The notes beneath the pieces were generated by a model. The model was not told the DNA's origin. It ran no database searches and worked only from the letters and a program-made list of their open reading frames with translations. Below, one piece after another: positions 1-64,000 of a DNA stretch of 64,000 nt. Position numbers and translations under genes: made by a program. This stretch comes from Apostichopus japonicus (taxonomy: Eukaryota > Echinodermata > Holothuroidea > Aspidochirotida > Stichopodidae), in assembly GCF_037975245.1 (NCBI RefSeq), contig NC_092568.1:32520501-32584500 (forward strand), read 5' to 3'. Position 1 is the first letter of the stretch. Each line of letters starts with the position of its first letter.

Positions 1-34
1 CACGCACACATACACACATACACGCATACATACA
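1..34. repeat. CA-rich microsatellite
   Basis: The first 34 bases alternate CA, CACG and CATA units. This is an ordinary simple repeat, probably within a WDPCP intron because it precedes the first visible coding exon. It is cut by the window edge. Confidence 0.75.
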
Positions 35-305
35 AATATGAGTGCATGGCATAAATCCTCTCCTCTCTCCTCTTTATCTTCATTGTTCAACCTGGTGGTG
101 ACAACAGCACATTTGAATAGCCAGAGGAAAAAAGTCTCTCATTGGCCTACTTCGATTTCACTTTGGTATCAAATGTGTACTTAATGTATTTGTAATATGT
201 TATATTGTATTTTCTTGATGCCTTCACTCCTTCGTGGAAGCATCAACTATGCCAGCTTTATATATGCTGCATATGCTGCACTACCATCTCTTAACTTGCT
301 TTCAG

Positions 306-429
306 TTATTTTGCAAACTTGCCTCGGTACTTTCTATGCTCCAATCCGTCCTATTTCTGACCACGTTGTCGTCGATTACAGAGATGTGGTCAGTCGTCTA
401 GCCAGAAGGTTCTTTCATCTTTTGGTCAG
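306..429 (+). CDS. WDPCP: WDPCP exon (first visible)
   Basis: The exon follows a TTTCAG acceptor and ends at AG before GTGAGA. It starts with the last two bases of a codon and reads IRPISDHVVVDYRDVVSRLA then RRFFHLLV. The final two bases join the next exon to make Arg. The acceptor choice is inferred from where homology to the family begins. Confidence 0.75.
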
Positions 430-3400
430 GTGAGATTACAGATTGCAATTATTTGATTTTTGTTACTACATAACCAAATTAATGATTGACAGTGGATTGC
501 CATCTTTAGGTATCAAACGAAAATCTTGGCAAACAGCTGTTTTCCAATGTTTTCCATTATGAACCTTGGTTGGTAGTTGACCCACAGGCAGGGGGGGGGG
601 GTAAGGGGCAATCATGTATTATAGAGTTATATACAAAAATCCTAGTGTACAGTACAAAAATATTTAACATGTGTGTACAACCTGAACAGCAAAATATTAT
701 TCAACATTGTTTCAAAAGTTGCAAAACTATAACACTATTTTGCAGCTAAACATCCACCATTTTACCAAAATTACACAAACAGGACCCCTCTCCTTGCATA
801 CCCCCCCTCCCCCTCCCTTGACAAAATAACATCTTAGTCCCCAACAGTACAAATCGAGTTATTGTGTTACTGTTCATAAGATCCAGATTCTATTCTCTTA
901 AGAGAATCAAAAGTCGCCATTGGCTATTCCGGGTATGAAATCCTTCAAGTTGTGAACCCTTTTACTCTTTTCTTTCTTTTAGGTACCAAAGATTTGAGAA
1001 AGCTTTCCTTCTGGCCATAGACCTCCATGATAGAGATTTGTTTATGGTGAGTGGACTCGTTAAATAGAGACAGGTTTTATTCTAGTAACTATTAATAATC
1101 TAACAATAACATATGTCTGGTGACCTCTACTTGAATAAAGTAATATCTATATATATATATCACAAAGCAACAAATGTGTAAAGCATGTTGTATCGAGGAA
1201 CTTCTTCATTTTGAAAAGTTTGTAAAAACAAACATTGGTTCTTTGAAGAGATTAATATCGATCTTTTGGTGAGAAAGAATCCACAAATAGAAAACATAGA
1301 AACTATGTGTTGTGTTTATAGAAAATACCTCTTGGACAATCCTCTGGTTTTCTTGTACCTAACGGTAGTTAATTAGAGAGTAGCTAACTAGGGAGTATCT
1401 ATTTAGGGAGTAGTCCACAACTACTAATAAATTAAACAAAGTCTTCCCAGACAACTTTGTCATCCACATTCTTTGTGGTCTTATTAAAGCCCAAATAAAT
1501 ACTGGTTTGCTAAAGCCAAACATCATAAGTAAAATACATTCTCATTCCATCTTTCTTGATTATTTGAAATGTAAATGGATTCAGATGAGCTAATGGAATT
1601 GTCAAGTTATGTTCAATTAGAATACAGCAGTATAAAATCCCAGTGTCTTGTGTTTATTCTTTTCTATTTCTTGTGATATCTACCAGGATCTGTTTTTCGT
1701 TGCTTTGGACAAAGGTGAGAAAGAATTAGCCGCAGTAGCAAAGAAGAAAGCAGACGAGATAGAGCAGGAGTTCCCACCCACCTCAGAAACAGGTGAAAAT
1801 AGCAATATATATATTTAGATATATACAAAGTGTTTAGATTTCTTTTTGAACACTCATTTTGCTACAGAGCTGTCGTTTTTAGTACCTAAATAAGGGAAAT
1901 TCTTATTTTAAGATTCTTATTTTTTTTTATATTTCAGGTTAATATTTTATCTTTAAAACTTTAATAGCAGTATCTTTCATGTTATAACTATTGTTTTAAT
2001 ATTGTTTTTGCCAACTTCTAATTTGTTCCTGCCTTGAAAAAGTTTTGTTTGTTACTACGTCACAGTTTGGTCGGGAATTTATTGTAATATGTAAGTGAAA
2101 GTATATCAGTGGAACAAGAAGCCAATTGATTGTATACTAATTGAATGTCAGGTCTACATTGACACTTTCCATTGTTTCAGAGTTTTATTCTTCCATTTCA
2201 GCTGAGTTACATTCTGTATCACATAGAGTCCTGGATGATATTTTTTATTCTTTGTTTAACACATTTGCAAGGAAAGCAAATTAACCCAACATCAGGTAAA
2301 AGTCCAATGTGTTTGAAAATAATATCTTTTTTTTGTAGATCACACCTCCTCCTCCTTGGAATCAGAAGATGAGCTACTGACAGACTCAGACTGGAGTGAG
2401 GAATCTGAGAAGGCCAACAGCCAATCACGTCAACAGAAGGGGTCGTCTGCCAAACAGAAGAGAGGCGCAGACAAGGACTGGTTCAAAGTAGAGCAACAGA
2501 TTGATGATGCATATCAGTTTGGGTGATTATCATATCAATCAATCAATCTCTCAGATCAATTGAATCAAAGTAGAGCAACAGATACTGTAGATGATGTATA
2601 TCAGTTTGGGCGACTATTATATCAATCAATCAATCTCTCAGATCAATTGAATCAAAGTAGAGCAACAGATACTGTAGATGATGTATATCAGTTTGGGCGA
2701 CTATTATATCAATCAATCAATCTCTCAGATCAATCAATCTCCCAGATCAATCAAATCAAAGTAAAGCAACCGATAGATTATGCATATCAGTTTGGGTGGC
2801 TATCACATCAATCAATCTCTCAGATCAATCAATCTCTCAGATCAATCAAATCAAAGTAGAGCAACAGATAGATGATGCATATCAGTTTGGGTGACTATCA
2901 TATCAATCAATCAATCTCTCAGATCAATCAATCTCTCAGATCAATCGAATCAATCAATCAACTAGAAATAGTATCGTAGCTTCTTGGCCTCAAGGACTTC
3001 TTGGCGATTTGAATTACATTGAAAGGAAGCATGTTCTGTGGTTCATCAGTGATACAGGCCGAACATGTGTCAGTGTCCACATCATGACGCATATATGCTA
3101 TTTGAGGTTCTTTTTCTGGTCGTGTTTATCAAATTGTAGGCTGCATTAACCATGTGTCTACAAAGGTTTCAAAAACTGTGATAAGTAATGCTTGGGTTAC
3201 TTCTTATAAATTAAAAAAATCCTTTTTTGTTCATGAAACAGATATTTAGAACTGTTATTTGGAATTATTTATTAATAAAGAAAAAACATTATTTTTGGAT
3301 TTTGTTTATTGTTTGTTTATTTTATTTTGTTTTTTAGATTGGATAAAATAGAAGGTCTTGATGATTCAAATGGTCTACAAGGACTCCCTAGTGAAGTTTA

Positions 3401-4100
3401 CACTCAGGTCCTCAGTAGGAATCCATTTGGATGGGAATCAACAGGTAATAAAACCACAAAACGCAGACCCCTTAAATACATCTACAGGCTTATTGGGTGT
3501 TTTATTCTTTAGTTCTTAAGTTGTCAAAATTATCAGTGTTTCAAAACTTTGTAGAAATTTGAGAAATTAATATTGCATATAACCAAACATGATGATGATC
3601 TTTTCTTTGTCTATATTTTTTGTTTTTTTGTGAGAGAGAGTGTGTGTTTTTGAATTAAATGAAACATAGCATCATGTTACACGCTTTCAGTTTACATACC
3701 TCTCTTTAGCTCTGTCCAGTTCACGAAATCACAAAATCATGATAATAACTGCAGGTGGGTGGGTGCAATAAATAGCTGTTAACAGCATGTGACCGAACTC
3801 TATTAGCTTACTAATCTATGGAAATCATCGTAGGAATAAACTGTGCATAATATTTAAGAACTTGCAACGAAAAAATAAACGTATAAAAACAATATTGGTG
3901 ACAGTTCACTTCTAGCTTGGGAAATCTGTGTTTATTTGTGGTTTTGTTTAATATTTCCTCTATCCTCGTTTTTGTTTGTCCCTCTTTTATTCTTGGACCA
4001 AGGAGCTACCGGAGGCAGCAGAGAAGGTGATGAAGAAGATGATGATGATGTTACTGAAGCAGCTAAACATCTGAATATTATTAACCTCGGGATGGTTTAA
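306..4100 (+). CDS. WDPCP: WDPCP (Fritz homologue), C-terminal six coding exons; 5' part off window
   Basis: WDPCP/Fritz is a WD-repeat planar cell polarity effector that also acts in ciliogenesis and septin organisation. The visible coding exons are 306-429, 983-1046, 1687-1792, 2339-2522, 3338-3444 and 4003-4100. They join in frame to about 226 residues plus a stop. Every junction has GT/AG ends and compatible phase. The identification rests on the conserved stretch RRFFHLLVRYQRFEKAFLLA, followed by ARDLFM-like and ALDKGEKELAAVAKKKADEI segments, and on the C-terminal NLGMV ending, which resembles the vertebrate HFGLV ending. The serine- and acid-rich region (residues ESEDELLTDSDWSEE) and the DEEDDDD tract are probably disordered. 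The WD repeats are encoded upstream of this window. Match to the family is by recall, not by search. Confidence 0.86.
983..1046 (+). CDS. WDPCP: WDPCP exon
   Basis: A 64-nt exon between a pyrimidine-rich TTTTAG acceptor and a GTGAGT donor. It encodes YQRFEKAFLLAIDLHDRDLF plus Met, the most conserved block of the C-terminal half of Fritz/WDPCP, and ends in phase 0. Confidence 0.88.
1687..1792 (+). CDS. WDPCP: WDPCP exon
   Basis: The exon lies between TACCAG and GTGAAA and encodes DLFFVALDKGEKELAAVAKK followed by KADEIEQEFPPTSET. One base is carried to the next exon and completes an Asp codon. Confidence 0.88.
2339..2522 (+). CDS. WDPCP: WDPCP exon with downstream-duplicated 3' end
   Basis: The exon begins after TTTTGTAG and encodes a Ser/Glu/Asp-rich linker, then a basic stretch and DWFKVEQQIDDAYQFG. 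It ends GG before GTGATT, and the two carried bases complete Gly with the next exon. The last 39 bases and the donor are copied four more times downstream (see the 2484-2945 repeat), so alternative donors are possible. Confidence 0.82.
2484..2945 (+). repeat. Tandem array copying the WDPCP exon end and splice donor
   Basis: Units of about 82-104 bp begin near 2484, 2566, 2653, 2757 and 2852. Each has the exon tail (CAAAGTARAGCAAC through TATCAGTTTGG), the donor position, then an intronic run of TCAATCAATCTCTCAGATCA. Unit 1 is the real exon end with donor GTGATT. Units 2 and 3 read GCGACT at the donor position, unit 4 GTGGCT and unit 5 GTGACT. Confidence 0.9.
3338..3444 (+). CDS. WDPCP: WDPCP exon
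   Basis: The exon follows TTTTTTAG and encodes LDKIEGLDDSNGLQGLPSEV then YTQVLSRNPFGWEST. It stops before GTAATA with one base carried over. Phase agrees on both sides, which supports it although this stretch is poorly conserved. Confidence 0.72.
4003..4100 (+). CDS. WDPCP: WDPCP last coding exon
   Basis: After a CCAAG acceptor the exon reads GATGGSREGDEEDDDDVTEA then AKHLNIINLGMV and a TAA stop at 4098-4100. The acidic run and the short hydrophobic C-terminus match the end of the family. Confidence 0.82.
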
Positions 4101-4768
4101 GGTACTACTGTTGTGAAATATTAAAATCAGTCTTCCAGACGGTATTTGGCCAAGTTTATTCTTTTCTCTTCTACTGTTGCCTATTATCCTCTGTAGATTT
4201 GGAAAAATTCATTTCAGGTATGAAAATCTACAAATTTATCTACAAAACTTTAACAAATTTATGTGTTATATCAAAGTCTAATTTATTCTCTTTATTTGTT
4301 TTTATTTTTTGGAGAGGAGATGTGGGGGGATGGGGGGGGGGGGCATTCTTAGTCAATCAAAACCTCTTTAGCATCTCCAGCAGCAGGTTCCTCTATATAA
4401 GGTGTTTTGTACCTTGGTACAGCAAGAAGTAGTGTTTGACGACCTCAGTTAAAGAATCATCACACAGAAGAACACATAACAATGACAGAATCAAACAGGG
4501 ATATATTTTGTATTCCAATGGCAGAAATATTGCCAAATGTGGCAAAAACTGAAGAAAAAATTCAGTCTAGACTTATCACTATTTACTAAACTACTAGTTT
4601 GGTTTTTTTAAATAAAAAATAAATTAAAATATGAGTATACTTTCTAAAATTGTATGAAAATAAGACCCCTCTGAACTCAAGTGAGAGATATGTCACTGTG
4701 GGTTGTTGCACCTAACGAATAATGCAGAGATATGTCACCTAATGAAAAAAGCAGGAGAAATTTTCTCG
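4101..4768. other. WDPCP 3' UTR and flank, no gene seen
   Basis: AT-rich sequence with a G-run near 4327 and no supported ORF. It probably contains the WDPCP 3' UTR up to about 4630. Confidence 0.5.
4611..4616 (+). terminator. Candidate WDPCP polyadenylation signal
   Basis: An AATAAA about 510 bases after the WDPCP stop, in an A/T-rich stretch. It is the first exact AATAAA I noticed after the stop. No transcript evidence is available here. Confidence 0.4.
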
Positions 4769-4860
4769 CCAATCAATCAATCAATCAACGTACATTTTAT
4801 ATAGCGCCAAAATCAACAGAAATTGTTCCCAAAGGCGCTAAATGTACCATAGCATGTATA
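4769..4860 (-). repeat. Short retroelement 3'-tail fragment with TATAGCGCC motif
   Basis: A short (AATC)n run is followed by TTTTATATAGCGCC and an AGGCGCT. The LINE fragment at 31.6 kb also has a simple repeat next to TTTTATATAGCGC. The likeness suggests a retroelement 3' end read on the minus strand. The family is not resolved. Confidence 0.45.
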
Positions 4861-5770
4861 ACTTAACCTTGGTCATTGGTAACTTGTCAAACCTACACAC
4901 CAAACTGTGCGCAAATCCATTTGAGATTAAATGGTGTCTTAGAATTATATAAACAAAACACAAAGATGGATACCCATAAGCTTTTATCATTATATTAAAC
5001 TATTAACACATCAAGGGTATTTACATGCCAACTGAGTCATGTAAACACATGAATTTTTTCAAAGGCTGTGAAAGTTTTCTTAAATCCTAGGGTGAACCTC
5101 ACACCCAGGTCAAGAAGGGAGAGGTTGAAATCTTTTGCACAAAACATTATGTTTTTTGTTTTCATGTAGTTTTCTTGTAGTTGTTCTTCTTTTTTGGGGG
5201 GTGGATGGGGATTTTGGAAGGGTTGAAAATTTATGGGAGATTATTTCTTGGTAGGAAAGAGAAATAATCAGGGGTATAGAAGAATTATGGGATTCTAGTT
5301 TTAAAATTAATTTTTATTATGTTTATGTCAAAGAATTATATGCAACGTGGACGGAGAAGTAACAGACAAACATAACTGAAACTAGATGGCCATGTATCAT
5401 CACATCTTACGCAATTGTGTGTTTGAAATGAAACTGGCATATTGCTCATAGTCGCGCTTAGATATATGCAATGCGTCATATGATGTACTTGGGTGTTCTA
5501 AAAGTAGTAGAAAGTATAAAATTAATGAAATATTGAAATAATGTCTCTGCTACCACATTAATGTGTTGTATTTTATAATAATTAATGGAAAGGCTGGCAT
5601 TTGCAATTCTCTACTGTTTCTGTGGACTCACCCGGTTAGTAAAGGATTAAAGGAAACCGTTTATCCTTGACATATTTTATATCACATTGTAAATGTGTCA
5701 TTTTTGAGAACATAAATGTTTTATGTTTTGTCTTCAAGTTTTGTGTGTCCTATCAGAGGAACTGACATGA
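4861..5770. other. Intergenic, nothing recognised
   Basis: AT-rich non-coding sequence. I see no convincing exon, RNA gene or bounded mobile element. Confidence 0.5.
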
Positions 5771-5990
5771 TGGTCTGATTATTAGACTTTATAATCCAGT
5801 CACTTCAATGGATGAACCTCAGCTGTGGTCTGTTTGTTAGACTGTATAATCCAGTCACTTCAATGGATGAACCTCCGCTGTGGTCTGTTTGTTAGACTGT
5901 ATAATCCAGTCACTTCAATGGATGAACCTTAGCTGTGGTCTGTTTGTTAGACTGTATAATCCAGTCACTTCAATGAATGAGCCTCAGCTG
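5771..5990. repeat. Minisatellite, about 4 x 55 bp
   Basis: Units begin at 5771, 5826, 5881 and 5936, each starting TGGTCTG and containing CCAGTCACTTCAATGGATGA. Copies differ by a few bases; the first unit diverges most at its 5' end. Confidence 0.9.
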
Positions 5991-7702
5991 TTAAAATAGG
6001 TCATATCTTACAAGTTCAATGTGTCATAGAAGTACAACCTAAACTGAAATCAGTGTTGCTTAAGTAGCGGTCTAAACCATAATCTAATTTGTTTCTGTGC
6101 TCAAGTCGTCCTTTGATGATAACATGAAGATATAGCATTATCAGTGCTTTTGAGAGAGACTCATTAGTCTCTGACTTTGAAAGTTGTTAACAAATTTTGA
6201 AAAAAGCCCAAAAGATATCAAATTTTTCTTTATATTCCGATTTTGTTCACAAGATACTTTGCCACTTTCTGTTGTATAATTTTTGCTTGCAAGTAAAAAA
6301 AAATTCAAAAGTTTCTCGTGAACCCGTCGGCTCTGAAAGAGAACGGATTCAAAGATGGGAATGGGGTTGGTGTAAACTCTGTAGCCTTCAAGTTTATTAC
6401 TTCTATGATGGATCATGGCATCATTAAAGCAGTTTTCTCTCTCCACCTCTCTCTCTTTTATGTATTCATGCTTTATCCAAAGAAAGATAACGTACTTACT
6501 AAACAATTTTTTTTTCATTTAATTTTTTTTATTATTTATTGTATTCTATTCTTGTATTCTGTTTACTGTGACTGCTAAAAAAAACATTCCAAATGAACCA
6601 AATTTATGAAAAGGAGAAAAAATATAAAGTTATTTAGGACATTTGCCTTGATGATGTAACAGATCTCTGCTGTCTTGTTTTAGTCATGAAGATAATTATT
6701 GTCAGATTTAAAACAATCCCATTTTGATTTTAAAAAGAACATCATAATGAGATATTGCATAGTTTTATGGAATATATTTATATATTGCAAGTAAATATCA
6801 ACATTATCTACTACTGCGAAATGTCTTTGGTATTTGGTCAGCAAATATTAAAGAACTTTTGATGTAATTTTTTGTTTTTGTTTTTCCATGGTAATTTTTG
6901 TCCAATTTTTGTCCATTTTTTTGCAATTTTTTTCCCCCATTTTTGTCTAATTTTTTTTCCATGGTAATTTGAAAGATCCGCAAACCTTTCTGTGGTTGGT
7001 GCAGCATTGTAAGAGTATCATTGTATCCAAACATTAGATAAAGGATAACATTGATTTTCATAATCTGCTCAAAATGTCACTAGTAATAGCATCTACTATT
7101 GAAATATGCATTGTATCTACTGTATTACTGTTAACCAGCAGACCAAACACAAAAAGCTGATATTAAAGAATTCAGTTTCCATCTGACAAGCAATTTTCTA
7201 ATTTGGAGAGCCTCATGTTGGTATGTAATATGTTACCTATCGGCTGTTGTCATCTCATGTGCTCATTTTCAGATAACAGAGAGAACATTTTGTTTGTGAT
7301 CTGTTTTATCTGCTGGTGTTGGGTTATGAAGATAATATGATGACTGCACTGAGTTAAACAAGTGAAGAATCTTTCTACACTTAGTGACACAATTAACAGT
7401 TATCACACCATATATGAGTGAGAATTAAGAAAATAATGTAAGGGCATGTTTTGCCCTGTTGATCCTAAAAACCTGTGTTTCTTGAAACTAACAGATTCTT
7501 AGAACATTTGAGAAGTATATGAATATGTATGAAGCAAAGTACAATGCCAACCAATGCCTTGCTAGGAAATATCCATAGGAGCTGTTCTTGTTTGTGCAGG
7601 AGATATGGGCATATAGAAGTGTGTTCTTCTGTTCATGGAATTTACTTTCTATAGGAAACATCATTTTATTTAAGCCCTAGTGTGACCATAAGGTGGCAAC
7701 GC
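5991..7702. other. Intergenic, nothing recognised
   Basis: AT-rich sequence with short overlapping ORFs on both strands near 6141-6578. None shows a family signature, and homopolymer runs inflate them. Poly-T and poly-A tracts are frequent. Confidence 0.5.
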
Positions 7703-8093
7703 TGTTTTATTTTCGAACAGTTTTGATCGACAGCAGAACACTCATTGAACTTTACTGTTTAGTGAAACATGTTTTATTGTCAAACAGTTATGATTCACAG
7801 CAGAACACTCCCTAAACTTTACCGTTTAGTATAACATGTTTTATTTTCAAACAGTTATGATTCACAGCAGAACACTCCCTAAACTTTACTGTTTAGTATA
7901 ACATGTTTTATTGTCAAACAGTTATGATTCACAGCAGAACACTCCTTGAACTTTACTGTTTAGTATAACATGTTTTATTGTCAAACAGTTATGATCGACA
8001 GCAGAACACTCCTTGAACTTTACTGTTTAGTATAACATGTTTTATTGTCAAACAGTCACAGCAGAACACTCCCTAAACTTTATTGTTTGGTTT
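7703..8093. repeat. Minisatellite, about 6 x 67 bp
   Basis: Units start at 7703, 7771, 7838, 7905, 7972 and 8039, each with GTTTTATTNTC(A/G)AACAGT, CAGCAGAACACTC and an ACTTTACYGTTTAGT block. Spacing is almost exactly 67 bp. The last unit has a short internal deletion. Confidence 0.92.
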
Positions 8094-8456
8094 TGCTTCT
8101 TTGCCTTCTTTTGTGTGTGTGTGAAAAAACTTTCTGTGGAATTATTTGAGATTTTTTCTTTCTCTTTCTGTTATAAAATCCTGGTAAATATTGATATATT
8201 CTGGTCATGTTAACTTCACCAAGCACACACTTTATATAGTCTTATTGGTATGACACATGATGTGATATTTTCTACATAACATGTATTCATTATTTCTTCA
8301 TCATTAAGTGCAATATAAATGTAATTATATTTATTCCTGTTTGGAAACAATTGAGTAAAATCCCTTCATCTTTTGTCTTTTATTTCTTTGCGAATATTAT
8401 CTTTGTGATGAAATTAATCCCTTTTATTATTTTACCATTCAAATATGACATGTACT

Positions 8457-8819
8457 CAGTGGCGTAGGAAGGTACTTTTGAGTGGGGGGGCTGAAGACTG
8501 ATGGCCGGCCTGGGGGAGGGGTCTAAGGGGAGGGGAAATCCCCTTTGGAATTTTTTGCATTTCCAGGTGGCCTAAGATGCAATTTGTTGCAATATAGCAC
8601 ACTTCAACACCCACTCCATTTTGTAAACTTAATTTTGTATTTTCACCTGGCCTTAGATGCAATTTGGTTCTCCAAATGAGATTTTTTTTCTCATTTGGAA
8701 ATGAAAAAGGGGTTTTCTGACTTGCGAAGCGGGGGGGCGGAATGATACTTCCACCCCTACACATTTTTCACTGGGGGGCTGGCGCCCCCCAGCCCCCCCC
8801 CCCGGTTCCTACGCCCTTG
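8457..8819. mobile_element. hAT-type MITE, 363 bp, perfect 8-bp TSD
   Basis: The element starts CAGTGGCGTAGGAA and ends TTCCTACGCCCTTG, giving 14-bp terminal inverted repeats with two mismatches. It is flanked by identical CATGTACT at 8449-8456 and 8820-8827. An 8-bp TSD with CAG-type termini is the hAT signature. Inside are G/C runs and no transposase ORF, so it is non-autonomous. Confidence 0.9.
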
Positions 8820-8827
8820 CATGTACT

Positions 8828-9852
8828 TCAGACTCATGCATATAAACTTGATTGTTCATGTCAACCATTGGTAGCTAGGTGACATGGTTGATGTTATAGT
8901 ACCATCTGTAAACTTCCAAACCATTAAATGTTGTGCAGTAATTAAGCTTGAGTGAGTGAGCTCGTTTCACAGCTTGTCCATAAAATATTGGAACACAGCC
9001 CAACTTTCGTGTCCCCTCAATTTCCCCAACCCTGCTCCCTCTCCGGAAAAATCATTATACATGTATTCAGTGTGGAATCCTTGGGTAAGTCAAAAAAACA
9101 AAAATTATGTTATCTGCTAGTTTTAAAGGTCACTAATTAACTTGTCAACCCTAAACAAGTTTCCATCTGTAAAAGAGCTTAAGCATTATAGTTATTTTTG
9201 TTATTGTTTTGGTAAATTTCCAAACTATGAAGTTCTCTAACAATGCAGCTCATTATCAGCTACAGTAGGTCAACTTTGCTTCAAAATAAGAAAGAAAGCC
9301 TCACATTTTGAACATTTCCGACTCGCTTTTTGGTAGGTTATGTGATAAATATGAGAAATAGTCTGGATGACGACATTCGTGGAGTGGGAGGGAAACTCAC
9401 TAATACAAATTTGGCGACAAATTTATCATTCTATAGAAATATATTAGTGTAATGCATTCCTTATGTTTCATGAAAGGACTACTCGGTGCATCGGCTTGGA
9501 CAAATTTGCTCGATATTTTGGCAACGTCACGAACAAAAACTATGCTCAATGTTTCCATTTTCGGCTCTCTTGTGGGTCTACTCTATACACTCATTTAAGT
9601 TGCTTTTAATTTACATCTCGTACATTGTACAACTTAATGAAGGGCCTAGTCTAGTTGCGATTAAACGTGGTAAACAGTTGTTCCTGTCTCGTCCATATAC
9701 CCTTCTATACTAAACGATATTAACGAACGCCAATCGTTGTAGGCATAGGAAATACTGCCCCCACCGCCGTATACCGCCGACTGGGAACCGAGATGCACCG
9801 TTGAGTCGGAGGCGCTAAAGTCACCGGGCCAGATCGAGACCCTGAAGTTTAG
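8828..9852. other. Intergenic, nothing recognised
   Basis: Unique-looking sequence with a locally GC-richer stretch near 9750-9850. I see no exon or RNA gene. Confidence 0.45.
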
Positions 9853-10160
9853 CTTCGGTTAGTTAAGTAGAAAAAAAGATCAGGGGGTTCCTCAAGTCAC
9901 CATCAAGGACCCTATAGGAGAGAAAACCAAAACTGAAGACAAAAAAAAAAAATCAGACTCGATTACAATGCTTAAAGTGCTTGTTCATAGCATTCTAAAA
10001 CCCATTCACAATACTTGCAAGTACAACTTTCTCAGGCAAAAAGTTTCACTAATTCGAACCCCTTTTAGAAAAAAAAAAGTTATGCCGAATATTAATGCTA
10101 CCTTGTAACTTCTGGAGTTTAAGACAATGACCTCTGGTACAACTACTAGAAGACGCCTCT
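9853..10160 (-). mobile_element. LINE 3'-end fragment, copy A
   Basis: This stretch is clearly homologous to 16760-17035. Both share ATCAGACYCGATTACAATGC, TTATGCCGAATATTAAT and AGACAATGACCTCTGGTACA. In copy B the homologous stretch follows reverse-transcriptase C-terminal sequence on the minus strand, so this is the 5'-truncated 3' end of the same family. The copies are well diverged and the reading frame is broken. Confidence 0.78.
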
Positions 10161-10964
10161 TTTGAGTCTTAGTCCCGAGAAACGCTGTAGTTTCGTCCGA
10201 GACGCCAAAAAAAAGTCGCTTTGTTTGTTCACTGGCCCGGTTTTCCATTTATCCGTGTTTTTTTTTCAAAGAAGAATTTGAAGTCTCTCAAACATAATTT
10301 AAAGGGAGTGAAGACTCGCGCACAAAGACACTTCTGATGCTGTTAATCTGACCTAGTTTCGAATGAGGTGTAACAGAAGTGTCAGACACCACCATCGATC
10401 CCAGAAAATACACACACAGCTTGCTACCGTTGGTAATTAGACACTAGTGTACAGTCAATACATACAGTTACGGTCAATACCCGAACACAGTGTACATAGC
10501 AGCGAAGGGCATCTCGGGTCCAGAAAAAAGATAAGAAGATATCACGTTTCATTACTGTCTTCATTTTGTAGCGACAAGAAAAACAACTTTACTTGCAAGC
10601 AACGGAAAGTTAACTTTTTCAGAGGTTTGGGGCGAGTCTGCAATGCCTTTAAAGGTTGTACGAATTTCGATTTGAGATTTTTTCAATTTTATATTGATAA
10701 AGACCGTACTGCATGCTCGGACAAGAAATACATGTAACCCTAGGTTCGTTTTGTGTTTCGCTTGCAAAAATTTGGGGTTTTATTAAGTTTTCATCTAAGA
10801 TTTTAATTCTGTTGATTCTGAAAGGCCACTGTGACAGACGCTAGGGTAGCTTTTCGCAGAAAGTGTACCTGCTTACACCACCGTATATATAAGGTATCGC
10901 GCCAGCCAGTACGGGACTTTTGCCTGTATCGTTGTAGTCTTGTTAAGACGCTATTATGAACCAA

Positions 10965-11329
10965 CAATGACGTCACCAGGAGGTGGCCTGGGGGGGGGGG
11001 GGAGTAGACACGTGTCCTCCCCAAGAAAAACGTGCCGCCCCCCCCCCCATGATTTATAGTGTTAAAAAAATATTCAAAAACTTGATCTGCCTCAATTAAA
11101 ACATAAATATCGGACAGACTAAACCCGAAAATTCTTGAACATAAAGTTACTTCAAGTTGCAAAATATAACACAAGGTTGCATGTAAGGACCCATAATTAC
11201 CGTAATGACACCTCCTCCCCTTAGACCAGGTCGGCGTTCACAAACAAACATTGTGCCCCTAATAAAGTGGACTTTCCCCTCCCCCCCCCCCCAGTGCCCC
11301 CAAGATTGGAATGTCTGGCGACGCCACTG
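10965..11329. mobile_element. Degraded hAT-type MITE, 365 bp
   Basis: The left end reads CAATGACGTCACCAG and the right end CTGGCGACGCCACTG, which are imperfect inverted repeats. Flanks are TGAACCAA (10957-10964) and TGAACAAC (11330-11337), matching at 6 of 8. Interior G and C runs resemble those of the 8457 element. It appears older than that copy. Confidence 0.65.
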
Positions 11330-11337
11330 TGAACAAC

Positions 11338-13635
11338 TTAGTGTACCTTTCTTTTTACAAAGCTCTTTTCTCGTATCTATAGATATTCGCTGTACTGCTC
11401 GGAGAACGCCTCCGGCAACGCATTCGATTAATACGATTGGTTGTATCGGACATCATATCCTCGGGCATCTAAAATACAATGGGCAAGCACATTCGTGATA
11501 GGCATAAACGGACTCTGAGGCATGTGTGCACGCGAGAAAAAAAGTATTACAAACGACTTGATCAAGACTAGCATCGTTGTAACAAAGCCCTCGCAATTTC
11601 CAAGATAGGAAGCAAGAACAATACCTAAGTCACCGAAACGAAAACAAAGTTTTAATAAGTATAAGCAAAAAGGTCTTCCGGCTCTCACACCTCTCCAAGA
11701 TCAGTGATTTAGGCCTGGAGCGTGCTTTTTTTTTTCTTAATAACTCTCTACACTTATGTATCAGTGAAAACGTTTGTTTTATTTTATTTTGGTTCCTCGT
11801 GGAATTACAAAACCAAATGATATAACCTGTCATACAACTGTTTCCCATAATCACGTTTGAAGGGTCCCAGGGGGATCTGCCCTCACTTTTATCATTCCTT
11901 CCTTGAAACAAATCACGTTTATTTCCCATCGAGGACACGTACTGATAATTACATAGTCAAAATGTCATGAGATCTATTTTACTTTATTTAGACCTACAAG
12001 ACGGAAAAAAGGAACAATTAAACAGCAAAATTGCGACCAAAATAATTTTGCTTCCAAGAAACGAACATACAGTTTGCGTGCGTGTTACTGTTACCGTAAT
12101 TTATGCTGGGTTCACAAATAATATCAATCTGTAGTTGAATACATGTACCGTTGTACGTGTAGTTTAATCAATTATTATTATAATTATTTCATTTCTTTTA
12201 TTGATTCGTTCAAAGTTCATTCGTAATTTCTATCTTTAAAAAAGCCGAATAGACCATTTAAGTACTATTTCTTTCCGCTTTTCTAATCGTATATATGTGA
12301 TGGAATTGTACATAGAATCGTACATGGAATGGGATTGTACATGAAATGGAATTTGGGGTCGGAAAGTCTATGTGTTCTAAAGTGTTGCTCATGGGTAACA
12401 CATTATTTAATAAATAAATGGTAAATAGTTATCGCTTCCCAACTCAGGTTTTCAATTAATTTAGGGGGTGGGGTGAAAGATGCAAGGTCACGGCTTATTT
12501 TATTTTACAGTTGAGTGGAAGAGAATTTCGTGTTGCTATTTTAGCAGAGGACTGACTAGCTCGGTAGGGAACAGTATAGGCAACCATTGTTCAATTAATT
12601 ATCCACCATGACCCACTCAACATGTCGTTCATCGAAAGTACTCTAGCTACACATCTCAACCAAATCTCAACTTGCACTTAGAAAATAAATATTGTACGCT
12701 TGTGCAATGACAGCAGAAAAGTTAGGTAACCATAAGGCTGTTTGGCCGGAAGACTATAGGATGATGAAAGCATACTTTAATCAGTTAAGAAAGCAGGATT
12801 AACCTTAATACCTACGACACACAGTGTGGATTGCAATTAATAAGTTAGTCCAAAAATTCCAACCCAATCTTGTTTGGGTAAGAAGGCTTATATGCAAACT
12901 GGTGCTATTATTTTCATCATTGTAATTGTATTTGTCTAGCACAAGTTTCGATACTTGTTCGTGTGTCATAAATATTAGCCATTTTGAAGAAAGTATCCTT
13001 TTTGGGAGGGGCAAGTGGAGAGCCCCGTGGCTAACTCCCCCCGCCTCACCAATCCTTCTTCAATTGCTTCCATTGAATAGGTACCGTAACTCTGATTATT
13101 CTTTCTGAGAGGCTTAATCACCCTGTCCTCAATGATATGTCAATACAAAACGTGAACGTAGCAGTCATAGCAATGACATCGTAGTGTGTGTAAATTGATA
13201 AGTGCATCACCGATACAAAATGAAAGGCGCTCACGTCATAGTATACGGAAGGAGCTGTGCGAGGGGGGGGGGGGGGCGGAGAATTTCCCAGTGCAATCAC
13301 ATACTATATGAACCGTCCTCACAACACGACTGCTATGAAAACAATACACATGACCAGTTGGGGGAGACTATTGTTGCCCAATAGGTGAATGCAATCTAAC
13401 CAAAGATACAAAACGCCCTCTTCATAGATCAGTACGGTACTTTAATACGGTCTTCACTGTTACATTATGAACAGCCTTTCACAGCTGCAGGTGCATTGAC
13501 GCCTTTCGATGGGATTTCCTTTTTTTATCTATGCTGGAGTGGTGGAAAAGCTAGGAGGGAAATGATAGGGATTTCAGCGACTGAGAAAATACCTCGGACG
13601 AAGGCTGTTTACTATAAAGCGCCGTTCACTCAATG
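11338..13635. other. Intergenic, nothing recognised
   Basis: AT-rich sequence with several short ORFs, none carrying a recognisable domain. I see no RNA gene. Confidence 0.45.
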
Positions 13636-13643
13636 TGTACGAT

Positions 13644-14053
13644 CAGGGGGTAGGAGCCGGGGGGCACTGGGGAAACGTGCCCCCCTCACCTCCCCCACTT
13701 TCTTCCAAAATAGCAAATGTTCCCTACTGGCAAATAAAATGTGCCCCTTTGATGAAGAACTGTCTTTTGGATATCTTAAGCCTTTGTTAATTTTAATATT
13801 TTATTTTAATTATTTATTTTTAGTCTGTACATGCTATTTTTAAAACGGCATCCCATATATCTTTGTAGCACGGTTAACAATAAACAATCTTAATAAATAG
13901 TATTGATAGCATATTAACACATCATATATATTTAAGTGATATGGCCGGTGTGTATCGGTTAATAGCATAACGAGTGGTGGTTGTGGAATGAGAAAGTGCC
14001 CCTCTGATGTTCTGCCCCCCCCCCATACTTTTTGGAAGCTTCCAACCTCCCTG
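13644..14053. mobile_element. hAT-type MITE, 410 bp, perfect 8-bp TSD
   Basis: The left terminus CAGGGGGTAGGAGC and the right terminus AGCTTCCAACCTCCCTG form imperfect inverted repeats. Identical TGTACGAT flanks lie at 13636-13643 and 14054-14061. The interior is non-coding with C and G runs near both ends. Confidence 0.85.
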
Positions 14054-15283
14054 TGTACGATACGAGACGATACGACAAAACAATCTGTGTTCACGCTATA
14101 TACACGTGACACATTTATGCAAATAAGTCCATCATCGACGTGGTATTATACTTTGACGGGAGATGCTTGCCGTCGCCTGTCTTGCAACAATACATCCAGA
14201 CACCAATCATGGCGTGGAGTACATATTTATGGAACGCGAAAAGCGCAACGCATTTCGTTGCCTCGATCGATTTCGCCTCCTTCTATTTCGTTGCCTCCCT
14301 TTATTTCGTTGCCTCCTTTGATTTCGTTGCTTCGTTCTATTTTGCTGCCTCGTTCTATTTCGTTGCCTCCTTCTATTTTGCTGCCTCCTTTTATTTCGTT
14401 GCCTCCATTGATTTCGTTGCCTCCTGATTTTGCTGCCTCCACCTATTTCGTTGCCTCGTTCTACATCGTTGCCTCGTTCGATTTCGTTGCCTCGATTGAA
14501 TTCGCCTGGTTATGTTAATTAGGTATTGCAGGCATGCATTGGTGGGCGGAGCTTTTTTCTCCTTCGGTCGCGACCGGCCGGTTAACGCGAACGTTACCTG
14601 GTCGATCACAGTGCCTAGCACGTACTGAGCAGCCTAGCACCTGTTTGAACGTAGCAGCCACTAAGAGCAGCCCCTAACAGCAGCCAATAGTGTATACATC
14701 AACGTTACACCGCCGTTGGCCACTGATGTTTGTACACTGTGACGAGCGCTGGGTACGCTGTGGCGGGAAAGTGGATCCCCAGCAGCCACTAAGGGCAGCC
14801 TAAATTAGCGGACAATAATAAGACTGTTACTTTTTCGTACCTGTTTTAAAGCGATAATAATTAACGCTATGAATACTGTAAAATGCCAATAATTGCACCA
14901 TATGAGAGAGAAGATGTTGCTCTTTCATGTGTTATAATTTTGGAATTAAATGGTGGACGATTTCTGCATCCATATTGAACTGAAACTTGTGATCCTACCA
15001 AATCTTGTGGAGAAAGGCGTAAATTGCGACAATTTTTATACCATTTCTTTTTTTTTTCAAATGTCTAAACAATTAATTTATGAGAATATGCAACAGTCAA
15101 GAGAGGTACAATGACGATGTTAAGTTATTCCTATTACACGTGGTATGAAAGAACAGTCAGTAACACTTTGATTTATTCAAATTCGATGGCTACAAACCGT
15201 TCGATCCTAACAGGAGTGGGATGCAAATGGGAAAATTAGCTCGAAACGCGCGGTAATGTGTTATGATCCAAACGTATTATTAT

Positions 15284-15700
15284 TTCAAAATCGATTAATT
15301 TGAGTTATCGACCTAGTTAGGAGGTTCGGTTAGCATCACATCAAAAAATAAAATTTCTTCTTTCACGTGTTATACCTACTATCGGTAACACAGCCGATTT
15401 TTTTTTGGACCAAAAGTGGCTAAAAGTTTTAAAATATTGATTAAATTTTTTATTCTTCAAAATCGATTAATTTGAGTTATCGACCTAGTTAGGAGGTTCG
15501 GTTAGCATCACATCAAAAAATAAAATTTCTTCTTTCACGTGTTATACCTACTATCGGTAACACAGCCGATTTTTTTTTGGACCAAAAGTGGCTAAAAGTT
15601 TTAAAATATTGATTAAATTTTTTATTCTTCAAAATCGATTAAGTTGAGTTATGGAGCCTATTGAGATGTCCGGTTAGCACCACATTAAAGTAGACAGGTT
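15284..15700. repeat. Tandem repeat, 172-bp period
   Basis: Units starting TTCAAAATCGATTAA begin at 15284, 15456 and 15628. The first two are nearly identical across the whole period, including TATACCTACTATCGGTAACA; the third diverges. A weaker relative of the unit start lies at about 15852. Confidence 0.92.
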
Positions 15701-15721
15701 CATCATTCACGTGGTATATCT

Positions 15722-16003
15722 CTACTATCGGTAATAAAAATGATTTCTTGACCAAAAGTGGCCTCAAATTTTAACCCGATACGGACATCTTTAAACGCGC
15801 ATATATATACGTAATGTGTAATGACCAGAAAACTGTTTAATTTTTTTTCCCTTCAAAATCAATTAACTTTAGTTGTGGAGCCTACATTTTTCTGATCATT
15901 ACACATTATGTATATACAGCGCGTTTAGAGATGTCCGTATCGGGGTTAAAACTTTAAGGCCACTTTTGGTCAAGAAATCATTTTTGTTACCGATAGTAGA
16001 TAA
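15722..16003. repeat. Inverted repeat, arms about 110 bp
   Basis: Arm 15722-15832 is the near reverse complement of 15892-16003, for example ACCAAAAGTGGCC against GGCCACTTTTGGT and GATACGGACATCT against AGATGTCCGTATC. The loop is about 60 bp. Identity is roughly 90% by eye. Confidence 0.88.
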
Positions 16004-16744
16004 TAGAACGAGGCAACGAAATCAAAGGAGGCAACGAAATCAAAGGAGACAACGAAATAAAGGGAGGCAACGAAATAGAAGGAGGCGAAATCGATCGAGG
16101 CAACGAAATACGTTGCGCTTTTGGCGTTCCATACATATTTGCCTCTATACTTCGCCAAACTACACAAAACCGCATCATGTCGGAACAAGATTTGTTGGAA
16201 AAAAGTGAAGTAGTTTGTGTTGCTTTGCTCATATAGCAGAGCTACATGTAGAAATGAGAGATCGCTATGTTGTTTCTAAATCCGTACCAATTGCCTCCCA
16301 TGCGGTTTTTATTCATATATTTTTGGCGGGACGTGTTTGTACGACCTACTTTACATATCCCACAAAGTTCAGAGGGAAACTCGAAATAGCAGATTTTCTT
16401 CAAAGGTCGTCATTATTCGGCTGCCAACGAATCATAAAGTTCACCGAAGTTGCACGTATTCACTATAACCCACACTAGAACTATAGATTTACTACCTATT
16501 GCCATTATGTATGTTCGTGCTCCATAGCATGATTACGATCCGTCAATAAACAATTTAAAAATAAAAAAACACATCGTATTCCGACACATTTATCAAACGA
16601 CAAAAGTTGAAATGATTTCAACTTTTTGTTAAGTGTGAGCGGTGTCATCTTATTACATAGTTGAACCATAGTTGAACGAGGCTATAAAGATTCAATACCC
16701 ATGTGTTGAAATCCGACCGTATATTTATCGATATCAGTCAAATT

Positions 16745-17434
16745 CTAGGTTAGTTTAGTAGCAAGAAAGGATCAGGAAGGACACTCAAGCCCCTATTGGA
16801 GAGGGGGGGGGGGGAACAGAAGACACAAAAAATCAGACCCGATTACAATGCTGAAAGTGCTTGTCCAAAGGATTCTTAAACCTATTCACACTACTTGTAA
16901 GTACAACTTCTCGGGTAAACCATTCTTCTCATTAACAACCCTATTAGAAAACAAGTTATGCCGAATATTAATCGTATACTTTGTGACTTTTGGAGTTTGA
17001 GACAATGACCTCTGGTACAACTACTATTAGCAAACAAGAAAAAGTCGGTAAAGGATAAATTGTCAAAACCATACACAATCTTGAAAACCTGAATCAAGTC
17101 CCCACGTAACCTCCTAAGCTCCAGTGTGGTGAGATTCAACAGTTGTAACCGCCTATTATAAGGAACACCCTTTAAGGAACTAATCATCCTAGAAGCCCTC
17201 CTCTGGACCTTTCGCGAGTACTTCCTTATCCTTATAGCAAAATATGGGTTCCAAGACTGCACAGCATACTCCAGATGAGGCCTTACCAACTGCTTATAAA
17301 GTCTAACAACTCTGTCCTCTTTCAGAGTACTTCCTTATCCTTATAGCAAAATATGGGTTCCAAGACTGCACAGCATACTCCAGATGAGGCCTTACCAACT
17401 GCTTATAAAGTCTAACAACTCTGTCCTCTTTCAG
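16745..17434 (-). mobile_element. LINE 3'-end fragment, copy B (CR1/jockey-like reverse transcriptase)
   Basis: On the minus strand the sequence encodes VRPHLEYAVQSWNPYF, KVQRRASRMI, YNRRLQLLNL and TLELRRLRGDLIQVFKIVYG. These are hallmark motifs of the reverse-transcriptase C-terminus in CR1/jockey-type non-LTR elements. Further on, a shifted frame gives RGHCLKLQKS and a WNGLPEKVV-type ending. Frameshifts and the missing 5' part mark it as dead. It includes a tandem duplication at 17217-17434. Confidence 0.85.
17217..17434. repeat. Identical 109-bp tandem duplication inside the LINE
   Basis: Positions 17217-17325 and 17326-17434 look identical base for base, both starting AGTACTTCCTTATCC and ending CTCTTTCAG. 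The lack of divergence suggests a recent local duplication or an assembly artefact. Confidence 0.9.
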
Positions 17435-17451
17435 AAAACTAAACTATTTAT

Positions 17452-17969
17452 CAGGGGTTCCCTAACTGGGGTGCATGAACCCCCAGGGGGTGCGTGAGTC
17501 CATTCCAGGGGGTTCGTGAGACGTTTCTGAAAGTCAAAACTAGAGTCCTTTTTGTTGAAATCTGATATATCATATAAGTTAGTAATGTACAAAACTCGTA
17601 CCTATCGACAAACCCTTTTCGCGTTCCATACGCATATGTTGCCATAGTACCGTACCGTACATGAGATGAATAACTGAATTATGAAACAGACACAGGCCGC
17701 ATGACTTTGGTGAAGTTGGTGTGCGCATGACAGTACGTCATGAAGATAAAGAGCTGAGAAAGTAACTGAAAGGTTGGCCAAAGTAATTATTATTATTTTG
17801 GAAATTGCAGATGACCTCCATTTTGCCCGACACAAAGCAAAGTTAGCATAAACGCATTCTTGAAAATGATAGTATAATGACTCAGATCGTGTCTCGAAGA
17901 GTTGGGGGTTCGTGGACAACTCTGACATCCTCAGGGGGTTCGTGGGGGGATAAAGTTAGGGAAACCCTG
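17452..17969. mobile_element. hAT-type MITE, 518 bp
   Basis: The left end CAGGGGTTCCCTAACT pairs with the right end AGTTAGGGAAACCCTG, differing at one or two positions. Flanks CTATTTAT (17444-17451) and CTATAGAT (17970-17977) match at 6 of 8. Subterminal GGGGGTTCGTG motifs occur near both ends. It has no transposase. Confidence 0.82.
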
Positions 17970-17977
17970 CTATAGAT

Positions 17978-18589
17978 GCTTCACATCCGAATCAAAGTTG
18001 CTCTTCGAGTCACCGGTGAACGATCTTTCGACAAGTTTAATATTTTAGTCACGGATGTATTTTATAGGCGGCTGTTAGTGATGCTTTATAAACTAACTTT
18101 AGTTCATTTGAAACAATCATAAAAATATTACACGTAGACACGTCATTACTGTCATTTCCCAATAGAACTGGACTATTTTTAGGTATAACACGATTCAACA
18201 TTGTCACGTTACTAAATCAAACCATTTTATTGTCTCTCACATACATATAGGTGCATCATTAATCCTTCTGTAACACGTATGCCCAGGTACACAGGCTATG
18301 GAAGTAGCAGAATTATTTTTAAACAACGAAGAACACGTATGAATTTGGCAATGCGTTTTACAATATCATGAAGATTTTGAATATAGCTAAACAGGGATCA
18401 ATAAATGGCAAGTATAGGCAAATGGTTGCTGTAACCCCTTGCCCTAGCAAAGTATCAATTTAAACTGTGTTGACGTCACCGCAAACATGTTTTTATTTTT
18501 GTTGGCTGGTTTTCACTTCCTGTATTTCTTCTCACGATTCCTCCTATTATAGTTTACAACCAAGACTGGAAGAAGCGTAATGGAGTTAG
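17978..18589. other. Intergenic, nothing recognised
   Basis: AT-rich sequence between a MITE and the large minisatellite. I see no coding or RNA feature. Confidence 0.45.
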
Positions 18590-19735
18590 CCAACCCCGAA
18601 CAACACCCATCCCCTCGCCAACCCCGAACAATCCCGATCCCCTCGCCAGCCCCGAACAACCCCCATCCCCTCGCCAATCCCGAACAACCCCCATCCCCTC
18701 GCCAACCCCGAACAACCCCATCTCCTCGCCAACCCCGAACAGAACAACCCCATCCCCTCGCCAGCCCGGACAACCCCCATCCCCTCGCCAATCCCGGACA
18801 ACCCCCATCCCCTCGCCAATCACGAACAATCTCCTCGCCAATCCCGAACAACCCCCATCTCCTCGCCAACCCCGAACAACCCCCATCCCCTCGCCAACCC
18901 CGAACAACTCCATCTCCTCGCCAATCCCGAACAACCCCCATCCCCTCGCCAACCCCGAACAACCCCCATCCCCTCGCCAATCCCGAACAACCCCCATCCC
19001 CTCGCCAACCCCGAACAACCCCATCTCCTCGCCAACCCCGAACAGAACAACCCCATCCCCTCGCCAGCCCCGGACAACCCCCATCCCCTCGCCAATCCCG
19101 AACAACCCCCATCCCCTCGCCAATCCCGAACAACCCCCATCTCCTCGCCAATCCCGAACAACCCCCATCCCCTCGCCAGCCCCGAACAACCCCCATCCCC
19201 TCGCCAATCCCGAACAATCTCCTCGCCAATCCCGAACAACCCCATCTCCTCGCCAACCCCGAACAACCCCCATCCCCTCGCCAACCCCGAACAACCCCCA
19301 TCCCCTCGCCAGCCCTGAACAACCCCCATCCCCTCGCCAACCCCGAACAACCCCCATCCCCTCGCCAACCCCGAACAACCCCATCTCCTCGCCAACCCCG
19401 AACAGAACAACCCCCATCCCCTCGCCATCCCGGACAAACCCCATCCCCTCGCCAATCCCGAACAATCCCCTCGCCAATCCCGAACAACCCCCATCCCCTC
19501 GCCAACCCCGAGCAACCCCCATCCCCTCGCCAATCCCGAACAACCCCCATCTCCTCGCCAATCCCAAACAATCCCCTCGCCAATCCCGAACAACCCCCAT
19601 CCCCTCGCCAACCCCCATCCCCTCGCCAACCCCGAACAACCCCATCTCCTCGCCAACCCCGAACAACCCCATCCCTCGCCAACCCCCATCCCTCGCCAAA
19701 CCCGAACAACCCCATCTCCTCGCCAACAGAGATGA
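18590..19735. repeat. GC-rich minisatellite, unit about 25-28 bp, roughly 40 copies
   Basis: Units are built from CCCCTCGCCAA(C/T)CCCGAACAA and CCCCCATC blocks, with occasional shortened or GAACAGAACAA-containing variants forming a higher-order pattern. The unit lacks stop codons in most frames, so long ORFs (up to 400 codons) open on both strands at once. I treat these as by-products of the repeat. The minus strand carries regularly spaced G-runs. Confidence 0.95.
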
Positions 19736-19870
19736 GACGAAGCGTACCCCAATGAAGGCAGAATCACTGAAACACCTCTCCCAAGCCCAACAGAGAAGGA
19801 GCGGAGCCTATGAAGACCGAAACCCCTGAAAACCCTCTCTTTGGCCCAACAGAGATGAGACGAATTGTAT
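19736..19870. repeat. Divergent repeat block flanking the minisatellite
   Basis: Related units containing CCAACAGAGA(T/A)G(A/G), CCTATGAA-type and CCGAA blocks recur after the array, with AACAGAGATGAGACGAA at both 19728 and 19847. They resemble an older, longer unit next to the short-unit array. Confidence 0.6.
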
Positions 19871-21154
19871 CCAATAAAGGACCGAACTATACGCGCAACA
19901 AAATGGCATGCTCGGTTCTTAATGACGTCAGAAAAGGCGGTCATTGTTTACCGGAAATGACGTTTTGACTGACTTTCAGACGTTACATTGGGACATTAAT
20001 TAAGAAAGTTGAGAACAGAATATCACTTTGGTTCTTTTAAACATTTATTTCAATCGCTTGGATGATTTAACATGGACTTTTTGTAAAAGAGTAAATATAG
20101 AATAAATAATTCTTGTGAAATAAATATACAAATTTTAAATAACAAAACAGGACTTGAAAATACGATTTACTTAATGAGAATGAGAACATGGAAATGTTAA
20201 ACATAAAATGTAAAATTTCGAATAACGTGTGTGAATAAATATATGTAACCTTAATATCTTTCTAATCTTTTACATAGTCTTCTACTTAAAATTATTTCCA
20301 AACGTCCAATCTGAAGTTCACCTTCACTCTAAATATTCCCCTTCAGTATTTGGTATCCATTTGGTAATGGAATGTTAAGTTATATATATATGTGGTGTAC
20401 GCAGTCACGAAGGCACAAACCAACAAGTAAAAATTCTGCTTTTTAATGCTTTTTAAGTAAAAAATTGAGTTTCGTCTCACATTCGTTCTATACTCTCTTT
20501 CACTCTTCTCTGAAAGTATTTTACTTTTGCAAGCGACAGCAACAAAAAATAAAATAAAATTATAATAAAAATTATAATTAAAAAAAAATATATAGAGAAA
20601 ATGATGTCCAATGTAAAGATACAAAACAATGATATAGACAGTTGTACTTGGAGCAGGGAGGGGGCGGGGAGTGGGGAGGGGCGGGGAGTGGGGAGGGGGC
20701 GGGTTAAGATATTAAGCCTTCCAGTGTAGAAATCTAAGAGGCGGGGTTCCCCCCCCCCCCCCCCACATGTGATGTGACAGAGAGGGAAAATAGAGTAACT
20801 TTTGTCGAGTCGCTCGTGGACCCCCAAGGACAAGGTCAAAGTCTAGATGAATAAAGGGCTGAAAACCAAAGCATAGATCCAGTTGATAGAAAACAAACTG
20901 ATCAACGATATGAAACCCAAGGAAGATTTTGGATTAGTAATATGTATTAAATGGAAGACGCATTTTAACTTAATATTAAAGAGTAATATCAAAGATATTA
21001 TAATTCTGAATTATATGACGTTAAATTAAAAATATAATTTATACAAGCCCTTCTTAAGAACTTAAGAATTGAATTGATAATTCGAATTGACCTAAGAAAA
21101 CTAGTAGCCTAGGTAATTGTTGTGTTCTGGACGTTTCAATTTAAGAAAGGGGGA
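19871..21154. other. Intergenic, nothing recognised except GC tracts
   Basis: AT-rich sequence containing a G-rich tandem patch at 20655-20705 and a C-run near 20750. The part just left of the LTR may be decayed retrotransposon interior, but no protein signature is visible. Confidence 0.4.
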
Positions 21155-21455
21155 TGTGATGTGACGTCATAAGTCTAATTGTCATGTAACCAGTCACACT
21201 GTTATATTATTGGCTTATCAGATAAGATGCTGGTTAAGCCAATTACATCCCATGTTATCTCATTAAGTATGTAAACTATAAATACTCATGTACGCTACTG
21301 TATACTATTACTCTCCATGCCTGCTGCTACTCCTTACGGTTATACTATACACAACATTGTTTATGGTTATTGACGTTACGTGAAATATATGTTCAAGAAT
21401 CAAGAATGACTTTTCCTTCATTATATTGACGTCTTCCGGAACATATAATATGACA
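21155..21455 (+). mobile_element. Candidate Gypsy-like LTR, 301 bp
   Basis: The left end TGTGATGTGACG directly follows a polypurine-tract-like AAGAAAGGGGGA. The right end is ATAATATGACA, giving TG...CA termini with TGT(C/G)AT symmetry. A TATAAATA box lies at 21277-21284. The polypurine tract implies a 3' LTR or solo LTR in plus orientation. No paired LTR or pol domain is visible. Confidence 0.55.
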
Positions 21456-22496
21456 CCCCCCTATGACATTGAAGAATTGTCCGCAAGTGTTGAGGTTGTA
21501 TCGCATATACATGTTATATATTATGTCAGCCTGCTGTACACTAGAAATTGCTGTAATGTTACATGTACCAGAAGTAAGCGTGGTTGCGCCCCTGGAAGTA
21601 GGTATATTTTATCAATATTTCTATCCTTCACGAAAAACATAACTTAGTATATAAAACGTCATTTATTCCACGCAAACGATAATATGATCAGAAATTAAGT
21701 CCTTAACAACAAATGCAAAAAGCACTAGTCGATATAAGTTAACGTTTTGGTCCTTCAAATCCATTTTTACAAACTTAGAAAAATAGTTTACTAGCCGTTA
21801 ACGTACGCCTCTATCTATATAAAAGTACACTTTGAAATACCTCACCGGTTTTACATCTATTGCTCAGTTTTAGCTTATAAAAATATATATAATTTAATTG
21901 GAACAAATTTATTTTACAACTTTATTGATAAAAAAAAAGAACGGAATTCACTTAAAATTCATCATTCCCATACGTCCCTGCCAGTTTTCCACGTTAAAGT
22001 GACATTAAAAAAAAGAGGGTGTGGTCGTTGTTCACGCGTCATGCCGAGTACTCTATTTTCGTCACGAATGTAGGACAGAATTTCTCTGTTTATTATGAAT
22101 TCTCGATCCTTCAGTTTTGGAGGTCCTTGCTTATATAATAATAGGAAGGGCCCGATGGCTAGCCACTTTGTGCGTGTGTGTGTGTTTGTGTATAATGTGT
22201 TTGAAACTGTTACCGGTTCGCCAGGATTCGTTTATATGTACAAACAAGATATGGAATGGCGCAAGTAATGGAACAGGTTATCCTCAACTTAATCGGTGTT
22301 ACAAAGTACAATGTCCTTTAACACCCAATTACTTAAGTTTCATAAAATAGAAGAAAACCTTATCTTCTCATTGGAGCTTGGAAGTAAAATTATTTTGTAA
22401 TCCATCCTCTTACAGATTCGTCGATACTCATTGTTTTACTTGAAATAGACATAAGGTGAAAGCAGAATGTTCACACGCGTTTAAGACCACCTTGCA
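21456..22496. other. P450 3' flank and 3' UTR, no other gene seen
   Basis: AT-rich sequence containing a short GT microsatellite at about 22170-22190. The right part probably includes the P450 3' UTR. Confidence 0.45.
22089..22094 (-). terminator. Candidate P450 polyadenylation signal
   Basis: The plus-strand TTTATT is AATAAA on the coding strand, about 400 bases after the P450 stop. Other candidates lie further left, so this is tentative. Confidence 0.35.
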
Positions 22497-22753
22497 CTAT
22501 GCCATCAGGATGGCCTCATTCTTGGAGGTTATTTCCGTCAGCATTTCACTGTCTGTAAGTTCTGTCTGTCTGTTAACTCGTCGAATTGCCCTCATCTTAA
22601 AAGGGACGGGACAACGCGTCGTACCTGCGACCCCGTCAAACTCTGGCGTTATCTCGTCATCAGCCGGGAGGATCTCAAAGTGATGTAAGAGAGTAGTGAG
22701 GGCTACAAACAGCTCCTTCCTGGCAAGATTCTCACCCATACAGACACGTTTAC
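22497..22753 (-). CDS. P450 exon 5 (haem-binding loop, stop)
   Basis: Completes the Gly, then reads [20 protein letters not shown], giving the axial Cys and the L-helix. The frame ends in TAG at 22497-22499. The tail after [11 protein letters not shown] is about 25 residues longer than in many CYP2 proteins. Confidence 0.95.
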
Positions 22754-25700
22754 CTATATAGTTAAAACAAACAAACAAAAGTACACGTGGATAAATGTCT
22801 TATTTATACAATGGTTTGTGTCGCTTATAGTTAACGTATTGTCTGTATAATATGCATGCAACTGGCGCCAACAGTGAGACAGCTTTAACTGGTAAGTATA
22901 TATACCATAAGTCAGATATAAAAATATAAATAGATAACAATTCTACTTAGGGTTACGAACCTTAACCATGGAATGCTTGAATCACAACTTTCACACAGAC
23001 TTGGTTGTGTATTACTTGGGTTATACCCCCCCCCCCCCCCCCCAAGATTAAGAATGTTCGACTCATCGTATTAAGCGGTGATGTAGCTACACTATATAAT
23101 ACACTTTAAATACACTCTCAAATTAAAAAATTGTCATAAAAAAAATTGTTATAGAAAAAATTATAAACCTTATAGGCTTTCGTATTTTCTGTTTATTTTT
23201 GGTTAATGTTTGTTAATGAGAAGAGAATGTCTTTCTTCATTAGCTCCATATCATAAATTTATTTTTTTATGCGGGCAATTTGTTTGAAAGTATAAGATTC
23301 GTCGTATAAGCAGCAGGCCTAAATTGGGTATTATCCAGCGTTACCCAATCCAAATGAAGGAAGTCAATATATATCGTATCATAGCAAAATGGAATCTCTG
23401 TATAATTATTATTTATCTTCTTACCAACAGAGAATGGCATGTAAGCTTGTGCAATCTTGACTTTGCCAGTTTCATCAATGAAACGACTTGGATCAAACAA
23501 TTCTGGGTTTCTCCAATCTTTAGGGTCCATATGTGCCCCATAGATATTGGCTAGGATGCGAGTACCAACGGGAAGTTTGTAACCGTCCAAGACAACTGGT
23601 TGAGTTACACAATGAGGTATAGCAAACGGTATCACGTTACCAACTCGGTATATCTCCAACAACGTTGCCTGTATCAGATGATAAAGAGAAATTTTGTATA
23701 ATAATAAATATGAAAAAAATATATATAATGCACAGGAAACAGACAATATTGCATGTTTATAACAAATTGTACTGAAACAAATAAAGGAGAAAAACCGTTC
23801 ACGTAACACAATACCGGTATACTGATTAATATGTGTCACAATTTTGTATGGAATTCAAACAGTTTTTTTTGCGTTGATTCTTCAGTTTCTGCCACTTTAA
23901 TCAGTTTTAAAAAGATTTGTCAGTGCTTTCAAAAAGTAGTAAAGCCTACTAAAGCCAACAATTTATTGATCAAAGCACGTGGAATCTTTTGTCAAAGCAC
24001 GTTATCCTCCTGTTGGTTCATCTATGCATCATTTGAAGTGTTTTTTTTTTGGGGGGGGGGGTGCTCCCAGATCCACTGCACGGGTTATGCTGCTTCAACT
24101 CCCTTCCCCCGATCATTGACCCAGGGCCACCCCCCCTCTCTCTATCTGACTCTATGTCTCTTTTCAGCCCTGATCACCAACATTGGTGGTATATATAGGT
24201 TCTTAAAATATTTAAGAAAGACGGCCGTAAGAGAGAATGATTTCCCAGCGTATTAGATTTGACAGTTTAAAACTCACCTTGGTATATGGCAATTGGTTTA
24301 ATTGTTGGTAATCGGGGACACAACCCAATCCGACGACATCTTCCATTTCTTTTTGTATCCGTCTCTGAACATCCGGGTACTTCACCATAGCGCATAGACT
24401 CCATAACATTGCGGCGTTAATAGTCTCCAAACCGCCGACGAAGATGTCGAGAACTATGTTAGGTAAGTTAGCTTCGTCTATTTCCTTCATCTTAGTGAAG
24501 TTTGGTTGATCGCTGGCTCTGTTTCCATACATCCCTGTTGTATTCATGTTGATGTCTGCTGCGGCTGGGAGAATTCCAATATGATCAATTTCATCCACTG
24601 CTTCTGCAGTGCGATTGAAATACATATCCAAAAGATCGTCACATGACCTTGTTCGATCCCGTAATCTCATTGTTTTATGTTCTTCGATCCTCTCTTTGAT
24701 GAAACTAATAATGCCATCATAGCCTCCTAAAATATTCTGGAAAACTTTCTCAGCTTGGCCAAAGAATGGCAGAGTCCTCGAGGCTTTGGCTAAATTTTGC
24801 ATGTAAGTATCTGCGTTGCGATGCAGGCGGTGAAATTCCGGATCGTCTGCAGCGTACCGCTTTCCAAAACAAAATCTACAAATGATATTACAAAAGGTCA
24901 GTTTCACTAATCCAGATGGGTCAATCGCTTGACCATTTTCCTTAATGAGAGCGTTTTTCATACACTCTACCTCCTCTTTTATGATATGTTGAATCTTGTC
25001 TTGGCCAAGTTGACGGAACAAAGAGAACCAGAAGCTACGGTGCAACCTCCACCCGGCATCCGGCTGCTCGTTTGCTACAGCTGTTTCATAGGATAAGAAA
25101 AAGTTATTGATAACAATATTATTATTTATTGATAGAAATATTTATTCAAATGGTTAGCGAGTGCAGGATCACGAGGGCAGGACTTTGGAGACTTTGTATG
25201 TGTAAGGATAGTTACGACCAATCCACTGACCCAGCGGCAGAAATGGAAACTTTTCAAATTCAATTTTTCACCTGACTTTAAGACCGCCGGTGGAGTAGGG
25301 ATGAAGTCAGAAAGCTTGTAGCGGTATAGTTAACTGTATAGTGTACAGGGAACCCAACTATATTGATCAATTTGAATCAATGGGCTGCAGACATGGTGGT
25401 CAACGTTTGGTAAAACGTTAGTCATGTTTTGTCGACTTTTGATAATGACTATTGGGAGCTCTAGCAGGTCCGTAGTCAAGAATTCTGAGTTGGTGAACAG
25501 GCACCAACAATTTAAGGAGGGGCACAATATATCAGAATATTATAATTTCTTGTGAACATGCATGACAATGGCAGAGAGGCACAGTAGTCCTATTGGGCGC
25601 CTATCCCCTTGTGCCCCAACCTGTTTACGGACCTAAGCTCTCTAAATGGCAGCTTCATGAGAGGTTCTAACACCGGGATATGAGCTAAGAGAAGATGCAC

Positions 25701-28700
25701 GAAGAGCCTCTCTTGATAAGACACAGAGACGGTTACGTAACTTCTACTCCCCTCCCTTCTCACCAATACCCTGCAGCCGTATTGCCCATGTATATATTCG
25801 TATTATCTGTATAAAATGTTGAATCCAAATGGACCCTTTCCTTAATATTCATTGATATGGTCTTTTTTTTGTTGTTGCTCTGATCATTGACACCATTATG
25901 GATCTTTTTATTGCTTGAAATATGTTCTCATAAAATATTACGCAATATAAATGAAAATTCCCTCACTATGTTTCATAACAATATAAACAGTTCATATACG
26001 ACATTACTTTGTGGCTTATTTTACTCCGATTTTAATATGGTAGATTAAAGTACCCCACCCCACCCCTTCCCTTCCGCTCGACACCACACTTCCCATCAAT
26101 GAGGGCCTTTACTCTCTCCTGTGTTACTAGAAATTCTGCACTGCACTGATAAAGATAAAAGGAATTTATTTTGGCATTACACCATATATAGTTTATACCT
26201 TTTCCTTTGAGGATACGGTTTAAAATCCAGTTGGGCCTTCCAGAGCAGGCGGCACCATTTTCGACTAATGCCCGTCTAATTGAGGTGCTTCCGTTTAATA
26301 CAACGTGCCAACGTTTGCCAAGCCTCACCGAGAACATGTCCCCGTAGCGTTTCCTCATCTCGTGGAAATCTATATAGGGAGTGCCAGATAACCACGGAAT
26401 ATACCCCAGTAGCGGCACACCTGCCGGTCCAGGCGGTAACCCCTGCGGGATCCTGACGAAAGAAGGACATCGATAAATTAATTGGTTCGATTTAATTGAA
26501 CTATTGGACAATCTTTTATGTCGTGGTCAGTACGCATATTTCAGTTATCATTTTAACAACGTCGTCGGTCGGTTACGCTGACCTTATTTATGGTTGCGGT
26601 CACCATAAAACAAAAAATCAATTTGATCTTTTTAGTTTCTTATTAAAATTATATATTTATTTCTCTTCAGATTTCATCAAACGGTTTATACCAAACAACT
26701 ACATTGTATTGCTTAACCAGGTATTCGGTCGAAGGGCGGGGTGGGTGAGGGGGCTGCTCACGTTGGTATGTGATGTAATATAAATGTTGTGATGATACGA
26801 ACTCTTTAAAATAATTGCCAAAATTACAGGGCTCCAGGTTACAAATTTGAGATGGGGGTGGGCAGGAGTTGGACCAATGTTCAATGGTGTTGAATGTAAC
26901 CTCTGCTGTGGTACCATGACCGTGTGGCCATGAGGCTGTGGTGTGGAGCACATATATAGAGGAAGGGAACAGCCAGTGGGGAGGAATGCACGCAAACTTA
27001 TTACAATACGTTCGAGGTAGGGACAGACAAATTCGCCTTTTAACGATACTTTACAACGTATACATGTGGATTACATCATTATGTCCGGAGGTGGGAAAGA
27101 ATACTTTATATACATGCTAGGACCTCTGCATGACCTGACCTGGCCATATCACGTAACAGATGTAAAGGTAGGAACTTTTGGCCAAAACGGATCGGTTTGT
27201 ATATCATTCATACTCTGTACTGGGAGGACCAATATATATAACATTCGAGGAAGTTTTGATAGTATCTTAGATTAACACAGTTCATCGATTCATTAGCTAA
27301 AGGAGACACGGAGGTCGAAGGAAAGATTTAATAGTCAGACAACTTCCTGACAATCAAGATAGGTTGTACTTTGTATGCTTCTCTATATAGGGCCTAGTGG
27401 TTGTAGCCCCGTGATAGTCAGGGAGACGTTATACATCGGTAGCAACTCCCTGGTTTATATAAGGTTCTGTTCTAGCATGGTGGTTAATGAAGCCATGCGG
27501 GGTAAAATCCCAACATGTTGGCCAATGAATAGAATTCCTACACACTCGTATTATCTAAACAGGTCCTCTCTCTCTCCGTCTGAGTCCCTGCGCATGAAGA
27601 AATATTACGAAACACCGGCTTCCACTATCATTCCACGAAACACCTGACAACACCACCCTAGTGGTATTAGTTACCATACTGCAGGTTACGCGAGAGAACA
27701 GGCAAGCTAAGTTTCTCCTATAAATAATTATAAAAATAGTGCTATAGAGTTGGTGGTTTGTTTGCGGCGACATATATCTTACAGTAGTTTACTTCCAGGT
27801 AAGTGCCCTGTGACATGAGTTCTATTCGGCGGTCACACAATTCTGTAGGACAGGTCTTCATGTAGGCATATATACATAGGGTTATACACTAGTAGTGTGT
27901 ATTATCGTGCACATTCGTAGTCAGTCATAATTATTTCAATTCTCCTTCTTTACGAGCGAAGTTATATGAACAATTCTTGGAAAAAAAATGATCATGAATT
28001 CTTGACCCAAAACTCACAAACCCGATCACAAAATACATGCACAACAAGCAGATGAAAAGTTGTGCATGTCTTTCAACGAACTTGCTTGTACGTTACGAAA
28101 TTACCCGCAGGTCTACCAAATTTACCCACACTTTCCCATGGCCCCAGTTGTAAATTATTTGCACGACACAACCACATGATTCACTCAGGGGACATATCAT
28201 TAGGGGCGTCCAGAGCAAGGGTGGGCCTAGGGGACATTGACATCCCCGGGCCACCTTTTAAAGTCTTTATTTTACCTTTATTATTATTATACAATTACCA
28301 ATTGGCGAAATTACGGGGTCGAAACGGCGCGCCATAATTATATACTCTCTTGGTCTGTCTTAATTATCGAAACTGTGACCTTCCTTATTGCGAGACTATG
28401 GCCTTCCTTATATCGAATCTTCGTCAGTTTTACGGGAATAATTTTTATTTGCTTGTGGTAAACCACCGTAATCGGAGATGCTGCATGTATAGGCTATTAT
28501 ATATTAGATCAAGGTTGACTGTACTCGAGTAAGGTATAAAGTTAAAGGGAATGATCAAACTGGCCAAGGCTGTCTTTCTTTAAAATCAATCGATGTTATT
28601 TTCTCTGCAATGAAATCAATCCTTTTATAATCAGTTTGCCCTTGACCTGGTTTTTACTAATCCTCTATATCCAGGGACTATCTTTCTTTCAAATAGCGCG

Positions 28701-31055
28701 TTATTGATTACGTAACATTCAACGTGGTTGTTGCAAGTGAATGAATGAGCAGTATATATATATATATATACCACCTATTTTTTTTTTAATGTTTTCTTCG
28801 CAAAGGAAACAAAACATGCATTTAGATTTATTGATCAATTGAGCTCGCATAACCGTAATAACAATTATTAAGGCTTGGTATAACTACAAATGCAAAAGAG
28901 GCCCACGTAACGATAGCCTTCGATTTGCTCCTCAAGGTGAGATGCGGGGGGGGGGCAGGAGGGGGCTGAAGGTTGGGGGAGCGGTTCGGGAGAGGTTGGG
29001 GAGAGGTGGAGGAGGTATTGGAAGCAATGGGCATTGCATGGGGATATTAGTTGTTGTGCAGACACTGCCAGATGGAATTTAAAAACAAGATTATATCGAG
29101 AGATTGACTATTTATACTCAAATCTGACCCCCTCCCCCTCTTCACTGACTAGGGCACTTTACTCGGGCCAGTTCCCGCCTACAACAGGTAGACATATATT
29201 TGTGTAGCAAAACAGTTTAGCACGAGAACGTACCATACCTGCCTATATCATTCAGACAGTTGAAGAGACAGCGTGACTCTTCTTTTATTATTTACTGTTT
29301 CGACATCAACGAAATCTTTGATAAGGGCCCGGGGTGATTATATCGTTATAACCGCGGTATTAACCATACATTTATTTCACAATTTAACGAGACCGTTGAG
29401 AGCGCCTGTTCGTAGGGAAAAAAACGATACGTTCTGTAATAAGGGTAGGCTTTAATAGTTATATAATATCGTCGATTGTTTCTCTGAGGAAAAGCAGTTA
29501 TTGGAATTTTGCAAGAATCCATCACCCCTATAAGACCTCACACGCGACATAGAAAAAATAACAATGGTCCATGCCGTGACGATGCAGTTAATTTCTACGA
29601 TACGTCGTAACTCCAGGCGTATCTTCGTGCATTGTTCGGACGATATAACTGACGAAGACCGCTAAAGTGGTAGGGGAGAGGGTAGGTGGGAGGGGTAGGT
29701 GGGGAGTGGGAGGGGAGGGGTGGGGTATAGCGATTTGTGAATAGGAAGTGGGAATCCGCAATCACCATATACTACAGCTTGTATCACACTCTTACGTGTT
29801 ATGATATACATAGAAAAAAAAGTATACGCATAACAAGGTATGGTACATATGGAATCACATAAACAATACCGGGAACATAGTGTATGCAACGCTATATATG
29901 GATCAGGACGGTGTAACAAATAACTAAATATATCAACCTACCGACATACTAGGTCTGCGTCGATTTTCGAAAACCCGCATACCTATTCTTATCAATAATT
30001 CCCACGACTGATATGTTAAACTGAAACTCGACCTGTGACTTTAGCATACAACCTACTAAACTATAGATGTCTTTATCAGTATAGAATTGGCAACACCTCA
30101 TAATTACTTATTTGATGGAAAGTGCGGGGGGGGGGGGATGAGCAGAGAAGGAGGGGTGATTCAGAGCGTTTCACTGTTTATTGCTTGCCTTTTGAAATAT
30201 CTTAACCTAATTCAGACCGAGTTTTACTTTCCTGAATAAATATGTGTAATGGCACAATTTTAAGCAGTGGCGAGTTTTATGCAATATAACTTAATAATGT
30301 ATATCCATTTCTGTCAGTTCTACTTCCTATTGCTTTTCTATGAAAGAAGCTTCTTTACTGTATATGCTAAAGCTATGTGCATGTGTATACCTGTACATTA
30401 TGTGCATATGTATTCCTACCCCCCCCCCACCCCTCCAATGCGGTCCAACGTTCACATGGGAAGCGAAAATATCTGCTTAGATTGAACATTTAGATGTTTT
30501 GCATGGCGTGTGAACGTTTTCTACCCTGTTACACAGAACGAAATACAACCGTGTTGCTATAATAATTCCAGTCAAAACCACCGTAAATATTTTCTCACAG
30601 CCTGCAAAACCTACACCTCTAAGTTGCTCACTTGCCATACACAAATAATAAATATTGACACATTCATTTTTTTGATATTAGATGTTCAAAGGCAAAGCAG
30701 GCCAATAACTATACAGTGTTCAAAAAATAAAGTGTATTATTGAAAAATCTGCAATTATCGTTCAACTTCAAACTATATTTGTTATCGGTGATTGGTTCCC
30801 TGTGAAACGATCGCTTCCCAAAACCAACCCAAATTAGCTGATAGGCCTAGATTAAAAATAGAATAACTTTCCTCTCGATATGCACTGGATGAATATGGCC
30901 TTTAATATATCACCAACTTACGAAATACGAGTTGCAAACAACATTATGATGGAGAAACAAATTGGTGATACTTACCTACGATCACGAAAAACAGCCAATG
31001 TACATAAAAATGTACAAATAACGAACAAACACAGAGTAACCGAAAAGAAGTCCAT
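22497..31055 (-). CDS. Cytochrome P450, CYP2 clan, complete (545 aa, five exons)
   Basis: A microsomal haem monooxygenase, presumably ER-anchored and dependent on cytochrome P450 reductase; the substrate cannot be predicted. Exons on the minus strand are 31055-30976, 26452-26199, 25080-24278, 23668-23425 and 22753-22497. They total 1638 nt with matching phases. Order of features: hydrophobic anchor (about residues 2-24), proline-rich [10 protein letters not shown], the I-helix GGLET (327-331), ExxR as EIYR (384-387), FDPSRF (437-442) and the haem loop [11 protein letters not shown] with Cys465. Residues about 277-311 form a low-complexity insertion before the I-helix, so the protein is longer than the usual 490-500. 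The I-helix has Gly where many P450s have Ala. It resembles CYP2U/CYP2-type enzymes; the subfamily is not assigned. Confidence 0.96.
22754..23424 (-). other. P450 intron 4
   Basis: The intron between the exon 4 donor and the exon 5 acceptor. It holds a run of 17 C at about 23028-23044 and AT-rich sequence; nothing else is recognised. Confidence 0.85.
23425..23668 (-). CDS. P450 exon 4
   Basis: Starts [19 protein letters not shown], the K-helix with ExxR, and ends MPFSV plus one base of the Gly codon before GTAAGA. It contains the FDPSRF meander. Confidence 0.96.
24278..25080 (-). CDS. P450 exon 3
   Basis: An 803-nt exon from [20 protein letters not shown] through helices C to J. It contains the insertion and the I-helix FVGGLET, and ends LNQLPYTK before GTGAGT in phase 0. 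Confidence 0.96.
25465..25635. mobile_element. Probable hAT-type MITE, 171 bp, in P450 intron 2
   Basis: Left CAGGTCCGTAGTCA and right TTTACGGACCTA share an inverted AGGTCCGTA core. Flanks AGCTCTAG (25457-25464) and AGCTCTCT (25636-25643) match at 6 of 8. It is small and imperfect, so less secure than the other MITEs. Confidence 0.5.
26199..26452 (-). CDS. P450 exon 2
   Basis: Follows a CTTTCGTCAG acceptor and encodes the proline hinge, [20 protein letters not shown] and [15 protein letters not shown]. One base before GTATAA is carried into exon 3 and completes Ala. Confidence 0.95.
26453..30975 (-). other. P450 intron 1 (4.5 kb), no internal gene seen
   Basis: The long intron contains a short TA run near 28755 and G-rich patches at 28945-29015 and 29675-29720. 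Short ORFs on both strands show no domain. No bounded mobile element was identified. Confidence 0.6.
30976..31055 (-). CDS. P450 exon 1 (membrane anchor)
   Basis: An 80-nt exon: ATG in strong context (A at -3, G at +4), then [20 protein letters not shown] and VFRDR, ending AG before a consensus GTAAGTATC donor. The carried AG joins G of exon 2 to make Arg before IPQGLPPGP. Hydrophobicity, phase and donor quality all fit a P450 first exon. Confidence 0.85.
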
Positions 31056-31288
31056 TATCGCCAACCAATTTTTCTTTCTTTCTGCTTTCTCCGCGAAACA
31101 ACGTGAACAACGAAGTAAGAGCAATGAGAGGTACTATTGCTGTCACCATGTGCTTTTAAGGAGGGAATTCACCATGTACACTTGATTGTCACGTGGCCAA
31201 CCAGAACAGCCAATGGAAATAGCCTGGCGAGTTACCCATGCATATAGCCGGTGGTATGGATGTAACTTTGGGAAAAAGTAATTTGACT

Positions 31289-31295
31289 CTTTATA
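31289..31295 (-). promoter_or_regulatory. Possible TATA box of the P450
   Basis: Reads TATAAAG on the minus strand about 235 bases upstream of the P450 ATG, which would allow a 5' UTR of about 200 nt. A single short motif in AT-rich DNA is weak evidence. Confidence 0.25.
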
Positions 31296-31608
31296 CCATG
31301 CCACTTATCTCGTTAAGAAAGAAAAAAATCTGGAGATAATATTATTTTATGTCTACTGACGTTACGTGTGCAGTGGATTGATACACATGGTTTCAGTCAC
31401 GTAGCCCAAGCTGCACCATGAATTTCGTGATATGCGCCAGTTTGTGAGCCATGGGAATTTGTACAAGCCTATTGCTTATTTTAGCAATACTCATATTGGT
31501 TGACAATCGATGTTGGATTCCCGGTCTAAAGGTTGGCATGTAAACATTATGGTATGATGGGGGAATTCCAATGTTTGCAAGGACGTTGTGACCCCACGGT
31601 CATAGCTT

Positions 31609-31689
31609 TGAATATTATTATTATTATTATTAATAATAATAATAATAATAACACTAATACTAATACTAATAATAATAATGATGATGTTG

Positions 31690-31787
<98 letters not shown>

Positions 31788-32050
31788 TGGTTTTATATAG
31801 CGCATACTCCACCAAAAGTTGTTCAATAGTATACGCGTTACGAGTGCTGAAGGTTCAAAAACTAATAGAGTTGAGAGAAAAGAAAAGTTTTAAGACAGCG
31901 CCTAAATTGAGTGAATCCAACGACCTAAGTTCAACCGGGAGGGAGTTCCATAAACGTGGAGCAGAATTCAGAATCAGAAAAATGGCTGACTGAATCATGG
32001 AATAACGTATACATACGTATTCTCGGCGGTAGTTGATTGGGAATTGTTAT
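31609..32050 (-). mobile_element. LINE 3' end with (ATT)n tail
   Basis: Minus-strand translation of 32050-31860 gives SAPRLWNSLPVELRSLDSLN-like text with frame breaks, the common C-terminus of CR1/L2-type reverse transcriptases. It is followed by the TATATAGCGC motif and a long (ATT)n tail (31609-31793), as expected for a LINE that ends in a microsatellite. The asparagine- and isoleucine-run ORFs here are artefacts of the repeat. Confidence 0.7.
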
Positions 32051-34413
32051 CGCTTTCAGAATTCAAATAAAATAAAAAATCATTTTTATAAAGTATAAAT
32101 TTTTCTTTCATGTAGTATGTATGAGTCACTATACGCAATCGTGCCTACAGAGACCGTAATGCCACTGAAGGAGGGGTGAACCCCTTTATTGGAACGTTTA
32201 CACCCCTCCACTACCTCATTGCACTGTTATACTTACTCAACCCAAACCCACATCACCCCCACCCCCAGATGTAACAGACGGTGGGGGATAATTCCATCAG
32301 GAGTTAAGAATTAACAATTTGTTGTATATTTGCAGCCTCGATAACATCTTTACAATAGTAACATAGTGGGAAGCATTCTGCTGTATCACTATTCTTTAGT
32401 TTATGTTTCATAATTCGAAAAGAGTACTTATTTTTAAAAAGTACCAATGCTTAGTCCAGATCGGACATTTGTACTTCACAACTATTTCCAGTTTTGACTT
32501 ACAATGGTTGTTGTTGTGTAATTTTGACAAAATGTCGAAAGTATTCATTACGGTACCTGATTAACAAATTAAGCCATTCCTTAATTTGACTGTGGTTGAG
32601 CTATATTTCAAGTAATACGGTCCGAGTCAAACTTTAGCAACACGGGCGGCGGAAGAGGGTCCAACCTGAACGGATATAAAGGTCGAGGTTCATGTGAGTT
32701 TGATTTTTCTGGCGCAAACCACACATTATCTCAAAACTCTCGACCAAAATGGATCCTATGTACAGTCCGTTCCAAACAAGTCAAGTGTCTGAATGTTTCT
32801 GAGCAATTTAATTTTTCATCAAAAGGTCACTATTTTAGTCTATTTACATATCAAAATGTTATACTTTATATACGTACTACGTTAAAAAGGGGGTACTTTG
32901 AGGTTTTCACTTATGTGGAGGGCGCTTGTCCAATAATATTTGACTCATATAATTATGATAGAGATCTTTTGTAATGAGCAAACTTCCTCAAACAAAATTT
33001 GATGAAATATCAGGAGGTTTGAAGGTCTAGCAGACCAAGGTACGCTAAAATCGGGGAACCTTTCCTGCTCATGTCGAACAGATGAGGTATGACAAGGTTG
33101 AGAAATTACTTCGACCATGAATTATCTCATGGGTACTATAAAAGATTCTAGATTCCATCTAGAATCTTGGGTAAATACTATAGCCTATATATATAGGCCT
33201 AATACATGTCGTTGAATCACGTTTCCTGCGCTGGTATCGTGATAAACTGGGGACTTGAATACATGGTGAAGGAAACAACAGCCTGGCAGATGGATGATGA
33301 AACTTCTGGCATGACATAATTATTTTGAAAGGTCAAAACGAATGGGCGTGGTCTCACTATATTGCTGCAATATTATATACGAAATTCGTTATTTCTTTGT
33401 CCTCTTATAGAATCGTACACGTAGGTAGTATCGTACACGTTAACGCTGAAAGATATCGATTTTTTCTTGACATTGAGCTTCCTGTTTTTTATAAGGTGAT
33501 TTATGTGGTGCATATATTGTATGTCTAGAACAAGACTAGTCCCAGACTTTATTTGTTGTTTTTAACCGGCATTGATAAATATTAACGGCTTTCATAATTT
33601 GAGTGATTAAAGACCATCACGTCTTGTTTTCCAGGAAAGTTATAATCTCTAGAGATTGTGCACCCTCAATTTCCATGGTAACATAATTGATATACAATGT
33701 ACCGCCGATCGGTATAATAATCAAACAGTAAGTATTCCAAAAGGGGTGTAGCTCGACCGGCCTATTTGTGGTCAAATCGAGATTTCCATTCAGACAGCTT
33801 ACTATAAATTTACCATAGTTCTTCAAAATATTGAGAAACCCTGATCCCAAAGGTGCACATCTTAAAGGCATAGGCCTAGATCTTTTAGCCATTTACACAT
33901 TATACGTATAGTAACTGGACTTTTCTTCTGCTTACAGGGTTGTGTTATATTTCATGGCATTTCACACACAGATCTAGATGCAAAATAATGTTTGTCTTAT
34001 CTGTGATTGATTTTAAGACAGCATATATGAGAGCATATTTATGCATTGAGCCAGTATTTGGGAAGAAATAATTCCACTACCCATCATCCTCACATCCTTC
34101 CACCATATTCCCATTTCCCTCGCAAATCGTTTCACAATATTGTGACGGTGGCTCTCTGAGGTCTCCTTCGAGAGACTGATTCCAGGAGACCGTACTCCTT
34201 GCTCACAGTACTAGATTGAGAGAATGGCCCTCTGAGATGAGATATCCAGGCTCTCACGCTATAGTCTTTGGAAACTTTGTCGCACGCTTGACACACTCTT
34301 TGAGGGGTTCATATCGAGTCATTGTTATATATGTAAACCTGAGGGATTCCGTGCGTAACGACAAGGGGAAAGAAACATATAAGACAATGTTTAATCAAAA
34401 GTTTTTCTTTATA
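32051..34413. other. Intergenic, no gene seen
   Basis: AT-rich sequence between the P450 and AIDA. It contains a short perfect inverted repeat at 33142-33168. No coding signature is seen. Confidence 0.45.
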
Positions 34414-34421
34414 CTTCAATG

Positions 34422-35224
<803 letters not shown>

Positions 35225-36368
35225 CTTCAATGTACCACCGGTGTTGTTCATGGATGAAATATGTCATTTAAGGACTGCAAATGACAACGATAGTTACTAA
35301 CGGAACGGCGTAAAAACGGTAACATTTTGAAAGCATTTTTGAAGAAGGAAAAATAAATGGTTCCAATTATAAGAGCAACGCGCCTAGATGTGAGTTTAGT
35401 AAGAATAATGCAACACTAAACAGCGGCGGTGTCACTGGTGTAACATATGCGAGTTACTCAAGTTTTATATTCCAAATCTGAGTTAAAATATTGCATTGGA
35501 AGCCACCCGACGTGAAGTTGTAATCCATTAGTCCTTGGGGGCTTCTCCCATATTCATGGCCTGTATTAATTTCTTTAGCTCCATGGTGGTGTCAGCATGG
35601 TATTAATGTATTGGTAAGATATGCATACTGTGCATATACAATATAATCCTATTAGATAGGAGTAGTGCTGTACTAGTGGTGATACCAGTTCTTTTTCATC
35701 TCGACTTAATTTTTCCTCTATGCTATTTTTTTTTTTTTCACCGGACAACTATTTTCATAACATAGGACTTTGGAAGCGATATTATTCCTGATATTGAATA
35801 CACAATAAAGATATTAATCAGTGTTCCTTCGATCAATTTCTTCGAACGTCAGTTGGAACTTGAGCTAACTGTTTACTGTTAGTAGGGCTTATAGGTCTGA
35901 GTATGTGTAGCCTGGTCATAGACATATAGTTCTAATAAAGTTACACTAGTAAACCTCCATGGTCAGAGAGATATTGTGAAGATGATCAAATGTCTGTGAT
36001 ACCAAGTTTAGTATCATGTGCGACACTGGGCTAGGTTTTGCACATTTATTACTGTTGTCACCGAGTTTGCTGGTCGCATCGACGACTGCTGTTCTTCGAG
36101 AAATGAGAGCTTCATTGATACTGAATATGCATACATTCTCTAATTGGCTTGATTAAATCAAAAGGCATGGAGTAACAGAATACATGGATACATACATACA
36201 GCGGATACATTTTTGGATAGTTTCGAACATTAATTTCTTACTTAATGAAATCTTTTGGCAAATAAGCTTGGTGAAACCTTCTCATTTCTCACGGTTCTAC
36301 AAATAAGCAGAGTAAAGGTCTGCTGTATGGCTAGAACTATACCACGCTATTATGGAAAAGTTTCTTGA

Positions 36369-36575
36369 GATTACGTAATCGATTTGCCTTGGTCGTAAAA
36401 ACCTCTTTTTACCAATTAGTCTGCAACGCCTGCCTCATAGTTTTTTCTAGTATGAGGGTCTTTGTGTGAACGCTGAATGATTAAGTACTCTGTAGACATG
36501 AACATATTGCCACACAGTCTTCACACAAAGAGCCTAATGATGTTAATTGAACAGCCTGAGGTCGATTACGTAATC
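36369..36575. repeat. Small foldback or MITE-like inverted repeat, 207 bp
   Basis: GATTACGTAATCGA at 36369-36382 is the exact reverse complement of 36562-36575. An inner pair, GGTCTTTGTGTGAA near 36457 and TTCACACAAAGAGCC near 36520, also pairs. No TSD was established. Confidence 0.55.
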
Positions 36576-37114
36576 ACAAAACTTTGCTGGCTATAGAGTG
36601 ATATAACTGGAGCAATAAAGCAGATCTTTAAACGAAGTTCCACATTTTGAAAATGAATAGTTTGATGTATTTCCTTTTTCGAAACCCACGAATCAATGCA
36701 GTAAGCCTGATCACATCGTGACCTTCCAGAATGCAGAAAGTGAAAGTCGTCAGGATTGTAAACAACTGACAGCTGTTAAAGAAGATCAGATTGCATGTAG
36801 GCTACTGGATACCTTTAAGAACCTTCTAGAATGCAAAGTCATATGAATAAAATCATTCCAGCGATAAGTAGGATAACAATCTTTTACCTAACAGACAGCC
36901 AGAGAGCCTTCATATATATGGACCTGTTCACATCGTCATCGATTTCAATACCTTTAATCGCATATGAAAGCAAAGTATAGAATTCATTAAGGATTAAGGG
37001 TTTAAACGAAATCCTCACATCGAGGAAAATTATGTACCGGCGGAGAATCTGTTTCTACGTTATCGGTGCCAGTCTAACCGACAGCTTCCTCGAAACACTA
37101 AATCCATACAAATC

Positions 37115-37296
37115 ACTTTTTAAGAAAGAGTCGCCCAGGAAACGGAACCTGGGCACGAAAATCAGACTACCAAACGACTGATCCGCCCTCAACCCCAGTC
37201 CCCTTGCATCGGGACTGTGACTGTGATCATCGTCGGGTGTGCATCACCATTTCCCTCGAAAGGGAACAGATACTACACAGTGATCTTAGCCAAAAT
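37115..37296 (-). repeat. Dispersed structured repeat, copy 1, with U2 snRNA-like 5' end
   Basis: On the minus strand the copy starts TTTTGGCTAAGATCA, then GTGTAGTATCTGTTC. This matches the 5' region of U2 snRNA except for one inserted and one changed base, then leaves U2 entirely. The remainder has hairpins TTCCCTCGAAAGGGAA and CCAGG...CCTGG and is shared with 50350-50493. I infer a SINE-like element whose head derives from U2. Confidence 0.6.
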
Positions 37297-39239
37297 GATT
37301 GCATCATCATGACCATTTCCTCTTACACTATTGGTATACAATGGCCACGATATAAGCTTATCTGGATTAATTTAACCCCCTAGTGTATAGTTACGTTGAC
37401 CGCGGACTAGATGATTTAGAGTACAACGAAATTAACCATTCTCACAAGATCAGTTTTCAACGTAAAAGGTTATTTTTAAGTCGTATCGAGCTGTTAAGTG
37501 ACAATTGTACTTAATCTGAAGTAATGTCTCAAAATGGTGATTTCATTGATGATTTTGTTTTTGTTACATATTCTGTTTTTCATTTGAAGCCCGGATATGG
37601 GGAAGAGATAGCCTTTGATTTTATTATTGGGGGCGGTGGTTCAATAGAATTATACGTGGCTGTTCCCCTTCACTCATCTCCTACACAACTTCCCCTCTCC
37701 CACGCCCCTCCTCGCATACTCTCCGTTTTCCCTTACCCCAAAAAATGAATATTTGGCTACATCTCTGTGTAGAACTTGGTATACGAACGTTCGCTACATA
37801 CTTTCGGTGCGATCGATAACACGGAAAAGCCAAGTACAGACACAGAAATTTACACAGTATCAGCCCATCATGACGTAATCTGTATGGCACAAAGTTAACA
37901 ATCAAAAGACACAGAAGCCGGGTTAAATTACTGTCTTTTCGTTCTTATGAGAAAGAAAGAGCTCTGAAGGGGTAAAACTAGTATTTTATTCAAGATATTC
38001 AAATATAGGTACACCGATTGCTCGTAAATGACTAAGTAATGGTATTTACGTTACGGTTGCCACCCAAGCGTGTGTCTCGTAATATGTAAAAGTGTAGAGC
38101 CTATTTGCGCGAAATCTTGTAAGGCAGCACTGCTAGTCGTTCATTAATTAGGCGTGTTTACCAGTTGTCTCAAACAACTGTATTTTTGTGTATGTATGAA
38201 ATGCTACTCTGACTATTCCCAGATGTGTGGTAGGTAATCCGAATGCCACCTGTAAGCTATGTTGTTAATTTTACTTTGATGTAAAAGCCAATGATGAAGA
38301 ATAGGCCTTTACTGCCTAGCTACTAAAATAGGCATTTTCCTGTAGGCTACTATAGGCTAGTTTGATGTCAGACTAAATTAAACTTAGCCATTGTCTCACT
38401 AAATGGTCCAACATTATAGGTCTAGTAGTTAGTGGCCTTAATTTGAGCAAATTTTTGCAGCAATGGGTTTTAATAAGTTTGTGCCATTAGGACAAAAACA
38501 GTGCATGTTTTGTTTTAAATGCCAAGCACTAATTTGGCATGATATAGTCTTGGAACCTTGGTTTTTAACTATTGGGTTGATTTTATATCACAGTGATACA
38601 AACTTAGCCCTGTTTGAAGTGTGATAGTAAGGATCTCAATGTTTATTTCACAAGAGTGAAGTCAAATGATAATGTAACTGTGCAAACTAGTTCCAAGTCA
38701 TCAATATTCAATAATTTGTTCTGTTATGTCATTTTTAAGGGTTTTTTATGTGCGTGTGTGTACAATTAAAAAAATGAAGACATGGCCCTAGTTATGCTTT
38801 CTAAGCCTGTCCAGATTTTGTTATATTATCATATTTGTACAATTACAATAGTAATGTAACGCCTTGAGACTCCTCATATGAATTTTAAAACCCACACCAC
38901 CAGATAGTGCCATACAGTAAATTTATATCTAACAAAAAGGCCGATATTAAGAGTGATACTTTTCCAGACATTGCCCAAAGTTTCATCTAAATATGTATAC
39001 TATAGATACATGTACATGTAGCAAACACTGTGCAAAATTCAACTCAATTATTCGTAATCATATTTTTTCCCATTTTGTTAGTGGTTTTCAACAGTACAGA
39101 TACAGTGTAAACATGTTACACATACTGTTCATACTGTAATTTTTGTTTCATGTCAAACATGACAATGATTTGTCAATATTAATACAGTTACTGAAACAAT
39201 AACCATTCATATGCTTTTCCTTCTTAATAGTTACACAAC
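37297..39239. other. AIDA upstream region, no gene seen
   Basis: Probably contains the AIDA promoter and possible 5' UTR exons, but I see no clear TATA box or CpG-like cluster. The short ORF at 37524-37748 has no family signature. Confidence 0.4.
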
Positions 39240-39346
39240 ATGGCGGACCCATCCAAACTTTTTGGGGAATGGCAGGCTTGTCTCATGAAAGGAGTTGACT
39301 GTGATTCATGGGGTTTGCTAGTGGAGGCTGTTGAAGAATATCAAAA
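39240..39346 (+). CDS. AIDA: AIDA exon 1
   Basis: Encodes MADPSKLFGEWQACLMKGVD then CDSWGLLVEAVEEYQ. Two bases are carried across a GTAAGC donor to complete Lys36. Confidence 0.95.
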
Positions 39347-42300
39347 GTAAGCTTTTCTGGTAAAGATCCTCTTGAACTTGCAAAGAAAAAATGTGAGGAA
39401 TTTCTTGGCCTTACCTAATAGCCTAACATGCTATATGATAGCCAAAATATGTTATTCAACCTAGATGACATTGTTGCTCTTTGATGCAGATTTGATTTTA
39501 CTGTAGTATTTCTTCGTGTTGACCCAACAATTTAGATTGTCAACCGTTTGTAATGATAGAAAACTGTCACAAGAAATACTGATCAGACTGTAAACTGGAC
39601 TAATGAGACTATGAACATTGGATGTACAGTAGATGAGGTGAGGTAGCGTGGACACTTTTTAGCAATGAGAGGGGAAACTTAAATATAACCAGGAATAATT
39701 TCTGCAAGCACATGTTGACTATGTTGGTTTGTGATTCGTACCTAAATTCTTCCATACCAGTGATCTCATGGGGTTTCCTGTTGTGAGAGTGACTTTGTAG
39801 GCTAACCTTGAGCTTCATGATTTTGTGATGTAACCTGCCTGTCACACAACATGACAGCAGTTGTAAGTTTGTTGCTGTAGTTAAGACTACGAAGAGAAAT
39901 GCACAAATTGAACTAGAAGTACACTGCTTTGCCAGGGATGCAACATTTATAGCTACTGTATCAATTCATTCAACATTGATGTTGTATCCCAAATTACCAG
40001 GACTTATCTTTGAATAATCTTGTCATGAAGTGTTCTCTATGTATTACATATCATTGGACTTTAAATTATTATCTTAAAGTGATATGATCTTGAAGTTAGT
40101 TAGCATTATACAGTTTGTTTTGCAAGTCCTTCAAGAATATTAGCAGTTAATAAGGCAGTACCTTTGGGATTTCAAGTTTAATTGCCACAGCTGTTTTGCC
40201 AACTCACTGCAACACACCTATATTTAATCTCTGGAATGCAGTTTCTTTGAAACCCTGAAATTTATTGAGGTTTTCACTATAATGTGGGTTTGGCTTTAAT
40301 CCCAGTATACTTGTTACCAAAATTAAGATTCAACTTAGTATTGTCAGTAGATTAATGAGAACTGAAATAAAAATAGAAAATGCAACAATGTCTGCATGGA
40401 AAGTTGATTAAATGATGATGTCGCATCACCATTATGTGTTCAAGCCGCTTGCTGGGATCTACAGTTTGCTCATCAGATTAGTTCAATTCTCACCATCAGG
40501 GGATTATCAGATTACATCTTAGCCAAGGAAGGGCTTAAGCAGACTAAAATGGTGTGAAGAGCAGAAATAAAAGAGTTAACCAGGTTGAACTCGTAATAAT
40601 AATGGAGACTGAAGCATCATATAATTCATGTTGGTTCTATTACGTCATACCATTTTTTGTACAGGTCCATGCATTTTTCCCATGAAAGGCATTATGATAT
40701 CCCGAATTGCAAGTCAAGTGTTATTTGATCTTTTGTCTGGCTGTAGTCTATACCACACATGCCTGAAGACTGTCTGCTGACATCACGTTCCAAATGATTT
40801 TTTAAACACTTTTTATTTGCCCTTTGGGGTTCATTATTTAAGACGTGTCCGTAGGATTTTGTCTTCATTATTTAAACTGATCGGGTTAAAAACTACCGTG
40901 TTGATTTTGTGTTTTCCATAACTATATTTCAATGTTTTGAAGAATTTTACAAAATTACCCCAAATAACTTCCTGATTATTATTATTATTATTATTACTGT
41001 TATGCTATTATTATTGGTATCATTATCCTTTATTTATAATTTTTTTATGATCAGTTTATTATTTATTATTTATTTATTTATTTATGATTTATTATCTATT
41101 ATTATTATAAATTGTTATAATTATTGTGATCATCGTCATCTTTGTTATGATTATCATTATTATTTTGAAGGTACAAATTTTACACTTAAGCAGAGAAATA
41201 ATACCTTTCTAGATTAATACCAGAATAATACCTTGAAGTAATAAGTACAGAATGATAAGTCCAGAATAATACCTTTAAAAATGTTATTATAAACATGTAC
41301 ATTCACAAAAATTAAAAGAGATTCACAAAGGTTTACAAAGCTACTTTGTACACATGAACTTCACTGAACTGAGCTTGGGAACTACAGGAACATAGATTCA
41401 AGCAAAACAAAGATTTACAAAAGAATAACTAGAATGTTTGTGTGACATGTTGAACTGAAAATAAATTTACTTTTACTCTAAACAATCTCATTGAATTGCA
41501 GGAGGCACCTTACTAATGCCTGTACTTCTACTTTGGTATATATATCATAGTATTCAACTGAATCTATTGACCTGAACTCCTGAAGAACAATCAAAACTTT
41601 CTCTCACCCTTATGACATAGATACTTTATTTCTCATTGGGTTACAGGTTATCAAGACAGGTTATGTACGAAGTTGGCCACTCTTCAACGTTAACAAACAA
41701 GCAGAAGGTTGGTATGTATAAAGTAATAACTACAGGAATTCACTATAGTTTATATTCTGATCAATTTATAGATGGATTTCCAAGAAGTTCATGGCTCCCC
41801 AGCAAGAATTATTTAACGACCCTGCTATTTCATTGAGTCTCTGTGTTTTTTATGGGGGGGGGGTGTGTGGGTGGGTGGTGGGGGGGAAGTAGGGAACGTA
41901 AGAAAGACTGGAGATCTCCCAGGCTATTGGTAAAGTTGTCTGTTATTTGTTATTGTTACTTGGAACAATTAGATAAACAAAGTTGTGATGATTCCATATC
42001 AACATGTTTTTTTTTCCAAACCATTTGCCTTCACTTCTGTATTTTACCTGAGGGGGAGGGGAAGGGAGATGGAAGTGAGGGGCATATCAGTTTGATTACT
42101 CCAAGTTAGTGAAGTTTGAGAAGGAAATTAGTCTGATTCCACAGTAGTAATTTTATTTTGGTACCAATGGGAATGTTTCCAAGTATTAATCAATAAAAGT
42201 TTGAAATTATGCCAAGACATCTGTGATCTTTTTTATTTTATTATTATTTTTATTTTTATTATTTTCATTTTCATTTAGTTATATATATATATATATATTT

Positions 42301-45300
42301 ATATATATAAATATATATTATATATATATATTCTTATCCATCCTCTAGCATGGTTCCATATTTATAGTACATTGCACAACATTTGTACCACACATAATAC
42401 AATTGAGTGGTTAATGAATGAAACAATGGAAATATTTTCTTTTTCTCCCTTTGTCTTTTTGTCTTTTATGTTATAGCAAACTCTGAACAAAATAGCAGCT
42501 TGCCTGGAACTAAGAGCCCAGACATTGCAGGTAAACTTGATTAGATAAGTATTGAACATAAAGTTTGGTTTCTACAAATAATTACGTTTCACTTTGATAA
42601 ATTTTTGCACCACTGGAACTATCTAATAGGTTCTAGTATCAGAAATTTGAAGGAAAGTCCCAAAAGTCATCGGGAAAAGTTCATAGATAATGGTCTAAAC
42701 TGGTGTTTTAGTGTATGGTGTGTTAAATGTTTAAATTTCGGATGTTAACTAAACAGAGCAAAACCCTCAAGCTTGTGCAGTACATGTAGAGATGTTGATT
42801 AAGATACTGGTCTTTCAAGGCTCGTTCAATTCCCGCATCAATGGACACAGATGTACACAGTTTTCTCTTGGATTGGGAAAATAGCGTAAGCTAACATTGG
42901 AAGATATTTACAGTCAAGGAAGTTTCTTCCAGGAAGTAGATTAAAGTACTTAGACTGCCACAGGATGTAACTAGGCCACTATGTGGCTGATAATAACCAC
43001 ATTTGACAACAATTTGAACAATTGAATGGTCTTCAAAAAAAAACGTTTTAATCAGAAACATCTAAGGAAATAGCTAATTATTTATTCTATCATGAGATTG
43101 TTTTTTTTTTTTTGCGTGGTTTTTATTGTCCTTGCTGTGACTACTGGACTATTTGCCCTAGTTTGTCAGTCAATTCAAGGTCGTTTATTGTTACAATAAA
43201 ATCATTCTCAGGAGTATGCGATTTTATATGTTCAGGCTAATAGAATGGATATTAACGGAAAAGTATCACAGCCAACAACTAAAATTAATGTCTGGAAAGG
43301 GATTCACATCAGCGTTATCAGGAATAGAGCTCCTGTATTTACTCAAGATCTATGGAAGCTATTTGACCGGTTCTTAGCCTCGGACAGGCATCCCCTACAA
43401 AGAAATGGTTATAAAAGGTTTTGTCACCAGTACAGAACTTGATAGGCCAGTCCGTGGATAACAGGACTTGTAGCACAAAGGCCACTGGTTGGAATTCCAC
43501 ACCAGCCAATATTTTATTCCCTCTCTCTGTTTGCATTTTATTATCAAGTCGGAAGTCCAAACACCATAGGGTTGATTCATAGCGCTGTTTAAAATAAGTT
43601 GAGAAAGATCGTCACTTCTTGTCCCAGAAGGAGGAAAAAGAATGTATATTATATATATTATAGAGATATAACTTATTGGAACATGGAAATTAAAGAACAA
43701 CACATTCCAGTCACATAACCAACTACACCCCCCACCCACCCCTCCCTCTCCCTTTCCCATGGATCATTTTGTAAAAAGGGTGAAGTGGATCTCTCATTGA
43801 GAAAGTATGGCTGAACTTTCATTACAGACGGTGCAAATATGCTATTGCATATATATCATCGTATTAGTAGTAAACAGAACCAATTTCTCGGAAAGAGTAA
43901 AGTTTAGTATAAATGGCAACAAATGTGTACACTTTAGTGACACAAAATTGTGAGGGAAGAAAAAATAAAAACAATCACAAATTAAAGATTCAGGACAAGT
44001 AAAGTTCAATCTTTTTCTTTATATATATATATATCTTTACTTCTTCATCTGTCCTGTTGGTTTGCAGAAACCTCAGGATCGGGAAGGTATATCATTGGAC
44101 GAGCTCAAGAGACTGGAGTCATCGTTAATCTCCTTACAGAACAATGCAGCTTGTGAATTCCCCGTAGACTTCAGTATTAACCCATTAATGACTCAAAGGT
44201 ATGACGGCAACATCAATTTACAGCTTCTATTACTTTTCTCTTCTCTCTTTATTGTTTAAACATTTTTAAGATTGTCTTACCTTAATTTAAATATAATGAC
44301 CCCACCCACTCCTCTACCCATCTCAATAACAGGTCACCTTAGTTAGTATATTAGGTACAGTAATTAAACATTGTAAACAAGCAACTAAGAGACTCATCAC
44401 CCAAAAAATATGACCAGAAAATCATATGATTTTGTTTATTGATTTTGTACCATAAAAGCAATATTGACTACCCCGCCAAGGCCCAGATGTTGTAGATGCA
44501 TCTCTGTCTAAGTGTACTTCTTATTCAAAAAATCTGGGCTTCACCCTTAGCATTACATTTAACACTACTAATTCTTATTGCAATCTGAAGAAATCTATGT
44601 TAAAATCGGGCCTTAATATTAGTATGGCCCTTATCAATGGTACCGCTGGAGACCAACTAATTGTATCATTTTGAAATTATTCTTGTGTTCTTGTGTGTGT
44701 TAAAGTAATAACATTCTTAACAGAAAGTGACCAAGCTTATGCGACAAAGATCAATAAGAACCCAAGTCGTTGACTTGGCATTGTGTGAAATATGTTGATT
44801 AACAAGACGGACTTTTGTGATAGTGAGCCGATATATACAAGCTACTCTGACTCCGTTTTTTGGTTCCGATGCTTTGGCATGCATCGGAACCCATGCAGTC
44901 AAGTTGGTGTATGTGCATATGGGTGTGTTTGTATGTGATGGCAATAGTTTGTAAACACTGTATCTCAAGAAGGAAATATGTGATTGATGTCATACTTGGT
45001 ATATATGTGTTGTCATTGTCAGTTGATGATCCCTATTATGTTTGTTGGGGCTGTCATGCATATTAATGAGTGGGCGGGGCTTGACGTAAAACTCTGAAAA
45101 TGTCGATATCTCTTTCACTCTTACATAGTAAGTACATGTTCTTTGCAACAACAATTTTACCTCATTCATATTCATGAGTGGATGGGCTTAATGGAAAATC
45201 TTCAAAAACAGCCTGTAAAAATGATATCTCAATAAACACAAATTGAATCATTGTCATACTTGGTAGGTAGGTGACCTAGGATGAGTAGACGTGCCCTCTT

Positions 45301-48300
45301 GTTTTTGGTTCTCGTCTCATGAACATTAACCGGTGGTCAAGGGCTTATGAGATCATAAAATTTGACCTCATTAATATTCATGCATGTACCTAATTTCATA
45401 GGATGTCAATAAATAGACTTTGTCCACATGATAACTGATTCCCGGTACCTTCCTTTATATGTTGCCACATTAGTCAATACATTTTGTTGTGCACAAGTTT
45501 ATGAATCAACAAAATGTTTGGCCTACCACACTATGAATATGTTTGTGCATTGAACCACTAAACGTTTTCGTTTTCTGGTTATTAAATAACTTTTTTTTAA
45601 ATATCTTTTTCTTTCATCAATCAAACATATTCCCTTTGTACTCTCACAGTTTTTGGCACTTCCCATTTCATCTACCAGTTAACATTTATCTCCAAACAGT
45701 CCAAGATGTTTCTTTCTTCAGAGTCATGATTTGTGTTAAACCTCTTTTTAATTCCGTATAATTTTCAGGTTAAATATTCAGAGAGGTAATTTTGAGATTG
45801 ATTTAGAGGGAGATGAAATTGATGGACAACAGGTCAGAGATGACAGCGACGAAGATGAAGATGACAAAACCTCTCGAGCAGAATCTCGACTCCAAGATCT
45901 GAGAGTATCCCATGCAAGCATCAAACCAGCTGGTATTAAACAAGTTTCTATATCATCATTGTATTCTACTATTCATAAAGTCACCGTATCCATGGTAATA
46001 AGTCAGAATAATTGCAACATGTCAGATACCGGTACAGTTGAAATTTATAGATATAATGCTTGTTTTAGACAATTGAAATGTCTGATATAAATAACTATTA
46101 ATGTCCCCCATCTGCTTGCAGATGTTTCTCGCTTTCTTAATAAACATACAATTTTTTGTTTCTTTGAATAAAGAATAAGCAAAACCAGACATAAAGCGTA
46201 AAATAAGGGAAACATGAAAGTGTGTCGCTTGTGTTAATGACCAAAAGAAAACCCCCAGGGATAATCCAATCCCTGCTTCACATGCCATCATTGACAGTTT
46301 CAACTAAATTCCAGTCCCACCGAATTTGCAAGTGTTAAAATCTCTTTCATATTTCTTGCTCTTTATTTATCTGTCAGTAGAATTCAGCATGAAGTCAGTT
46401 TCAAGTTGGATTTGATTGACACTGCTTACGATCTCTTTGGAACTTTAATTATGGGTACAGGGATGAAAAGGGTTCAGACTATTGTTCTCCCCCCCCCCAC
46501 CCCCGACCCAACCCCCGGCTTCATGCCACCATCATGTAGTACAAAAAGCTCACAAGTTTAATACAGGGGGACACAGCTAATCTGCTTTAAATTGTTGTTA
46601 ATGCACTTGCAGCACAGGCCTGTAGAAGACTGCCAGCAACATGAAGTAGTGCTGAAGATGTCTCAAGTCAGAAAATGTGATGTGATATTAATTTCTTTTC
46701 TGTCAACAGGAACTTTACTACCGAGGATACCCCCTGAAGCTGGAAAAACAAATCTTACCATTAGAATTGATAAACTTGGACTGAAGGACTTGTTTACTTA
46801 TTTGGATCCGTTTTTAGTTGTATTAGTGAAGGGTAAGAAAAAATGGGCAAAGTAGTGAAAGTTAGGCGAAGGGTAGAGGATAGATAGAGACAGAAAAAGA
46901 TTTAAAAAAAGCAAAAGAATTTGAAAGTTAATGTTGTTAATATTTAATGTTGTGTCAAAAATTTGTGTAATTTACAGATATATGTATTGACTTGACACCT
47001 CTGGCAAGTGTTTGCTTAGTTTATAAGGAGACTGGCTTATTTATATCATCACTGGATATTATGTATTTTACATGTTATTGTTTAAGCTGATCAATAGGAT
47101 AAGAGGTTTACATCTGCCTGACAGCCAGTGCAAGTTTTTCTTTCCTCAAATTCCAATTTTGTCGTGTATCGGTGTTCAGCAGAAAAGTCACTTTCAGCAA
47201 GAATTCGCCAACCTCTATAGCCCACTGTCATAGCATATGTATGTAAAGCCTAGCCTACTATGCATATAAGAGTTTTTGTCTATAAGATGTTTTTGTCTAT
47301 AACTGGTGTGGATAATTACTAACTTGTTGGTCAAGAATACAAATATATCATCTACTTGTGTATAGAACTCTGTTTCCCAAACTGTTGTCATGCCATCCAT
47401 GGTGATCATTATTGTGACTTCTTTAGCCTTTGAAGAAGATCCTGCTAGGATCGAAATGTCAGGCCAACTTACTTTCACACATTCTCCTACACAGGCTCTC
47501 TAGTGGATAAGCAGTTTGCTAACAGTTTTATGTTATTTTGTTTTCTTTAGAGTAGCCACAACCCATAATGTTTGAGGGCCTAAAATTCCCCAGAGCCTAA
47601 CCACAACCCATAATGTACTCCCTGGGGACTCATAATTAAGTTACACATCAACTGATTTGATTGCAAACAGACAGATTATTAAAAGAGCATATTGAGTTAA
47701 AGTTTCACCCCAAAGTGATGCCTGCATACTATTAATTATGATCCTAACGCTACTCAAAAACATTTACCAAACTTATTTGTGCGAAAAACGTCTTGAATCT
47801 TACCAAATTTAGGATGAACGTTTGTCAGCAAAATGGCTAGTTATCCAAGGATAAGCAACAAATTTAAACGTACTATCTTTTACATAGCCTATGCATTTCA
47901 TGCATTAAGGTCAAGTCAGGTTGTCTCAGTACTGGCAATATTACATGTGAAATTTTGTCATCAGAAGCTGGGAATGAATCTATTGCGTGCCAGAAACATG
48001 GTTTACCAATCAACTTAGTGTTTTTTTTTTACAGCACCCCTGCAGCTCCTGACCCATGTTAACCCCACTTTTGGGTTTTGATATACAGTTTGGGAAAGCA
48101 TGAGTTATAGAACACTGCTCTAGATATGCAAGTGAGTCTGATTATCAGTGAAATATCGTCGTTGAGTCATTTAGTACAGAATTTTACAAGCTCGGTGCTT
48201 TAAGTATTGGGTTATTTGACAATTTCAGGTGCAATGGTTAATAAAGCATGTACTGCTCAAATGAATTACCAGCTAGTGAAAGACAACTCAACTTTCCCAA

Positions 48301-51300
48301 AACTGTGCAACAAAATACTCTGTAATGTCTAATTTATAATCTCGTCCTCTTGATAGATAAGACCGGTATTGATGTCACCAGGTCCCAGGATACACCAGTC
48401 TCCACGGAGAGGGAGGATCCCTACATCTTATTCGGCGTCAATGTTGAAATACAGAAACCGTTAGAGAATTTACCACCAGGTTAGTCTCAGATTCAAGTTG
48501 CATAGTAAATTAAGTAATTATTTAATGTTACATTGTTATGTTAACATTTTCACATTAAAATGTTACATTGTCATGTTAACATTATCACATTTAAATGTTA
48601 CATTTTCATGTTAACATTATCACATTTAAATGTCACATTGTTTTGTCAACATATCACATTTAAATGTTAAATTGTCATGTTAACATTATCACATTTAAAT
48701 GTTACATTGTCATGTTAACATTATCACATTTTAATGTTGCATTGCCATGTTACATTATCACATTTAAATGTTACATTGTCATGTTAACATTATCACATTT
48801 AATGTTACATTGCCATGTTACATTATCACATTTAAATGTTACATTGCCATGTTACATTATCACATTGTCATGTTACATTGTCATGTTCCATTATCACATT
48901 TAAATGTTACATTGTCATGTTAACATTATCACATTTAAATGTTACATTGTCATGTTAACATTATCACATTTAAATGTTACATTGCCATGTTAACATTATC
49001 ACATTTAAATGTTACATTGCCATGTTAACATGATCACATTTAAATGTTACATTGTCATGTTCACATTATCACATTTAAATGTTACATTTTCATGTTAAAA
49101 TTATCACATTTAAATGTTACATTGTCATGTTACATTATCACATTTAAATTTTACATTGCCATGTTACATGATCCTATTACATGATCACAAATTCATGTTA
49201 CATTGTTCATACCACCATTAAAACCATATATATATTTATTTGATTCTAACTGTGGATGTAGCATCTGCTACCTATTTACATACCAAAATCATGTTTACCT
49301 AAGAAGGCAAAAGACATGACATTTTCATCTCAGTTATAATAGTGAAACTCTATATCGGAATTGATATTGTCCAAAATATTCGAAATATTTCAAATCATTT
49401 TCTCCAAGAGATTTTAGTAATGATGAAAGCAAAGGTAAGTTCACAGACTTTACATTAACTTTGTTAGTATCATCTAGGATTTTGCTTTGAAAAGTGTGCA
49501 CAGTTAAAATGTTAAAACCAAGAAGTTTAGGAAGCCTTTGCCTGACTCTGAAGTAGTTACACCATATCAACTGATAATGTTTTGGATATAGGTATTCTGT
49601 CTGAACAGTCAATTGTGGATAAAACAAAGAGAAACATTTTATTGTTGCTAGTTCAGGATTCTTGCCAGTCACTTGAGCAAACTAGTTCTGTGCTCTACCA
49701 ACACTACGCTACCTCAAGTGTTCACTGGTATTAAAAATTTTACCTTCCGATTGCTTGGAATCCCTTTTTAATGAAATCTTTTGTTGCAAAAGAGCAAAAA
49801 TTTGTATTTTATTCATGCTGATAATTATGTATGGAGCCATTGTCCACTACAGAAGGTTGGCAAAAATGTTATATCTGTTCATGAACAGTTTTGCCCAAGT
49901 CAGTTCTCAATGTTCCGTTGTATGTTACTTTACACGAATAGGTACACTGCTCAACTGAACATACATGGTGTGGTGAATTACACAGTATTAAGTTATGATA
50001 AAAATGACACATGGAATAATATATCCAGTACACATTGTGGAATGTTATGCAAAGTGATCAAATTTGCTATGCAAAGTCGTATAGCATCTTTTTTACACTG
50101 GAACCATGTCATTATATATTCTGACAGAGTTTAGAACATTCATAACAGCTACACAAACTTTGAACACTAAATTATACCCTGTGATGGTGTGAGGTAGTTT
50201 GGGGTAAGAAATTAAGCACACAGTGAATTATTCCATGCTTCTCTTTGTTTCTTACAACAGACTCCTCAAAACACCACTGATTCCTCTTACATCTCCAAAA
50301 ACATCCAGCCTTCCTTTCCAACTTCCACTATATTCTTCTACACAACACTACTTTTTAAGAAAAAGTCGTCCAGGAAAGAACCTGGGCACGAAAACCAAAC
50401 TACTGAACGACTGATCCGCTCTCAGCCCCTGGGATGTGACTGGGTGATCATCGTCAGGTGTGAATCACCATTCCCCTCGAAAGGGAACAGATACTACACA
50501 ACACTGTCTCCTCTATCCTAAAACACACCCTCGGCTTCTCACTTTCCTTTTCGCCGTTCATGCCTCAGCTCCTCACCTCACAAAGGCCACAGCTCAACTC
50601 CCCAAAACCCTTCTACCTTCTTCTCCTCGTCTCTAGCTTTTTCCTTTAATCCTTTAATAAGTCTTTACAAGTCTGAGTAAGCCCAGCCTTTTAATCCCCT
50701 TAAGCTATCCCTAGGACATTTTTAAGCAGCTAATGTAACAAAGCACAGCTTTCTGCTCCCTACTTGCAGACTTCACTACAGATGGTGACTCTTTTTACTT
50801 GTTTTTTGCATTTAAGATTCTATGTTGATATGGATTTGCATAATATCTGCATATCTTATTTGGGGCTTTGTCTTCTATTTTTGCAAAGGTTCTGCCATTT
50901 TCTTTGAGTTCAAACACTACAAGTTAAAGAAAAGAGCAATCAGTACCAAATGTTACGCCTTCCTAGAGATGGACGAAATGAAACCTGGACCTCTGGTCAT
51001 TGAACTGTGAGTTGTTCTGTACATTGTTAAAGCTGTATTTGTAAGTTGAATAGTGACAGTGAAATTATCCGTGTCCCTTCATGTGGTACTCACATAACTG
51101 GGTACCCCGCTCTATCTAACTTACTTGTGAGTTGTACTGTACATTGTTAAAGCTGTATTTGTAAGTTGCATGGTGACAGTGAATTATTCGTGTCCCTTCA
51201 TGTGGTACTCACAATTTAATTGGGTACCCTGCTCTATCTTACTTGTAAGTTGTGAGTTGTACTGTACATTGCTTAAGCTGTATTTGTAAGTTGCATGGTG

Positions 51301-52148
51301 ACAGTGAATTATTTGTGTCCCTTCATGTGGTACTCACATAACTGGGTACCCCGCTCTATCTAACTTACTTGTGAGTTGTACTGTACATTGTTAAAGCTAT
51401 ATTTGTAAGTTGCATGGTCACAGTGAATTATTTGTGTCCCTTCATGTGGTACTCACATATAATTGGGTACCCGCTCTATCTAACTTATTCAGCCTTTTAG
51501 CTAAGAGCGTGTGTATTATAGATCTACACCCTTCCAGGAGTCTCAGGATACATATTTGATGTAACATCAAAACGATCACAAGGTCACAGTCTCGATGTCA
51601 TGTGACTGGTGCTAAGAATGGATCAGTTTGATTGTTTGGCTTTCATGCCCAGGCGATGATAGCGTGGGTAAATTTTCTTAAAAGGCACCCCTCTATCTCT
51701 GACCAAGAGATCTATGCTAAATCACGACCGTTTGTCTCTTCCTTATCAAATGAATTGGAAATCGATTCATTCAGTTGATGAAACGTCAAAGTTCAATATT
51801 CAATTTCAACATTAGCGATGTGATTTCGATGAACAAAGTGGCACATTATGTTTTGGGCCTTCTTCAATCTAAAATACAGATTTGTGAAAAGGAAATCAAT
51901 TTCAATTCAAGAGCCCTTTCCCTGCATTAACCAAAACTGATCTTATGGTGTTGATTGTTTGCAAAGAAATCTGATCAAGTAGGAAAGGAATGGTGAGATA
52001 TTTGTCATATTTCCAAGCATTTATGGGATTATCCTTTGCTTGTTTCTTCAGATATAAGAAGCCGACAGATTACCGAAGAAAGAAACTCAGCTTACTGACC
52101 AATAAAACCTTGTATTTACATCTCCATCTCACTCTTCAAAGGTCATAG
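39240..52148 (+). CDS. AIDA: AIDA, axin interactor, dorsalization-associated protein, complete (325 aa, nine exons)
   Basis: AIDA binds Axin and blocks Axin-driven JNK activation, affecting dorsoventral patterning in vertebrates; it acts in the cytoplasm and at membranes. Exons are 39240-39346, 41647-41707, 42477-42530, 44068-44198, 45769-45932, 46710-46832, 48357-48479, 50889-51006 and 52052-52148, totalling 978 nt with matching phases. The helical N-terminal domain (about residues 1-115) includes DSWGLLVEAVEEYQK and IAACLELRAQTLQ. An acidic linker follows (about 125-155, DDSDEDEDD). The C-terminal Aida-type C2 domain (about 172-320) includes TLLPRIPPEAG, FFEFKHYKLKKR, STKCYAFLEMDEMKPGPLVI and LYKKPTDYRRKKL. 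The vertebrate protein is about 306 aa. The ATG has a strong context (A at -3, G at +4). Confidence 0.97.
39347..41646 (+). other. AIDA intron 1
   Basis: A 2.3-kb intron containing an ATT/TTTA-rich low-complexity region at about 40975-41175. No other feature is recognised. Confidence 0.8.
41647..41707 (+). CDS. AIDA: AIDA exon 2
   Basis: Encodes LSRQVMYEVGHSSTLTNKQK after GGTTACAG. The frame requires the donor GTTGGT at 41708; a stronger-looking GTATGT four bases further would shift the frame. Confidence 0.88.
42278..42335. repeat. (TA)n microsatellite in AIDA intron 2
   Basis: A mixed TA and TATTTATA run, about 58 bp, simple sequence only. Confidence 0.9.
42477..42530 (+). CDS. AIDA: AIDA exon 3
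   Basis: An 18-codon exon, QTLNKIAACLELRAQTLQ, between TTATAG and GTAAAC. This is a conserved helix of the N-terminal domain. Confidence 0.95.
43441..43645 (+). mobile_element. tRNA-derived SINE in AIDA intron 3
   Basis: The head (43441-43507) follows a tRNA layout: GATAGGCCAGTCCGTGGATA as A-box region, GGACTTGTAGCACAAAGG as anticodon arm and GGTTGGAATTCC as a slightly mutated B-box, then CACCAGCC. A body of about 135 bp ends in TAT-rich sequence. The degenerate B-box and lack of clean stems argue against a functional tRNA gene. Confidence 0.72.
44068..44198 (+). CDS. AIDA: AIDA exon 4
   Basis: Encodes KPQDREGISLDELKRLESSL and onward to the PVDFSINPLMTQ segment, ending AG before GTATGA. The two carried bases complete an Arg. 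Confidence 0.94.
44720..45415. repeat. Degenerate repeat block in AIDA intron 4
   Basis: Recurring phrases include GTCATACTTGGTA (twice) and CATATTAATGAGTGGGCGGGGC, with weaker versions around 45170 and 45375. A near-perfect hairpin, GGTTCCGATGC paired with GCATCGGAACC, lies at 44862-44891. It looks like an old mobile element or internally duplicated repeat; the family is unknown. Confidence 0.55.
45769..45932 (+). CDS. AIDA: AIDA exon 5 (acidic linker)
   Basis: Encodes the charged linker with DDSDEDEDDK and ends SHASIKPA plus one base before GTATTA. It is less conserved than its neighbours but in phase on both sides. Confidence 0.9.
46710..46832 (+). CDS. AIDA: AIDA exon 6 (C2 start)
   Basis: Starts the C2 domain: TLLPRIPPEAGKTNLTIRID then KLGLKDLFTYLDPFLVVLVK. 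It lies between TCAACAG and GTAAGA. Confidence 0.96.
48357..48479 (+). CDS. AIDA: AIDA exon 7
   Basis: Encodes KTGIDVTRSQDTPVSTERED then PYILFGVNVEIQKPLENLPP, within the C2 domain. The donor GTTAGT is followed by a long minisatellite. Confidence 0.95.
48530..49195. repeat. AT-rich minisatellite in AIDA intron 7, about 19-20 units
   Basis: Units of about 25-36 bp combine ATTATCACATTTAAATGTTA with CATTGTCATGTTAAC. The core CACATTTAAATGT is nearly palindromic, so units could form small hairpins. Length variants differ by loss of the TTAAC part. Confidence 0.93.
50350..50493 (-). repeat. Dispersed structured repeat, copy 2, with 12-bp TSD
   Basis: Homologous to 37115-37270, sharing TTTTTAAGAAA, CCTGGGCACGAAAA, ACGACTGATCCGC and CCTCGAAAGGGAACAGATAC. 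It is flanked by identical CTACACAACACT at 50338-50349 and 50494-50505. A 12-bp TSD suggests LINE-mediated retroposition. This copy lacks the longer U2-like head of copy 1. Confidence 0.75.
50889..51006 (+). CDS. AIDA: AIDA exon 8
   Basis: Encodes SAIFFEFKHYKLKKRAISTK then CYAFLEMDEMKPGPLVIE. The exon ends CT at a GTGAGT donor that begins a tandem array. Confidence 0.97.
51007..51490 (+). repeat. Tandem array beginning at the AIDA exon 8 splice donor, 4 x about 121 bp
   Basis: Units start at 51007, 51127, 51252 and 51371, each opening with GTGAGTTGT(T/A)CTGTACATT and containing GTGTCCCTTCATGTGGTACT and GGGTACCC. The first unit's GTGAGT is the functional donor of exon 8, so three further donor-like copies lie downstream. 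Confidence 0.93.
52052..52148 (+). CDS. AIDA: AIDA exon 9 and stop
   Basis: One base completes Leu, then YKKPTDYRRKKLSLLTNKTL and YLHLHLTLQRS before TAG at 52146-52148. It matches the conserved AIDA C-terminus closely. Confidence 0.97.
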
Positions 52149-54298
52149 GTGAAGTCTTATCTAATCCCTACACCCCATCCCCACCAATTATCCACCTTGA
52201 AATCCATCAAGTATTAATGTATTGTAGACAAAAATTCATGTATTTTCATAACATTCTTTTATGTGTCCTTTGAAAATTATGTATGTTCATTTTATATTTA
52301 TCATTTTTTAAATGCTACAGTCTCTTTGGTAAATGACGTTCTTACCTTGCGAACCATTTGCAAAAGAAATTTAGCCTGAGATTTTATGTGTTTGAGAATG
52401 TTTGGATCATTCAAGTAACATCTTTGATATTTTATGCTACAATTTTTTTTTAAAGTCCTTGTGCTTTCTTCATAAAAGTATTGCAAATATTATTTGCAAG
52501 TTATGTTTAAACCATTTAAGTAATAGTCGGGCCTCCAAATCAGCAGGCACAATTCGACCCCGGCCATTGTGAGTATTCTTGGTTGCGTATGATAGCGGTG
52601 TAAGTATTCTTGAGTGAGGACAACAGTCTTATATTGTCCAGTAGTTATGATAGTCCTGTGAGTGGATATATCAAGTTAGGGAATATAACCTTTCATACCG
52701 TATTGGTAAGTTGTTAAGGCAAGAGAAAAAAACAGGAAGGAGGGATCCAGCAAAATTGAGAAAACCCTTGCCTCACATTTTATGGAAAAACATTGTATGT
52801 AGGTTTTGTATTCATTATAGTACACATTGGTATCTTTCAAAAGTTATAAATGCTCGCTTTCATGGTTGAACCAATGAGAAAGTGGTTCTGTGCAGTTACA
52901 AGTATGTTACAATCATTGGTACGTAACAGATTATGGCCTATGGTAAGATGTTTCTCTTTTGGTATAAAGATTCATCTTATACCATGTAAAGACCTCAACA
53001 ATTAATTTTATTTATTTTTTTTTTGTAATTTGACTGAAAAGTTTAGTGGTTGCATTTGTTTCTTATTTTTCAAGTCAAAAAGCAGTTTTACCAAAATTTA
53101 AGTGTTTTTAGTACTTTGAAAGGTCATTGGGGAACTGGTTGTTAAACATAACACAAAATCAGTTTTGCTGATGAACTGCTCAGCCACTGTCACATTACTC
53201 TCCACTGCTACAAATATGAAAAAAATAATATAAATATGTCACCAATATATGGCTCTCGTAGATGGTACTACCCATTAACAGGCTCATGTATAAATCCAAT
53301 CTTTGTGTTAATACAATAATTTACTAATTAAAAACATGTGCAGCTCTTTGTTTCTTCTTTTTTAATTTTTATCCTTGAATTGTTATAAATGCTGCTGCTA
53401 AATATTTAAGTACGGATATGTTATCGTGAGCAACTCACCTTGTAAGTGTGGTAAATTTAGTAACTGTAGAGGTTTTTATTAAAACAAATTAAATTGATCA
53501 CTGGTTTTACTGTTTGTTTGCTGCTTTAATTAAGTGCCTGTCTGGTTTCTGCAGCTGTAATATGTATTGTTTTATATAATATGTAATAATAAAATATGTA
53601 TTGTTTTAATATGTATTGTAACATGTATAAGTTTTATGATTGTGAACCGTAGTCATTTACAATTGTGATGATTGAGATCTGTATTCTGTATGAGATATGT
53701 ATTTTGAATTAACCTATCTTTACTGCATATTTGTATTTCCTTATAGAGGTGAAAGGTAGTGAAATGTATATTTGTATTTCTTAATAGAGGTGGAGGGTAG
53801 CACCGTGATACAAGTAAAATAGAATCCCTTTGCATTCAGTCTGAGTCATGAATCCAAATGCATCCTTAAAACATAACAATGTTAGATATATACTGCCCTC
53901 GCATTGCTGCCTTAGACCAATCCACCATTGCTTAACCTATGCCACTATATCCCACCTTGAACACAACACATTTTACCCAGTGCAAGCTTGGTGACATCTG
54001 GACAATAAATATGTCGCCAGTGGGATGAATAACTTGTTAAACTACTCTATATTTCACAATGTTTATAATCCAGCAGACTTTATGTCTCGTGGAACAAGCA
54101 AGCACCATTGTTTCTCACCCAACCCTGATACAAAGATTCCAGGTACAATATACTGATTTATATCATATTTGTATTTTGTCATTGCTACAAAGCACCGTAA
54201 AGTGGACCTATAAAGGATTTCTTCTTGTTGACAGACAAAATGTTTTCTTTATATGTTGTTACCGAGAAAAGAAAAGAAATATTTGTTTTAAGCATAGT
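52149..54298. other. AIDA 3' UTR and flank
   Basis: AT-rich sequence with candidate AATAAA signals at 53588-53593 and 54004-54009. No gene is seen. Confidence 0.45.
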
Positions 54299-55040
54299 GC
54301 CTGTGATACCTTGATTTGGTAGTCCCTTACCAGTTACTTTTTTATGTTGAACATTTTTAATTACTAATAAGGTGTAATTAATATATGCCTTCATTTTTAG
54401 CAAAGTGAATTAAATGAGTACTTATGAGCTAGCCTGGTTTTACTTTCTCTGGATGTCTACTAGTATGAGAATTATAGTTGTATTAAAAAGTCTTAACCCT
54501 TTAACCCTTATATTGTAACCCACCCCCTCCCCCACCACTGAAACAAACACTCTCCCTGTGATACCTTGATTTGGTTCCTTATAAGCTACTTTATGTTGAC
54601 CTTTTTTAATTTACTAAGAATGTGAAATTAATATGCTTCATTTTTAGCAGAGTATTATTAAATGAGTACTAATGAAATCTGGTTCTACTTTCTCCTGATT
54701 CTATTCCTAGTACTACAACAATTGTGTTAGAAAGATTCAACACTACTCCCGAAAATGTTACAAATTTTAGAAATGGATACAATCAGCCTAAAGTTTTAAA
54801 ACCTCCTGCCCTCCCCCCCCCCCCCCAAATCCCCTCTTTCCAGGTGTCAGAGTGAAATGTATACAGTAATACTTATTAATCTCTGGAAAAAAATACTAAA
54901 ATGTTACAAATTGTAGAAATGGATACAATCAGCCTAAAGTTTTTAAACCTCTCTACCTCCCTCACCCCCCCCCCCCTTTCCAGGTGTCACAGTTTAAATG
55001 TATACAATAATTCTTATTAATTTCTGGGAATAAAATACTT
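54299..55040. repeat. Two adjacent local duplications
   Basis: About 155 bp starting CCTGTGATACCTTGATTTGG at 54299 recurs at about 54556. About 140 bp starting GTTACAAATT(T/G)TAGAAATGG at 54758 recurs at about 54902. Copies are roughly 80-90% alike by eye. Confidence 0.85.
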
Positions 55041-55054
55041 GTTGGCCACTTGGG

Positions 55055-55724
55055 CAGGGCCGTCTTAAGAGATTACCGGGCCCTAGGCCCGGCAATGGAG
55101 CGGGGCCCCTCAATCAAGTGAGTCCGAAAAAAGTTGCGTGAAAAATTGACATCCTTGACAATCGCTCAAGCATAGACATGCCTGCATTTACCACCCCTCC
55201 CTATGTCGCCCATAAAGCATAAAACTTTAGCTGAATAACATACGTGATATATCTAAAAGCTGAAATACATTCTAGAAGAGTAATCTTCCAGTTGCACTCC
55301 ATCCCTTCCCTAACAATACTGGACTCACCATTTGTAACACCCTTGTGTTGAGTCTTTCAACTGAGGAAACTAACGGAACTTGCGGCATTTCTTGATCGTA
55401 AACTGTTGTATGATTGGCTGAAAGTCAATCTTTTTGAGGATGTCGCTTTCTATGCACATGGGAGAGAGCCTATGAAGTCCGAGTTGTCTGGTGTTGTAAG
55501 CCTTCGGGGCATTGTATATTCCAGGGTTGCCAACTCAGATTCGAATATTTAATGTCAAACTCTCAAGTGTTTCACCAACTCTCGTCACAAGTTGACAAGT
55601 ATCGAATTCAATCAGGCATAATGGCCTATTCAATAAGTTTTCCTCCCAGATTAAGACATGGGGTTACTACGATTGCGGGGCCCTGGGCCAGGGCCCAGTG
55701 GGCCCATGCGTTAAGACGGCCCTG
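55055..55724. mobile_element. hAT-type MITE, 670 bp, perfect TIR and TSD
   Basis: CAGGGCCGTCTTAA at the left is the exact reverse complement of the right terminus TTAAGACGGCCCTG. Identical CACTTGGG flanks lie at 55047-55054 and 55725-55732. Subterminal GGGCCC-rich segments are also inverted. No transposase is encoded. Confidence 0.95.
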
Positions 55725-55732
55725 CACTTGGG

Positions 55733-57205
55733 GGAGGGGGGGGAGTAGAAACCCAAACTGTTTCTCTTGGAAACACATGACACTCTTCACTATTTGGTAA
55801 GTTAACTTTGGGAATTCATTTGGAAATTATATATGGGAAGTTCAAGGCTGGTAATCATATCTACAACTACCATTTGAGACATAATTTAGCATGGTAACTT
55901 TTAATGATCATAGGCCGACCCCATGTTCCACAAATTAATAACTATAATCCTATTTTAGCATGGTCACTTTAAATGATCAATGGTTGACCTCATGATTCAC
56001 AAATTATTCTCTTCACCTTAGAATGCAAAAAAAAGACACAGACCAAATTTTATTTTGTCACTTACAAATTCTTTTAATTTGGAATGCTTTTAAAACAAAC
56101 TTATTTCTGTTCATTTCTATACAACACAGAAAACATTCCATTACATTCTCACAAATACCCTTACAAAATATTTAAGTGAGTACTCCAAACTTAAAGACCT
56201 TTTAAAGCTCATTGAAGCTACAAATACTATCTTAAATGAAATGATGCAAGACCATAACTTATTATAGTTATAGTATAAGACTATTGTTATAGTATAAGAC
56301 CATAGCTTACGATAGTTATAGTATAAGACTATAGCTTACTATATTTATAGTATAGGACTATGGCTTACGGTTCTTAGCAGACTATAGTTGCTTGTCCCAC
56401 ACAAGGCTTACTTCATGAGTTGAATTGTGTTGGGTTTGCAACATTCTGAATAAGTAAATCTGCAAACAACTCTCAAAGTAAAAACAATTGGCTGCTGAAA
56501 GGAATTCTAGAATTAGTAACTGTGAAATCTGATACAGCAATACTTCTGCATAGTTAATTACCTAATTGTCTTAAACTCCTTGTAAGATTTTAGTGGAATA
56601 AAGTAACAGTTGTGCAGCAGTGCGTCTTACGGTAACATACATCTCCTTAATTGGTCAGAGTGTGACTGAATCAACGCACACAGCAGCTTTTACAGATGGC
56701 ATTTCAAAACAAACAAAATAATGATGTGCATTAGAAGTATAGTTTATTGTCATTTACAATTTTCAACTTGCTCATGACAAATTATAAAGTTTCTTCCTTT
56801 GGGGTCTTTCATTTCACAACCTTTGTGAGGGAAAAGTTCTGTTATAAAGTCACCTTCCATTGTACAGGAGCTACGTGGCACCATTTCCAACCATCGCAAA
56901 GCACAACGTCTTTGTTATACTCATCGTAGCAACCACTTTGTGGTGCAATCTAGAAAGAGCTTGCTCTACGTTGGGGTCAACTTTCAGCTGCTACTAAATA
57001 CAGAGGCTGAATGTCAATAGCATCGCTAACCTGTCTAAATATTTCAAGTGGTAAATTTGAGATCCATTTCAATTTGATCATCACCAATCCATTCAAGTCT
57101 AGTTAGTTGAGTCGCTAGACAGTTTTAAATCAAGATTACGAGGTATTTGAAATGACTTCAGTCAATGCATTAATATTGTCGATGATGGACATCATTCATC
57201 TAGCG
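55733..57205. other. Intergenic and RBM25 3' UTR
   Basis: AT-rich sequence with a tandem block of about 35-bp units (TTATAGTATAAGACTATAGC) at about 56255-56365. The part to the right of 56743 is probably RBM25 3' UTR. Confidence 0.55.
56743..56748 (-). terminator. Candidate RBM25 polyadenylation signal
   Basis: AATAAA on the coding strand about 460 bases past the RBM25 stop. It is the nearest exact signal I found downstream of the stop. Confidence 0.45.
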
Positions 57206-57298
57206 TCATTTCACCAGGCCATGTTTCTTCGCCTCCACCTCGTATATAAGAAGCCTCCACATCTTCACCACAAACACCTCCGCCTCCTCGTCCAGTAC
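57206..57298 (-). CDS. RBM25: RBM25 last coding exon
   Basis: Encodes VLDEEAEVFVVKMWRLLIYE then VEAKKHGLVK and TGA at 57206-57208. It is nearly the textbook end of RBM25. Confidence 0.97.
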   Translation of the reverse strand, partial: VLDEEAEVFVVKMWRLLIYEVEAKKHGLVK

Positions 57299-60200
57299 CT
57301 TCAAAACAAAGGGACAGCAAATTTAATTAATAAATAGACCAAACAACTCAGAAATCTATCATTGATGTCCTAACAAATACAAGGTTTCAATCAAAAGCTT
57401 GTAGAAAGATGTTTTTGATTTTTCCTTTTCTGTTGTTGTTACAAGATCAATAAAATAGCCTGGATGGAGAAATTAACTAAACACAATTAATTTTGAATAG
57501 AATTTTCAATGTCACAATTTTAAGTTAAAAACTAGTTTAAATAAAGAGAAATGCAGATTATTAGAAGATTACTTCAAACTAGGACTGTCAAAGAAAATTA
57601 TTTCATTTGAGGAATCTCAGTCAACCAAATCATGTATCATCCAGTGGATGGCTAACATTGACTTACCATTGTGATATCATTTAATATGCTCTCTGGACCA
57701 CTGTGCTCTAAAAGCTTTGTACAAATGAAGTCTGTTAGAGTTGGCTCTTCCTCTCCGATGTACTCTACTATCTTCTTGTTAATCCAAGGCCGGATTCTTC
57801 TTTCCATCAAGTTCTGAAATGGAAAAAAAAAAAATCCATAACGTACAGTGACAACTTATCAGCAGCACTTTTATAACTATGGGTTGGTTTCTAGGTAACA
57901 CAAGACAATCACTTGAAGCAGCCAAAAACTAATGCTCAAAAACAAAGGAAGGAAACATGTTCCCTGTAGAAGTGGATCATGACAGGAAGATATACATAGA
58001 AATGCAAACGAAGATAAACAAACAAACGTTTAATAAACAGGTTGTCACAAAAACAGAGCTTGGAAAACTCATCGAAAGAGCAAACACAAAGCTTGGAAAC
58101 TCATTGGAAACGCTAAGTCCCATTGTGACAACTAAAATTTTATCTGGAGTATGAGTTGTAAAAATGGATTATAAAAGTGGGACTGTGATTTGGTATGCAT
58201 TGTACTACGGCTTCAGACTGTCACCCTCGGCAATAGGATGAGTTGATAAGGGTCGCCACCACCAACATCAGCATTGAACAGCCCGATCGTAAAATACACA
58301 GCCGTAGTATTCTGTGGTTCACTCTTTCAAATTTCTTTCTTACCAATACTTTCACTACTCTTTCAAAAATCTTTTGAATGAGAGAAATTTCTTTACTTTT
58401 TCGTTTGTAAGCAGAAGTTAAAAACAACACCTTCCTACAGTCGACAGCTAAGATTGCATTTGCTCCTACATTGATGCCGATACAGACAGAGGAGGCAAGT
58501 AAATTTCACTTACATTGTCAACGACCGACCAATCCAGTTGGTAGGCGAACAATTCTTTCTTCTCTGTCGGTATCTTTTCGATCAGACTCTTGATGGATTT
58601 CCTCTTCTCTTCTGCGACATTTGAGACGACCTTTGTCTCCTTGGCGACGCTGCTCACGGCCTTCATCTCTTCCTCTGAATAATCGATCGGGACGAGTTTT
58701 CTCTTCTTTGGACCGTGATCGCCCCCGTCTTCGTCCTGGTTGAATACTTGCTCCACCGTTAGCTTCTTCTTTCGTTTGCCTTTACCATTACTTGAGACAT
58801 TCGGACTGGAAGACGATCCTTTGATATAAAAAAGAAGGAGGAACAAATTGAGATTTTTAACCATGGGACACTAGACAAATTATGGATGTCAGACATTTGA
58901 CCTGTAATAAAATAAAAAACTAGAACACTGCTGATATTGTAAGCTCAACTGACTGTAGCTTAGAGTGACGTGTATCACCTATCGTGGGTCACATTCTATG
59001 AAATAAACTCACTTTTATTTTCTTCAAAAAAACTCTCCTCAGCTAAATCATGGACGCTTGTCAGCAAATCCCACCCCACTCCATTGACAGAGGAACTTTT
59101 CAAACATTTGGGCAAATCTCCACTCGAAGTTTGGAATGACCCTCGATCTGATTGCACACTTTCTCACATTACAACAAACATGTCACATTACCAAAATGAT
59201 CCAATATATTCATAAAAATTTCACATTTATTATCATTTCATGTATGTACATCATATCACTGAAGACAGTTAATTTAGAAAAGGATATAAAAATACATATA
59301 AACAAAGAAAAGAAGAGATGGTATCCAAGGATGCTATGACCCATCGCCAATATTGTCTGTTTACATATTGAGAGTCTGTGCTCTCTTTTCTGCTAAAATG
59401 ACATCTTCAACTTACCAAGTTTAAGTCCACTGAATCCCATACCCCTCTTGGTTTCTTTAGGAGCCTCTTCCGGTTCAGGTATTGGTTGTTCGGGGATAAT
59501 CTCCTTGGGAGCAGAAACAAAACCAAAATAGCATATCTTTAAGATCAGTTCGTTTAGCTTCATATAAACTATGTAATGATCAAAGAAGTATTTGTTCATG
59601 TGTCGATGGTGTTGCCAAACTATCAGACGAAATGAAAATTCAGTGAAGGGACACGCCGTCCTTTGGAAGAAACTGACACACATTTTTTACCTGACATATC
59701 TGACAATACAAACAACTCTTAAGGACTTTTTAACTCATTACTTTTCATTTTAAGACAGATAATACTCTTCGTTATGAGGAGTTTAATTTGCATTAGTAGA
59801 TCACTTCTATTTAAGTAGTATTCAACTACCAAAAAAAAAAACAATATCCTGTTCCAAATCAGAAATAACAATGAAAATTAATAAATTTAACATACTCTTG
59901 ACATTGTCTAATTTTTGACCGACACCTTTTCAAGCAAAGACGCTATAATTCGCTTCACTGTATTGTGAAACATCATAAAGCAAAATAGCTCAGAAAACAC
60001 ATTTGACTCTTCTTAGGCCAACAGTTACAAAACTTAACTATTTATTTACATCTTAATCACAAACTCCACGCAAACTTCCGTCCGCATTTTAACCCTACCC
60101 CCCTAGTTACGTCTTTTCCCTCTTTTCTTCATTGTTGTGAAAAAATGTAATCCATCTCACCTCCTGGACTTCTGCAAAAGCTGGTTTCAGGTTATGATGG

Positions 60201-61199
60201 GTGGGTGGTTTCTCCTCCTCTGGTGGTTCCAGTTCCACCATTTCTTCCTCCTCCTCCTCTTCCTCCGGTTCCTCTTCCTCCTCCTCCTCTACCTCTTCTG
60301 GTGGTTCATCTATCTGACCGTCATCCTCTACCTCAATTGTTTCTTCCTTCGGTTGTTCTTTTGCCTGGCTCAGTAACTTTGCTAAATCTACATTTTCCAA
60401 TCTTCTTTGTTTGTGACCATCTCTCTCCTGCTCCAACTGTGAAACGTAAAAGAGAGATGATTCGATTCTCTACGTCGTTTTCATCACAGAAATATTTCAA
60501 CTTTGCATTTGGACTAAACCGGGCTAACTCCAACAGCGATATTCTTTGGTTGACTTCAAAGCTCATCTCTTTGTAGCAAGAGAAATGCAATCATTTTAAT
60601 GAAATATTCAATTAACTTTTTTTCCATCAAAGCGTTTATAGTGTGTAGCTCGAAGCCCAAGAAAAAAAAAACCAAGCAATCCCATTCAGCAATCCCGAAC
60701 AGTGTGATAAAGCTGTTAACAATATATAGCTAACCTCAAACAGATAAAGAACAATTTAATCTACAAAGACTAGGCTTCTGATGTTACTACGCAAAAACGA
60801 GCACTTAAAGAGGTCTGATAGGGGCATTTCTACCGCAGACTGCATTGGAATCTTACGAAAAACCTTGTCCGTCTGGAGAACCATGACATCACACCTTAAA
60901 ATAACTTGACAGCCCAATGATTTGACTAATATGTTTCAAAACCTTGCAGAAAGAGCTGTTTCTAGTTTGGATCAGTTTATGACAAATAACTTTATCTAAT
61001 GACACAATGATTATGGATTTGTTAATGTTTAACAGCAAATTAACTGACCCTTGCAAGTTCTTCGTCTAAATTTTCTGATCCTTCTTCCTTTAATCTTCTC
61101 TTAATTTCATGGATCTCCTCTGCCTCTCTCCTCCTGTCCCTCATATCCGCTTCCATCTCCTTTTCTCTGTCCTCTCTCCTCTTCTCAAGAGCTGCTCCT
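57206..61199 (-). CDS. RBM25: RBM25, C-terminal six coding exons with PWI domain; 5' part off window
   Basis: RBM25 is a nuclear U1-associated splicing regulator with an RRM, an Arg/Glu-rich middle and a C-terminal PWI domain that binds nucleic acid. Exons on the minus strand are 61199-61049, 60436-60161, 59503-59416, 58818-58514, 57813-57667 and 57298-57206. They give about 352 residues in phase. Visible parts are the Arg/Glu coil (LEKRREDREKEMEADMRDRR), a poly-Glu segment, a basic KRKKK stretch, KKRKLVPIDYSEEE, then the PWI domain from KSIKSLIEKIPTEKKELFAY through RIRPWINKKIVEYIGEEEP to KMWRLLIYEVEAKKHGLVK. The RRM-encoding exons must lie right of the window. Confidence 0.95.
57667..57813 (-). 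CDS. RBM25: RBM25 exon, PWI core
   Basis: Forty-nine codons, NLMERRIRPWINKKIVEYIG then EEEPTLTDFICTKLLEHSGP and ESILNDITM. It includes the Pro-Trp-Ile tripeptide that names the domain. Confidence 0.97.
58514..58818 (-). CDS. RBM25: RBM25 exon, basic region and PWI start
   Basis: Encodes SSSSPNVSSNGKGKRKKKL, then KKRKLVPIDY, and enters the PWI domain at SIKSLIEKIPTEKKELFAYQ, ending DWSVVDN before GTAAGT. Confidence 0.95.
59416..59503 (-). CDS. RBM25: RBM25 exon
   Basis: Encodes EIIPEQPIPEPEEAPKETKR then GMGFSGLKL and one base of Gly before GTAAGT. The FSGLKLG motif resembles the FGLKLG-type segment of the family. Confidence 0.9.
60161..60436 (-). CDS. RBM25: RBM25 exon, poly-Glu
   Basis: Ninety-two codons from LEQERDGHKQRRLENVDLAK through a Glu tract to HHNLKPAFAEVQE, between TTTCACAG and GTGAGA. 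The length of the Glu tract may vary, since it is an imperfect trinucleotide run. Confidence 0.9.
61049..61199 (-). CDS. RBM25: RBM25 exon, Arg/Glu-rich
   Basis: After a TCTTGCAG acceptor it encodes GAALEKRREDREKEMEADMR and 30 more charged residues. The donor is GTCAGT, a less common form. Confidence 0.88.
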
Positions 61200-61344
61200 C
61201 TGCAAGACGGGAACAGAACACATGAAGTAGCTTGCAATATGCATGTAATGAAATGGGCGGTGTTTAGTACACCAATCAATAGACACCAAGAAGAAGTACC
61301 TTTTACACTTCCTAAGAATTACTGAATGTTTTGTCCTTGCCCCT

Positions 61345-61380
61345 CTCATATATATCTATATCTATCTATATCTATCTATC

Positions 61381-61442
<62 letters not shown>

Positions 61443-61585
61443 AATATATATATATATAATTGAAATTGTAAGTGAGTTTGAAAATCCAGAACAGTGGAAA
61501 AACTTCCAGCTGCCACCGGGATTCGAACCCAGGCCTCCCGCTTTATATGCGGACACCCTAACCAACTAGACTATGGTTGTATACG
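61345..61585 (-). mobile_element. tRNA-derived SINE with (TA)n tail
   Basis: On the minus strand an A-box-like TAGTCTAGTTGG (61573-61562) and a perfect B-box GGTTCGAATCC (61529-61519) have normal tRNA spacing. The anticodon arm CCGC-ATATAAA-GCGG pairs, but the D-stem and acceptor stem do not. A short tail then runs into TA and TATC repeats (about 61345-61460). It is better called a SINE or tRNA pseudogene than a tRNA gene. Confidence 0.72.
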
Positions 61586-61886
61586 GTTGTATGTCCTGAG
61601 GTTCAAAATATATTACTGGGGGTGGGGGGTGTCGTTCTTTTTGTGTTTTGTATATTGCTATTATATACTGTAATATTTTGTTCTAATACTTTAATTATTG
61701 GGAGCCGGGCACTTAATGAAGCCTGAGAGAGTTTATTATTCTATTTACGTCACATCATGTCTCTTTTATCACTCTCTCTTCTTACCCTCTGATTATTGTA
61801 TATATTAAATGCATTATGTGAGAAACAAAAAAATGATGTGAAATATATCAATATATATCTACATATATATGTGGGCAGGGTCAAGC

Positions 61887-63704
61887 GGTAACGGAGGGAC
61901 ATTTGACTGTTTTCCTTACACATTTTGTCTCTCTTTGCATTAGTTTGACGGAGTATGTTGCAATTTCTTGTGTGGTTATCAAGACAGGTAGTTACTTGCT
62001 TTATACCCATAAACTTAATTCTTGTGGCTGTTACTGTAGGGAAAATATGGCATGATAAACATCATGGTAACGGAGGGACACCAAATGAACACGTGTTTTC
62101 ACACTTTTTTTGGAAGATGTCAAATCCACTGTTCTTAAGTTGCACTGACCATGTAACTTATATCAGGTGTTGGCTGGTACATTGCTTCACATACACCATG
62201 GAAAAATTAGATGAACAGGCATCAATTGTCAAATCTACAGCTGATTTCGTACAGTAACGGAGGGACAATTCCGATGGTAACGGAGGGACACAAAATGTTC
62301 AGTGTTGTTTAGTGTAGCCTTTTGCCTGTTTTTGCTGCTTAGATTCAATATTTTTATTGCTGTTGGACTAAAAGTTATATTACTTAGGGAAACAAGGATA
62401 AGAACATTTATCCAACAGCTATGTTCACCAAAACATTAGCAATTTTAGTTGTTAATAAATATGTAAGAAAAAATAGTACGAAATTGATTAAAAGAACAAG
62501 TTTAAACAGACCACTCTTCATCATTTAGCACTCTCTAACTGCATTATTAGCAACTGTTGGGAGGGGGGGGGGCTGGTGGCTAGTGCACTTCTAAACAAGT
62601 CAGTAAATCACATATTTACAATAGACAGTTCACATATTTACAATAGACAGTTCACATGTACTGTACTGTACCATGTGCAGAAAGGAAATTTCATTACAGT
62701 AGTACGACAGTCACATTTTGTCTTCCAAATACTACTAGTACCTTGCAGAAACCACTTGGTGCAATAATTGATACTGGGCTTAAAAGTGAAATGCTGCGGT
62801 AACTTCTAACTTTAATGATAAAACCATATATACTGTAATAATGCAGTGGTATTATAAAAATTTAACAACTATCAACAATAATAATACAAAAACATTTTGA
62901 GACATAACATGATACAGTTACAGTAGCTACTACTGTACTGCAGAGGTTCAGTATGCCTGAATGTAATATTTGTGGATTAGAAACTATAGATGAGTTAACT
63001 TCCTGTGATTTTTTATAAACTCAAAACAAAACAACAATATCATAAAAATAAAAGACAATATTCCAATCACAACTATGCTTTGAAGATGTCTGCAAACTTT
63101 TCTATTATTTTTAATCCTGATCAACAAATTTTGAGTTTGCTCTTGCTGAAGGAAAGTGGCTTTGGAAGCTCTTGCAAATGGAAGAAAATGTCCTTGATTC
63201 TCACAGCTGAAATATTGCTCACAGTTTTGAACTGGTTGGCAATCAGCAGTGTATGAATGAAAACTTCCATTCTGTACCTTCCAGCCAGTGTTTGTGGTGT
63301 GTTTTTTTTTCTAACTCAAAGGTAGCTTTACTTGAGTTCCATAACTTCACATTCTGAGGAACTTATTAATGTTAGTCAATCTGTTGTTCTCCTCACATAA
63401 ACAGGAAGTCAAGAATTCCATTTTAAGAACACAACTGCTTAGCAAGTAAACTCCCACTGGCAGGAATCTGTGCACAATCTTGCATTAAACAATTGTCCCT
63501 CCGTTACCAGTAACGGAGGGACACTACTTCACTTGTTCTTTATTTTAGCATAAAAGTAGCTAACTCCTTGGTTTAACTTTTCTTTAGTGGTTATCCCTAT
63601 GAAAGTGTTTTATACAAATTATGAAATTTTTCCAGCATTGAATGACTGAGAAATTAAAAAAAAAGTATTTTTTTGGTAACGGAGGGACAGGTAACGGAGG
63701 GACA
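61887..63704. repeat. Eight copies of a 15-bp motif (GGTAACGGAGGGACA)
   Basis: Plus-strand copies lie at 61887-61901, 62066-62080, 62253-62267, 62276-62290, 63509-63523, 63675-63689 and 63690-63704. One minus-strand copy lies at 63494-63508. The two copies at 62253 and 63509 have A for the first G. The motif is absent from the rest of the window as far as I can see. The final two copies abut head to tail, and 63494-63523 forms a near-perfect hairpin. Confidence 0.93.
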
Positions 63705-64000
63705 AATCAGGTAATTAGCAATTACTGCTAATTAACAATTTACATACATTGAAGGGGAATTATTCCTGTGATATGCATAATATTGACCATGACTACTAGG
63801 CTGTGCAAGTAATCTTTTTAAGTCATCTTTGTACTAGGAAAAATTTGGTTTTAAAAATATCCCCAAAATTCAATAATTTTTGGCATAACGCAAGTGCAAA
63901 TTGGCATGTGTTATATATGTCTATAACTTTTTATTAAATTAGTATATTTTTGTTCTGCAAGCACAGTGGTAAAATATAACTCTTTACCTATCTAGCCATA

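Follow-up and report, generated by a model that had tools for sequence, protein, structure and literature searches.

The window analyzed here is a 64-kb stretch of DNA (C8:32520501-32584500), and the genome-wide counts given below refer to its own genome, which comprises 671,581,487 bases on 35 contigs. The window contains the gene RBM25 on the minus strand, one exon of which, within 58466-58870, matches PDB 3v53 (E 5e-10). Upstream of a further exon, whose acceptor was judged by eye to be near 61200, lies a stretch with eight copies of a 15-bp motif. This stretch is probably intronic in RBM25; the next upstream exon was not seen in the window. The observed/expected ratio of CpG is about 0.2-0.5 at 1-8 kb and at about 38-57 kb, amounts to about 0.7-1.3 at about 9-38 kb, where a P450 gene sits, and drops from 0.75 to 0.18 across RBM25. 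These sharp CpG-depletion domains suggest mosaic gene-body methylation. An exon in the CpG-poor part at 38-57 kb gave a weak match to Aida_C2 (21.4 bits, cut-off 25).

Several further features were noted in the window. A tRNA-like sequence at 61508-61580 on the minus strand is called tRNA-Tyr by ARAGORN, scores 39.3 bits against the Rfam tRNA family and is adjoined by an AT repeat at 61348-61458; it looks like a tRNA-derived SINE beside the transposon described below. An open frame at 16891-17334 resembles by eye a non-LTR reverse transcriptase, has no Pfam match and overlaps a perfect 109-bp tandem duplication at 17216-17435. At 18589-19727 there is a 28-bp minisatellite of about 37 copies; on each strand several of its frames are open, for up to 451 aa.

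The motif cluster in RBM25

The motif GGTAACGGAGGGACA occurs eight times at 61887-63704, with six exact copies and two that carry A instead of the first G. Seven copies are on the plus strand and one, at 63494, on the minus strand:

61887..61901, plus strand, motif copy 1, exact
62066..62080, plus strand, motif copy 2, exact
62253..62267, plus strand, motif copy 3, first base A with C just before it
62276..62290, plus strand, motif copy 4, exact
63494..63508, minus strand, motif copy 5, exact, in inverted orientation; makes up the left half of a 30-bp near-palindrome
63509..63523, plus strand, motif copy 6, starts with A; makes up the right half of this near-palindrome
63675..63704, plus strand, motif copies 7 and 8 (starts 63675 and 63690), an exact head-to-tail pair

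When up to three mismatches were allowed, no ninth match was found in the 64-kb window. In 100 dinucleotide shuffles at the same stringency the mean number of matches was 0.66 and the maximum 3, which confirms the eight copies, six exact and two single-base variants, given in a preliminary description of this DNA. Likewise, in 1,000 Markov simulations of a 2.5-kb stretch no 14-mer was present in more than three copies, and in the window a 14-bp core is invariant across all eight motif copies. As copy 5 is inverted, positions 63494-63523 form a 30-bp near-palindrome, and an imperfect palindrome of 23 bp at 63712-63734 adjoins the last motif copy. Copies 2 and 4 have a 34-bp unit in common. Otherwise, the segments between the motifs of the window copy showed no mutual homology (132 segment pairs, best z 2.8). 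The preliminary description had placed the motif outside any tandem array; this does not hold for the tandem pair at 63675-63704 and the inverted pair at 63494-63523.

The motifs are spaced at near 179 bp. A phase test gave p 0.015 if one was free to take the better of the two motifs in every close pair and p 0.003 to 0.10 with three fixed choices, for a pattern that was spotted after the fact. The spacing weakly fits the scale of nucleosomes.

Copies, ends and target-site duplications of the element

Genome-wide, the exact 15-mer was found at 190 places and its reversed control at none. Among the 100 exact places listed of these 190, 98 are within 2.2 kb of an end match or an aligned copy, and the other two fall inside the copies L098 and L099, both of which can be aligned with the element. 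The A-first form is present at 58 places in the genome and its reversed control at 2. Among the 58, those at C9:13320646 and C17:18935423 have no element match nearby and are perhaps due to chance, given the control count of 2.

For alignment, 20 loci of 10 kb were taken, the window locus and 19 others. Each of these 19 aligns with the window locus inside the element, and in eight cases the alignment covers about 2.2 kb at 93.9-96.7%. When nine full copies were compared, identity to the window copy was 96.1-98.2% for seven of the other eight and 89.2% for L101. The full alignments share common ends, GGGCAGGGTCAAG on the left and CTTGACCCTGCCC on the right, so that the element reads GGGCA...TGCCC at its ends. 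The sequences flanking the copies differ, except for several copies in AT repeats and those inside one longer repeat. The element is present dozens of times in the genome. Its features at the window locus are as follows:

61873-64068 (C8:32582373-32584568), plus strand, copy of a DNA transposon, probably non-autonomous, 2,196 bp, with exact terminal repeats; alignments to dispersed copies end here
61873..61885, plus strand, left terminal inverted repeat GGGCAGGGTCAAG, 13 bp, exact; its partner is at 64056-64068, outside the window
61869..61872, no strand, left flank ATGT; the right flank, beyond the window, is ATAT (3/4 bases equal)

The final 68 bp of this copy fall beyond the window end at 64000, which accounts for the fact that a scan for terminal repeats and duplications within the window alone gave no convincing ends. 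The insertion point is an AT-rich stretch of the RBM25 gene.

The 13-bp terminal repeat was found at 64 places in the genome as compared to 3 for the reversed control. Facing pairs of exact terminal repeats less than 15 kb apart number 20, including the window copy, and 11 of the 20 span 2,163-2,198 bp. The searches with the ends give lower bounds, with at least 40 of 53 candidates for the right end and at least 40 of 66 for the left end. Equal 4-bp flanks are present in 11 of the 16 copies for which both flanks were examined. The duplicated 4-mers are ATAT (five times), TAAT (twice), TTTA, ATTA, AAGT and AGAA. The five copies without equal flanks are the window copy, L086, L093, C12:33122550 and C19:10721700. 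Nine of the 11 matching copies have flanks that agree over exactly 4 bp; in the C14 copy and L089 alone the agreement also covers 6 and 8 bp. At least these two sit in AT repeats, and their ATAT duplications are therefore weak evidence. The element is a cut-and-paste DNA transposon, probably non-autonomous, whose ends and dispersal are directly visible and whose 4-bp duplications are found in the sister copies.

The span of 61887..63704 given in the preliminary description was too small, the real one being 61873-64068. Its suggestion of an unrecognised DNA transposon in RBM25 is borne out by the terminal inverted repeats, the 4-bp duplication in 11 of 16 copies and the dispersed copies, the gene assignment being supported by the exon match to PDB 3v53. 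Two of the checks it had named, a genome-wide count of the 15-mer and an alignment of the loci for common element boundaries, both came out positive, with 190 places against none for the reversed control, those listed being in or near element copies, and with full copies that stop at the two ends given above. Its alternative, a cluster of host-factor sites as the origin, is not supported, because the exact 15-mers listed lie within copies of the element or close to them. The intervening DNA, which it had described as diverged or unique, is indeed without homology between the segments; it is not unique in the genome, since together with the motifs it recurs in other full copies.

Some element copies deviate from the common form. 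One form, at C16:22767608-22767956, measures 349 bp, has both terminal repeats exact and has probably arisen by internal deletion. At C12:5510536-5541233 the last about 45 bp of a copy, with the right terminal repeat, seem to be some 27.7 kb off, as if the copy had been split by a large insertion. A repeat of more than 9 kb was found at L094-L099 and L103, with about 96-98% identity from one place to another. Embedded in it is an older copy of the element, and one side of the repeat has a tandem-repeat-like stretch. No stop-to-stop frame above 135 aa was found in the two copies of this repeat that were examined; one of its frames gave a Toprim-like match below the cut-off (E 0.035).

Motif conservation and origin of the cluster

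The majority sequence comprises 2,175 positions, with motif starts at 15, 194, 381, 404, 1600 (minus strand), 1616, 1782 and 1797. The left-hand four are 15-418 bp away from their end and the right-hand four 364-575 bp away from theirs; with ++++ at the left end and -+++ at the right, the two sets are not mirror images in orientation. Over 11 rows from ten young copies, 5 of 1,093 motif cells differ from the majority as compared to 341 of 20,476 other cells. Random sets of eight 14-bp windows reach five or fewer changes in 1.7% of 20,000 draws (P 0.017); as the related copies are not independent, the lower substitution rate in the motifs is moderate evidence. With L101 included, the changes are 8/995 in the motifs and 429/18,150 elsewhere. 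A comparison of CpG alone was not significant (4/142 in the motifs, 6/90 outside, p 0.19). In the older copy L101 all eight motif positions are recognizable, with point changes. The older copies L094, L095, L098 and L103, which lie in the repeat of more than 9 kb, retain seven motifs in the alignment, again with point changes, and the first motif in the raw sequence.

The non-motif DNA of the cluster contains 7 CpG against 47.5 expected, and a CpG is present in all eight motifs of the window copy; in L089 and L090 that of motif 5 is lost. Dating of the insertion by CpG loss was considered and rejected, since the majority sequence of the element family is itself CpG-poor (13 CpG, 66 expected) and the stretches at the AIDA-like exon and RBM25 are CpG-poor too.

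Both A-first motifs in the window have C just before the A, so that a change of CG to CA could explain the variant base. At motif 3, CA is found in all ten young copies and A also in the older copies that cover the site; hence, the A there may simply be old. The center of the near-palindrome is CA in 12 copies and TG in 12 (one C5 row left out), and the palindrome is kept in 11 of the 20 aligned loci, eight with CA and three with TG. This pattern would be explained by the decay of a single central CG in either direction, and likewise by an inverted palindrome or by two subfamilies.

Taken together, we consider it probable that the cluster is one copy of a non-autonomous cut-and-paste transposon of about 2.17 kb in RBM25 and that its motifs are binding sites of a transposase or an accessory protein. 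According to this model, the transposon inserted into the AT-rich stretch of RBM25. As no gene was recognized in the element frames scanned, we infer that it must have been moved in trans by a transposase made elsewhere. The eight motifs would be putative binding sites of that transposase or of an accessory protein, a role predicted from their position, their repetition, their low rate of change and the location of the listed exact 15-mers in or beside element copies. They may have been kept because copies that lost them were no longer moved. A transposase site is disfavored by the order of the motifs, which is not mirrored, and by the remoteness of those on the right (the nearest about 364 bp from the end, as compared to 15 bp on the left).

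In a rival reading the transposon is the same and the 15-mer is the site of a host DNA-binding protein, which might for example drive transcription or open chromatin. Motifs that extend up to about 575 bp inward, unmirrored at the two ends, and that are spaced at a nucleosome-scale distance near 179 bp would be in line with such a function. However, none of the 100 exact 15-mers listed of the 190 is away from element copies, and of the 58 A-first places only 2 are without a nearby element match, a number also reached by the reversed control. Furthermore, the motif core comprises 14 bp without degeneracy, whereas most single host factors need shorter and looser sites. We regard a host-protein site inside the element as a possibility of rather low probability.

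A bolder version of the transposase-site reading is that the element represents a superfamily or lineage of DNA transposons of animals that has not been described so far. Its transposase would assemble on eight near-invariant 15-bp operators including the inverted pair, the spacing of about 180 bp could place these operators in nucleosome linkers, and they would be protected from, or selected against, the CpG loss that stripped the rest of the element. This proposal is speculative, and we would give it a rather small chance of being correct.

A rolling-circle element of the Helentron/HINE type, with the motif as a 12-15 bp subterminal repeat that has an inverted partner and a 3' palindrome, was considered on account of the inverted pair at 63494-63523 and the nearby palindrome at 63712-63734, which fit the layout given in the available parts of PMC4067079 and PMC7492417. 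According to the same parts, these elements insert within TT (PMC4067079, PMC7492417), and in mite Helentron families the subterminal repeats of 12-15 bp lie 2-4 nt inside the 5' end and about 38-60 bp inside the 3' end (PMC4067079). Here, the motifs are 15 bp from the left end and 364 bp from the right end. Once the true ends had been mapped to other positions, with genuine terminal inverted repeats and 4-bp duplications, we dropped this explanation, which is now very improbable. Regulatory sites of RBM25 under purifying selection, without any mobile element, could explain a 14-bp core that is invariant in all eight copies amid CpG-depleted gene-body DNA; as the origin of the cluster they are refuted by 2.2 kb with an equal motif layout at many places, by the terminal repeats and by the 4-bp duplications in 11 of 16 copies. 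A decayed minisatellite or locally duplicated word, at first sight suggested by the one tandem pair, the one inverted pair and the 34-bp unit of copies 2 and 4, is refuted for the window locus by the 132 segment pairs without homology and the recurrence of the layout on many contigs.

With these results, an unexplained cluster of words becomes a defined mobile element with mapped ends, which allow the element to be masked in the annotation of this genome and give a basis for dating its insertions. With the strict 15-bp motif, kept at eight positions, a search for the transposase of the family has a probe at hand, and the element would permit a test of how the operators of transposons outlast the loss of CpG in gene bodies that are poor in it. 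Outside the present genome the finding is modest, because arrays of subterminal binding sites are already known in other transposons.

Coding content and comparison with known transposons

The longest open frame of the window copy comprises 108 aa. Neither three element ORFs from the window nor three ORFs of the sister copy L085 had a match in Pfam, which may not model every group of transposases. No transposase-bearing relative was found with the end searches, which scored 40 places each and from which a partner sharing only short ends could escape. Copies of 3.3-3.5 kb exist on C4 (C4:22311497-22315025), C7 (C7:13600402-13603726) and C14 (C14:12432235-12435601), of which the C14 copy was examined over 10 bases of flank. 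In a 500-bp sample (C16:32271701-32272200) of a 12.5-kb copy on C16 (L107) there is one piece of 53 aa without Pfam match; the frame SDNTTVVTY...GGTRS of this copy resembles the RNase H region of retroelements. A 5.2-kb copy on C17 (L106), of which 2.5 kb were examined (C17:7511700-7514199), contains a nested AGGTCA-rich tandem repeat with a unit near 400 bp.

The motif itself was also searched for outside the genome. Phage sequences gave no match. Fifty-two viral contigs with one 14-mer each are attributed to chance, the collection being so large, and a bacterial contig (L053) with a 29-bp tandem repeat that holds the 14-mer is regarded as a coincidence. The literature texts searched had no match to the 15-mer or to 13-mer pieces of it, and the matches to 12-mer pieces (in 10 papers) and to the terminal repeat (in 2) were, by title and start of the abstract, none about transposons.

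The superfamily piggyBac has TTAA as its target, a sequence that is found in none of the 11 duplications. Its ends are CC..GG in the available part of PMC10045372 and those of the present element GG..CC, and piggyBac was thus rejected. Duplications of 4 bp, as found here, are described in the accessible parts of the respective reports for Ginger1/Ginger2 (PMC2836005) and for IS481EU (PMC10045372). However, the ends given there are TGTNR for Ginger1/Ginger2 (PMC2836005) and TNT..AYA, or a start with TNT or TGT, for IS481EU (PMC10045372). Both are excluded by the ends GGGCA...TGCCC, as far as those parts of the reports define the groups.

The duplications of hAT elements are 8 bp long, and hAT is therefore ruled out by the length of 4 bp in the present case. 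With respect to motif layout, there is a resemblance to this group: in the portion of PMC3143072 available to us, Ac, Tol2, Tag1 and Herves are described as having repeated subterminal transposase sites. Like these elements, the present transposon repeats a short motif inside its ends beside terminal inverted repeats, and asymmetry of the ends is known in hAT. The Herves motif, CG/AATTCAT, is unrelated in sequence to the present one, which is 15 bp long, varies hardly at all and has two of its copies arranged as an inverted pair.

Direct and inverted motif copies dispersed subterminally are likewise a point of resemblance to CACTA (En/Spm) elements, which carry repeated 12-bp subterminal sites, have ends that start with CACTA and produce duplications of 2-3 bp. 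In contrast, the ends of the present transposon begin with GGGCAGGG and its duplication is 4 bp. Sola1/Sola2 also have a duplication of this length, and AcademX has one of 3 or 4 bp according to the available part of PMC10045372. Thus, by the length of the duplication, which is the single point of likeness to these groups, membership of the element in Sola or AcademX is possible.
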